Assembly: GCA_018883425.1 (NCBI GenBank)
Contig: VFQY01000012.1
Location: 1-40,190 of the forward strand
DNA length: 40,190 nt
DNA from: Candidatus Omnitrophota bacterium
GTDB taxonomy: Bacteria > Omnitrophota > Omnitrophia > Omnitrophales > Aquincolibacteriaceae
Reading direction: 5' to 3'
How positions within the stretch are numbered: the first letter of the stretch is position 1; the number at the start of each line of letters is the position of its first letter. The translations under genes were made by a program, and so were the position numbers. This document shows positions 1-40,190 of this stretch, piece after piece. Under the pieces are notes generated by a model. That model was not told the DNA's origin. It saw nothing but the letters and a program-made list of their open reading frames with translations, and did no database searches.

Positions 1-267
1 CTCAATGGCCAGCGACCGGGGGTCGGCAAGCGGGATCACGAAACCGCGGAGCGCGGTAATTTCACGCTCTTCATCCTTCGGCTCTTTTGCGCCGGAAAAG
101 GCACCCGAGTGAGGAGCCTCCGAAGCGGGGGTATCTGAAGCTTTCGACCGCCAATCAATGACCCCAAGAGCCGCTGCATTTTCTGCAGACCAGGCAGACC
201 CGTGCGCCGACAGCGCAGGGAGAAAAAAAAGGAAAAACAATAGCGTCCGATGCTGGGACTTGAGCAA
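1..267 (-). CDS. Partial secreted protein, DUF3299-like
   Basis: This gene runs off the left edge, so only its N-terminal 89 residues are visible. I read it by translating the minus strand from a TTG at 267, which has a GGAGG site six bases upstream; two in-frame stops lie further upstream and there is no usable ATG. The start is a Sec signal peptide with a basic stretch (LLKSQHRT), a strongly hydrophobic core (LLFFLFFLPALSA) and a likely cleavage after AWSA. The mature part contains VIDWRS, an acidic low-complexity linker, then EITALRGFVIPLAD. That last segment resembles the 'G-(F/Y)-x-(V/I)-P-L' start of DUF3299 periplasmic proteins, whose function is not firmly known. The family call rests on one short motif and is tentative; the reading frame and export signal are better supported. 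Confidence 0.55.
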   Translation of the reverse strand, partial: MLKSQHRTLLFFLFFLPALSAHGSAWSAENAAALGVIDWRSKASDTPASEAPHSGAFSGAKEPKDEEREITALRGFVIPLADPRSLAIE

Positions 268-329
268 AACAGACCTCCGGAAGTGATGCTTCTTTATCGG
301 CAGGGAACGTCAAAAAAATCAGCGTAAAA

Positions 330-1130
330 TTAGAAGCCGTCGAAATTGCGCAGGTAGGTCGTGAGGTTGATGTTTTTTCCGGCAATATCCAGTTTGCGGC
401 GGATGTGATTGCGGTGGCTTTCCACGGTTCCTTCCGAGATGTCGAGGTGAAGGCCTATATCTCTTGAGGAATACCCTTTTTTTATCATCGAGCAGACCTG
501 AATTTCCTTGGGCGTCAAACGGTAAAAGCGTTCCTCGACTTTCAACCCGAATGACCGGGTCAGATCCCGTAGATTTTTTTCGATCTGGATCAGCGGCGGC
601 AGAGGAACTTCGCCTCCGCTGCTCTTGGCTTTTTCCAGGAGAGGAAGAAGCACTTGATGAATATTTTCCGTGACGCGTTTTTGAATTTCCTGTTTTTCCT
701 GCTCCATCCTTTCAAGAGCGTCCCGGAAAACAGACTCGGGCGGAGACTCCGCATCCGGCTCTTTGCCCAGCCTCTTGAGTTCCAGATAAAAAAGCATCCC
801 TCCCTGCACTTCCATTCCTGCCTGAGACAGAGGCCAGCCCGTGACGAGATAACGGCGCTCCCCGATGACTTCTTCCACCCGCAGACTCTCCCCGCCGAGA
901 ACCCGCTGACAGAGCAGCAAAGCATGCGGGGTCAGGATGGGCTTCTGCATTTCCAAGTCAACGGACAACAGACCGATGCTGCCGATCAGCTGGCCTCCGG
1001 CAAAACAGCACTGAGGCACCGGGTCAAAAACAAGCCAGGCACAATCGGGAATGCGGTGAAACAAACTCGTCATTAAATCGGATTTCTGAAGCGGCACGCC
1101 GTCACGCAGTCTTTCGTCCCTAGAGGACAA
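330..1130 (-). CDS. LuxR-type HTH transcriptional regulator with N-terminal sensor region
   Basis: The last ~65 residues form a LuxR/GerE DNA-binding domain: LTPKEIQVCSMIKKGYSSRD, then GLHLDISEGTVESHRNHIRR with the recognition helix, then KLDIAGKNINLTTYL. Before it is a probable helical segment (EQEKQEIQKRVTENIHQVLL) and an N-terminal PAS-like region that could sense a ligand. There is no receiver-domain aspartate pattern, so this is not a standard response regulator. This PAS-helix-LuxR layout is familiar from deltaproteobacterial and related 'PAS/LuxR C-terminal' regulators. The start is uncertain: a TTG at 1130 has an AGAAGG-like site upstream, a TTG at 1175 extends the frame, and an ATG at 1073 would shorten it. 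It lies between a secreted-protein gene and purE with its own spacing, so target genes cannot be inferred. Confidence 0.85.
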   Translation of the reverse strand: MSSRDERLRDGVPLQKSDLMTSLFHRIPDCAWLVFDPVPQCCFAGGQLIGSIGLLSVDLEMQKPILTPHALLLCQRVLGGESLRVEEVIGERRYLVTGWPLSQAGMEVQGGMLFYLELKRLGKEPDAESPPESVFRDALERMEQEKQEIQKRVTENIHQVLLPLLEKAKSSGGEVPLPPLIQIEKNLRDLTRSFGLKVEERFYRLTPKEIQVCSMIKKGYSSRDIGLHLDISEGTVESHRNHIRRKLDIAGKNINLTTYLRNFDGF

Positions 1131-1254
1131 CTCAAACCTTCTTTTTCGAAGGCGCACGCAACATTTTTGTTTCAAATACGGGAATCAGGAACGGAAACAG
1201 GGTTTCCGCCGATGCAGACAGCATCGTCCGTGCCAGGATTGATTTTGCGGAAAT

Positions 1255-1803
1255 TTAGGCGCGCGTTTTCAGATAGGACTCAGCGCCAAGCTTTTGCAGG
1301 CGGGCGATCTGAGTTTTGACCTTACCCTCCTGAGCCTTGCGGAATTCTTTCAAGGCGCGCATCAGACGGGCATCCGAGAGAGCAAGAATCGAGGCCGCCA
1401 AAAGCCCTGCGTTACGGGCTCCGTTGATCGCAACAGTCGCGACAGGAATGCCGGCCGGCATTTGAACGATGGACAGGAGAGAGTCCAGGCCGTTCAAGGA
1501 GGAAGATTTCACGGGAACACCGATCACGGGCAGCGCGGTCATCGCGGCAGTCATGCCGGGTAAATGCGCAGCGCCGCCGGCTCCGGCGATAATGACCCGA
1601 ATGCCTCGCTTCTCGGCGGATCGGGCGTAACGGTAGAGACGTTCGGGCGTGCGGTGCGCTGAAACCAGGGTCACCTCGCACGCAATGCCTAGGGATTCAA
1701 GAACTTCTGAAGCCTCCTTCATGACAGGAAGATCTGAATCGCTTCCCATGATCACCGCGGCTTGAGGATTGTTTTTTTCAGCTGGCCTTGATTTTGATTT
1801 CAC
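1255..1803 (-). CDS. purE: N5-carboxyaminoimidazole ribonucleotide mutase PurE
   Basis: PurE converts N5-CAIR to CAIR in purine biosynthesis, acting on the product of PurK, which is encoded just upstream. Class I PurE hallmarks are visible: [13 protein letters not shown] at the phosphate-binding N-terminus, [10 protein letters not shown] with the catalytic histidine, and [12 protein letters not shown]. The core matches the usual ~160-residue enzyme, with a short basic C-terminal extension ([19 protein letters not shown]). I chose the GTG at 1803 because it has AAAGGCGG just upstream; a TTG at 1842 is an alternative that adds 13 residues. With the GTG, the gene overlaps the 3' end of purK by 26 bases, which suggests translational coupling in a purK-purE pair. 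Confidence 0.96.
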
Positions 1804-2914
1804 GGCTGACCGCCTTTGCGATTTGGATGGCCTCGCGGGCAAGGGGCCGAAGAACTGTCAAATGCCCCATCTTCCGAAACGGCCGGGTTTCTTTCTTGCC
1901 ATATAAATGAACGTAAACACCCTTGGCGTCAAGCGCCTTGGAAAGTCCCTCATAAGAAGCCGGCCCGCTGTGCCCAGCTTCCCCGAGAAGATTGACAATC
2001 GCTGCTGCCGATACCTGCTCGGCGGGTCCGAGCGGAAGCCCGATCAATGCCCGGAGCTGCTGCTCATACTGCGACGTCAGACACGCCTCGATTGTATGAT
2101 GTCCGCTGTTGTGCGGCCTCGGAGCAATTTCGTTGACCAGCACTTCACCCTCGCGCGTCACAAACATCTCCACAGCCAGAACTCCGACATAGTCGAGTTC
2201 CACAAGAAGCCGGCGCGTCACCTCGGCGGCTTTTCTGTGTACAGTCTCAGAGACATCCGCCGGGGCCAGCAGATAATCCAGAAGATGCAGCTGAGGGTCC
2301 ATGACGATTTCAGCGGTGGGATAAATTTCAATATCCCCCGAGCGCCCGCGCGCACCGATCACAGCGATTTCTTTGACGAAAGGAATTTCTTTCTCTAAAA
2401 CGCTGGGCGCATCAAACGCCGCGGGAAAGTCCTCGGGTGTGCGCATCTTAAGAACTCCCTTTCCATCGTAGCCCGAGACCCGAAGCTTCTGAACCGCCGG
2501 CAGAAAATCGGTATGTTGAATCAAATCCTGCCGCGACTGAATCAGAAAAAAATCGGCTGTCGGAATGCCCAGCTGCCGGTAACGCTGCTTCTGCAGGCCT
2601 TTATCCTGAATCATGCGGATCACTTGCGGGCGGGGAAAAACCTGGACTCCGCTCTTTTCCAGTTTCTCGAGCCCGTCAGCGTTAACGTGCTCGAATTCAA
2701 TGGTCACGGCGTCGAGATCCTTGCCGAAACGGTAAACGGCCTCGGCATCCAGAGGGTTGCCGCGCACGAAGCCTGCGCAGAAACCGCGGCATGGGGGATC
2801 CTCCTCGCTGTCCATCACGTGGACCGAGACAGGATATTTCAAAGCGGCCTGCAGGAACATGCGTCCCAGCTGTCCGCCCTTGATCATTCCTATTTTCAGG
2901 TGCTTCAGCTGCAT
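1778..2914 (-). CDS. purK: N5-carboxyaminoimidazole ribonucleotide synthase PurK
   Basis: PurK is an ATP-grasp enzyme that carboxylates AIR with bicarbonate and ATP to give N5-CAIR. The 378-residue protein shows the N-terminal pre-ATP-grasp motif [13 protein letters not shown], the ATP-grasp segment [20 protein letters not shown], the glycine-rich loop [13 protein letters not shown], and the C-terminal signature [17 protein letters not shown] followed by [16 protein letters not shown]. Length and motif order are normal. It starts with ATG two bases after the stop codon of sbtB and its 3' end overlaps purE, so it is in one transcription unit with a bicarbonate transporter. Because bicarbonate is its own substrate, this neighbourhood is functionally suggestive. 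Confidence 0.97.
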
Positions 2915-2916
2915 GG

Positions 2917-3219
2917 CTAAAACTTTTCCGGCCTTAGAACTTCCACATCCGCGACATACAGAACCATCGCGTAATCTTTATAGTAACGTTCGCTTAAGTG
3001 CTGAAGAATAGCATCTTTCACGCGCGACTCGCAAATAACTTCCATGCGGATATTGCTGGATTGATCCCAGTCGCCGCTGCGGCTTCCCCTCGAGCCCTCC
3101 CCTCGCGCCTCCGTCACGGTGTAACCGTGAGCGCCCAGACGTTTCACATCCTCCGCCAAATCATTTTCAAGAGACGATTCCGTGATGATCGTAATAAGTT
3201 TGCGCACCGCTGAATTCAT
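2917..3219 (-). CDS. sbtB: PII-like signalling protein SbtB
   Basis: SbtB proteins are trimeric PII-like regulators that bind adenine nucleotides, including cAMP and AMP, and control the bicarbonate transporter SbtA. This 100-residue protein shows the SbtB pattern: GAHGYTVTEARGEGSRGSR before the T-loop, then NIRMEVICES, ILQHLSERYYKDYAMVLYV and the terminal DVEVLRPEKF. It ends at that point and lacks the extra C-terminal cysteine-containing loop found in cyanobacterial SbtB, so it is the short form. The ATG follows the stop codon of sbtA by three bases, and its SD (GAGGTGA) lies within the last codons of sbtA, implying coupled translation. The pairing with the DUF897 transporter makes the assignment firm. 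Confidence 0.92.
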   Translation of the reverse strand: MNSAVRKLITIITESSLENDLAEDVKRLGAHGYTVTEARGEGSRGSRSGDWDQSSNIRMEVICESRVKDAILQHLSERYYKDYAMVLYVADVEVLRPEKF

Positions 3220-3222
3220 AGG

Positions 3223-4182
3223 TCACCTCACCCAGGAAAAAACCAGTTTCGTTATGAAGAGATAGATCGGAATTCCGACCGTAAGATTGAAAGGAAAGGT
3301 CACGCCCAGAGAGGCCGTCAAATAATACGCGGGATTAGCTTGCGGTATCGCGACGCGCACAGCCGCAGGTGCGGCGATGTAAGACGCGCTTGCCGCGAGC
3401 GTAGCGAGAACAGCCGTGCCCCCGAGCGACAGTCCGCAAAGAGCTCCCGCCCAAGCTCCCAAAAAGCCGGAGATCAGCGGCATGCCCAGCGCGAAAACAG
3501 CGAGACGCGGACCCGCCAGACGCAAATCCTTGATGCGCCGCGAAGTCACCAGCCCCATCTCGAGCAGGAACAGCGCAAGCACCCCCTTAAAGGGCTCTAC
3601 AAAAACGCGCTTGATCGGCTCTGCGTGTTCTGCCGAAGTCAGAAAGCCGATCAGCATCGAGCCGAGCAGCAGGAAAATACTCTTACCGAAAAAAACTTCG
3701 TGCATCAGTTTTTTCCAGGATACTGCCTCGGACCCGGGTTCGAATACCCGGGACAGGACAATCGCTACCATAATCGCGGGAACTTCGAGCACGACGAGAA
3801 GGACCGTGACAATCCCCTCGTAAGGGATGTCCATCTTCTGGAGCGTTCCCAAAACGACTGCGAAAGTGACGGCACTGACCGACCCATAATGCGCGGCGAG
3901 AGCCGCCGAGTCGGGATTCGAGAAACCCGCGGCTTTCCGCAAAAGGAAGTAGGCGATGAGGGGAATCATAATTCCCAGCAGCAGGCTGGCCGCGATCGGC
4001 GGAAATGCCGCCGCTGCCGTCACGCTCTGGAGAGCGAATCCTCCCTTGAGCCCTATCGCGATGAGCAGGTAAAGACTCAACGTTTCGTAGAGCGGCTGAG
4101 GAATTTTTAAATCCGAGCGCGCAACGCCTGCGAGAATCCCGAGCAAGAAAAACAGGACAACGGGGTCGAGTAAGTGTTCCAT
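3223..4182 (-). CDS. sbtA: Sodium-dependent bicarbonate transporter SbtA (DUF897)
   Basis: SbtA imports bicarbonate using a sodium gradient across the inner membrane. The 319-residue protein is almost entirely hydrophobic, with about ten membrane spans. It begins DPVVLFFLLGILAGVARSDL and contains the family segments LYLLIAIGLKGG and YGSVSAVTFAVVL, as well as ALFLLEMGLVTSRRI and the late SYIAAPAAVRVAIPQANP. These are characteristic of the DUF897/SbtA superfamily in two inverted halves. It is shorter than the ~370-residue cyanobacterial proteins, as is common elsewhere in bacteria. The ATG at 4182 has an excellent AAGGAGG site. sbtB follows after three bases, and purK and purE follow that. Substrate specificity for bicarbonate is inferred from family and from the sbtB partner. 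Confidence 0.92.
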   Translation of the reverse strand: MEHLLDPVVLFFLLGILAGVARSDLKIPQPLYETLSLYLLIAIGLKGGFALQSVTAAAAFPPIAASLLLGIMIPLIAYFLLRKAAGFSNPDSAALAAHYGSVSAVTFAVVLGTLQKMDIPYEGIVTVLLVVLEVPAIMVAIVLSRVFEPGSEAVSWKKLMHEVFFGKSIFLLLGSMLIGFLTSAEHAEPIKRVFVEPFKGVLALFLLEMGLVTSRRIKDLRLAGPRLAVFALGMPLISGFLGAWAGALCGLSLGGTAVLATLAASASYIAAPAAVRVAIPQANPAYYLTASLGVTFPFNLTVGIPIYLFITKLVFSWVR

Positions 4183-4272
4183 GAGCCTCCTTGAATTGAT
4201 GTGTTAAGCGCGGGTGTACCGCGCAAGATCAGTAAGCCTCACTGGGAAAATAGTTCATCGAGAGCATTTTTC

Positions 4273-4752
4273 TCATTCTGGACAATTCGATTCAGCATCT
4301 CCTCGATTTTTGCGGACTCCCCGGGAATCACTTGGCGCACGTTTTTCCTCCACAGCGGAAACCTTTTCAAGAAAATCCGTGTCCCAGGCGTCCAGCTCAG
4401 CGCCGTTTCGGCGCAGATCCTGGAGGACGCTTTCATAGACAATCAGGACAAGGTAGGCGTCATCCAGATACCCGAAAAAAGCATAATCTTCCTCAGGCAA
4501 AAAGTCCTTCGGGTGATAGAGGTAAGTCAGAAGAAATCCGCCCAGGCGCTTGATGGCCGGCGAGGCCTCTTCCCCCTGCCAATGCCGATAAGACCGGGAC
4601 ACGAGCCCCGGCATCATCATGATCACCTTGCGAAGACGCTTCTCGAGAAGCTGCGTCGCCCGTTTTCCGACTCTCTTGCGTATCGAAAACCGGAAGGCAT
4701 CTTCGGGATCAGCCGCTAATTCCTTCAGCCTGTCCTTGAATGCTCGAAGCAT
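4273..4752 (-). CDS. DUF1232 (YkvA-like) protein, C-terminus apparently frameshifted
   Basis: The middle of the protein carries the DUF1232 pattern AIKRLGGFLLTYLYHPKDFL followed by FFGYLDDAYLVLIVYESVL, a hydrophobic segment seen in small YkvA-like proteins of unknown function. The start is ATG 4752 with AGGGGGTGA upstream. After about residue 135 the frame changes character (KRAPSDSRGVRKNRGDAES). The adjacent frame instead offers a well-formed helical tail with NVRQVIPGESAKIEEMLN and NEKNALDELFSQ ending at 4239. Removing one base from the A5 run of the coding strand (T5 at 4342-4346) joins the two frames, and 4239-4752 is exactly 171 codons plus one base. The original gene therefore probably spans 4239-4752 with 170 residues. 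It lies 56 bases upstream of sbtA. Confidence 0.75.
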   Translation of the reverse strand: MLRAFKDRLKELAADPEDAFRFSIRKRVGKRATQLLEKRLRKVIMMMPGLVSRSYRHWQGEEASPAIKRLGGFLLTYLYHPKDFLPEEDYAFFGYLDDAYLVLIVYESVLQDLRRNGAELDAWDTDFLEKVSAVEEKRAPSDSRGVRKNRGDAESNCPE

Positions 4753-4811
4753 GCGTCACCCCCTGTGGTTTGCCCTGACGGGCGTTTTCACGGAACACAC
4801 GGAGTTTCGCA

Positions 4812-4872
4812 TTGACTGTCACTTTTAAAAAATAGATAATTTTTCTTATTTCCATTGAAAAAATAAAATTAT
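4812..4872 (+). promoter_or_regulatory. Sigma70-like promoter and AT-rich inverted repeat before the LysR gene
   Basis: TTGACT at 4812-4817 and GATAAT at 4835-4840 are separated by 17 bases, close to the sigma70 consensus. An inverted repeat ATAATTTT (4836-4843) / AAAATTAT (4865-4872) overlaps the -10 region and the ATG of the regulator gene, with an inner TTATTT/AAATAA pair. This could be an autoregulatory site in the divergent region shared with the DUF1232-sbtA operon. No SD is visible before the ATG at 4871. The promoter is supported by sequence; the operator role is inferred. Confidence 0.5.
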
Positions 4873-5764
4873 GATACCCTTCAATTATCATCATCTCTAC
4901 TACTTTTACAACGTCGCGAAGGAAGGGTCTGTCTCCCGCGCCGCAAAAAAACTCCGCCTCGCGCAGCCCACGCTGAGCGCCCAACTCAAACAGTTCGAGA
5001 CCTGGCTCGAGCGGAAACTCTTTCTTCGCGAGGGCAGAAAACTTCTCCTCACCGAAGACGGCTTTAAGGTTCTTTCGTATGCCGAAACGATTTTTGACGC
5101 CGGCAAGGAAATGCTCGACCACTTGAACGATTCTCCCTCGGAGGGCAAAGGCCGCCTTCAGATCGGTGTTTCAGGCTTCATTCCCAAAACGATTGTCGAT
5201 GCCCTTGTCCGCTTCGTGCTCGACAAAGCGCGGGGAACATTTCTGACGGTCACAGAAAAAGATCCAGCCGCCATGAAAGAAGACCTGGAAACGCACAAGC
5301 TGGATCTGATTATCAATGATCTGCCCTTCCGCGGTTCCCGTGAGGAGGGCCTGGAAAACTTCCTTCTCGCAAAAATCCCGGTCGTCTTCTGCTCAAGCCG
5401 CTCTCTGGCTCCGCGCTTCCGCTCAATACCGGCAAGTTTCAACGGCGCTCCCATGATTCTGCCGACAGCTCAGAGCCAAACCTATCACGCCCTTCAGGAA
5501 TTTTTTCTCGCCCGCAAGATCACACCCAATATTATTGCGGAAATTCAGGATGTCGAAGTTGCCCGCAGGCTTGCACTTTCCGGTAAAGGCATCGTTCCCC
5601 TCAACAGGATCACCGCGGCTCAGGCGCCGGCCAAAGAGAAGCTTGTCATCCTGGGACCTTCGCTGCGCCTGCCTATCTTCGAGAATCTTTACCTGACGCG
5701 CAAAAAACGACGTCAGCCTCATCCCGTGGCGGCGAAAATTATTGATGAATTCAGGATCCAGTAG
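4871..5764 (+). CDS. LysR-family regulator, NhaR-like
   Basis: The N-terminus NYHHLYYFYNVAKEGSVSRA continues into AAKKLRLAQPTLSAQLKQFE, a LysR winged helix whose 'HLYYF..V..EGSV' opening is closest to NhaR, the sodium-responsive activator. The linker helix (WLERKLFLREGRKLLLTEDG) and an ~200-residue periplasmic-binding-protein-like effector domain (from GRLQIGVSGFIPKTIVDAL) follow, giving the normal length of 297 residues. It is divergent to the DUF1232-sbtA-sbtB-purK-purE run with about 118 bases between, the classical LysR arrangement. It may therefore control that operon in response to sodium, bicarbonate or a metabolite; this is inference. Its 3' end overlaps the end of cstA by 14 bases in convergent orientation. 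Confidence 0.9.
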   Translation: MIPFNYHHLYYFYNVAKEGSVSRAAKKLRLAQPTLSAQLKQFETWLERKLFLREGRKLLLTEDGFKVLSYAETIFDAGKEMLDHLNDSPSEGKGRLQIGVSGFIPKTIVDALVRFVLDKARGTFLTVTEKDPAAMKEDLETHKLDLIINDLPFRGSREEGLENFLLAKIPVVFCSSRSLAPRFRSIPASFNGAPMILPTAQSQTYHALQEFFLARKITPNIIAEIQDVEVARRLALSGKGIVPLNRITAAQAPAKEKLVILGPSLRLPIFENLYLTRKKRRQPHPVAAKIIDEFRIQ

Positions 5765-7439
5765 CTCCCTGAATCTTTTCTCGGCCAAGCCTCGGAACCA
5801 GACTCCGCACAGCTTCGGCGATGAGCAGAAACGCCAGCAGGGTCAGTACCAGGGCCGCGGCGCCGATCGCGTCACTGGGAAATCGTCCTTGTGCCAAGGC
5901 GGTCAAGAGCGGTTTCATCATGAGAAAAAGTGACCAAAGAGTCATCGCGAGAATAAAGGCCATCGGCAGCGCCGCGAGAACCCAGGCCTTACCGCTTCGC
6001 GCCATCCAGGCAGCGATCGTCATGAGAGTCAGAGCTGCAAGAAGCTGATTCGACGTTCCGAAGAGCGTCCAGAAAACTTTCCATGCCGGAAGGACGGATC
6101 CATCGGGACCCGTGACCTTGAGCGAAACGCAGGCGAGCGGAATTGCAAGACTGATAAGGACCGCGGCCCAGCTTCCCCACTTCCCCCTCCAACCCGTGAG
6201 CTCCTGAATGATATAGCGGGCCAGCCTTGTCGCCACATCCAGCGTGTCATAAATAAAAGTCGTGAATGCCAGCAGGGTAAAAGCCCTCGCAAAATCCGCA
6301 GGTATTCCTAGGTGCTGAACAAAATTACCAAGCCCTTCGGCATAGACCCGGTCCGGCGAGGCTCCGGCAAGCGCACTCCCCTTGGCCAGGACCATCACCG
6401 TCGCAAGAGCCAGAAAAGCCACCAGTCCCTCGAGAAGCATGGCCCCGTAACCCACCGCATGACAATCTGTTTCCTTGGCGATCTGTTTCGACGTCGTCCC
6501 TGAGCAGACGATCCCATGAAATCCGGAACATGCGCCGCAGGCGACCGTGACAAATAAAATGGGAAAGAGGGGCGCTCCCTTTTCACTGGTGAAACCCAGG
6601 AAAGCCGGATACTGAATCTGCTCGCCTCCCAAAAGGAGCCCGATGAATCCTGCCGCGAGAATGGCGTAAAGAAAGAAGCCTCCGAGGTAGCCTCGGGGCT
6701 GAAGAAGGAGCCAAACCGGAATCACAGAAGCTACGAGACAGTATAGAAGCAGCAGGTAATTCCATATCTGCTGAGGGCTTAAACCTCCGAAGGAGGGAAT
6801 GACAAGCGGCACGGAGGGCCCAAGAACAATGCTCAAAAAAACCAGCGGCAGAAAAATCAGCGTGGCGGCCCATAGCGGAACTCTGGAGAATTTCAGCACG
6901 GCCCCCATCCCCAGGCCGAGAACCAGGTACATCATCGAAGAGGCAGCCACGGCGCCTCCCAGCTCAGGATCAACAAACGAACTGCTGGTCAAATCCGTGA
7001 AGGCAATGATGACGTAGAGAAGCGAGAGCCATACAAACCCGAGAAAAGCCAGATAACCGCGGCGGCCGAATTGTTCGCCCACGATATCGACGATCGACCG
7101 GGCTTTATGCCGGACGGAACCTACCATGCTCGAAAAATCATGCATTGCCCCGAAAAAAACCGCGCCCGCGACGATCCAAATCAGGACAGGAAGCCATCCA
7201 AACCAGAGGGATGCAAGAATGGGCCCTACAATCGGTCCCGCCGCGGCGATCGCTGAAAAATGCTGCGCCAAAAGAAACCGCTTACCGGTCGGCACAAAAT
7301 CCACACCGTCGTTGACTTCACAGGCAGGCGTCTTGCGGTCCTGTTTGAGCTCCAGGTGCCGTGCTAAAAACCGCCCGTAGGTCAGATGCGCGGCTCCGAA
7401 GACTGCCGCGACGATGAGTGCAAGGGTGAAGAGACTCAA
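5751..7439 (-). CDS. cstA: Carbon starvation protein CstA family transporter
   Basis: CstA-family proteins are inner-membrane transporters linked to pyruvate or peptide uptake during carbon limitation. This 562-residue protein has many membrane spans and the CstA signatures: GKRFLLAQHFSAIAAAGPIV with GPILA, GAMHDFSSMVGSVRHKARS, CSGFHGIVCSGTTSKQIAKE and GYGAMLLEG. It is shorter than E. coli CstA (about 700 residues), losing C-terminal spans, and fits the shorter bacterial subgroup. The start is a TTG at 7439 with AAGGA upstream at a rather long spacing; no ATG fits the N-terminal hydrophobic segment. It follows hppA by 15 bases and probably shares its transcript. Whether pyruvate, peptides or another substrate is carried cannot be read from sequence. 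Confidence 0.93.
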   Translation of the reverse strand: MSLFTLALIVAAVFGAAHLTYGRFLARHLELKQDRKTPACEVNDGVDFVPTGKRFLLAQHFSAIAAAGPIVGPILASLWFGWLPVLIWIVAGAVFFGAMHDFSSMVGSVRHKARSIVDIVGEQFGRRGYLAFLGFVWLSLLYVIIAFTDLTSSSFVDPELGGAVAASSMMYLVLGLGMGAVLKFSRVPLWAATLIFLPLVFLSIVLGPSVPLVIPSFGGLSPQQIWNYLLLLYCLVASVIPVWLLLQPRGYLGGFFLYAILAAGFIGLLLGGEQIQYPAFLGFTSEKGAPLFPILFVTVACGACSGFHGIVCSGTTSKQIAKETDCHAVGYGAMLLEGLVAFLALATVMVLAKGSALAGASPDRVYAEGLGNFVQHLGIPADFARAFTLLAFTTFIYDTLDVATRLARYIIQELTGWRGKWGSWAAVLISLAIPLACVSLKVTGPDGSVLPAWKVFWTLFGTSNQLLAALTLMTIAAWMARSGKAWVLAALPMAFILAMTLWSLFLMMKPLLTALAQGRFPSDAIGAAALVLTLLAFLLIAEAVRSLVPRLGREKIQGATGS

Positions 7440-7454
7440 ACTCGGATTTTTCCT

Positions 7455-9692
7455 TTACGCTCGTTTAATGATTTCAAGCTCTTCCTGCGACTTCTCGGCA
7501 TCGCGGATCACAAGGGCGATCAGCAGAACAGCCGCCCCCGCCGCGCACCAGAAGACAGGCACCGAGTTTTCGTATTTAACGACGAGCGGTATGGCCAGCA
7601 AGGCCACCATGTTCATCACCTTGATCAGCGGATTCAGTGCGGGACCCGCCGTATCTTTGAGGGGATCTCCGACCGTATCGCCCGTTACTGACGCCTTGTG
7701 CGCCTCCGAACCCTTCCCCCCGAGAACGCCGTCCTCAATCAGTTTTTTTGCATTGTCCCAGCCGCCGCCGGCATTCGACATAAAAACCGCGAGGAGCTGG
7801 CCCGAAAGAATCATGCCGGCAAGAAATCCTCCGAGAGCTTCTTTCTTCAGAAGAAAGCCCACGATCAGCGGCGCTGCGATTGCAAGAATACCGGGGCGGA
7901 TGAGTTCCTTCTGGGCCGCCGCTGTGCAAATGGCCACAACGCGGGCGTAATCCGGCAGCTTCTTGCCTTCCCAGACGTCCTTGTCTTTGAGCTGCTCGCG
8001 GACTTCCTTCACGATAAGAAATGCTGCGCGTCCTACAGCCTTGATCGTCAGTGAGCTGAAAAGAAAAGGAATGGACCCTCCGATCAGAAGCCCGATGAAG
8101 ACATTCGGGTAAGAAACGGAAAGACCTGCGGCGATCGTATCGTAAGCATCCTTGGTGATCGTGCTGATGTCAGTGATGTAGGCATTGAAGAGTGAAATCG
8201 CCGCGACGACCGCGGAGGCAATCGCGATACCTTTGGTAATCGCCTTCGTGGTATTTCCGACGGCATCAAGATCTGACAGGATCTGACGCGCTTCACGAGG
8301 AAGCTTCGCCATTTCTCCGATGCCGTTGGCGTTGTCGGCAACCGGTCCAAAAACGTCCATCGAAATATTATCGCCGGTAAGCGTCAGCATGCCGATCCCG
8401 CACATGGAAACTCCGTAAGCGACAAAAGTCGGGTCCGTTCCCGTGTAAATGAGCGCTGACATCGCAATCGCGCTTCCGATCACAAGAATGGCCCACACCG
8501 TACTCTCGAGCCCCACGGCAAAACCCGTAATGATGGCCGTCGCATGACCGGTCTGACAGGATTCGGCGATCGACTTCACGGGCTTGTGTTCCGTGTGCGT
8601 GAAATACTGCGTCAGCCGCTGAATGGCCAGCGCCAAAACGATGCCGACAAACGTGGCCCAAACCGGCCGCATATCCAGCCCCGCGATCCCGAGATTGGCC
8701 CAAACGGCAAGCCCCTCATATTCGGGTTTTCGGAAATAAAAAAAACCCGCCAGGACAAATCCCGTGACAGACACGGCTGCAGAAATGAAAAAACCATTCG
8801 TAATCGCCTTCATCGCGTCGCGAAGATCATCGGTCGTTCGGACTGCGTAGGTTCCTACAATCGAAGCGATCACCCCGATGGCCCGCACGAGGAGCGGAAA
8901 GATCACACCTTGATGGCCGTAAGACGCCCACCCGAGAATCATCGCGGCCACGATCGTCACTTCATAAGACTCAAAAATGTCCGAAGCCATTCCGGCGCAG
9001 TCTCCGACATTGTCGCCGACGTTGTCGGCAATCGTCGCGGCATTGCGCGGGTCATCCTCCGGAATATCTTTTTCGATTTTCCCCACGATGTCAGCCCCCA
9101 CGTCGGCCGCTTTCGTGAAGATGCCGCCCCCCACGCGCATAAAAAGCGCGATCAAGGTACCTCCGAAACCGAAGCCCAGAAGGACTTCATAGGCTTTTTC
9201 CCCGTAAATCATGAAGATGAGCGTGCCGCCGAATAGCCCTAGACCATCCGTCAGCATTCCGGTGACCGTTCCTGTGCGGTAGGCGACTTTGAGCGCTTCG
9301 CTGAAACTCCGCCGCTGCGCGGCAGCCGCCACGCGGACGTTGCCGCGGACCGCGAGGTTCATCCCGATGAATCCCACCATCGCCGAAAAGATTGAGCCCA
9401 TGAGGAAGGCACACGCCCGTCCCACCGCGATATGCGCTGACCCGGCGGTGAAATAAAGAGCCGCCGTCACGAGCAGAATCAGAAATGAAATTGTCTTGAA
9501 TTGTTTATAAAGGTAAGCGTTCGACCCGATCAGAATCGCACGGCTGATCTTCTGCATTTCTGCCGAGCCCTTGTCTGCCGAGAGAACCTGGGCACAGAGA
9601 AAACCTGCGTAGAGGAGGCCGAGAATCGCGGCGGCCAAGACGCCCCAAAGGGCAACGACTTCAAGCTGGGTAAATCCATCGAGATTAAACAA
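7455..9692 (-). CDS. hppA: K+-independent membrane-bound ion-pumping pyrophosphatase
   Basis: This 745-residue integral membrane enzyme hydrolyses pyrophosphate and pumps H+ (or Na+) across the membrane, recovering energy from biosynthesis. The pyrophosphate-site motifs are all present: DVGADIVGKIEKDIPEDDPR, NAATIADNVGDNVGDCAGMA, DVFGPVADNANGI, and near the C-terminus GGWDNAKKLIEDG with TGDTVGDPLKDTAGPALN. The segment DAVGNTTKAITKG has lysine where K+-dependent enzymes have alanine, which places it in the K+-independent class. In known cases that class is mostly H+-pumping. Translation appears to start at TTG 9692 with GAGG a few bases upstream. terC lies 47 bases upstream and cstA 15 bases downstream, all co-directional. 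Confidence 0.97.
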   Translation of the reverse strand: MFNLDGFTQLEVVALWGVLAAAILGLLYAGFLCAQVLSADKGSAEMQKISRAILIGSNAYLYKQFKTISFLILLVTAALYFTAGSAHIAVGRACAFLMGSIFSAMVGFIGMNLAVRGNVRVAAAAQRRSFSEALKVAYRTGTVTGMLTDGLGLFGGTLIFMIYGEKAYEVLLGFGFGGTLIALFMRVGGGIFTKAADVGADIVGKIEKDIPEDDPRNAATIADNVGDNVGDCAGMASDIFESYEVTIVAAMILGWASYGHQGVIFPLLVRAIGVIASIVGTYAVRTTDDLRDAMKAITNGFFISAAVSVTGFVLAGFFYFRKPEYEGLAVWANLGIAGLDMRPVWATFVGIVLALAIQRLTQYFTHTEHKPVKSIAESCQTGHATAIITGFAVGLESTVWAILVIGSAIAMSALIYTGTDPTFVAYGVSMCGIGMLTLTGDNISMDVFGPVADNANGIGEMAKLPREARQILSDLDAVGNTTKAITKGIAIASAVVAAISLFNAYITDISTITKDAYDTIAAGLSVSYPNVFIGLLIGGSIPFLFSSLTIKAVGRAAFLIVKEVREQLKDKDVWEGKKLPDYARVVAICTAAAQKELIRPGILAIAAPLIVGFLLKKEALGGFLAGMILSGQLLAVFMSNAGGGWDNAKKLIEDGVLGGKGSEAHKASVTGDTVGDPLKDTAGPALNPLIKVMNMVALLAIPLVVKYENSVPVFWCAAGAAVLLIALVIRDAEKSQEELEIIKRA

Positions 9693-9739
9693 GTTGCGCC
9701 TCGCTTGTTTGGATCTTCGGTTGGGTTGATCGTTCTCTT

Positions 9740-10642
9740 CTAAGTCTGTTTTTGGGGCCGCAGCACAGACAAAAGAATCGACGCCGCGAGCACGGCGGCA
9801 ATCACTGCTAGCGCAACGGCCACAGGGATTTTAAAAAATTCCGCGATGACCATCTTGATTCCGACGAAAATCAAAATAACGCCGAGACCGTAATTCAGGT
9901 AGTGAAACATTTTCATCAGCCCGGAGAGGGCAAAGAAAAGAGCCCGGAGCCCGAGAATAGCAAACGCATTTGAAGTGTACACGATAAACGGATCTACGGA
10001 AATCGCCAGGATCGCAGGAATGGAGTCCATCGCGAAAATCACATCCGTCGTCTCCACTACTAAGAGAACGACAAAAAGCGGCGTGGCATAAAGCCTTCCG
10101 TTTTCACGCACAAAAAAACTCTTTCCCCGGTAGTCCGAGGTCACGGGCATGAACCGCCTGAAAATCCTGAGAACAATGTTTTTTTCGGGATCGACATCCT
10201 TGTCATCTTTCGCAAACAGCTTGGCGCCGGTCACGATCAGAATGGCGCCGAAGACATAGATGATCCAATGGAATCTCTCAATCAGCGCAATGCCGGTGAA
10301 GATAAAGAGCGCCCGCATCAAAAGCGCGCCGACGATACCCCAGAAGAGAACCGTGTGCTGATATGCGGCAGGAACTCTGAAAAACGAGAAAAGAAGGAGA
10401 AAAACGAAAAGGTTGTCGACGCTGAGCGATTTTTCGAGGACGTAACCGGCCAGAAACTTCATGGCCTTCTCAGCGCCCCAGTAATGGTAGATGCCCGCGT
10501 TAAAAACCAGCGCCATTGCGATCCAGACGGCGCTCCAGAGGAGAGCTTCCCGTATTTTGACCTCATGCTCTTTGCGGTGAAAAACCAGAAGGTCCACCAT
10601 CAGCATGACCGCGATAAAGATGTTAAAGTAAATCCAGATCAA
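9740..10642 (-). CDS. TerC/Alx-family integral membrane protein
   Basis: The 300-residue protein has eight or so membrane helices and the two acidic motifs of the TerC family, EKSLSVDNLFVFLLLF and ETTDVIFAMDSIPAIL, which lie in related halves. Characterised members (Alx/MntX, TerC) export Mn2+ or act in metal handling for secreted proteins, so metal-ion efflux is the likely role, unproven here. Start is TTG 10642 with GGAGA about eight bases upstream. A small hairpin GAGCA-loop-TGCTC lies at 10669-10682 just upstream. I looked for the yybP-ykoY Mn2+ riboswitch often found before such genes and do not recognise it. The gene precedes hppA by 47 bases. Confidence 0.93.
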   Translation of the reverse strand: MIWIYFNIFIAVMLMVDLLVFHRKEHEVKIREALLWSAVWIAMALVFNAGIYHYWGAEKAMKFLAGYVLEKSLSVDNLFVFLLLFSFFRVPAAYQHTVLFWGIVGALLMRALFIFTGIALIERFHWIIYVFGAILIVTGAKLFAKDDKDVDPEKNIVLRIFRRFMPVTSDYRGKSFFVRENGRLYATPLFVVLLVVETTDVIFAMDSIPAILAISVDPFIVYTSNAFAILGLRALFFALSGLMKMFHYLNYGLGVILIFVGIKMVIAEFFKIPVAVALAVIAAVLAASILLSVLRPQKQT

Positions 10643-10741
10643 AAAGAATCTCCGGGAAAGCCGCAGTTGAGCAAAGATGCTCCGACATTCTAATCAGAAA
10701 TACCGGAATGAGAAGCAAAAGATGGTCCCCGCGGCAATTTC

Positions 10742-11851
10742 TCAGCCGATACGTTTATGAAACTTTCGAATACTGATCCCGACGACAAGGAGCGCCATTG
10801 CCGCGAGCGGGATGATCTGAGGGATCAAATCCGAAAATCCGAGTCCTTTGAGAATAATGCCGCGAATGATCTGCACAAAGTAAGTCAGGGGTATGAATTG
10901 GCTGATCACATAGATGGGCAAGGGCATCCCCTCCCGCGGAAACATATACCCGGATAGGAGAATCGAGGGGGGAACAATAAACATGACCATTTGCGCAGCC
11001 TGCTGCTGGTTATTCGAAAGAGTCGACGCCAAAAGCCCGATCCCCAGACAAACCGTCAAAAACAGGAATGTCAGCAAGAGGAGCGTTAGAAGATTACCCC
11101 GGATGGGTATGTGAAAGAGGATCTGCGCGGCCGCGATAATCGCAACAGAGATGAACATGCCGATGCCGATGTAGGGGATCAGCTTTCCGATCATGATTTC
11201 ATAAGGCTTGACCGGCGTCACGAGAAGCTGCTCGATGTTACCCATCTCTTTTTCGCGGACAATGGCCGAGGCTGTGATCATCGGAATCAGCACCTGCAGC
11301 AGGAGCCCCACAAGACCTGGGACCATAAAAAAGGGCGTTTTAAGATCCGGGTTGTACCACATCCTAGGGCGGAAATCGACGGCCGCCTTTTCGGCGGATC
11401 CGGCTCCGGAAAATTCTCTCTGAAGGAACGCGGAAACAATTGCCCGGCTTGTGTTCAGCGCCGTGTTTGCGGGATTAGAATCCGTTCCGTCAATCACAAG
11501 CTGAAGCGGCGGCTCGCGTCCGGCAAGCGCCTCGCGCATGAAGTCGGGAGGAATGTGAAGGCCTGCCTTAGCTCGGCCCCGATCAAGCGTTTGCCGGAAA
11601 TCCAAGGGGGATTCGACATGCTTGACGGCATCGAAATAGGCAGACTGTTCAAAGGCCTCGACCAAACGGCGGCTCATCGAAGTCCGGTCCTCATCGTAGA
11701 CAGCCATCGCCAGGTGTTTGACGTCGCTATTGATACCGTATCCGTAAATAATGAGCTGAACCAGAGGCATCGTGACGATCAGCATGAGCGTACTCCGGTC
11801 CCGGAGGATATGAAGGAACTCTTTCTTGGCAATCGCCTTAATCCGTCTCAC
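10742..11851 (-). CDS. ABC-2 type transporter permease
   Basis: This is the membrane subunit of a drug-efflux-type ABC-2 exporter. It has an N-terminal helix after KKEFLHILRDRSTLMLIVTM, a large periplasmic loop (about residues 50-175), then five C-terminal helices with the ABC-2 signature IVREKEMGNIEQLLVTPVKP and the MFPREGMP loop near the end. The frame is open back to 11983, but the convincing start is GTG 11851: GGGAGG sits six bases upstream, and this gives 369 residues, the usual size. It then overlaps the ATPase gene by 14 bases. Together with the upstream ATPase, adaptor and TolC genes it forms a complete tripartite exporter. Only one permease gene is present, so a homodimer is expected. 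Confidence 0.93.
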   Translation of the reverse strand: MRRIKAIAKKEFLHILRDRSTLMLIVTMPLVQLIIYGYGINSDVKHLAMAVYDEDRTSMSRRLVEAFEQSAYFDAVKHVESPLDFRQTLDRGRAKAGLHIPPDFMREALAGREPPLQLVIDGTDSNPANTALNTSRAIVSAFLQREFSGAGSAEKAAVDFRPRMWYNPDLKTPFFMVPGLVGLLLQVLIPMITASAIVREKEMGNIEQLLVTPVKPYEIMIGKLIPYIGIGMFISVAIIAAAQILFHIPIRGNLLTLLLLTFLFLTVCLGIGLLASTLSNNQQQAAQMVMFIVPPSILLSGYMFPREGMPLPIYVISQFIPLTYFVQIIRGIILKGLGFSDLIPQIIPLAAMALLVVGISIRKFHKRIG

Positions 11852-12776
11852 GGTTTTCCTCCCGAGCGAGCGCCGCAAAAACATCTTCGAGCCCCGCGCC
11901 CACAGGTTTGACAGCGTTGATGCGGAGGGCATTTTCGCGAGCCGCCTCCATGAGGGCCGGCATCGCTGTCTCCGGACTTTCAACGTTTAAGTGAAGAGCG
12001 GTTCCGTAGACCGTCATATTGATCAAACCCGGAAGTCCGCGGAAGATCTTCGAAGCTTTGAGGAGGGGCTCACACTGGACTTCCAAAACTTTTCCGGGGA
12101 TTTGCGCCTTGAGCTGCGCGGGTGCGCCTATCTTGAGGATTTTTCCGCGGCTGATGAAAGCAATTTGAGCGCATCGTTCCGCTTCCTCCATATAGTGCGT
12201 GGTCACGAAAAGGGCCACGCCCCGGGCGGCTAACTCGTACAGGACTTCCCACAGATCCCGCCTCGAAAGAGGATCAATGCCCGCTGTCGGTTCATCGAGA
12301 AACAATATTTTGGGATCATGCAGAAATCCGTTGGCAATCGCAAGCCTCTGCTTCCACCCCCCGGACAAATGCCCCGCCAGTCTGTCTTTCCAGGGACCTA
12401 ACCCCGTCAGTTCGTAAACTTCCCGGATTCTTTTCTCAAGTCTTTCACCCGTGAGCAAATAAATACTGCCGTAAAAACGGAGATTTTCCTCGACGCTCAG
12501 GTCGCCATAGAGACTGAAGCGCTGAGACACATAGCCGATCGATTCCTTGATCTTTTCGGGATCCCGAGTCACATCGAAACCTGCCACCCAGGCACTGCCC
12601 GCCGTCGGCTGAAGAATTCCGCAAAGCATTCGAATCGTCGTGCTTTTTCCGGCTCCGTTCGAACCGAGAAAACCAAAAATGCTGCCGTAGGGAATTTCGA
12701 AGGATACACCATCCACGGCGGTGAACTTGCCGAATTTCCGGGTCAGCGAATCAGCACGGATAGCGGTCTGCATCAC
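11838..12776 (-). CDS. ABC transporter ATP-binding protein
   Basis: The 312-residue ATPase powers the exporter encoded by this operon. It has Walker A GSNGAGKSTT, Q-loop GYVSQRFSLYGDLSVEEN, the signature LSGGWKQRLAIANG, Walker B KILFLDEPTAGIDP and switch histidine VTTHYMEEAERC. The signature has tryptophan in place of the glutamine of LSGGQ, a variant common in drug/polysaccharide exporters of this type. The last ~90 residues (from LKIGAPAQLKAQIPGKVLEV) form the C-terminal regulatory extension typical of ABC-2 drug-efflux ATPases. The start ATG overlaps the stop of the adaptor gene as ATGA, so the two are translationally coupled. Confidence 0.95.
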   Translation of the reverse strand: MMQTAIRADSLTRKFGKFTAVDGVSFEIPYGSIFGFLGSNGAGKSTTIRMLCGILQPTAGSAWVAGFDVTRDPEKIKESIGYVSQRFSLYGDLSVEENLRFYGSIYLLTGERLEKRIREVYELTGLGPWKDRLAGHLSGGWKQRLAIANGFLHDPKILFLDEPTAGIDPLSRRDLWEVLYELAARGVALFVTTHYMEEAERCAQIAFISRGKILKIGAPAQLKAQIPGKVLEVQCEPLLKASKIFRGLPGLINMTVYGTALHLNVESPETAMPALMEAARENALRINAVKPVGAGLEDVFAALAREENRETD

Positions 12777-13471
12777 GGGGAGACCTTCCCGTTTTTGAGC
12801 GTAACTTCAGCCGCGACTCCGGGTCGAACAAACTCCTCTGCGTCATCAAGATTCACTTTCACCGCAAAGGTTTGCGTTACCCGCTCTTCGGGCGTCTGAA
12901 CGTTCCGCGGAGTAAATTCTGCCTGGGGGGCGACATAGCTGACATGACCCGGGTAGCGTTTGCGGATACCGTCGAAGCGGATCAGAGCTCCCTGACCTAA
13001 TCGGATTTTGTTGATCTGTCCTTCCGGAACGTAGATTCTCACCCAAAATTTACTATCGTCTCCCACAACCACGACGGGACTGCCCGCAGCGGCGATCTCC
13101 CCGGCCTCGTGGACTTTCAGGAGCACGATGCCGTCAACCGGGGAAACAATACTCTGATCCTCCAAGCTAAGTCTGGCCAGCTCCAGCGACTGCTCCGAAA
13201 CGCCGCCCGCCTTGAAGAGGGCTTCAGCCCGCTTAAGGTCCTTTGCATTTTGATCATACCGGTCCAAAACCGCCAGCAGGTCACCTCTTCGAACCCTGCT
13301 CCCTTCGTCCACGTTGAGCTGGCGAATCCGTCCTGCAGCCCGCGCGCCGACCTTGTGTTCAGTCATTTCGAGCGTACCTGTAAATTTCATCTTTTCGCCG
13401 AACGGAGACAGTGAACAGCTCAAATAAAAAAATGCAGGCAGACAAAGAACAGCTAATTTCAAGGACTTCAT
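12773..13471 (-). CDS. Periplasmic adaptor (HlyD/membrane-fusion) lipoprotein, short form
   Basis: The adaptor links the ABC pump to TolC. A signal peptide with lipobox (CLPAFFYLSC) predicts a lipoprotein. The barrel-sandwich halves are visible as GARAAGRIRQLNVDEGSRVR followed by RGDLLAVLDRYDQ, and SIVSPVDGIVLLKVHEAGEI, with a beta-barrel segment KIRLGQGALIRFDG. The alpha-hairpin between the lipoyl halves is only about 35 residues (AKDLKRAEALFKAGGVSEQS onward), and the whole protein is 232 residues against 330 or more for typical YhiI/HlyD adaptors. It is therefore a compact adaptor. Stop-start overlaps (ATGA) occur at both ends, with tolC upstream and the ATPase downstream. Confidence 0.9.
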   Translation of the reverse strand: MKSLKLAVLCLPAFFYLSCSLSPFGEKMKFTGTLEMTEHKVGARAAGRIRQLNVDEGSRVRRGDLLAVLDRYDQNAKDLKRAEALFKAGGVSEQSLELARLSLEDQSIVSPVDGIVLLKVHEAGEIAAAGSPVVVVGDDSKFWVRIYVPEGQINKIRLGQGALIRFDGIRKRYPGHVSYVAPQAEFTPRNVQTPEERVTQTFAVKVNLDDAEEFVRPGVAAEVTLKNGKVSP

Positions 13472-14784
13472 GATTCCTCCGCTGAGAACACCTGAGACAG
13501 ACGGCCCATCGCATGAGCCGTTCTGACGAATGCGAGCTGAAGAAGAGCCTCCCCCTCGCTGCGGAGGTCCGCAGCTTCAAGGTAAGCGCTGTAAACCTGG
13601 TAACGCTCAGCCGGAGCCGCCATGCCCTGCCGATATCTATTCAAAGCGTAGGCCCACTCTCTCCTCGCTGTCCGGTAGCGGCGCTCGCGCACCTCTGCTT
13701 GAAACGCCGCCTCTTGAAGGTGCTCAAGAGCCGAGGCAAGAGCCGCATCGACGGACAGAAGCGCGTCTTTTTTTTGAGCTTCCGCCTCCCGAAGAAGACT
13801 CCGGGCCTGCTTGAGGTTAAAAAGTTTTCGTCCCCCCTCGAACAGAGGCCAGTCGACCTTGGCGGCAAGTGTGTAGGTTGGATCCCAGCTCGAAGGCTCG
13901 GTTCCGCTGGGTCCGTAATCAGCAAGACCCGATACCCGCGGTAGAAAATCGGCGGCCGCTGCTCTTCGCTCGGCCTTTCTGTCTGCGACGAGTGCGTCCA
14001 GCCTGAGAACATCCGGATGTTCTTCGTGAGGCGGTCTTCTCGAAAGATCCAGTCCTGACCAAAGGCCCGCCCTTTCACGGACGGGAAAAATCACCGGAGT
14101 CCCTGGATCCAGAGCTAAAGAAGCAAGAAGTTCACGCCGCCTCGCGGAGGCCGCCGCCCGGCTCGACTCTAAAGTTTCCCGCGCCGCCAGAACTGCATCA
14201 GCAGCGCGGTCAGCTTCAAGCGCCGTGCCGCTTCCGTTTCGGGCCGCCTCGTGAGCCGTTTCGGCCCCAAGAAGCCGGCTGGCCAAAGACGCTTCTGCCG
14301 AACGCATCTGCTCGCAGGCCCGCTTAGCATCAAAGTACAGAGCCGCCGTAAGTGCAAGAACGTCTTCACGTGTTTTAACCCGCTCGGCCTCCGAGAGTTT
14401 CTTGGACGCACGGGCGGCCCTGAGACGCTCAAAAGCTCCCCAATCGAAGAGCGCCTGCTGCGCCGCAAGCCTCGCATCGAAAGCATTAAAAGGCCCCACA
14501 ACGGGTTCCCTCGTAGGCGCGGGTATGCCCATCGCCAGAAGGTTGAGCGTGCGGCGGCTCTGGGATGCGCTCACATGGACCTGCGGCAAAAGCTGTGCCG
14601 CGGCAGTGCCGGCCCTCGCATAAGCCTGCTGAACTTTTTCATCCGCAAGAAGAATGTCGAGATGCCGCGATGCAGCGGTTTCCAGCGCCTCTGCAAGATT
14701 CAAACGAAGCGGCCCCTCGGCAAAGCAGGCGCCCTCAAGACCCAGCGTCAGAAAGAGCACCGCCGCGGCTGCGCTTTTAAGCAT
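13468..14784 (-). CDS. TolC-family outer membrane efflux protein
   Basis: This is a 438-residue outer-membrane channel subunit. It has a signal peptide (MLKSAAAAVLFLTLGLEG, cleavage near CFA) and the double repeat of the OEP family. In the first half are LNLAEALETAASRHLDILL, AGTAAAQLLPQVHVSASQSR and AQQALFDWG. In the second half are AAADFLPRVSGLADYG and AAKVDWPLFEGGRKLFNLKQ. Long helical stretches rich in alanine, glutamate and arginine alternate with the strand segments. It follows the marR gene after 17 bases and its stop codon overlaps the adaptor start, so it belongs to the same operon. Export substrates are unknown; MarR control suggests a toxic compound. Confidence 0.93.
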   Translation of the reverse strand: MLKSAAAAVLFLTLGLEGACFAEGPLRLNLAEALETAASRHLDILLADEKVQQAYARAGTAAAQLLPQVHVSASQSRRTLNLLAMGIPAPTREPVVGPFNAFDARLAAQQALFDWGAFERLRAARASKKLSEAERVKTREDVLALTAALYFDAKRACEQMRSAEASLASRLLGAETAHEAARNGSGTALEADRAADAVLAARETLESSRAAASARRRELLASLALDPGTPVIFPVRERAGLWSGLDLSRRPPHEEHPDVLRLDALVADRKAERRAAAADFLPRVSGLADYGPSGTEPSSWDPTYTLAAKVDWPLFEGGRKLFNLKQARSLLREAEAQKKDALLSVDAALASALEHLQEAAFQAEVRERRYRTARREWAYALNRYRQGMAAPAERYQVYSAYLEAADLRSEGEALLQLAFVRTAHAMGRLSQVFSAEES

Positions 14785-14801
14785 CTTCAGATCCCTTCAT
14801 C

Positions 14802-15218
14802 TCAATGAGCCTGAAGTTTAAGGAGTATTTTATGCAAAGTCCGGCACTCGGCCTCGTCGAGAGTTTCCAGCACCGGCGACCAGCGGTGCGCGGCCGCTTT
14901 TTGAAAATCGCGGATAAACTGATCGCCTTGCGCCGTGGCCTCGACGGAAATCCGCCTTCGATCTCCCGCGTCCTGCACACGTCGAACGTAGCCTAAACGA
15001 ACCAGACGTTCGATGATGCCCGTCACAGTCGGCATGGAAACTTTCATATCCCCGGCCAAATCACTCATCGATCTTTTCTTTTGAGACCTCACGGCCATTG
15101 GCATCATGAATTGCGTTTGAGTCACTCTGCGGGCCGAGAAAAAATCCAGATGCATGCCGCGGATAACTCCGGGAACCATCGACGCTAAGGCAAGACTTAA
15201 AACTCTGGAATTCATCAC
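14802..15218 (-). CDS. MarR-family transcriptional regulator
   Basis: The 138-residue protein has the MarR winged helix: FMMPMAVRSQKKRSMSDLAG, then DMKVSMPTVTGIIERLVRLG, and the wing YVRRVQDAGDRRRISVEATA with the conserved D-x-R-R pair. The ends are helical, as needed for dimerisation. The start at 15218 (tandem ATG ATG in effect, with AAGGAG upstream) puts the SD directly against a palindrome. It is the first gene of the tolC-adaptor-ABC operon, so it most likely represses its own transcript and is released by a substrate of the pump. The ligand is unknown. Confidence 0.93.
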   Translation of the reverse strand: MMNSRVLSLALASMVPGVIRGMHLDFFSARRVTQTQFMMPMAVRSQKKRSMSDLAGDMKVSMPTVTGIIERLVRLGYVRRVQDAGDRRRISVEATAQGDQFIRDFQKAAAHRWSPVLETLDEAECRTLHKILLKLQAH

Positions 15219-15222
15219 TCTC

Positions 15223-15272
15223 CTTAATACTTAGGTTAAGCTACGCATTAAGCTGAACAAAATAACTGTCAA
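15223..15272 (-). promoter_or_regulatory. Promoter and probable MarR operator of the efflux operon
   Basis: On the minus strand TTGACA (15272-15267) is followed after 16 bases by TAATGC (15250-15245), a plausible sigma70 promoter. Just downstream, at 15223-15240, lies CTTAATACTTAGGTTAAG (plus-strand reading), whose arms CTTAA/TTAAG form an interrupted palindrome around the expected transcription start and against the SD. A further TTAAG half-site is at 15248-15252. The position and size suit a MarR dimer; the binding itself is inferred. Confidence 0.55.
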
Positions 15273-15288
15273 GCTTGGTTTTGAAAAA

Positions 15289-16461
15289 TTAACGCGCCTG
15301 GATCAGAGCAGAAAAAACGGTCTCGGCAAGCGCCCGCCCGCGGAAGGTCAGGGCCGCTCGTCCCTGCGAGATTTCGGTGAGGCCCGCGTCCGAGAGCCTT
15401 TTCAGAACGGGCCGGACCGCCTCGCCGATACGGGTAAAATCCGCCAGCGTGACACCTCGGTCAAGCCTCAAGCCGGTCAGCAAGTTCTCCCACTCGATAT
15501 CCTCGGGACTGAGCCGGTCCGAAACAGCCGGCTCCCACTCGGACGCTTCGCAGCGGCGCAGGTAGTCGGGCACGGTCTCCGCGAATTGCGAGCGGATCCC
15601 GTTCAGGTAACGGAAGGCTCCGGGACCCAGACCCAGATAGTCCTGATTTTCCCAGTAAAGCAGGTTGTGCCGGGATTCCCCGCCCGGCCGGGCAAAACTC
15701 AGCAGTTCATAATGCCGGTACCCCGCGGCCTCGAGCGCCGTCACCGCAGTTTCAAACATCGCGAAATGCTCGCCCTCATCGGGTAAACGAAGCCTGCCCT
15801 GGTTCTGCAGGATTCCGAACCGGGTCTTTTCATGAACCTCAAGATCATAAAGCGTAATCTGAGAAGGGGCCAAGGCAAGAGCTTGGTTCAGTGATTCCCG
15901 GAAAATCGCGGGCGTTTGACCCGGTAAGCGGAAGATCAGGTCGAGGCTGATATTCTCGATGCCGCCCGCCCTGAGCAGAGACACTGCCTCGCGGATTTGC
16001 TCCGCCCCATGCGGACGCCCCATGGCTTTCAGGAGCTCTTCCTGAAAAGCCTGCGCACCGACGCTGGCTCGGTTGACCCCCGCCGAGACAAACGCCTGCA
16101 CCTTTTCAGGAGAAACGTCCCCCGGATTGATTTCAACCGTGAACTCCCGGACTTTGTCCCAGATGAAAGATTTTTTCAAGAAGCCCACGGCCGCCGTAAA
16201 TTCATCCTCCGTAAGCTGAGACGGAGTCCCCCCGCCGAAATACACTGTCTCAAAGGCAAGGCGGCCGTATTGTTTTTCCGCCTGAAGGACTTCCCTCCTC
16301 AGGGCTTCAAGGAAACGCTCACGCTGAGGCGGCGTCCTGTCCAGGGTGATGACAAAATTGCAGTAGTGACATTTCACGCTGCAAAAGGGGACATGCACGT
16401 AGAGCCCGATTCTTCGGGCCGACGGAGAGCGCAGGTGTTCCTCAGGCATGCTGAAGCGCAT
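15289..16461 (-). CDS. hemW: Radical SAM protein HemW (HemN-like heme chaperone)
   Basis: HemW is a radical-SAM family protein that binds heme and delivers it to target proteins; it is often mislabelled as oxygen-independent coproporphyrinogen oxidase. The cluster motif is VHVPFCSVKCHYCNFVI, i.e. CxxxCxYCxF. It has F in the last position, as in HemW, rather than the extra cysteine of HemN. Further conserved parts are VYFGGGTPSQL, VEINPGDVSPEK, RASVGAQAFQEELLKAMGR and NISLDLIFRLPGQT, with the HemN C-terminal region (GLGPGAFRYLNG) near residue 280. Length (390) is normal. The ATG at 16461 overlaps the 3' end of the DUF4197 gene by 20 bases; a second ATG four codons in is an alternative. Confidence 0.93.
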   Translation of the reverse strand: MRFSMPEEHLRSPSARRIGLYVHVPFCSVKCHYCNFVITLDRTPPQRERFLEALRREVLQAEKQYGRLAFETVYFGGGTPSQLTEDEFTAAVGFLKKSFIWDKVREFTVEINPGDVSPEKVQAFVSAGVNRASVGAQAFQEELLKAMGRPHGAEQIREAVSLLRAGGIENISLDLIFRLPGQTPAIFRESLNQALALAPSQITLYDLEVHEKTRFGILQNQGRLRLPDEGEHFAMFETAVTALEAAGYRHYELLSFARPGGESRHNLLYWENQDYLGLGPGAFRYLNGIRSQFAETVPDYLRRCEASEWEPAVSDRLSPEDIEWENLLTGLRLDRGVTLADFTRIGEAVRPVLKRLSDAGLTEISQGRAALTFRGRALAETVFSALIQAR

Positions 16462-17194
16462 CGGTCAAAGTTTTTTCCTCTGACTCGGCGGACTTTGAAG
16501 TTTGCATTTCATGCCGCAAAACCTTCTCCCGTTCAGCCAGCGAATGAAAAAGACCTTCAAGAGCCTGAATCGTCACATAGTCCTCGATGGCGGGAAGCTC
16601 GTAAAGAGAGGCAACAGGAAGTTCTCTGTAATGCTGAACGACGGCGCGGTAACGGCGGGCCCCGTCATAGGAAGCGAGGGTGCGCGTCAAAACGGGGCGG
16701 TAAATCTCGATCAGCTCGTCTCTGAAACGGGCGCGGAAAAGCTCACTTGCGCTCGGGCCTTTATTCTTCAGGGTCTTTCGGGCGTCCTCGAACGTCATGG
16801 GTTCAAGCCTTTCCAGAAACATCGGCAAGGCTTCCGGCGAGGCCTGCTCAGCCGCTCGGTTCATGCTCAAAATCAAATCATCCAGACTGGCGCCCAACCC
16901 TGCTTTGCGCAGGACGGATTCAAATCGTCTGATTTTTTCGGGAAGCGCAATGCGAATGGATTTATTTTTAAGGTAGCCGTTCTTCCGGCCATTCATGTCC
17001 GCAGCCTGAAGCATGCCCGCGCGCAGGATTTCTTTGAGCTTCTGCGCAGCGCGCTCGTCGCTGTCCGTGAATTTTTTTGTGATCGAGAACTTGGGCAGGC
17101 CGTCAAAGATTCCGGCATGCAGAGCCGGCGAGGACGCAACAAAAGCAGCAAGCAGGACTGAAAGGCCTTTGAGAGGACGTCTGCCAAAGGACAT
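16442..17194 (-). CDS. Secreted DUF4197 protein
   Basis: The protein has a signal peptide (GRRPLKGLSVLLAAFVASSP, cleavage after ALHA) and the DUF4197 pattern. This includes the pair YLKNKSIRIALPEKIRRFES and LRKAGLGASLDDLILSMNRA, then AAEQASPEALPMFLERLEPM, TFEDARKTLKNKGPSASELF and YRPVLTRTLASYDG. The family is periplasmic or lipoprotein-like in proteobacteria and has no established function. The frame is open to 17257, but the ATG at 17194 places the signal peptide at the N-terminus and leaves 14 bases after the desaturase stop. The C-terminus is acidic and helical (AEREKVLRHEMQTSKSAESE). It overlaps hemW by 20 bases. Confidence 0.88.
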   Translation of the reverse strand: MSFGRRPLKGLSVLLAAFVASSPALHAGIFDGLPKFSITKKFTDSDERAAQKLKEILRAGMLQAADMNGRKNGYLKNKSIRIALPEKIRRFESVLRKAGLGASLDDLILSMNRAAEQASPEALPMFLERLEPMTFEDARKTLKNKGPSASELFRARFRDELIEIYRPVLTRTLASYDGARRYRAVVQHYRELPVASLYELPAIEDYVTIQALEGLFHSLAEREKVLRHEMQTSKSAESEEKTLTDALQHA

Positions 17195-17208
17195 AAAACC
17201 CCAAATTT

Positions 17209-18357
17209 TTAAGACAGGGCAGCCGGACGAATCGAAGAGCGAACCATCTTCAGCCAACGGCTTCGCTCAAGAATGAATGCCTTTCGGGCTTCCTGAATCC
17301 TGGCGATGGCATTTTCCACAATCTGTGCGGACGGCTTTAGTTTTTCCGCGAACATGAGCTGATGCTCGCGCGATACGCTCTCCCAAGACCGCAGAACCGA
17401 CGCTAAACGCCGGTATTGCTCTTGTAAACGTGCCGCGAGCTCCTCAGCACAGCGCGTTTTTCCCGGCTGATTGATCTGCTCGCTGACGCGCTGATTCTCT
17501 GCCATGAGACGGGCTTCCCAGATTCGGAAGTTCGAGACCTTTTTGAGGTCCCATGCCAGTCCCGCCTTAGCCAGCGAAGCGATCAGCCACTTGCTGGGGT
17601 CCCAATGATACCAGCGTATTCCGTTCCGATAATCACTGGGAAAGCGGTGATGAAAATTGTGATAGCCTTCCCCGTTCGTCAGATAGGCCACAAACCAGTG
17701 GTCTTTCGCGCTCGCGTGAACGTCGTAAGTCGCCGTACCAAACATGTGACAAACGGAATTGATGCAGAACGTGGCGTGATGAATGAAAGCCGTGCGGAAA
17801 CAGAAAGCCAGAAGAAAAGCGCCAAGCGCGTGGCCCGCCAAGGCCCCGATCAAAACCGGTACCACGATACCGGACCCGATGGCCCAGAGATGATACTTCT
17901 GGTGCTGATGACGGATCATCGCATTCTTTTCAAGGTCACGGACGTTCTCGTAGGGAACCCGGTGCTTCCAGAAGATAAGCCAGCCGATGTGCGCATAGAA
18001 GAAACCCTTCTGAATGCTGTAGGGATCCCGCTCTGTATCGACAAAACGGTGATGATCGCGGTGCTGGGCCGACCAGTCTAAGGCCGACTGTTCAAAAGCC
18101 GCCGCGCCGAAGAAGAGAAACAAAAACTGTAGCGCTGGATGCGCCTTGTAGGTCGCGTGGGAAAACAAGCGGTGATACCCTGCCGTAATACTGAGGCCGG
18201 TGGCCGCCATATAGAAAAGCGTGAGGGCAATCTCAAAAAAACTGATTCCGTTCCTAGCGACGTAAATCGGGCCTCCGATAAAACCCAGGACAGCCGTCAA
18301 AGAAAAAAAGACAAGATTGAGCCAAACAATTTTGCGTACTGAGGTCTGCGAGGTCAT
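17209..18357 (-). CDS. Membrane fatty-acid desaturase (delta-9 acyl-CoA/acyl-lipid type)
   Basis: This integral-membrane diiron enzyme uses O2 to introduce a double bond into a fatty acyl chain. All three histidine boxes are visible: GYHRLFSHATYK (HxxxxH), QHRDHHRFVDTERDPYS (HxxHH) and GEGYHNFHHRFPSDYR (HxxHH). Four hydrophobic spans surround them. The last ~110 residues (from RIWEARLMAENQRVSEQIN) are helical and charged, longer than in bacterial acyl-lipid desaturases, and may be a separate domain. I start at ATG 18357 with CCCGGAGA upstream; the frame is open to a TTG at 18378. The gene is followed after 14 bases by the DUF4197 gene. A second, unrelated desaturase type is encoded at 25384. 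Confidence 0.95.
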   Translation of the reverse strand: MTSQTSVRKIVWLNLVFFSLTAVLGFIGGPIYVARNGISFFEIALTLFYMAATGLSITAGYHRLFSHATYKAHPALQFLFLFFGAAAFEQSALDWSAQHRDHHRFVDTERDPYSIQKGFFYAHIGWLIFWKHRVPYENVRDLEKNAMIRHQHQKYHLWAIGSGIVVPVLIGALAGHALGAFLLAFCFRTAFIHHATFCINSVCHMFGTATYDVHASAKDHWFVAYLTNGEGYHNFHHRFPSDYRNGIRWYHWDPSKWLIASLAKAGLAWDLKKVSNFRIWEARLMAENQRVSEQINQPGKTRCAEELAARLQEQYRRLASVLRSWESVSREHQLMFAEKLKPSAQIVENAIARIQEARKAFILERSRWLKMVRSSIRPAALS

Positions 18358-18686
18358 AAATTCTCCGGGCCGGATCAAAATTTGAGAACGACTTCCGCGA
18401 AAAGTGACTTGAGGCGGATTCGTCTATGCGGCAGACACAGTTTAAATGAATTCGGCCTAAAAATCTCTAAGTTTTATAACGCTGCGGACCAAGCCCCAGA
18501 AAAAGCCGGCATTTTGATGGGTGAAAGCAGAAATTCCCGGAAACTCAGCGAAGGACCCCGGGCTCGCCGCAGAGTTCACTTTCGATCGTCCTTTGTTAGG
18601 CCTTCTTACCAGAAGCGGGAAAAACCCCCTCGGGCTCTTCACTGCGCGTGCATCCCTAGGAAAAACGGCGGGAAACAGATATTTCC
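18358..18686. other. Intergenic stretch, no gene supported
   Basis: About 330 bases upstream of the desaturase gene. The open frames here have no SD, no recognisable domains and unlikely composition, so I call no gene. The stretch presumably holds the desaturase promoter, but I cannot point to a convincing one. Confidence 0.5.
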
Positions 18687-18787
18687 AAAAAAAATCCGCC
18701 AGCGGCACGATTCGACACTCAAGATCGGCTCTTCGTTCGCTTGGAACGTCAGGACGTCTTAAGTTTCTACTCGCTGCGCTGGCGGAT
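18687..18787 (-). terminator. Nested-stem RNA structure ending in a U-run (terminator or small RNA)
   Basis: Read on the minus strand, an 11-bp perfect stem ATCCGCCAGCG (18787-18777) / CGCTGGCGGAT (18704-18694) is followed directly by seven more T (18693-18687). Inside it, ACTTAAGA (18764-18757) pairs with TCTTGAGT (18724-18717) through eight pairs including one G-U. At the apex CGTTC-CAAGC-GAACG (18748-18734) is a five-pair hairpin. The three stems are concentric, giving an RNA of about 100 nucleotides with an intrinsic-terminator end. It lies about 80 bases past the stop codon of the 1211-residue protein gene, so it is either that gene's elaborate terminator, a 3'-derived or independent small RNA, or a leader structure of the desaturase transcript. 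Confidence 0.65.
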
Positions 18788-18868
18788 CTCCTTATTCAGG
18801 TACTTCGTATTCGGGTTTCCTATTACCACGCTCTTAAAAACTCAATCTCCCAGCCGAACTGTGCCGAT

Positions 18869-21800
18869 TTAGCGGCCCTGACGATACGCGGTGACAGCAT
18901 TCAGGATCGCCTGATCTCCAGTGCTCACCGTTCGGTTACCGTCAAAATCGCACCGAGCGTCGTACATCCGCCGCATGACGAGCGTCGATAGCCGATTTCT
19001 GGCCGCGGTGATTTCATCGCGCGTCAACAAAAGATCATTGTTAATATCCGCAAGGAAATAGGCCCGAAGGTTGGCCCACTCCATCGGAGAAAGGTTGAAC
19101 TTCCACATATCCACATTCGATCTCAGTCCCGTATGCGTTCCCGTAAGCACCGCTAGATCCGCGGAATCAACGCGCCCGTCTCCGTTAAAATCCAGCTTAG
19201 GCACATATTTACTGTCCCGCACAGCTTCCCTGATGAGCGTCATCGACGAGCGGAGCTCAAAGATGATTTCCTGAGCTGTGAGAGCTCCATCCTGATTGCT
19301 GTCCAGCAAGACCCTCATTTTCAATCTCATCAGCTCATCCCGAGACATGGGCAGAGCCATTTGCCCGCTGCTGATCAGCGAATTCTTCATGTTGATAAGC
19401 AGCAGTGCATCTGCGGGTGCTACGGTACCGTCTCCATTGAGATCCATATTCAAATTCGCAGTACCGCCGTTCAGAGCCGTGATGATACGTTCTGCTGCTC
19501 GGCTGAGCCCAGGCGAAACCTCCTCCGCGGTTAAATTCATGTCCCCGTTGGTATCCACCAGCGAAAACACACGAAGCTGCTGGCGCACTTCAGAGGAAAG
19601 CGGAAACGCCGCATAGCTCGCCGGGGCCGCCCGCCTCAGGTCTGAGATGATTTGCAAATCGGCGCCGGTGAGAGCTCCGTCGCCGTTGAGATCAAGCTCG
19701 TTTCTGTAGAGAGTTCCAGGCGTCAAAGCAGATCGAATCTCCTCCTCCAACGATTTCAATCCAATCACCTCACTCGCCGTAAGAGCATAGTCCTTGTTCA
19801 TATCCAGCCGGACAAAAAGTCTCAAGGATATGAAGGCTTCGCGCCGCAGGACAGAATTGGCCGAGTAGGGAGTGTTTTCGGCAAGCCGTGTGTAGAGAGC
19901 ACCCAGCGCCGCAGAATCATCAGCATTAGTCGAGCCGTCACGATTCAGATCGCCCGACGGGAGCTTTTGATCAATTCGGGATTTAATGACCCCAAGCATT
20001 TCAAAAACCTCGCCCGCATCGAGCTGCGCGTCGGAGTTGCGATCCAAAGTCTTCAGGAACTGGGGAAGTTCCATATCGGCAATCCAGAATGGGGAAAGAT
20101 TAACAGTTTCGGAGGTTCTATCCGTGAGAACGATCGCTTTTCCTTCCATGAATAAAACGACTTGATAAGCGCCCGGAACTCTGTACTCGAGATTCCCGTT
20201 GATCGGTCGCACAATGACTCCTGATGAAGCAGCATCGGCTCCAAGGTAAGGCAAAAACGCTACACTTCCATCCGGAGACACATCGACAAGGTCGACTTGC
20301 ACCGTTGCCGCAGGGCTATCGGTGCTAACGCTTCCCAATTGGGTTTTTACTCCTGTTGTCAAATTTATAACATTGACGACCCTAGAGGCCCCATTTGACT
20401 CCGTTCCAATCGCATAATTCGGATTTGACGGAGCGACCCTGTAGCCCACAGGAATTGGGGTCTTCGCTCTCTGAAATGTGGAGAGATCAACGGTCTCTGT
20501 CGTGAGATTCGTTCTAACAGCAGCGTTTCCTTCTCGGAATGAAACGCTTTCATAGGCGCCATCAATGCTGTACTCACGAATACCGCCGATCTCTCGAATG
20601 GTGACGCTCGACGACGCACCGCCAAATCCAGAGTAAGTCAAAACCGCCGCTGTTCCATTCGGTGACACATCAATCACCGATACAGCCGCCCGGTTGGTCG
20701 TAACGCTTCCCAATTCGGTTTTTACTCCTGTTGTCAAATTTACAGCAAATGCTCTCATGGAGGGGCCGTTAAGCTCCGTTCCAATCGCATAATTCGGATT
20801 TGACGGAGCGACCCTGTAGCCATTCGGAACAGAAATGGCGGCCGCTGTGACCACGGGAGGTTGAGGGTTGACAACGGGCGTCTGCGAGGCGCTCGACTTG
20901 ATTCGCACATTAACTTCACTGCCGGAAATGTTGTAGCCGGATGCCCCGAAAGCAATGCTGACGACCTTGGTGACATCGATCGAATAGGTTAAGTTCTTCA
21001 CCGGGAAGGAAATCAGCTGCTCAGCATTGCTGACTTCAGGAAGTGCCGCATAAGCCTTCTTGCCCAATGCATCCGTCACGGTCATCACCAACGGCTGTTT
21101 CACGCCTCCTTCGAATGCATTCACCTGCCCGGAAATTCCAAAGACGAGATGGCTCATAGCGCTGAGATCAACCGGGGCACTGTAACTCAAGATCCCATCT
21201 CCTGAGTACCCAAACTGCTTGGTCGCAAGGCCTATCTTCACCACATCTCCGTTTTTCGTAATTTCTCCTGCATTGTCATTGGGTGAGGTTTTTATCGATA
21301 GCCCATTGGGCACGGGAAGATTAACTAGCCCTTTGTTTGCGTCGGTCAAGGCAGCTTTTCCGACTTCAGCAAGGTTTACTTTCGTGGGCAGCCAAACCTC
21401 GATCAAGCCGGGTCTGAAAACGTTCTCAGCGATAAAGAAAATCGATTTGATCCTGTCGCGCACGGAGGCCGGTATTGCCGTCAGCGGAATCCGGTAGAAA
21501 TTCTCGCTGTTCTCCCGAACGCCCGTCAGATAATGAACGTAGGTTTCACCCGTATCGGTTTTCAGCTCCAGCTTGATGCGCTCTGCGCTGGCCTTAAGCC
21601 CCAAAATGAGTTCGTCTCCGGAAATAAGGTCCTTGCTTCCGGGAGTGCGGAAGGAGTAACCGCCTCCGGCCCATCCTTCATAAGGGGCAGGATAAGCGAT
21701 CTTGAAACCCGAGGTGGTCTTTTCCGAGTAGAGCTGAGCCGGGAAGGACAGCAGATCCACGGTCAGAGAATCCTGATTCAGGACAGTAGCAAGCCCTCTA

Positions 21801-22504
21801 CCGGCCGATGCCGGGGCAGACGCCGGGGAGTAAACTTTATCCCTCATGGATATTTCCAAAACCCCTGAGCGGAAATCAGCCTCGACAACAAAGCCGACTT
21901 CGGTAATCCGGCTCATATCGATCCCGGTAAACACAGTGGTTGAAACGGAAAAAACTTTTTCGGCGGCCGCCTGAATGCCGTCAATATAAGCTGCGGCACG
22001 CTTTCCTTGAACGTCCGTAAGCTCGAGCTTGATTCGGGAAGCGTCACCTTTGAGACCGAACGTCAAATTCGAGTAGCCGCTCAAGCTGATGGACTCCTTC
22101 GCGGGTGTTCCCCAATCATCATAGACAAGAACACCTGCCGACCATCCCCTGTTGACCTTCGTATCAAAAATAAATCCGTATCCTGTGTGAGTTTTCTTTA
22201 AGCCTTCAGTCACAGTGCCGTTATCCAAAGCGAATAATCTTCTCGGTTCTGGCAATTCGGTTTTTTCAGGCGTCGGATTCTGAAGCGGTGATCCGCTCAA
22301 AAAATCCTCGTTCGGCTGGGTTGTCTGAACCTGCGCCCCGGAGGAACTTTCAGTTTGACTTGGGGACACCTGCGGGGTCTGCTGATAAAGCGGATTCAAG
22401 AGAGTGTCCGCGTGAGCGATTCGGCTCCCCGGCAAAATCTGGAGCGTGCAAAGCAAAAAAGAAAGCAATCTGGAAAAATTTGCCGCTTGATTCGGTTTTT
22501 TCAT
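18869..22504 (-). CDS. Large secreted protein with beta-sandwich modules, duplicated domain and ten calcium-binding loops
   Basis: The 1211-residue protein has a signal peptide (FSRLLSFLLCTLQILPGSRI, cleavage after AHA) and an ATG at 22504 with GAGGTG upstream. Residues about 85-240, 240-390 and 390-545 look like three related beta-sandwich modules (for example SLSGYSNLTFGLKGDASRIK, DELILGLKASAERIKLELK and SAMSHLVFGISGQ), reminiscent of carbohydrate-binding folds. Residues about 555-805 are two copies of a 125-residue unit starting GYRVAPSNPNYAIGTE. Residues about 815-1211 hold five ~79-residue repeats, each with two loops of the DxNxD type, such as DLNGDGALTGAD, DTNGDMNLTAEE and DSNQDGALTAQE. 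These are EF-hand/dockerin-like and predict calcium binding. No catalytic domain is recognised. It is probably a surface or extracellular binding protein. Confidence 0.9.
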   Translation of the reverse strand: MKKPNQAANFSRLLSFLLCTLQILPGSRIAHADTLLNPLYQQTPQVSPSQTESSSGAQVQTTQPNEDFLSGSPLQNPTPEKTELPEPRRLFALDNGTVTEGLKKTHTGYGFIFDTKVNRGWSAGVLVYDDWGTPAKESISLSGYSNLTFGLKGDASRIKLELTDVQGKRAAAYIDGIQAAAEKVFSVSTTVFTGIDMSRITEVGFVVEADFRSGVLEISMRDKVYSPASAPASAGRGLATVLNQDSLTVDLLSFPAQLYSEKTTSGFKIAYPAPYEGWAGGGYSFRTPGSKDLISGDELILGLKASAERIKLELKTDTGETYVHYLTGVRENSENFYRIPLTAIPASVRDRIKSIFFIAENVFRPGLIEVWLPTKVNLAEVGKAALTDANKGLVNLPVPNGLSIKTSPNDNAGEITKNGDVVKIGLATKQFGYSGDGILSYSAPVDLSAMSHLVFGISGQVNAFEGGVKQPLVMTVTDALGKKAYAALPEVSNAEQLISFPVKNLTYSIDVTKVVSIAFGASGYNISGSEVNVRIKSSASQTPVVNPQPPVVTAAAISVPNGYRVAPSNPNYAIGTELNGPSMRAFAVNLTTGVKTELGSVTTNRAAVSVIDVSPNGTAAVLTYSGFGGASSSVTIREIGGIREYSIDGAYESVSFREGNAAVRTNLTTETVDLSTFQRAKTPIPVGYRVAPSNPNYAIGTESNGASRVVNVINLTTGVKTQLGSVSTDSPAATVQVDLVDVSPDGSVAFLPYLGADAASSGVIVRPINGNLEYRVPGAYQVVLFMEGKAIVLTDRTSETVNLSPFWIADMELPQFLKTLDRNSDAQLDAGEVFEMLGVIKSRIDQKLPSGDLNRDGSTNADDSAALGALYTRLAENTPYSANSVLRREAFISLRLFVRLDMNKDYALTASEVIGLKSLEEEIRSALTPGTLYRNELDLNGDGALTGADLQIISDLRRAAPASYAAFPLSSEVRQQLRVFSLVDTNGDMNLTAEEVSPGLSRAAERIITALNGGTANLNMDLNGDGTVAPADALLLINMKNSLISSGQMALPMSRDELMRLKMRVLLDSNQDGALTAQEIIFELRSSMTLIREAVRDSKYVPKLDFNGDGRVDSADLAVLTGTHTGLRSNVDMWKFNLSPMEWANLRAYFLADINNDLLLTRDEITAARNRLSTLVMRRMYDARCDFDGNRTVSTGDQAILNAVTAYRQGR
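20326..20821 (-). repeat. Recent 375-bp tandem duplication inside the large secreted protein gene
   Basis: Two DNA blocks recur at exactly 375 bases. 20326-20367 matches 20701-20742 with one mismatch in 42, and 20399-20446 matches 20774-20821 with none in 48. They encode the GYRVAPSNPNYAIGTE and LTTGVKT(E/Q)LGS segments of neighbouring 125-residue units. The DNA between the blocks has diverged much more. Confidence 0.9.
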
Positions 22505-22564
22505 GGGGCACCTCGTGATGTTGTCTTTTCTTGGAATTATTCCGATACTTCGATCGACGAGGCG

Positions 22565-22593
22565 GAGCTTATTCCATAAAAGGCTTTTGTCAA
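22565..22593 (-). promoter_or_regulatory. Possible promoter of the large secreted protein gene
   Basis: On the minus strand TTGACA (22593-22588) is a perfect -35 hexamer, with TAAGCT (22570-22565) 16 bases on as a weak -10. It sits about 60 bases before the ATG at 22504 in an AT-rich stretch. The -35 is convincing, the -10 is not. Confidence 0.35.
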
Positions 22594-22701
22594 TACTAAA
22601 TAAATGTTTTTTTAAACTATTTTTTAAACGGCTGGGTTTATTGGGAATTTATCGTATCTTACTTTTAATGCATGCCTTACAACAGGTCTATCGATGATCT
22701 T

Positions 22702-22745
22702 GGAAAATCGCTTTTAATCTTTTCTCTAAACGGAAAGTCGCTTTT
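22702..22745. repeat. 14-bp direct repeat in the upstream region of the large secreted protein gene
   Basis: GGAAAATCGCTTTT (22702-22715) and GGAAAGTCGCTTTT (22732-22745) match at 13 of 14 positions and are spaced 30 bases apart, about three helical turns. They lie some 110-150 bases upstream of the putative promoter at 22565-22593. Paired sites for a regulator are a reasonable guess. The rest of the ~310-base gap (22505-22813) is AT-rich with no gene seen. Confidence 0.4.
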
Positions 22746-22813
22746 GAGGTGTGTCCGCGGGGAACTGCTTGAGGAATCTACGGGATACATGAGCTGCGGG
22801 GCGGGAAAAGGCA

Positions 22814-23626
22814 TCAGGAGCTTGGCTTGGGTGCTCTAAAATCCGTACTTTCGAAGATTTTATCGGCGGAATCCGGGATAAACCCCTCAAAAAGATTGCC
22901 GTCTTTACCGGGGTAGCGGCGCGCAAATTCATAATAGCAGGCCGGAATCACCGCTGTCCTGTCGGAAAAAAGAGTTTCTACGGGTTGAGCCATCGTGGAC
23001 GATTGTTCGAGAAAAACAGCCGATGATCCCTTGATCTCTCCCCCTCGTTCGTTCAGGGGAAAACCGAGGCCCTTGATAAAAGCGTTGAGTGCGGCTAAAT
23101 CGCTGAAGGTCTTGAGCGCATTAAAGAAAACGGTGAAATGATTAACGCGGAAACCCAAGGCAGCCATCCACGCCGCGTATTCACTCTCACGAAGTAAAGC
23201 CTGATACTGAGGCCAGCTGACAGGTTTCCACAGCGGTCCTGAGATCAAATTATCCGTACCGGAAAACTTCGGCATCTGACTGAGAAGCTCTCCCAGAAAA
23301 TCCTGGGCCGCCGGTGTCAATTCGCGCAGTTCGAGAGCGCTGATAAACACCTTGGGCAAACCGGCCTCAGGCGGCGCGTAATAGCGGGCCTTTAATTTCT
23401 TTTCTTTGAAACGGTAATCTTCCGCGGCTCTGTAGCCCAGTTTTTCAAACGGCCCGGCCAAAACCTCGATCCCGCATCCGGGAGCGTCGAAAGTTCTGAA
23501 AGCCACATGGTCGTTGACGACATGCTCCCCCCGCGCCTCCAAGGCCCGGCGTATGACGCCGGCCTGGCGATTCATCGCGGAGTAATCCTCCCAGAGCCTG
23601 TCAAAAAGATTTTTGAGCTCCTTCAT
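22814..23626 (-). CDS. DUF1338 (2-oxoadipate dioxygenase/decarboxylase-like, HglS family) protein
   Basis: The 270-residue protein shows the DUF1338 pattern: NDHVAFRTFDAPGCGIEVLA with the first metal-ligand histidine (NDHVAFRT), LPKVFISALELRELTPAAQD, and FRVNHFTVFFNAL with the second histidine. A late glutamate in the YYEFARRYP region would complete the metal site. Characterised members are Fe(II) enzymes that convert 2-oxoadipate to 2-hydroxyglutarate in lysine catabolism using O2. This one is shorter than the ~460-residue HglS, like several plant and bacterial relatives, so the substrate is open. ATG 23626 has GGGAGGTG five bases upstream. No lysine-degradation genes are nearby. Confidence 0.85.
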   Translation of the reverse strand: MKELKNLFDRLWEDYSAMNRQAGVIRRALEARGEHVVNDHVAFRTFDAPGCGIEVLAGPFEKLGYRAAEDYRFKEKKLKARYYAPPEAGLPKVFISALELRELTPAAQDFLGELLSQMPKFSGTDNLISGPLWKPVSWPQYQALLRESEYAAWMAALGFRVNHFTVFFNALKTFSDLAALNAFIKGLGFPLNERGGEIKGSSAVFLEQSSTMAQPVETLFSDRTAVIPACYYEFARRYPGKDGNLFEGFIPDSADKIFESTDFRAPKPSS

Positions 23627-23673
23627 ACCGCACCTCCCGAAACGTCAGCTCTCAGAACAAGCATACCCTAAAA

Positions 23674-24609
23674 CTAAAAAGGCGGCATCCGGCGCTCTAA
23701 ATTCATGGCGAGCTCCGCCATCCAGGGCGATCGGCGCCTTACCTCCTGCAGAGGCAGAATTCCTTTACGGTAATGCAGCATGACGCGCACATAGTCTTTT
23801 CGCTTCTCCGACGGGGGGTGGACGCGGTAAAGCGGACTGGCGCTCAGGAGCGCCACAGCGGCACTCTCCGGAATAGCGCCGAGGCTCAGCGGCACTTGAA
23901 CAGCCAGCGGTCTTCCAAAGCCTGACGTTCGGACCGCGTCGAAAAATTCACACAACCCGTAGGCATTGTAGCCGGCGCGGTCCGCAAGGATCGCTCCCAC
24001 GACATCGGCTTCGGTCTCCTGAAGCCTGCTGTAAGACAAATGCCGTATTCTTGCGCCCTGACGGAGCGCCGAACCTGCCGCGCCGCTGTACAAACCGCCG
24101 TAAGGCAAGACCCCAAGGGCGGGCGTCAAGTAAGAGGCCGTCTCGAGGATCGAGAACGAGCGGGGATCCTCGGGAATATGGCGCCCCAAAATGTGAGCCA
24201 GCTCGTGCGCGAGCACAGAGGCAATCAAATCTTCGCGGTCCTGAAAAGCCTGAAGGAGACCTGAGTGGATGAACACTGTCAGGCCGTTCGTGAAAGCATT
24301 GATTCTCGGATCGGCGACAACCGCCGTGCGCACCGCATAGCCTCGAAGCGGTGAAACGTAAACCAGGCGGTCCATGATGTCCTGAACGCGGATTCCGTCG
24401 GCCGCAAGAGCCGCGCCGGCGGAGCCTTGACCCGGAGCGCGGACAGCGAACGCAGGAGCGCTTTGAGAGCGCCATTGGTTTTGCGTCTCCGCAAGACGTC
24501 GCGGGAAAGATTTTGAGAAACCCGACTGCGACGCGCAGCCAGCCGACATCAGACAGACGGACGCAGCGGCCGCGGCGATGCCGCACCGAAAGAGACGGTT
24601 TTTTTTCAT
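23674..24609 (-). CDS. M48-family zinc metalloprotease, lipoprotein
   Basis: The N-terminus AAAAASVCLMSAGCAS is a signal peptide with lipobox, so the protein is predicted to be lipid-anchored and periplasmic. The catalytic zinc site is VLAHELAHILGRH (HExxH), and the third ligand lies in LQETEADVVGAIL (ExxxD) about 65 residues later. NAFTNGLTVFIHSGLLQAF before it is the M48 'edge strand' region. This is the BepA/LoiP/YcaL type of periplasmic protease involved in outer-membrane protein quality control, without the TPR repeats of BepA at 311 residues. The start ATG has only a weak SD. It is divergent from the VTT-protein gene. Confidence 0.92.
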   Translation of the reverse strand: MKKNRLFRCGIAAAAASVCLMSAGCASQSGFSKSFPRRLAETQNQWRSQSAPAFAVRAPGQGSAGAALAADGIRVQDIMDRLVYVSPLRGYAVRTAVVADPRINAFTNGLTVFIHSGLLQAFQDREDLIASVLAHELAHILGRHIPEDPRSFSILETASYLTPALGVLPYGGLYSGAAGSALRQGARIRHLSYSRLQETEADVVGAILADRAGYNAYGLCEFFDAVRTSGFGRPLAVQVPLSLGAIPESAAVALLSASPLYRVHPPSEKRKDYVRVMLHYRKGILPLQEVRRRSPWMAELAMNLERRMPPF

Positions 24610-24659
24610 AGCTCAGTATCGGCCTTGGGGGCGCCTAAATTAAAGCCCTTCTGCCGTGC

Positions 24660-24689
24660 TGGACAAAGCTCCGGGCTTCGTGCTAAATA
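24660..24689 (+). promoter_or_regulatory. Putative promoter, extended -10 type
   Basis: TGGACA (24660-24665) and TAAATA (24684-24689) are 18 bases apart with a TGC extension directly before the -10. It lies about 30 bases before the ATG at 24717, with AAAGGAG in between. The same TGGACA-N14-GTGCTA arrangement occurs upstream of the gene at 34300. Confidence 0.45.
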
Positions 24690-24716
24690 GACCCCAACCC
24701 AAAGGAGCCCCGCCTC

Positions 24717-25352
24717 ATGAATTTCGAAGTTTGGATTCAAAGCATCGCCGAAAAAATGTCTCTTGAAGGGTTCTCCATCGCGGGCGGTTTTCTCGAAGAA
24801 ATCATCGCTCCGATTCCGTCACCGCTGGTGATGATGACGGCGGGAACCCTTGCCGCAATTCAGACCTACTCGATAACTCAGCTTCTGGGCCTTGCTCTGC
24901 TGGGCTCGGCCGGAAAAACTTTCGGATCATGGATCATTTACGCTGTGACGCGCAAAGCGGAGGACTGGGTCCTGGGACGTTTCGGTAATTTTCTCGGCGT
25001 TGACCGCGCTCAAGTGGAGGAACTGAGCGAGAAACTCAATAAGGGCTGGAAAGATTATGTGATTCTGACCGTTCTGAGATCTCTGCCTTTTATGCCGAGC
25101 TCCGTTCTGTCCGTCGTCTGCGGCCTGGTTAAAATCCGCCATTCGATCTTTCTCGTCACCACGTTTCTGGGGAATTTTGCGAGGAACCTGATCTTTTTAT
25201 ACATCGGCTATGAGGGCAAGGCCGCCTATGAATCGCTGATCAGCGGCATGGACAATCTTGAGTCTCTCTTCAAGGCTCTGATTCTTCTGGCTCTTGCGGG
25301 CGTGATCGGCTGGGTTTATTTTCAAAGACAGAAAAAAAACAAACGCTCCTGA
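24717..25352 (+). CDS. VTT/DedA-like (SNARE-associated) inner membrane protein
   Basis: The 211-residue membrane protein has the VTT-domain layout: a re-entrant region EEIIAPIPSPLVMMTAGTLA, a second conserved segment VLRSLPFMPSSVLSVVCGLV with the arginine and prolines of the family, then KIRHSIFLVTTFLGNFARNL and a C-terminal helix ending in KKNKRS. DedA-family proteins are implicated in lipid flipping (undecaprenyl phosphate or phosphatidylethanolamine) and proton-dependent transport. ATG 24717 has AAAGGAG about ten bases upstream. It heads a plus-strand group with the acyl-ACP desaturase and DUF493 genes, and divergent M48 protease; a membrane-lipid theme is possible. Confidence 0.88.
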   Translation: MNFEVWIQSIAEKMSLEGFSIAGGFLEEIIAPIPSPLVMMTAGTLAAIQTYSITQLLGLALLGSAGKTFGSWIIYAVTRKAEDWVLGRFGNFLGVDRAQVEELSEKLNKGWKDYVILTVLRSLPFMPSSVLSVVCGLVKIRHSIFLVTTFLGNFARNLIFLYIGYEGKAAYESLISGMDNLESLFKALILLALAGVIGWVYFQRQKKNKRS

Positions 25353-25383
25353 GTCTGCAGCACCGTGATAGGATAACAGCGCC

Positions 25384-26379
25384 ATGACAGCATGCCTAAC
25401 GGATCCCAACATTCTAGAAGCTCTTCAGCGAGCGTCGGCAGACCAGCTCCACCTCCTGAAAGCGCCGGCAGAGACCTGGCAGCCTGCTGATCTGACGGGG
25501 GAATTAACCGGCGGATCTTGGCAGGACGCCGTGCTGGAAATCCGAAGAGAAGCCGAACCCTTACCGGCAGATGCACTCGCCTGTCTTGCCGGGAGCCTGA
25601 TCACGGAAGAAGCTTTGCCCTCTTACCAGGCCTGGCTGAACCGCCACCTTGAATTCAGGGACGAAACGGGCACTGACACAACCCCCTGGGCTCAATGGAC
25701 GCGCGCCTGGTCCGCCGAGGAGAACCGTCACGGCGACGTCCTGAACCGTTACCTCTACCTCTCGGGACGCGCGGATATGCGCGCGGTGGAACTGACGATT
25801 CACCATCTGATCCGCAACGGATTCAATCTCGGTTCGGGCAGTCATGTCTACAAGTCGATTGTCTACGCTTCGTTTCAGGAACGCGCCACCCGGATCTCGC
25901 ACCGCAACATGGGTCTTTTAGCCCATGAGCACGGCGCCAAAAAACTCGGCCGCATCTGCGCCCTGATCGCCGGCGACGAGGCCCGCCATGAACAGGCCTA
26001 CCAGAATCTTTTCAAGGTCTGCCTGAGTGCGGATCCTGACCAGGCCGTGACCGCCATGGGAGAAATGCTGCTGTCGAAGATCGTCATGCCCGCGCGGCTG
26101 ATGTCGGACGGAACCGGACGCGATCTTTTTTCGGATTACTCGATTTTGGCCCAGCGCCTGGGCATTTACACCACGAGAGATTACGCTGAAACTCTTCTTT
26201 TTCTTGCGGAAACGTGGGGCCTTGCCAAACTGCGGGGGCTTTCAGCAGAAGCTTCGGCCGCCCTTGAAAAAATTTTCAAAACGGCTGAAAAATATCAGCG
26301 CAAGTCTGCCCAGATTGCCGAGGCCCTCGGGTCTGTCGAGGTGCAGGCGTTTTCTTGGATCAGACCAACGCCCCCATGA
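25384..26379 (+). CDS. Soluble acyl-ACP desaturase (FA_desaturase_2, diiron)
   Basis: This is a ferritin-like diiron enzyme that desaturates acyl chains on acyl carrier protein using O2, related to plant stearoyl-ACP delta-9 desaturase and mycobacterial DesA. The two iron motifs are WSAEENRHGDVLNRYLYLSG (EENRHG) and LIAGDEARHEQAYQNLF (DEARHE), about 85 residues apart, with an additional glutamate helix before the first (GSLITEEALPSYQAWLN). FQERATRISHRNMGLLAHEH is the family's central helix. Length (331) is close to DesA. ATG 25384 follows AGGATAAC. It is unrelated to the membrane desaturase at 17209, so the organism encodes two independent O2-dependent routes to unsaturated fatty acids. Confidence 0.93.
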   Translation: MTACLTDPNILEALQRASADQLHLLKAPAETWQPADLTGELTGGSWQDAVLEIRREAEPLPADALACLAGSLITEEALPSYQAWLNRHLEFRDETGTDTTPWAQWTRAWSAEENRHGDVLNRYLYLSGRADMRAVELTIHHLIRNGFNLGSGSHVYKSIVYASFQERATRISHRNMGLLAHEHGAKKLGRICALIAGDEARHEQAYQNLFKVCLSADPDQAVTAMGEMLLSKIVMPARLMSDGTGRDLFSDYSILAQRLGIYTTRDYAETLLFLAETWGLAKLRGLSAEASAALEKIFKTAEKYQRKSAQIAEALGSVEVQAFSWIRPTPP

Positions 26380-26413
26380 ACCCCGCCTGCCTGATTCCGG
26401 AATTTCCTCAGAC

Positions 26414-26680
26414 ATGAACGACCCTTTCGGCTCAGAACAGCTACGGTTTCCGCTGGATTGTCAGTTCCGCATCATTGCCGAAAGCCATGAGCACATGGCC
26501 TTTGTCATTGAAACCGTTTTGATGGAAATCGGCGTGAGCGCTCCCCTGAAACGCCAGAACGTCTCGAACGGCGGCAAATACCAGTCCTACCTTGTCATCG
26601 TCCGCGTCGAGTCGGCCGATCACATGAACCGGATCGATTCCGCCCTGAGGAATATCGCGGGCGTGCGGATGGTGCTTTAA
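26414..26680 (+). CDS. DUF493 (YbeD-like) small protein
   Basis: The 88-residue protein has the ferredoxin-like DUF493/YbeD pattern FPLDCQFRIIAESHEHMAFV, then KRQNVSNGGKYQSYLVIVRV with the conserved S-x-x-G-x-Y, and SALRNIAGVRMVL at the end. YbeD is linked to lipoate metabolism in enterobacteria by neighbourhood and ACT-like fold; its exact function is not settled. I start at ATG 26414; the same frame is open further upstream inside the desaturase gene but that part makes no sense as protein. Its last 86 bases overlap the RluA-like gene on the opposite strand. Confidence 0.85.
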   Translation: MNDPFGSEQLRFPLDCQFRIIAESHEHMAFVIETVLMEIGVSAPLKRQNVSNGGKYQSYLVIVRVESADHMNRIDSALRNIAGVRMVL

Positions 26681-27452
26681 GCGCGCAGCGGCCCCGTTTG
26701 TCCGCCTCGTTCCGCAGGAAAGTTCCGAAAAGCGCCGGCGGCTCGGATTTAAAAATCTGAATCTCGCCGGTGACGGGGTGCGGGAACTCAAGCCCTGAAG
26801 CGTGCAGAAGAAGTCTCTCGGATCGAACCGTTTTTTTCATCCCCGAACTCCAGCCTTCGCGGATATAGCGCTCAAAAATCCGGGTATCAATGTAGACCTT
26901 GTCGCCGAGCACCGGATGCCCGATAAAGGCCAGATGTGCGCGGATCTGATGCTTGCGTCCTGTGAGGGGCATCAGGCGGAGAAGCGAACACCCCGGGCCG
27001 CTTTGGAGAATCTCGTAACGGGTCGAGGCCGTCTCTCCCGCGGGATCGGGCTTGCGCATATGCAGGGAGCCTCGGTGCACGGTACCCAGGCGTATTTCGA
27101 TGACGGCTTCGCGTTTCGAGGGCCGCCCCCGCACAACCGCCCGATATTCCTTTTTCACGCGTCTCTGCTCGAAGAGCATGCCGAGCCGTCCGGCCATCCC
27201 GGAGGATTTGGCGACAACCACCAAACCGCTGGTCTCAGAATCCAGCCGGTTCACGATGCGCAAACCCCCGGCATCTTCGGGGCGCCGCTCACGCAGAAGG
27301 CTCAGCAGATTCTTGCGCGTAAATCTTCCGACGGGATGCACCGGCAGCGGCGCAGGCTTGTCGGCGATGAGAAAACCTTCCTCCTCATAAAGAATTTTAA
27401 AGTCGGTCTCGACATAGAGATCGTCTTCTGACCTCTCCCCCGCGCCGTTCAC
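26595..27452 (-). CDS. RluA-family RNA pseudouridine synthase
   Basis: The enzyme isomerises specific uridines in rRNA or tRNA. Key parts are FLIADKPAPLPVHPVGRFTR (motif I), LRIVNRLDSETSGLVVVAKS with the catalytic aspartate, VKKEYRAVVRGRP, and LTGRKHQIRAHLAFIGHPVL followed by GDKVYID. There is no N-terminal S4 domain. Start is GTG 27452, seven bases after the alcohol dehydrogenase stop. The catalytic fold should end near PPALFGTF; the last ~40 residues (NEADKRGRCALKAPSARPRY onward) are arginine/serine-rich and run antisense into the DUF493 gene. That tail looks like readthrough past a lost stop rather than domain. Confidence 0.92.
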   Translation of the reverse strand: MNGAGERSEDDLYVETDFKILYEEEGFLIADKPAPLPVHPVGRFTRKNLLSLLRERRPEDAGGLRIVNRLDSETSGLVVVAKSSGMAGRLGMLFEQRRVKKEYRAVVRGRPSKREAVIEIRLGTVHRGSLHMRKPDPAGETASTRYEILQSGPGCSLLRLMPLTGRKHQIRAHLAFIGHPVLGDKVYIDTRIFERYIREGWSSGMKKTVRSERLLLHASGLEFPHPVTGEIQIFKSEPPALFGTFLRNEADKRGRCALKAPSARPRYSSGRNRSGSCDRPTRRGR

Positions 27453-27459
27453 GTGCGCT

Positions 27460-28509
27460 TCACGCTCTCAGGGTCCGCATATCCATCACGAACCGGTAAC
27501 GGACATCCGCCTTGATGGTGCGCTCGTAAGCCTCATTAACCTTGTCGACAGAAATGATCTCCACTTCCGGCGCAATATTTTTTTCCGCGCAGTAGTCGAG
27601 CATCTCCTGCGTCTCGCGGATGCCGCCGATAAGCGACGCGGCGAGACGGCGCCTTTTCAGGATGAGGGAAAATGCGTGCACCTCGGCAGGCTTCACCGGC
27701 ACACCGACGATCGTCATCGTGCCGTCGCGTCTGAGAAGATTCAGATAAACATTCAGATCATGCGGCGCGGAAACCGTATCCAGAATGAAATCAAACGAGT
27801 TCGCCCGGGACGCCAGCGCCTCCGGATCACGGTTCAGCACAAAGTCGCAAGCCCCGAAAGACCGGGCATCTTTTTCTTTTTCGCGCGTCGTGCTGAAGAC
27901 CGTCACCCTCGCCCCCATGGCGGCGGCGAATTTGACCCCCATGTGGCCGAGACCGCCCATACCGACAATGCCGACCGTTTGCCCGGCCCCGACCTTGAAA
28001 TGACGCAGGGGGGAATATGTGGTGATGCCCGCGCAAAGAAGCGGCGCCGCTTTTTCCAGAGGCAATCTGGGCGAAATCTTTAAAACATAATTTTCGTCAA
28101 CCACCATGTGCGACGAATAGCCGCCGTAGGTGGGCGTTTTCATGTCTTGTTCGGTGCCGTTGTAAGTGAATGAAATATGCCCGTCGCAGTACTGTTCAAG
28201 ACCCTCTCGGCAGCTCCCGCACTTGCGGCAGGAATCCACAAAACAGCCGACCCCCACGGCGTCGCTGGGCTTGAAGCGGGTCACCTCGGAACCCGTGCGC
28301 AGGACACGCCCGGCGATCTCGTGTCCGGGAACCATAGGGAAAACAGAGCCTCCCCATTCGTTGCGCGCCTGGTGGATATCCGAATGGCAAATCCCCGCGT
28401 AAAGAATCTCGATCAGAACCTCGCGGGGTCCGGGCTCGCGCCTCTCAAAGTGAAACGGAACCAAGGGTGAAGAAGCGCTCAAAGCGGCATAGCCTGAGGT
28501 TTTAAGCAT
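27460..28509 (-). CDS. Zinc-dependent alcohol dehydrogenase (cinnamyl-alcohol dehydrogenase/YahK type)
   Basis: The 349-residue enzyme reduces aldehydes or oxidises alcohols with NADP(H). Catalytic zinc ligands are in YAGICHSDIHQARN and PGHEIAGRV. The structural zinc site is DSCRKCGSCREGLEQYCDG (CxxCxxCx7C). The Rossmann motif is GIVGMGGLGHMGVKFAAAMG, and the downstream VFSTTREKEKDARSFGACDF resembles NADP-preferring YahK/CAD enzymes. Length and order are normal. The ATG at 28509 comes one base after the stop of the glycoside-hydrolase-like gene, with AAGGA upstream. The physiological substrate is not evident. Confidence 0.95.
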   Translation of the reverse strand: MLKTSGYAALSASSPLVPFHFERREPGPREVLIEILYAGICHSDIHQARNEWGGSVFPMVPGHEIAGRVLRTGSEVTRFKPSDAVGVGCFVDSCRKCGSCREGLEQYCDGHISFTYNGTEQDMKTPTYGGYSSHMVVDENYVLKISPRLPLEKAAPLLCAGITTYSPLRHFKVGAGQTVGIVGMGGLGHMGVKFAAAMGARVTVFSTTREKEKDARSFGACDFVLNRDPEALASRANSFDFILDTVSAPHDLNVYLNLLRRDGTMTIVGVPVKPAEVHAFSLILKRRRLAASLIGGIRETQEMLDYCAEKNIAPEVEIISVDKVNEAYERTIKADVRYRFVMDMRTLRA

Positions 28510-28510
28510 C

Positions 28511-29692
28511 TTAAAGTTCCTTTCGTGAGCGGGTTATAGAGGAGAGCAGTATCCCCGCCAAGGCGGGGTCTTCATGCAGACTGCCGTAGTGAAAAACCGC
28601 ACAGCCCCGGGCGCCCGAGGCCGTGCAAATCTGCCAATGCTTTTGAAAGATATCCGCCTTGGCAGCCATTTTATAGGCGCCGATGCCGACATTGATGTTG
28701 GACAGCCCCTCGGCCCTGGCACCCGCCCCCATCAGATTTTCTTCGAGGTCCAACGGGTCCAGCGGGTAACTCATCATCGTCACAAAATCCGCAAGGCCGA
28801 GCTCGACCCAGCGGGCCCAATCTTGAAAGGCCTCATGATACGCCCTTGCATACGGAGCACATCCGGTTGTTGAAAAAATAATTCCGGGCCTGAGCTCACG
28901 CGCCCTTTTCGAGAGCTTTTCAACCAGCGCCGTGACGCGCCCCCGCCTCCAGTCCTTCCAGCCCGGCGTGAATTCAGACACTTCGCGGATACCGCTGGCG
29001 GCACGGAAAGCCTCGAGATTTTCCGGCGTGTAGCCATAGAACGGCTGGCTGTCGGGATAACGGATGTAGTCCGCCTGAATTCCGTCCAGACCGGGATAAG
29101 CGCGCAGCACCTCCCCCAAAATCCCAAGAAGATGTTCATGCACGCGCGGGTCTGAGGGTTCGAGAAAATACTGGTTATCAATGAGGTAGTCTTCCAACTT
29201 GTTTTTTTCAGGACCCGGCTTTTGGGTCAGCACGGCGGGGCCGTACTTTTTGAGAATCGGCGCCTCGGTATTCTTACTGAGACTCAGCAGGTTGAGCCAA
29301 GCGTGAACCGCGATACCTGAGGCATGGGCCTCGCGGATCAGCAGGTCAAGGGTATCCTCGCCGTTTTTTTTCAGCGCCTCACGGTAAGGCGAATCGTCTG
29401 CCAGCTCGGAAGAAAACCATGCTTGATCTCCGCGGTAGATCTGGATGAAAAGTGCCGTGATCCCCGCCCTGCGGGCGAACTGAATCAGCTCAAGGACTGC
29501 CTCGGAACTGGCAAGCGTTTGAGGCTGCTGTATGACAGAGACGAAAAGCTGACGTTCGGGTGAAGCCGAGACCGGGGCTGTCCCCGCAAAAAAAACCGCC
29601 GCCGCAAGGGCCGGCAGAATTTTTCGAGGACGGACGCGCCTCAGACGGGCAAAGAGCCGGCTGAATCCGGCAACGCATAGGTTGTCAATCAT
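28511..29692 (-). CDS. Secreted glycoside-hydrolase-like protein, GHL10 type
   Basis: A putative TIM-barrel hydrolase of the GHL10/YngK-like group. The signal peptide is at the N-terminus (RKILPALAAAVFFAGTAP, cleavage near VSA). Conserved parts are FARRAGITALFIQIYRGDQA, EAHASGIAVHAWLNLLSLSK, YFLEPSDPRVHEHLLGILGE, and GLDGIQADYIRYPDSQPFYG, which holds the probable catalytic aspartate. WVELGLADFVTMMSYPLDP comes near the end of the barrel. The start is ATG 29692 with AAGGA seven bases upstream; the frame is open to 29839 inside the aminotransferase gene, which I discount. Polysaccharide substrate is unknown. Stop codon is one base from the next start. Confidence 0.88.
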   Translation of the reverse strand: MIDNLCVAGFSRLFARLRRVRPRKILPALAAAVFFAGTAPVSASPERQLFVSVIQQPQTLASSEAVLELIQFARRAGITALFIQIYRGDQAWFSSELADDSPYREALKKNGEDTLDLLIREAHASGIAVHAWLNLLSLSKNTEAPILKKYGPAVLTQKPGPEKNKLEDYLIDNQYFLEPSDPRVHEHLLGILGEVLRAYPGLDGIQADYIRYPDSQPFYGYTPENLEAFRAASGIREVSEFTPGWKDWRRGRVTALVEKLSKRARELRPGIIFSTTGCAPYARAYHEAFQDWARWVELGLADFVTMMSYPLDPLDLEENLMGAGARAEGLSNINVGIGAYKMAAKADIFQKHWQICTASGARGCAVFHYGSLHEDPALAGILLSSITRSRKEL

Positions 29693-29727
29693 GCTCGGTT
29701 CCTTAAGGAACGGTCGCGTCAAACGGC

Positions 29728-30795
29728 TCAGAGAACCTGAACTTTCTTCATGGCCATTTGAATGCGGTTCAAACCTTCCTCGATCATTTTGACATCGAGG
29801 GCATAGCTGAGTCGAAGATGGCCCGGGGCGCCGAACCATTCCCCCAGATAAGTGATAACCTTGTAGTCCTGGTAAAGCACGGTTAAAAATTCCCGGGCAT
29901 TTTTACACTTCGGGAGAATGTAAAACGCGCCTTCAGGCCTCCAAAGCTCAAACCCCAAATCACAGAATCCCTTGTAGATAAAATCCCGGCGCTCGCGCCA
30001 GATCTGCTGCTGCTGGCGGATGTACTCCTTGGGCGCCCTCATGGCTGAGAGCGCCATGTCCTGGCCGACCAGATTCGTATTCATCGAGGTGTGGGTCTTC
30101 ATTTCACAAACGTTTTCAACGATCGACTTGTCGGCGCTCCAAAGATATCCCACGCGGACGCCGCACATCGCATAGGTTTTCGAAAATGAATTGACCGTGA
30201 TCACATGATCACCTTGAATGTGGTAATTTTCCCGCTCGTAGATGAGGTCTTTATAAACTTCGTCGGACACAACATAGACGCCCAGCTTAGCCGTGATCTT
30301 TTCAATTTCCTTTAAGGTCGCAATATCTTCGACGCGGCCCGTGGGGTTGGACGGCGAATTGATCAAGACGGCCCGGCATCCCTGGACCTTTTTACGGAAG
30401 TCCTCGATGTCGATGCGTCCGTCGATCAAATCCGTGTAAACAGGCACCATTCCGGCCAATTCGATAATCGGCGGGTAGGAATAATAGTAAGGGCGCGGCA
30501 AAAGAACTTTTTCTCCCTTGCCCCATCCCCGGAAAATCAGATCGAGAGCCTCCGACGCTCCGTTCGTGATGACAAAATGGTCGGCCGTCGAACCCGGATA
30601 CTCCAGAGCCAGAGCTTCACGGAGTTTCAATTCACCCTGAATGAGGCCGTAACGCAGATCTTTTCGAAGATCGAGCCCCTCAAAAGCTTCCTTCGGGGGC
30701 GGCAAATCCGGCTGGCCGGACCCAAAACTGATGACGCCGTTACCCTGTTTGCCGATAAAATCCGCGGGACTTTTCAAACGCAACGTTTCTGCCAT
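29728..30795 (-). CDS. Class I/II PLP-dependent aminotransferase
   Basis: The 355-residue enzyme is an aspartate/aromatic-type aminotransferase of fold type I. Visible landmarks are NGVISFGSGQPDLPPPKEAF, the LRYGLIQGELKLREALALEY segment, FVITNGASEALDLIF, LLPRPYYYSYPPIIELAGM, INSPSNPTGRVEDI, VVSDEVYKDLIYE, and NSFSKTYAMCGVRVGY with the PLP lysine. The C-terminal YLGEWFGAPGHLRLSYALDV carries the substrate-carboxylate arginine. It is on the short side of the ~390-residue family. The amino-acid substrate cannot be told. It lies 35 bases before the glycoside-hydrolase-like gene. Confidence 0.93.
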   Translation of the reverse strand: MAETLRLKSPADFIGKQGNGVISFGSGQPDLPPPKEAFEGLDLRKDLRYGLIQGELKLREALALEYPGSTADHFVITNGASEALDLIFRGWGKGEKVLLPRPYYYSYPPIIELAGMVPVYTDLIDGRIDIEDFRKKVQGCRAVLINSPSNPTGRVEDIATLKEIEKITAKLGVYVVSDEVYKDLIYERENYHIQGDHVITVNSFSKTYAMCGVRVGYLWSADKSIVENVCEMKTHTSMNTNLVGQDMALSAMRAPKEYIRQQQQIWRERRDFIYKGFCDLGFELWRPEGAFYILPKCKNAREFLTVLYQDYKVITYLGEWFGAPGHLRLSYALDVKMIEEGLNRIQMAMKKVQVL

Positions 30796-30883
30796 GTGAG
30801 ATTCCTGTAAGGTCTTGATGGGAATGAGTTTCTGATTATTGTATCTTAAAACGGCTTTTCGGCAAGCTCAGCGGAAGGAAAAA

Positions 30884-31717
30884 TTAGTTGAGCCGTATGC
30901 CGTCATCCTCGATGCGGATCAGACGCCTTCTGTAGAGATCACCCAGCGCCTTCTTGAAGGTTTTCTTGCTGATCCGGAAAAGCCCGTAAATAACTTCGGG
31001 CGCCGTCGCGTCGCTCAGAGGCAGATAACCGCCCTGCGCTTGAAGCATCGTAAGAATCTCCTCGGCGACGGATCCCACTGCCCCGTAGCCGGGACGGTTC
31101 AAAGCCAGATCGATTTTCCCATCTTCCCGCACCGCGCGGACATAGCCCCGGCGGCGCATGCCCCCCTGGAGTTTTTCGAAAATTTCGTGCTCCTGGATCA
31201 ATCCCCAATGAGCGTCATCCACGATCGCCCGCCAACCGAGTTCCGTACGGCTGCAGATCAGCAAATCCACTTCCTGCCCTTCGCTATAACGGGGCGGCGT
31301 CTTCCCGAGAAATCGGTCAATCTTGGATGAGGCCGCGACGCGCTGCGTTCTCTCGTCCAAAAAAACGCGCACTGTGCGCCAATCACCCGCCTGAACCCGC
31401 GTCTTCTGTTCACTGAAGGGCAAAAGCAAATGCTTACTTAATCCCCAGTCGAGGAAAGCTCCGTAGTCGTTGACCTCGATCACCTGAAGGTAGGCAAATT
31501 GTCCCGCCTGGGCGTAGGGCTTTTCCGTCGTCGCAATCCACCGGTCTTCGGAATCCGTCGTGATGAAAACATCGAGATGGTCGCCCTCACGAACTCCGCG
31601 GGGCACATATCGCGCTGGTAAAAGAATCTCTCCAAATTCATGACCGCCTTCGAGGTAGATCCCGAAACTCACGAGCTTGGTGACTTCCAGGCGGTTGAAC
31701 TTTCCGATTTCGATCAT
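30884..31717 (-). CDS. S1-domain RNA-binding protein, CvfB/YitL-like
   Basis: CvfB proteins bind RNA through three S1 domains and a C-terminal winged helix and influence gene expression. Here the first S1 starts EIGKFNRLEVTKLVSFGIYL and continues into LPARYVPRGVREGDHLDVFI, and the second is VIEVNDYGAFLDWGLSKHLL with LPFSEQKTRVQAGDW. The third is LQGGMRRRGYVRAVREDGKI, and the winged helix is YLPLSDATAPEVIYGLFRIS onward to IEDDGIRLN. I start at ATG 31717, which gives the family's usual N-terminus and leaves 19 bases after rnhA. The frame is open to 31819 inside rnhA. There is no strong SD. Confidence 0.88.
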   Translation of the reverse strand: MIEIGKFNRLEVTKLVSFGIYLEGGHEFGEILLPARYVPRGVREGDHLDVFITTDSEDRWIATTEKPYAQAGQFAYLQVIEVNDYGAFLDWGLSKHLLLPFSEQKTRVQAGDWRTVRVFLDERTQRVAASSKIDRFLGKTPPRYSEGQEVDLLICSRTELGWRAIVDDAHWGLIQEHEIFEKLQGGMRRRGYVRAVREDGKIDLALNRPGYGAVGSVAEEILTMLQAQGGYLPLSDATAPEVIYGLFRISKKTFKKALGDLYRRRLIRIEDDGIRLN

Positions 31718-31736
31718 GAGAGGCGCGCCCGGGCGA

Positions 31737-32207
31737 TCAAGCCAGATACTTCTGATAAGCGGCCGTGGCGAGTTCGTCACAGCGTTCATTTTCAGGATGC
31801 CCGGTGTGGCCCCGAACATGCATAAACCGCACTTGATGAAGACTCACGAGGCGGTCGAGCTCCTGCCACAAATCCAGATTCTTAACCGGTTTGTTGCCCG
31901 GCAGTTTCCAGCCTCGGCTTTTCCACTTGGGCATCCATTCCGTAAGCCCGTGTCCCACGTACTGGCTGTCAGTGACAATCTCGACCTTGGCGGCTTTCTT
32001 CAAGGCGCGCAGACCCTCGATCACGGCCGTCATTTCCATGCGGTTGTTGGTCGTTTCGCGGACGCAGCCCGACTTCTCCATTTCCTTGCCTGATCGGGGG
32101 TGCCTGAGAATATATGCCCATCCGCCGGGCCCCGGATTGCCGCTGCACCCGCCGTCGCTGAAAAGAATCACATCCGCCTCAAAGTCCGAGGTCTTTTTTA
32201 CCGTCAT
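31737..32207 (-). CDS. rnhA: Ribonuclease HI
   Basis: RNase HI cleaves RNA in RNA-DNA hybrids. The four acidic catalytic residues are in place: D in ILFSDGGCSGNPGPGGWAYI, E in TTNNRMEMTAVIEGLRALKK, D in VEIVTDSQYVGHGLTEWMPK, and the final D in VRGHTGHPENERCDELATA. The basic 'handle' region WKSRGWKLPGNKPVKNLDLW is also present, as in the E. coli enzyme. I start at ATG 32207 because GGAGA precedes it by seven bases; an ATG at 32231 adds eight residues. Length is normal at 156 residues. Confidence 0.97.
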   Translation of the reverse strand: MTVKKTSDFEADVILFSDGGCSGNPGPGGWAYILRHPRSGKEMEKSGCVRETTNNRMEMTAVIEGLRALKKAAKVEIVTDSQYVGHGLTEWMPKWKSRGWKLPGNKPVKNLDLWQELDRLVSLHQVRFMHVRGHTGHPENERCDELATAAYQKYLA

Positions 32208-32279
32208 TTTTTTATCTCCGGTTTTACACATCTGCGGGGATGGGAGGCCCGTTCAATTTCCTGGAAGGACTGTCCGCGC

Positions 32280-32513
32280 TCAGTAATGAGGCGGGGGCGA
32301 TTCTTCCTCGGGGCGTTTGATAAAAACGCCGCTTTCAATTTGTCCGTAAAGCGCCTTCATGCGTTTTTCGAGAAAGTCGATCCTCTTCTGCTGTTCGACG
32401 AGCGCCTGATTGAGCTGATCAAGCAGGTCTTCCTGGAAGGCCGCTTTTTTTTCCAGCTCAATGATCCTCTCCCGCGCGCTTGAGTTATCGTCCATCATGG
32501 CACCCTGCGTCAC
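32280..32513 (-). CDS. slyX: SlyX-like coiled-coil protein
   Basis: The 77-residue protein is nearly all coiled coil (ARERIIELEKKAAFQEDLLD, then QLNQALVEQQKRIDFLEKRM) and ends in EESPPPHY. The N-terminal ELE..AAFQE pattern and the PPPHY terminus are both characteristic of SlyX, a small protein of unknown function. Its ATG overlaps the stop codon of the DUF6804 gene as ATGA, so translation is coupled. Confidence 0.85.
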   Translation of the reverse strand: MTQGAMMDDNSSARERIIELEKKAAFQEDLLDQLNQALVEQQKRIDFLEKRMKALYGQIESGVFIKRPEEESPPPHY

Positions 32514-32824
32514 CGAAGCTTTTTGGAGACGCTGAGAAAATAAATTGCCGTCCCTAAATCGATGATCATCCAGAGCAGTCGCGGCAGGGCTGCAGGAAAA
32601 ACAGGGTTAAAAAGAAGCGCGATCATGACGAGCACCGCAAAGCGGCGCTCTTCCCCCTCGCGATTTCTCAGGGCCCAGGCGGCGAAGCCGGCCGCGAAGC
32701 AGACCGACAGCCGCAAAAAAACGTAATACCCGTAGGGCCATACGGGAAGAATCCCCAGGCACAAAATAAAACCCGCGGTAAGAAGAAAAATCCGCACGTT
32801 TTTGAGGGAAAGATCCGCGCTCAC
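32510..32824 (-). CDS. Small integral membrane protein, DUF6804-like
   Basis: The protein has four hydrophobic segments: FLLTAGFILCLGILPVWPYG, VFLRLSVCFAAGFAAWALRN, FAVLVMIALLFNPVFPAALP and LLWMIIDLGTAIYFL. The 'P-Y-G-Y-Y-x-x-L-R' and 'FNP-x-FP' motifs fit DUF6804, a family of unknown function. The GTG at 32824 is the best start, with a purine-rich GAGGGGGGA upstream; a TTG at 32842 would overlap the aldolase gene by 8 bases. It sits between fbaB and slyX. Confidence 0.8.
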   Translation of the reverse strand: MSADLSLKNVRIFLLTAGFILCLGILPVWPYGYYVFLRLSVCFAAGFAAWALRNREGEERRFAVLVMIALLFNPVFPAALPRLLWMIIDLGTAIYFLSVSKKLR

Positions 32825-32834
32825 CGCTCCCCCC

Positions 32835-33908
32835 TCAGGCAATCGTAACGTCTGAGCAGAGATAGACGTCCTGAATCAGGTTGAGAAGTTTGACGCCCTC
32901 TTTCATCGGCCGCTGAAACGCCTTACGCCCGCTGATCAGCCCCATACCGCCGGCTCTCTTGTTGATGACAGCGGTCGCGGCCGCCTCGGCGAAATCCTTT
33001 CCGCCCGACGCTCCCCCGGAATTGATGAGACCGGCTCGGCCCATGTAATTATGAATCACCTGATAGCGGCAAAGATCGATGGGGTGGTCGGAGGAAAGCT
33101 CGGAATACATCCTTGCGTCAAACTTGCCGTAGCCTTTCTTCTCCAGATTGACAGCCTCGTAGCCCCCGTTGAGCGTCGGCAGTTTCTGCTTGATTAAATC
33201 AGCCTGAATCGTGACCCCGAGATGATTGGCCTGTCCTGTCAGATCCGCGCTGGTGTGATAATCCTTACCGCCGACTTTAAAGCCGCTGTTTCTGAGGTAA
33301 CACCAAAGGATGGTCGCCATGCCCAATTCATGAGCGCGAGCGAAGGCCGCGCTCACCTCCTGAATCTGCCGTGTGCTTTGCTCGGATCCGAAATAAATCG
33401 TGGCGCCGACCGCACAGGCCCCCATATCAAATGCCTGCTCCACGCGGCCGAACAAGATCTGGTCGTATTGATTGGGCAGCGTCAAAAGTTCATTGTGATT
33501 GATTTTGACAATGAACGGGATTTTGTGAGCATAACGTCGTGCCACGGACCCCAGCGCCCCGAAGGTCGACGCCACAGCGCTGCACCCGCCCTCAAGAGCA
33601 AGCTTGACGATATTCTCAGGATCAAAATATTCCGGATTGGGGGCAAAAGAGGCGCCCGCGGAATGTTCGATGCCTTGATCCACCGGTAAAATCGAAACAT
33701 ATCCCGTGCCCGCGAGACGGCCATGGCTCCCGATCGCTTCAAGACTGCGCAAGACTTGATTCGGCCGATCCGAAGGTTCAAAGAGACGCGTGACCCAATC
33801 GGGCCCCGGCGCGTGAAGTTTAGCACTCGGAAATCGGCATTGGTGCTGCAGAAGGTAAGCGGCATCCTGTCCCAGATAATCAGCAATCGTATCGATCGAG
33901 GCCGTCAT
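32835..33908 (-). CDS. fbaB: Class I fructose-bisphosphate aldolase (FbaB/DhnA type)
   Basis: This enzyme splits or forms fructose 1,6-bisphosphate in glycolysis/gluconeogenesis through a Schiff base, without a metal. The 357-residue protein shows the archaeal-type class I features [60 protein letters not shown], and the phosphate-binding region [20 protein letters not shown] with [13 protein letters not shown]. It is similar in length to E. coli FbaB. ATG 33908 has GGAGG eight bases upstream; the frame is open to 33962 but without that site. It is the first gene of the long minus-strand series. Confidence 0.94.
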
Positions 33909-33992
33909 AAGATTTTCCTCCGGGGGCATATCCCGTGTGCAGCGGGAAATGTTTCTGCGCAAAGCCGGCTGCTTGCGGCTTCACTCGGACTT

Positions 33993-34021
33993 AGGTTAGA
34001 ACGGATTCCAGGCAAGGTCAA
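33993..34021 (-). promoter_or_regulatory. Possible promoter of the fbaB gene series
   Basis: On the minus strand TTGACC (34021-34016) and TAACCT (33998-33993) are 17 bases apart, about 85 bases before the fbaB start. The -35 is good and the -10 weak. The location fits the head of the fbaB-DUF6804-slyX-rnhA series. Confidence 0.4.
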
Positions 34022-34232
34022 TCAACCTTTTATCTTTTGTTCGCCCGGCTGATCCCGCCCTGTCGGACGGACGCGTTCTTCATTTTACGCGGGCGGCGAA
34101 ACGCCCGGGGAACCCGCTGACGGGCCGAAGCCTCAACGACCGGGATTTCAGACCCTTCCATGACCCGAACCATCCGCGCCAGCCGGCAGACCTGAGCGCT
34201 CCTGGGCACGTTTCCGCCGGAACAGAAAGCGG
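34022..34232. other. Divergent intergenic region, no gene supported
   Basis: Part of the 391-base gap between fbaB and the OYE gene. A perfect hairpin CGGGCG-GCGAAA-CGCCCG lies at 34090-34107 without a U-run on either strand. An 83-codon minus-strand open frame (34030-34281) is rich in arginine and serine with no recognisable domain, and I do not call it a gene. Confidence 0.45.
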
Positions 34233-34262
34233 TGGACAAAAGAACCCGCGCGGTGCTAGCGT
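34233..34262 (+). promoter_or_regulatory. Putative promoter before the OYE gene
   Basis: TGGACA (34233-34238) is followed after 14 bases by GTGCTA (34253-34258); counted as an extended -10 this is TGC-TAGCGT with an 18-base spacer. It is spaced exactly like the element at 24660-24689. The start codon at 34300 has GAGGTAA just upstream. Confidence 0.4.
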
Positions 34263-34299
34263 ATTTTTTTAATCCGCACACTTTCCGGCGAGGTAACGA

Positions 34300-35376
34300 A
34301 TGGCCTCTTTATTGGATCCTCTCACAATCGGTGAACTCCGAATTCCCAACCGAGTCATCATGGCTCCGCTGACTCGCTGCCGCGCGTCAGGCACGGACGG
34401 CCGGGTGCCCAATGACCTGATGAGCACTTATTATGCCCAGCGGGCCTCTGCGGGCCTGATCATCACCGAGGCCACTTCTGTCACCCCCATGGGTGTCGGT
34501 TACCCGGGAACGCCCGGTATTTGGTCGGACGAGCAAACCCTGGGCTGGAAAAAAATTACCTCTGCCGTGCATGAAAAAGGCGGCCTTATCTTTTTGCAGC
34601 TCTGGCATGTGGGCCGAATATCGGATCCCTTTTACCTGCAAGGCGCCTTACCCGTAGCGCCGAGCGCCGTCAGGCCGGCAGGGACGGTCAGCCTGATGCG
34701 CCCTCCCAAAGAGTTCGTGACGCCGCGCGCTCTGGAAACCGCCGAAATTCCCGCAGTCATCGAAGCCTACCGGCTCGGCGCGGCCAACGCCCTCGAGGCC
34801 GGTTTTGACGGCGTCGAGATCCACGGCGCTAACGGCTACCTGCTGGATCAATTCCTGCAGGACAAAACCAATCAGCGCAAAGACGCCTACGGCGGCTCGA
34901 TCGAGAATCGCGCGCGCCTCATGCTGGAAGCGGTTGACGCGGCCTCGTCCGTCTGGGGCCCCGGCCGAGTCGGCCTTCACATCGCGCCCCGGGGGGACGC
35001 CCACGATATGGGCGATTCCAATCCTCGGGCTGTCTTCGGGTATCTTGCCCAAGAGCTCGCTCGGCGGAAAATCGCTTTCATTTGCGCGCGCGAACACACC
35101 GGGGAGGGACGAATCGGTCCTGAACTCAAGAAACTTTTCGGCGGCGTGATGATCGCCAACGAAGGCTTCTCAAGGGAAAGTGCGGAGCGGGCGCTTGCTG
35201 ACCATGAAGCCGATGCCGTAGCTTTCGGTAAACTCTTCATTGCGAACCCCGATCTTCCGGAAAGGTTCCGTCAGGGGGCTCCGCTCAACACTCCCGTTCC
35301 TGAGACTTTTTATTCCTCAGGCCCCGCTGGCTATACCGACTACCCCAGCATGGAAACCGCCGCCCCTCTCACCTAA
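34300..35376 (+). CDS. Old Yellow Enzyme-family NAD(P)H:flavin oxidoreductase (NemA-like)
   Basis: This FMN enzyme reduces activated C=C bonds of enones, maleimides or nitro compounds. The 358-residue TIM barrel starts LLDPLTIGELRIPNRVIMAP with LTRCRAS, and includes YYAQRASAGLIITEATSVTP, LQLWHVGRISDP, and the active-site HxxN in GFDGVEIHGANGYLLDQFLQ. The OYE signature follows as TNQRKDAYGGSIENRARLML, and the FMN phosphate loop is near ALADHEADAVAFGKLFIANP. It is closest to the classical NemA/OYE group. ATG 34300 has GAGGTAA upstream. It appears monocistronic, with its own promoter-like element and a hairpin after the stop. Confidence 0.95.
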   Translation: MASLLDPLTIGELRIPNRVIMAPLTRCRASGTDGRVPNDLMSTYYAQRASAGLIITEATSVTPMGVGYPGTPGIWSDEQTLGWKKITSAVHEKGGLIFLQLWHVGRISDPFYLQGALPVAPSAVRPAGTVSLMRPPKEFVTPRALETAEIPAVIEAYRLGAANALEAGFDGVEIHGANGYLLDQFLQDKTNQRKDAYGGSIENRARLMLEAVDAASSVWGPGRVGLHIAPRGDAHDMGDSNPRAVFGYLAQELARRKIAFICAREHTGEGRIGPELKKLFGGVMIANEGFSRESAERALADHEADAVAFGKLFIANPDLPERFRQGAPLNTPVPETFYSSGPAGYTDYPSMETAAPLT

Positions 35377-35379
35377 CCC

Positions 35380-35397
35380 GCCGCTGCATTCAGCGGC
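35380..35397 (+). terminator. Hairpin just after the OYE stop codon
   Basis: GCCGCTG-CATT-CAGCGGC is a perfect seven-pair stem with a four-base loop, three bases after the stop codon. There is no T-run after it, so it is not a standard intrinsic terminator, though it could block 3' exonucleases or slow polymerase. Confidence 0.4.
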
Positions 35398-35751
35398 CGC
35401 CCGCGCCTTGCGATCCCGCTTCACGCTCCGCCCGCCTTAAAAATGGGCTTCCGGGTGAGAGCGTTGCGGCGCCCAAAATCTCCGAGAAGGATCTGCCGAT
35501 GCGCCCGCGAGGGCCGTCTTCACCGCGATCACTCAGGCGACGCTCATCGGCTCGCGGCGCTGATTTTCTCCGCGGTGAAAAAATTCTCCGGGCCGCCGCA
35601 TCCTCACGGGGATCATCAGTTTTTAAGCCCTGCGAACGCTAGCAAAATCGATCAGGCCTTGTCTTTGATTTCATTTTCGTTCTCGCCGTTTGCCATCCCG
35701 TTTCACGGCAGTTAATCTTTGCGAACAGTCCGTTAACCCGGTCCCAAACTT
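35398..35751. other. Intergenic stretch before the giant protein gene, no gene supported
   Basis: About 350 bases. The plus-strand open frame 35443-35715 has an arginine/histidine-rich, domain-free translation and no SD, so I do not call it. No convincing promoter or SD is visible before the ATG at 35752; the stretch GTCCCAAACTT precedes it directly. Confidence 0.5.
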
Positions 35752-38700
35752 ATGACTCCTCAATCTCAGCCTTGGATGCGAACCGCCGCTTTTTTTACGG
35801 CCCTATCCCTGCTCGTCAATACCGAGCCGGTTCAGGCGTCTGTGCTTCAGGCAACGCCCGCCGCGCCCGCGTTCAGCATCCCGGCAGAACTAGGATTCCT
35901 GCAGGAATCTTTCGACGGACCTTCGGGCAAAACGATTTACTTTATCCAGGATGCCCACAGTTCACTTGAGGCCCAAAACCACATCGCCGCTATCATCCGC
36001 CGGCTCACGGAGAAGCATGCCGTTCAAACCGTCTTTGAGGAGGGCTATGAAGGCCCTGTTCCCACAGAGCGTTTTTTTGGGTTCATTCGAAACGCCCCGC
36101 TCCGGCTGAAAGTTTCGTCCTTTTTCCTCGACAAACTGCGCATCGGAGGCGCCGAGTTCGCCCACATCAACCGCACCCGTGAATTCAAACTGATCGGGGC
36201 CGACGACCTTCAGACTTACCGTAAAAATATCGCCGCCTACCGCAAAGCTTCAAAGACGGCGGCACGCGCCGATGAAGAGCTGAGCCAAATTCTCCAGGAA
36301 CTGCGCTCGCTCGCGGCCCGGCGTTTTTCTCAAGCCCTCCGGGATTGGCTCGAGGCACGATCGCGCCTTGAACGCCGGCAACTTGATCTGGCGGACTTTC
36401 TCGGCCGCAGCTGGAAACTGCTCGAAGAGCACGGGCTGAAGAACAAGGAATCGGAAAACTTTCCTTTTCTCGCCTCGCTCCTCAGACCCTCGGATAAAAA
36501 AAATCCGCCGCTCGACACGGCTGAGGTCTTTCGGGAGATTTACGCTCTCGACAAAAAAATTTCCGCCCTGTTGCTCAGCTCTGAAAAAGACCGGCGTCTT
36601 TTTGAGGCTCTGGAAGCCTTCACCCTGCTCAAACGCCTCAACCGTTTAGAAGTTTCCGCGGAAGAATATGCGGCGGCCCGCGGCGTTCTCGAAAATATCA
36701 GCACACGGGAAACGGCAGACTTCATCGCCCGGGAAAGCTCTAAATCGGTGGTTTTTTCGAACACCTGGGAAGAAGCTTTGATTCATGCCTCGGCCTTTTA
36801 CACGCTTGCGGGTCAGCGCGACGAGGCCGTCGAAAGAACGCTTCGCAATTTCCTCAAGCAGACCGGAGAACAAGAGGCCGCGCTGGTTTTCGGGGGGTTC
36901 CACAAGCAGTCTCTGCTCGCCGTCATGCGCCGTCTGGGGTTCTCCGTCCGCGTCATCAGCCCGGCCATTTCAAGCCCTGATCCTCGCCACGAGAAGTACT
37001 ATCACGAACTGATGTCGCGAGGAAGCCATCCTTATGAACGAGCGCTGATGCCCGCGCTTTCCCAGGCGGCCCGGGCGGCCCGTCAGGCTTCCCTTTACGT
37101 CGAGACGGGAGGGGGGGGCAGGCCGTGGGTACTAGCCGTTTTGAAAATCTTGCTGCAAGAGCCGGAGATTCCCCTGTCACAGCTGGCAAGAATGCTGGAA
37201 AAAAATCCCCGCCGAGTTCTTCCGAGCACCGCGCTTCGATCCGAATTGAGAAACACCGCCTCTTACGATACGGCCCCGCCGAGAGAGTTCCGGATTTCAC
37301 TTCCTGTCGGCGGAAAAATCCGCATCTTCGGTTTTGATACCCAAACAGCTGTTCTTGCCGAGGTGATGAGCCTCCGGCAAAACGCAACCCGGCGCGCGAG
37401 AAGCGGCAGGCTCAAAGAGCCGCGCCTCGAAACAGAAATTCGAATTTCGGCGCCGCCCGAAATCCTCATGATCGAAGGCCGCGACTGGCTGGATTTTTTA
37501 GAAACTTACGAAAGCAGATCCGGTACTCTCGAGGCACAGGGACACTGGAATAAGACCGCTCTTAGAGAACTTTATGAGACGCTCAGACTCAGAACTGAGA
37601 AGCGTTTTATGAACAAAATCTTCCGGATGCCCCAAGACGCAAAAATTCATCTTTTTGATCTGAAGACCCGGCGGCATGCCGAACTCGAAATCCTCGGCCT
37701 GCAAAAAAATCCCGAGACTGCGGATCTTAAGATCATCCCGGATTCATCCAGCATGCGTTCCAACCTTTTCAGGGTCGAAACGCTCTACCTTCCCCCTTCG
37801 GTCACGCCCTCAGCGGTGCGCTCCGAGCTTCGCTCCCGTGAAACGCAGCCGGAGGGATTCCCTTCTCAAGATCTCACAGAGGGAGAAAAAAGACTCATCG
37901 CCGAATCCGAGACGCGGGGCTCCACCCGCGAAACCAGCCGACGGAATAAGATTTGGCTCTTTGGGGAAGTGGAAATGCAGCAGGCGCTTTTTGATTTCAA
38001 AGGCACCGCGTCGGAAAACTCCGTGATACCGCCCTCCCTCTACCGCGACAAGAAAATTCTGATCATGCCGGGCTACGGTAACCTGCCTTTTCTTTTCAAA
38101 CTGCTGGGGGCACGCGAGGTCGTGGCCAGGGATCTTGATCCCGCAACTATCGCCTGGCAGAAATTAAAAAATAAAACAGCACGGCTCAATCATCCGTACT
38201 GGCTTTTCCTCACAGAAACAAGCTCCAGTATGAGGCGGACAACTATGCGGACAACCTGGCTGGATACTTTGGATACCCCGGTTCAACCTGAAGAATCCCT
38301 GCCCGGCATGCGTTTTGAGGTCAGCGATATCCTTCAACCGTCTCAGAACGAGGAAAAGTTCGATCTCATCGTGTCACCGTATCTTTTCTCGGTCACGGGA
38401 GGTCTTGAAACAATAGCCGAATGCGATAAGGCTCTGGCAAATTTACGCCGAGCTCTCGCCCCCGGCGGAAAAATCATCATCACGCCCGGTAGCGCTGATG
38501 ACCTCGACGACTTCGACCCCGGAACAGCACTCAGGGTTTATCAACTTTCGCTCTGGATTGACAGCAAGGCCAACGAAGGCTGGCGTGTCACCTACAGCCG
38601 TCGACAGACTTTCCATAGTTTTTTTGGGGGCAGACAGGTCCCCGCGTCCTTTGCTTTTCTTTCCCCCCCCGACACGGATCAGGCCGAGACAATCGCGTCT

Positions 38701-40190
38701 AAGCGCGACGCGCTGGCAAAATTCTTCGAAAGCCTTAGCCTCGTCCTCCCTGCATTTCCCGGGGATTTCAGTTACACGCATGCCGTCCGCTATCAAATTA
38801 AGAAGCCCTGGGAAATCGCGGAACATTTGAGTTTATTAGGCTATGCTGCCTATCCTGGCCTGGTTCAAAAATTCATCGATCAAGGCTTTATGATGGGTGA
38901 TGAAGAAACGCTGACCGCCGGAGGCAAACAGCTTTATTCCCGGACTCTATGGATTGATCCCGAGAATCCTAACCTGCGTTTCGTTAAACTCCTCGAACTC
39001 ATCGGCCGCGGCTCGAACGCGGTCGAAGGCGTCACGGATGAGCAAGACACAGCGGCCGCCGTTGCGCAAGCCGCTGAACTTGCGGGCGGAGCGAGCCGGG
39101 AACCTGGCCCTCAGATCCTCGCCGTCGAAAATCTCCATGCATGGAAAAACTTGGCTTCTGCGGCCGCCCAAATGGATGAGCGCCGGCGCTCGGAATTACG
39201 CTCAAACCCTCCCGGGGCCTCGTCAGAGAAGAGAACCCCTCAACTTCCCGAGGATGAACTTCGGCACATGCGCTCCAGCCTTAGGCATTACCTCAGGCGT
39301 CAGCTCGGAGAACGCGGCCGTTCGATAGATCCCAAGCGTTACGAATTCATCTCAGACATTCTTCCTTACCGCATCCTGGCTGCCAAGGACGCAGCCGGGA
39401 AAATTCTCGGTTTCGCCTTCGGCAAGAAAGGCAACCGCCACATGCATTGGATCGAGACCCAGGAGGGCGAAGAGCCTGACGGATTCATTTACGAAAAGAA
39501 TGAGCACGGCCTGCGGATCACGACCTACAAAAAGCAAGGAGACAGCCATTATATCGAGGACGTCCTCGTGCTCGGCCGATTTGGAGACACTTACCGTCTC
39601 AAGATCGAGGAATCCGCTGGCCAAACGATGAACCAATCGGTCGAATATCACAACTGGATGCCCAGCTACATGCTGACCGAGCCGAGGGAAGTCAGGGTGC
39701 TTTCCGCCGAGCTTGGGTCGCAGCTATTCGCCGGCATCTCAAAATTTGTTCAGCCACACTCGCGTCTCGTTCTCGCGCCCGGTATGGACCCCGAATCGCG
39801 CATGACATACTGGCCCAGCAGCCAGGGGGGGGACGTTCTCTCCCGTGAGAGAGTCTTCGGCGGGCTGGACCACGAGGGGGTCGATCTGGCGCATCTGCGC
39901 TTCAGAGATGGGAAACAAAAGCTCTTAGGCGCCGGCACCCAGATTCCTTCCCTCGTGAATGAAAGGGGCGTCATCCAATGGACGTTTGAGGACAATGTCC
40001 GCTCAACAGCTATTATTTTGAGCAGCATCACCTTACCTGTAGGTTCAAAAACCTATTTCATTCCAAGAAACCCCGACGACGTCGCGAAGATCACTTTCGG
40101 CCCGAACGGCCAACCTCAGTTTCCTGAAGGAGTCGAATACGACACCGAGAGTATCCAGGGTGAAATATACCGCGTGGCCTTCGTCTACAC
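35752..40190 (+). CDS. Giant secreted multidomain protein (TraB/ChaN-like, methyltransferase-like, M23-like), partial
   Basis: The frame stays open from ATG 35752 to the window edge (at least 1479 codons; I translated it in full). A signal peptide (RTAAFFTALSLLVNTEPVQA) begins it. Residues about 60-400 resemble the TraB/ChaN/PrgY-like fold: IYFIQDAHSSLEAQ, VFEEGYEGP (96-104), KLIGADDLQTY and LVFGGFHKQSLLAVMRRLGF (histidine 384). Residues about 765-930 look like a Rossmann methyltransferase: KILIMPGYGNLPFLFKLLGA, EVVARDLDP, EKFDLIVSPYLFSVTGGL and RRALAPGGKIIITPGS. Residues about 1360 to the edge look like an M23 peptidase start, with LDHEGVDLAHLRF (H1374, D1378, the HxxxD zinc pattern) and AGTQIPSLV. 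The motif RSELR occurs at 496, 690 and 1146 between the domains. Omnitrophota encode such giants; the function is unknown and domain calls are by eye. Confidence 0.85.
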   Translation, partial: MTPQSQPWMRTAAFFTALSLLVNTEPVQASVLQATPAAPAFSIPAELGFLQESFDGPSGKTIYFIQDAHSSLEAQNHIAAIIRRLTEKHAVQTVFEEGYEGPVPTERFFGFIRNAPLRLKVSSFFLDKLRIGGAEFAHINRTREFKLIGADDLQTYRKNIAAYRKASKTAARADEELSQILQELRSLAARRFSQALRDWLEARSRLERRQLDLADFLGRSWKLLEEHGLKNKESENFPFLASLLRPSDKKNPPLDTAEVFREIYALDKKISALLLSSEKDRRLFEALEAFTLLKRLNRLEVSAEEYAAARGVLENISTRETADFIARESSKSVVFSNTWEEALIHASAFYTLAGQRDEAVERTLRNFLKQTGEQEAALVFGGFHKQSLLAVMRRLGFSVRVISPAISSPDPRHEKYYHELMSRGSHPYERALMPALSQAARAARQASLYVETGGGGRPWVLAVLKILLQEPEIPLSQLARMLEKNPRRVLPSTALRSELRNTASYDTAPPREFRISLPVGGKIRIFGFDTQTAVLAEVMSLRQNATRRARSGRLKEPRLETEIRISAPPEILMIEGRDWLDFLETYESRSGTLEAQGHWNKTALRELYETLRLRTEKRFMNKIFRMPQDAKIHLFDLKTRRHAELEILGLQKNPETADLKIIPDSSSMRSNLFRVETLYLPPSVTPSAVRSELRSRETQPEGFPSQDLTEGEKRLIAESETRGSTRETSRRNKIWLFGEVEMQQALFDFKGTASENSVIPPSLYRDKKILIMPGYGNLPFLFKLLGAREVVARDLDPATIAWQKLKNKTARLNHPYWLFLTETSSSMRRTTMRTTWLDTLDTPVQPEESLPGMRFEVSDILQPSQNEEKFDLIVSPYLFSVTGGLETIAECDKALANLRRALAPGGKIIITPGSADDLDDFDPGTALRVYQLSLWIDSKANEGWRVTYSRRQTFHSFFGGRQVPASFAFLSPPDTDQAETIASKRDALAKFFESLSLVLPAFPGDFSYTHAVRYQIKKPWEIAEHLSLLGYAAYPGLVQKFIDQGFMMGDEETLTAGGKQLYSRTLWIDPENPNLRFVKLLELIGRGSNAVEGVTDEQDTAAAVAQAAELAGGASREPGPQILAVENLHAWKNLASAAAQMDERRRSELRSNPPGASSEKRTPQLPEDELRHMRSSLRHYLRRQLGERGRSIDPKRYEFISDILPYRILAAKDAAGKILGFAFGKKGNRHMHWIETQEGEEPDGFIYEKNEHGLRITTYKKQGDSHYIEDVLVLGRFGDTYRLKIEESAGQTMNQSVEYHNWMPSYMLTEPREVRVLSAELGSQLFAGISKFVQPHSRLVLAPGMDPESRMTYWPSSQGGDVLSRERVFGGLDHEGVDLAHLRFRDGKQKLLGAGTQIPSLVNERGVIQWTFEDNVRSTAIILSSITLPVGSKTYFIPRNPDDVAKITFGPNGQPQFPEGVEYDTESIQGEIYRVAFVY

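What the first reader, a model, noticed from the sequence alone, without database searches (positions are those of the whole stretch)
35752..40190. Giant secreted protein combining TraB/ChaN-like, methyltransferase-like and M23-like parts
Seen: one uninterrupted frame of more than 1479 codons with a signal peptide and three regions of different fold-like character. Known: TraB/ChaN, Rossmann methyltransferases and M23 peptidases are each common, but I know of no described protein that joins them behind a signal peptide. Inference: this could be a cell-surface or secreted polyprotein specific to this lineage, possibly one that is cut into separate units.
Basis: partly seen in the sequence, partly recalled or inferred. 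Interest (0 to 1): 0.75.

Follow-up and report, generated by a model that had tools for sequence, protein, structure and literature searches.

The report
Bacterial polyproteins with genome-specific cutting words
The long gene is one of about 28 in this uncultured bacterium that share a signal peptide and a hydrolase-like head and then carry many unrelated enzymes, mostly separated by an exact five-letter amino-acid word that differs between lineages, which suggests that the bacterium makes exported proteins as giant precursors to be cut apart.

Summary
The frame is real: 1479+ open codons (35752 to the contig end) with a signal peptide. It is not a lone fusion. It is one of about 28 head-bearing frames in this genome; 54 of 58 relatives searched have the head (frames up to 35,113 aa). 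Between the parts lies the exact pentapeptide RSELR: 62 copies in 27 giant frames (0.26 expected), 55 different DNA spellings, single-letter variants near chance. In relatives the word is retuned by genome (RSE[VML]R, R[SA]E[AV]R, R[SAT]E[KT]R; other families GFGA or A[AS]SLG) and follows the genome, not the head. None of 121 words falls inside a Pfam domain. The cargo is cytosol-type: sigma factors, Fic, methyltransferases, and in one relative a four-enzyme NAD salvage set. Complete giants end in a related tail with -SA/-AA. Best reading: exported polyproteins cut at the word. The architecture is shown; cutting and the protease are inferred. No held paper describes it.

The parts
35752..40190 (+). 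giant frame, 1479+ codons, open at the contig end
35752..35838 (+). signal peptide (aa 1-29, VQA|S); cleavage site predicted by eye
   Evidence: sequence; 23 of 23 paralogues have an h-region
35851..37026 (+). TIKI/TraB/ChaN-like head domain (aa 34-425)
   Evidence: paralogues and relatives, conservation, AF2 pLDDT 94.4, weak Pfam and Foldseek matches
35950..36903 (+). putative active site: D67-x-H69, E97, R356, H384; invariant in all aligned heads
   Evidence: spacing as in TIKI endopeptidases
37237..37251 (+). RSELR word 1 (aa 496-500)
37252..37818 (+). cargo segment A (aa 501-689), no family found
37819..37833 (+). RSELR word 2 (aa 690-694)
37834..39186 (+). cargo segment B (aa 695-1145) with a methyltransferase-like domain; recurs in giants of G005, G010, G041
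39187..39201 (+). RSELR word 3 (aa 1146-1150)
39202..40188 (+). cargo segment C (aa 1151-1479+), M23-like motif DHEGVDLA; cut by the contig end

Best explanation
The gene is one member of a large paralogous system of exported polyproteins. A signal peptide sends the chain across the inner membrane. A TIKI-superfamily hydrolase domain forms the head. Independent enzymes and regulators follow as cargo, separated by an exact short word (RSELR here) lying in variable linkers, and a tail domain ending in -SA/-AA closes the chain. A factor common to the whole genome recognises the word and cuts there, releasing the cargo as separate proteins outside the cytoplasm. The protease may be the heads acting in trans or a separate enzyme. 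Shown: signal peptides, head, word, its genome tuning, exclusion from domains, cargo types, tail. Inferred: that the word is cut, where, by what, and where the cargo acts (periplasm, surface, or a host or prey cell).
For: RSELR occurs 62 times in 27 giants, 0.26 expected, one-substitution neighbours near chance. 55 of 62 copies are spelled differently in DNA, so the constraint is on protein. It is absent from 47 other frames of 450+ aa, and genome-wide a codon pattern for it is found 60 times against 7 for the reversed control; in-frame copies checked lie in long frames. Unbiased word counts in relatives return R[SA]ExR, GFGA or A[AS]SLG as the top or a leading word. 0 of 121 words lie inside Pfam domains, 14.4 expected, 0 of 10,000 rotations. 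The fourth letter follows the genome: overlap 0.75 within a genome even for heads under 30% identical, 0.34 between genomes for heads at least 38% identical; 0 of 2000 permutations. The head keeps the TIKI active-site pattern in every row, and a TIKI member is a proven sequence-specific endopeptidase (PMC6254334). The cargo is cytosol-type enzymes; in G041 the cargo NadE is 40% identical to a separate free-standing NadE and keeps its main catalytic motifs. In the tail model the word sits in a low-confidence linker before a folded domain.
Against: No cleavage product, proteomics or biochemistry was available. Head-bearing giants in outgroup families (G048, G053, G057) show no word, so the head predates or does not require it. 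Uniform words behind very different heads argue against each head cutting only its own chain. Words closer than 60 aa are common in some genomes (38 of 106 gaps in G041), giving short pieces if all are cut. The head's kinship to TIKI proteins is below formal significance by sequence and fold.
Confidence: 0.6

Rival explanations
1. The head is a cis-acting autoprotease: each head cuts the words in its own chain, as the protease domain does in MARTX toxins.
For: Head at the N-terminus of the giants with conserved active-site residues; a superfamily member is a sequence-specific endopeptidase.
Against: The word is identical behind heads about 25% identical within one genome and differs behind heads 40-50% identical between genomes; heads exist without any word.
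Confidence: 0.15
2. The word is not cut; it is an attachment or sorting tag (sortase-like, glycan or S-layer cross-link) or a docking site for a chaperone or export ATPase.
For: An exact short peptide with sharp borders and unconserved flanks fits any recognition peptide; Omnitrophota giants are thought to form surface coats.
Against: Many internal copies, always between domains, with free-standing-type enzymes between them; sorting tags are normally single and terminal (own knowledge).
Confidence: 0.17
3. The giants act intact as multidomain surface proteins (adhesins or predation weapons), the view in the literature, and the word is a flexible spacer.
For: Published reading of Omnitrophota giant ORFs (PMC10066038, PMC12057145).
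Against: A spacer does not need an exact pentapeptide with near-chance variants; the cargo found is cytosol-type enzymes rather than adhesins.
Confidence: 0.07
4. The word acts during translation (ribosome skipping, 2A-like), not by proteolysis.
For: Exact nascent-chain words with free flanks occur in 2A peptides (own knowledge; not tested here).
Against: Quite different words (RSELR, GFGA, AASLG) hold the same place in sister families; there is only one signal peptide per giant, so skipped products would stay in the cytosol.
Confidence: 0.01

Closest known systems
Giant ORFs of Omnitrophota (Velamenicoccus archaeovorus and relatives; PMC10066038)
   Same: Same phylum, same kind of frame, poorly conserved interior, suspected export.
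   Different: Described as uncharacterised, adhesive or predatory; the passages read mention no common head, linker word, tail or polyprotein processing. The bioRxiv preprint of West-Roberts 2023 is not held and could not be checked.
MARTX multi-effector toxins (e.g. PMC6254334, PMC6315884)
   Same: One long exported chain delivering several independent enzyme domains cut apart between domains; one MARTX effector is itself a TIKI endopeptidase.
   Different: No RTX or cysteine protease domain found; N-terminal signal peptide; dozens of paralogues per genome; a genome-tuned linker word; bacterial-type cytosolic enzymes as cargo.
Viral polyproteins
   Same: Short protease words between independent mature proteins, retuned in each lineage (own knowledge).
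   Different: Cellular, about 28 head-bearing frames per genome, exported, cargo differs between members; cutting not yet shown.
TIKI/TraB/ChaN/Ere superfamily
   Same: Acidic-x-H, Glu about +28, Arg, His about +28, in order and spacing.
   Different: Long helical insertion, QDAH at the first site, no significant database hit.

Membership tests
TIKI/TraB/ChaN/Ere superfamily (head) | acidic-x-His, Glu at about +28, Arg, His at about +28, in order | tested here: met
   D34, H36, E64, R323, H351 (head numbering) invariant in the alignments of 86 and 58 heads; RRSP E3900-x-H3902, E3930, R4001, H4030
TIKI/TraB/ChaN/Ere superfamily (head) | significant profile match to a superfamily family | tested here: inconclusive
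   sub-threshold ChaN matches in 5 of 58 heads, best E 1.4e-4; single weak DUF5694 and Erythro_esteras hits; best ChaN hits in relatives are in long head-type frames, none over the cut-off; hhalign to TraB/GumN P=0.029 in the right register
TIKI/TraB/ChaN/Ere superfamily (head) | shared fold | tested here: inconclusive
   Foldseek lists 3B55 (Ere-like, E 0.097) and 2G5G (ChaN, E 0.45), none at E<=0.001
SAM-dependent methyltransferase (segment B) | Pfam methyltransferase over its cut-off | tested here: met
   Methyltransf_11 25.0 bits, cut-off 21.2; only the C-terminal half of the fold matches
M23 peptidase (segment C) | HxxxD plus downstream HxH zinc ligands | tested here: inconclusive
   HEGVD present; the contig ends before any HxH; relative L033 has HTGVD, YTH, HVH; no Pfam hit
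Processed polyprotein | recurrent recognition word between independent domains, never inside them | tested here: met
Processed polyprotein | cleavage at the word | not testable with these tools
   needs proteomics or biochemistry
MARTX toxin | RTX repeats and cysteine protease domain | tested here: not met
   no such domains in Pfam scans of the giants examined

The most novel reading that the evidence does not exclude
Omnitrophota run a cellular polyprotein economy: dozens of exported precursors per genome, cut by a genome-tuned word-reading protease (possibly their own TIKI-type heads), which releases whole sets of cytosol-type enzymes, even a NAD salvage pathway, into another compartment or another cell.
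Probability: 0.35. Interest if true: 0.95.

Novelty: categorically new. Interest (0 to 1): 0.87.

Why it matters
The giant genes of Omnitrophota are among the longest known and have no accepted function. A shared head, a genome-specific word and a shared tail turn them from an oddity into a parsable system: they can be split at the word into mature proteins, annotated piece by piece and tested. If cutting is confirmed, it would be a cellular counterpart of viral polyproteins on a genome-wide scale, with a new, lineage-tuned protease specificity and a possible route for delivering enzymes to a host or prey.

Tried and rejected
Assembly or fusion artefact: rejected, the same architecture is in dozens of independent genomes. 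DNA-level repeat or recombination site: rejected, 55 of 62 words are spelled differently. C66 right-end tail as the missing 3' end of this gene: considered because it resembles the tail of the nearest relative, rejected because its first 12 bases overlap the end of C124 in the L033 frame. The window's last 19 bases occur nowhere else in the genome, so the 3' end remains unknown. PDB sequence search with the protein or head profile: nothing meaningful. Tail fold search: Rossmann-like neighbours only, none significant. YbaP single-sequence hhalign: nothing.

Full report
Observation. The window is the whole of contig C131 of a 2.18 Mb genome in 156 contigs. The frame at 35752 is open for 1479 codons to the contig end; composition gives about 10^-24 for that. 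The start is a plausible Sec signal peptide; 23 of 23 head-bearing paralogues tested have the same hydrophobic stretch before the head.

It is a family, not a single gene. The first 450 residues match about 28 distinct frames in the same genome, mostly at the start of frames of 1,000 to 4,380 aa, and occur in 54 of 58 relatives searched. The largest frames found have 23,964 aa (G005) and 35,113 aa (G041). A scan of 84,980 species genomes with the closest head subfamily returned 69 loci, all named Omnitrophota.

The head. Across 86 heads from some 25 genomes QDxH, E, R and GG[FY]H are invariant or nearly so. In head numbering these are D34-x-H36, E64 (+28), R323 and H351 (+28). In the TIKI-superfamily endopeptidase RRSP the essential residues are E3900-x-H3902, E3930 (+28), R4001 and H4030 (+29), and in 3B55 H85 and E113 (+28) (PMC6254334). 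TraB/GumN proteins have H, E, R, H in the same order. AlphaFold gives a confident model (pLDDT 94.4). Foldseek lists 3B55 and ChaN 2G5G among weak hits, and sub-threshold Pfam matches go to ChaN and, singly, to DUF5694 and erythromycin esterase. I conclude that the head is a distant member of this superfamily with an intact active-site pattern; no single test is significant on its own.

The word. RSELR stands at residues 496, 690 and 1146, between head, segment A, the methyltransferase segment and the M23-like segment. In 27 giant frames of this genome (59,233 aa) it occurs 62 times where 0.26 are expected, while single-letter variants occur near chance level. The 62 copies use 55 DNA spellings. 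Position profiles fall to near zero on both sides, with a mild excess of Ala, Ser and Pro before and Ser after. 47 other frames of 450+ aa have none; these include frames that are not genes. Genome-wide, a codon pattern covering part of the spellings gives 60 hits against 7 for the reversed control, and in-frame hits checked lie in long frames.

Relatives tune the word. Unbiased counting in other genomes returns the same kind of word: RSELR (G015), RSE[VML]R (G012, G013, G016), R[SA]E[AV]R (G041), R[SAT]E[KT]R beside RSE[LM]R (G007), [RK][AST]E[LM]R (G005), R[SA]ELR (G031), GFGA in family f2 (23 against 0.32 expected in G027) and A[AS]SLG in f7. Outgroups G048, G053 and G057 show none. For giants with at least three sites, the fourth-letter spectrum overlaps 0.75 within genomes (head identity median 24%) and 0.33 between genomes; restricting to similar heads between genomes does not raise it (0.34); 0 of 2000 label permutations reach the difference. 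So the recogniser looks like a property of the genome.

Cargo. Pfam finds sigma-70 regions 2-4, Fic, CheR and other methyltransferases, PALP, histidine phosphatase, PPDK and GAPDH pieces, GNAT, helicases, HATPase, FHA, GT2, alpha/beta hydrolase, PfkB and NUDIX. One G041 giant carries epimerase, NDK, response regulator, glutamine-dependent NadE, NadD-like, nicotinamidase-like and NAPRTase domains, i.e. four steps of NAD salvage. The NadE cargo keeps the CN-hydrolase residues and SGGIDS and is 40% identical to the free-standing NadE of the same genome; by eye NadD has one changed motif His and NAPRTase looks partly eroded. None of 121 words lies within a Pfam domain, against 14.4 expected (best stretches only, taken from the Pfam tables by hand).

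Tail. Complete giants end in -SA, -AA or another x-A: 16 of 17 here and 28 of 30 in relatives by my count, against 6 of 61 other large frames; Fisher p about 7e-20. Many last segments (about 140-390 aa, starting at the last word) are homologous to each other across genomes; the model (pLDDT 84.7) has a low-confidence N-terminus containing the word and then an alpha/beta domain whose nearest folds are Rossmann-like, none significant. The window gene is cut before its tail.

The window's own cargo. Segment B has a methyltransferase match over the cut-off and recurs in giants of G005, G010 and G041; the G005 giant C51 shares head (46%) and methyltransferase segment (39%) in the same order. Segment C matches one paralogue, L033, at E 2e-8 in a pairwise search; L033 has HTGVD, YTH and HVH, the pattern of M23 enzymes, but no Pfam match.

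Mechanism. The simplest account is an exported polyprotein cut at the word. Cutting, the protease and the destination of the cargo are inferences. Because words are uniform behind very different heads, either all heads act in trans with one specificity or a separate protease reads the word.

Literature. Omnitrophota giant ORFs are known but functionally obscure (PMC10066038; PMC12057145; PMC11573180). None of the held papers containing RSELR concerns this, and none joins polyprotein with Omnitrophota. A 2023 preprint on giant genes (cited) is not held, so priority cannot be fully excluded.

Noticed in passing
L098/L099 (G041:C44), giant of 10,566 aa: One polyprotein carries NadE, NadD-like, nicotinamidase-like and NAPRTase domains, a NAD salvage set, beside a separate free-standing NadE in the same genome.
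   Followed up: partly
L032:9886-17082 (-): A signal-peptide-bearing giant with sigma-70 region 2, 3 and 4 modules in different word-bounded segments.
   Followed up: no
complete giants, e.g. L034:14459-15103 (+), L050:639-1505 (+): Nearly all complete giants end in -SA/-AA after a shared tail domain; this might be a C-terminal processing or export signal.
   Followed up: partly
L033:1-12 and L032:17922-17933: A 12-base in-frame overlap (SVDD) suggests that the L033 giant continues from C124 onto the right end of C66.
   Followed up: yes
L098/L099, around words at aa 5546, 5585, 6853, 6892, 7385, 7424 of the giant: A near-identical linker repeat (SSEFKVPSLKLN...TAEGG) lies between pairs of words; it looks like an interspersed DNA repeat inserted in frame.
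   Followed up: no
L055 (C25): A giant whose match crosses an in-frame TAA and whose frame does not end in -xA; possibly a decayed member.
   Followed up: no
L034:5884-8028 (-); L049:1251-4403 (-): Head-bearing frames without any RSELR word, the first only 715 aa; possible stand-alone heads.
   Followed up: no
G027 giants (L102, L120-L124) and G036/G039/G032 giants (L101, L125-L127, L100, L132, L135): Unrelated words GFGA and A[AS]SLG take the place of RSELR in two sister families. A small residue (S/A) occurs within or just before all three word classes and at the natural C-termini, which may mark the cut.
   Followed up: partly

Follow-up and report, generated by a model that had tools for sequence, protein, structure and literature searches.

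The pentapeptide RSELR, which occurs three times in one giant open reading frame of an Omnitrophota bacterium, represents a real and strongly selected motif that is borne by linkers, is spelled in genome-specific dialects and is most likely a polyprotein processing site. RSELR itself would be the spelling used in this genome for a processing site of the form [R/K]-[S/A/P]-E-[L/V/M/A/T]-R in the giant, predicted secreted proteins of the Omnitrophota, and, judging from the sequence patterns described below, we put at about two in three the probability that it is cut by an endoprotease after the final Arg, dividing a secreted polyprotein.

The three copies lie towards the end of the window, that is, the whole stretch of 40,190 nucleotides analysed here (contig VFQY01000012.1 of assembly GCA_018883425.1), in an ORF whose features are collected in Table 1. 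The sequence-only reading had reported their coordinates and the use of different codons in each; both observations are borne out, with all three copies in a single frame of ORF 35752-40188 and three different spellings. A hydrophobic stretch ahead of the N-terminal domain is shared by 58 of 66 giants. The whole ORF, used as query in a scan of named genomes, gave no match. Elsewhere in the window, a 1211-aa protein on the minus strand (18872-22504) has a signal-peptide-like start and 0.17% Cys, and carries neither the N-terminal domain nor the motif.

Table 1. Features of the giant ORF at the end of the window (positions are those of the window; cuts and fold assignments are predictions).
Feature	Position	Strand	Basis or remark
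Giant secreted (predicted) ORF	35752..40188	+	1479 aa seen; open at window and contig end (40190 bases)
Signal-peptide-like N-terminus, aa 1-30	35752..35841	+	Hydrophobic helix, then small residues; helix 7-22 in model
N-terminal domain, aa 40-425, Ere/ChaN/TIKI-like fold	35869..37026	+	Profile, model, structural matches
Conserved His69 (QDAH)	35956..35958	+	Invariant, 23/23 alignment rows
Conserved Glu97, 28 residues past His69	36040..36042	+	Invariant, 23/23 rows
Conserved His384 (GGFH)	36901..36903	+	At least 90% of rows
Linker after N-terminal domain	37027..37311	+	pLDDT <60 over most of length
RSELR copy 1, aa 496; predicted cut C-terminal to last Arg	37237..37251	+	Codons CGA TCC GAA TTG AGA
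Unit between RSELR copies 1 and 2, 189 aa	37252..37818	+	Unassigned; ORF translation, Pfam scan
RSELR copy 2, aa 690	37819..37833	+	Codons CGC TCC GAG CTT CGC
Unit between RSELR copies 2 and 3, 451 aa	37834..39186	+	ORF translation
Methyltransferase-like stretch (Methyltransf_11/31) in unit between copies 2 and 3	38296..38493	+	Methyltransf_11 21.8 bits vs cut-off 21.2
RSELR copy 3, aa 1146	39187..39201	+	Codons CGC TCG GAA TTA CGC
Unit past RSELR copy 3, ended by contig end	39202..40188	+	ORF translation

The pattern is far larger than these three copies. The protein set of the source genome comprised the window and 40 further stretches (41 sources), the latter picked for matches to the N-terminal domain or to the pattern, which inflates the density of the motif but leaves the contrast among protein classes unaffected. 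In its 52 ORFs of at least 700 aa, RSELR was found 71 times where composition predicts 0.32, so that the chance frequency named in advance as a refutation does not apply; it is the commonest over-represented 5-mer in the giants of this genome (G000). At the DNA level, a degenerate RSELR pattern gave 102 matches in the source genome, against 26 for a reversed-pattern control. The motif is concentrated in giants: 66 copies fall in 33 ORFs of at least 1000 aa and 11 in the remaining 366 ORFs, eight of the nine shorter carriers are ended by a contig or stretch end, and RSELR is absent from all 239 ordinary ORFs of 150-700 aa that are complete within the source-genome stretches. Across 27 genomes, RSELR occurs 225 times in ORFs of at least 700 aa and the 59 remaining permutations of its letters 103 times together, an excess of about 130-fold over the mean of these arrangements. 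Composition, shuffle, reversed-pattern and anagram controls all reject a chance origin.

A survey of 60 stretches from 26 relatives, in which 5-mers were counted without a preset motif, recovered the degenerate form [R/K]-[S/A/P]-E-[L/V/M/A/T]-R with a spelling that depends on the genome. At or near the top of the counts were RSELR in G011, G015, G028 and G032, RSEMR in G010 and G012, RSEVR in G004, G013 and G016, RSETR in G006 and G007, RAEVR in G021, G025, G030 and G038, and RAELR, KSELR and RPELR in G005. The mutual information between genome and the letter at position 4 is 0.93 bits, compared with 0.19 after permutation (maximum 0.25). The class [RK][SAPNTG]E[LMVAITS]R has 566 sites in ORFs of at least 700 aa in the 27 genomes, a class chosen after seeing the data, so that the test rests on shuffles and not on the class. 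The sequence-only reading had proposed comparing motif counts in related genomes with shuffled sequences, and in 22 of the 27 genomes the count exceeds the maximum of 60 shuffles of 40-aa blocks, about 8- to 50-fold; it is not above that maximum in G002, G018, G026, G035 and G036. When one position at a time was freed, Glu at position 3 was found 489 times (17.6 expected) and Arg at position 5 likewise 489 times (15.3 expected). Position 1 is Arg with some Lys, position 2 is small or Pro, and position 4 is mostly uncharged, charged residues being nearly excluded. A role of the Ser as nucleophile or modification site is rejected as a general rule, position 2 being Ala or Pro at many sites.

The motif is scarce or absent in some giants that have the N-terminal domain: it is found once in 10,242 aa in G036 and once in 5,367 aa in G035, few times in G018 and G002, and not at all in 3,968 aa of giants in G026. 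It was likewise not found in giants with this domain in O. fodinae AAA011-A17, OFTM55, CSSed165, JZ-4.180 and ModMarine92, a named-genome set that overlaps the 27 genomes and is not independent of them. In such giants the N-terminal domain would do something else or use another site. Giants of G036 (L059-L061) that have the N-terminal domain but no linker motif show a strongly repeated sequence in its place.

As for the placement of the motif along the chain, the linker setting that had been proposed for RSELR is upheld: copy 1 lies at pLDDT <50, and order-promoting residues make up 26.7% of RSELR flanks, compared with 32.2% at random positions (p=4e-22) and 30.9% around anagrams. Occurrence inside folded domains, which would have spoken against this setting, was not seen, since none of 63 motifs falls within Pfam stretches (5.4 expected; 26 stretches, 9 giants) and 13 of 350 fall within BLAST-defined domains in giants sharing domains with other giants (62.4 expected). 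The distance from the N-terminal domain to the first motif is at most 300 aa in 57 of 60 giants, where random placement would give 49%; three further giants have no motif past this domain. Counting back from the C-terminus, the last motif is reached after 150-400 aa in 24 of 26 giants, compared with 29% for random positions. Some detected domains fit tightly between two motifs, as the HAD domain 1876-2084 in the unit 1857-2142 and the receiver domain 1024-1090 in the unit 986-1129. There are also units in which two unlike Pfam domains have no motif between them, namely CofD and NUDIX (L076), metallophosphatase and GAPDH (L018), and HAD and PfkB (L075), and among 475 neighbouring motif pairs 72 are only 8-60 aa apart, flanking a short stretch. 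The ends of shared domains (HSPs) are not peaked near motifs, 7.1% lying within 25 aa (8.9% at random) and more than half beyond 300 aa, and among HSP-spanning cases the partner has a motif within 40 aa in 19 of 157; the 2078 HSP ends are, we think, dominated by a few repetitive proteins, and as they stand these distances do not support the linker reading.

The residues next to the motif give an indirect sign of a cut. Pro occupies the residue after the final Arg at 4 of 564 sites, where 30.2 are expected (p=3e-9). It is also low at the second residue past the motif (19), with enrichment two residues ahead of the motif (70) and four residues past it (59). Since Pro directly past a scissile bond blocks most endoproteases, this gap suggests that the chain is cut after the final Arg. 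The same residue is enriched in Thr, Met, Ser and Ala, and the run from Ser or Thr to an acidic residue past the motif also has the look of a helix start. The start of a helix past the motif could explain part of this pattern; taken alone, however, it would lead one to expect Pro one residue later, and that residue is Pro-low as well. Met is enriched 2.2-fold directly past the motif (20 sites, of 565), a possible start-codon relic of fused genes.

That the copies are held as protein is also visible in the DNA. The 15-mers encoding them are mostly distinct (68 of 77 in G000, 71 of 85 in G015) and their synonymous sites are broadly mixed, although some codons, such as TCC and CGC in G015, are over-used. 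Of 410 codons for the motif Ser, 384 are TCN and not AGY, compared with 641 of 942 in the flanks and 66% overall, a bias suggesting that the copies share descent, or arose via Ala or Pro codons (an S/A/P/T path), and were then kept as protein. Judging from these codons, not every copy arose independently. The earlier statement that RSELR does not stem from a recent DNA duplication thus stands for the synonymous sites and is qualified by the Ser codon class: recent duplication is rejected for most copies by their distinct 15-mers and is kept as partial ancestry. In L014, motifs at aa 599, 976 and 1353 delimit a motif-to-motif tandem duplication of two units of exactly 377 aa, with a near-identical start past RSELR. 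The earlier claim of selection on the linker peptide is strongly supported by the enrichment, the order-poor flanks and the distinct 15-mers.

The chain in which the motif is found begins, past its signal-peptide-like start, with a domain for which the AlphaFold model has a pLDDT of 80.9. Its best structural match is EreC (Foldseek E 0.004, Z 9.1), followed by ChaN (Z 8.4), HopBA1 (8.0), Bcr135 (7.8) and VvRRSP (7.3), so that members of the Ere/ChaN/TIKI superfamily head the match list, with middling Z-scores. The domain shares with the TIKI/erythromycin esterase/ChaN superfamily the predicted fold, a core of parallel beta-sheet with helices on its flanks, and a His-Glu pair, whose spacing of 28 is found in 74 of 80 ORFs and which would be part of a His-(28)-Glu...His signature; it differs in being fused to a predicted polyprotein and in having Asp where the second Glu would stand, as Asp lies two residues ahead of the His in 69 of 78 domains (RRSP has 2His/2Glu). 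The GGFH His may correspond to the second His of RRSP. In the portion of PMC6254334 that concerns these proteins, the same spacing of 28 is seen in His-85/Glu-113 of Bcr135 and His-3902/Glu-3930 of VvRRSP, the superfamily is termed TIKI, the His-Glu pair is proposed to be essential for hydrolysis and RRSP is described as an endopeptidase. A profile of the N-terminal domain gave 34 matches in the source genome, where the longest open frame concerned has 4,380 aa, 1 to 48 matches in each of the 39 genomes of the family and order, in frames up to 23,964 aa, and matches in 68 of 116 genomes drawn from the phylum; in named genomes, all 49 confirmed loci are Omnitrophota.

The sequence-only reading had also pointed to a co-occurring protease. 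Six protease families were searched for in the 39 genomes, many of which are incomplete, so that absences are soft, and none is present in every motif-rich genome. Caspase-like C14 was found in 3, trypsin in 23 (with no match in motif-rich G011, G013 and G003 among others), subtilase in 11 (not in G000) and S41 in 17 (not in G005, G015 and G011); C11 (clostripain) was found in none, its controls having worked, and C25 (gingipain-type) in none, its positive control being also silent. The N-terminal domain, present in 39 of 39 genomes, including those where the motif is absent, is the sole candidate tested that is found in every motif-rich genome. It is the leading candidate on account of its predicted fold and of the putative His-(28)-Glu...His signature of a superfamily that includes endopeptidases, and we propose it only tentatively, as a possible rather than a probable identity of the protease. 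RRSP cleaves a sequence other than this motif.

Past the first linker, several distinct Pfam units share one open frame. Of 13 giants scanned over all or some of their length, 4 gave no Pfam family. The units found comprise CheR, PrmA and other methyltransferases, sigma-70 regions 2/3/4, HAD, histidine phosphatase (His_Phos), receiver, CofD, NUDIX, PfkB, HEAT, metallophosphatase, GAPDH (GAPDH C), PPDK_N with PEP-utilizers, and PAS, and from their families they look cytosolic. Sigma-70 regions 2, 3 and 4 occur inside a giant bearing a signal peptide (L020:9886-17037, minus strand). Cys makes up 0.04% of residues in giants, compared with 1.0% in ordinary ORFs, a scarcity that would be expected for exported proteins; 26 of 66 giants have no Cys past aa 60, and ORF 35752-40188 has a single one, at aa 891. 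In L018:4338-16919, two of the three Cys in 4,194 aa lie within FCSGASCTTN of the GAPDH unit, in which SCTTN, which we take to be the GAPDH active-site motif, is kept. Exclusion of Cys with retention of a catalytic Cys argues for units that are exported and active, as we infer. At the other end of the chain, the sequence terminates in -[S/A/T]A in 26 of 29 complete giants (L009-L108; for example L016 at 14023, L018 at 16919 and L072 at 14101), compared with 10 of 332 ordinary complete ORFs, and giants that lack the linker motif have the ending too (G026, G036). It may be a C-terminal sorting or protease-recognition signal; the AlphaFold model of the C-terminal unit is poor (pLDDT 59.8).

In the reading that we favour, the exported chain would consist of one signal peptide, the Ere/ChaN/TIKI-like N-terminal domain, separate enzyme-like units in series and, at its end, a unit of about 300 aa that terminates in -[S/A/T]A, and an endoprotease would cut past the final Arg of each motif, freeing the N-terminal domain, the cargo units and the C-terminal unit. 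Of the roles first considered for RSELR, a protease site fits best the Pro gap, the fixed Glu/Arg core, the small next residue, the dialects and the presence of the motif between most detected units, whereas anchoring or sorting predicts neither the Pro gap nor the placement. Short charged linear motifs commonly bind partners, and a scaffold, chaperone, coat or secretion partner might recognise [R/K]xE[L/V/M]R in every linker and leave the chain uncut, keeping the giant in place or steering its export. Enrichment, linker position and dialects would all fit such docking; yet it does not lead one to expect a Pro gap confined to the next residue, nor that almost every giant should have a motif just past its N-terminal domain and another ahead of its C-terminal unit, and we regard it as unlikely. 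Cutting by a prey, host or community protease, with cargo activated only after delivery, is in our estimation improbable. It is favoured by the finding that none of the native protease families tested follows the motif in its distribution, and by the discussion of the giants as symbiosis or predation traits (in the part of PMC10066038 that deals with them), but dialects that differ by genome within one bacterial family better fit a co-inherited protease.

Two further explanations dispense with recognition in trans or with function altogether. The motif might be a favoured helix cap at the start of domains, consistent with its position ahead of domains and with Ser, Thr or Ala and then Asp, Glu or Pro past it, but caps are not expected to be genome-specific, and neither a fixed Arg, Glu and Arg with other letters varying by genome, nor the large excess over same-letter arrangements, nor the lack of RSELR in ordinary ORFs agrees with it, which makes it very improbable. 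Hardest to credit is a functionless scar of gene fusion or recombination, in which linkers were copied along with domains; the Ser codon memory, the L014 duplication and the Met past the motif speak for it, and it is largely refuted by the distinct 15-mers, in which five residues are fixed and the flanks are not, as expected from purifying selection. An extension of the processing reading, which we regard as rather unlikely in its entirety, would be that of self-dividing megapolyproteins: secreted chains, nearly free of Cys, that would run to tens of thousands of residues at most, each with its own N-terminal TIKI-like protease and a genome-specific [R/K]xE[L/V/M/A/T]R code, whose formerly cytosolic enzymes and regulators (sigma-70 regions, GAPDH still bearing its catalytic Cys, PPDK, methyltransferases and receiver domains) would be freed for use outside or in a partner cell, protease and site drifting together into species dialects.

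MARTX toxins are processed by their own cysteine protease domain; neither this domain nor RTX repeats were found in the scan of 13 giants, some of them covered only in part. The MARTX effector VvRRSP belongs to the same fold superfamily as the predicted fold of the Omnitrophota N-terminal domain, and MARTX toxins resemble the giants, whose division is here predicted, in being giant secreted multi-unit chains divided by proteolysis (PMC6254334, in its account of these toxins). The closest parallel among the publications considered is that of the dinoflagellate light-harvesting polyproteins, in which, according to the relevant portion of PMC3480386, an SPLR site lies between units and cleavage is stated to occur at Arg. 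Several units per chain and a short Arg-ending motif between units are common to both; the dinoflagellate chains are eukaryotic, plastid and made of closely related repeats, whereas those of the Omnitrophota are bacterial, giant and made of unlike units, with a motif of five residues in genome dialects. Giant ORFs of the same phylum and the same kind have been reported among the largest proteins, with 39,678 aa in V. archaeovorus and roles poorly understood (PMC10066038). In the main text of that paper the words polyprotein, protease and linker do not occur, and the motif, its dialects, the Cys exclusion and the C-terminal tail are not described in the portion that deals with these ORFs. No account of the motif was found in a literature search whose scope excluded most subscription papers and all preprints, matches to RSELR and the dialect words being unrelated and Omnitrophota with polyprotein giving none.

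If the giants are polyproteins, what has been called a giant protein would be only a precursor. The motif would then mark the boundaries of the mature proteins, so that each unit could be expressed, solved and assayed singly, and the dialects would form a natural series of protease-substrate pairs. The Omnitrophota giants would, if this is true, represent in bacteria what polyproteins are in viruses and dinoflagellates, at a much greater size.
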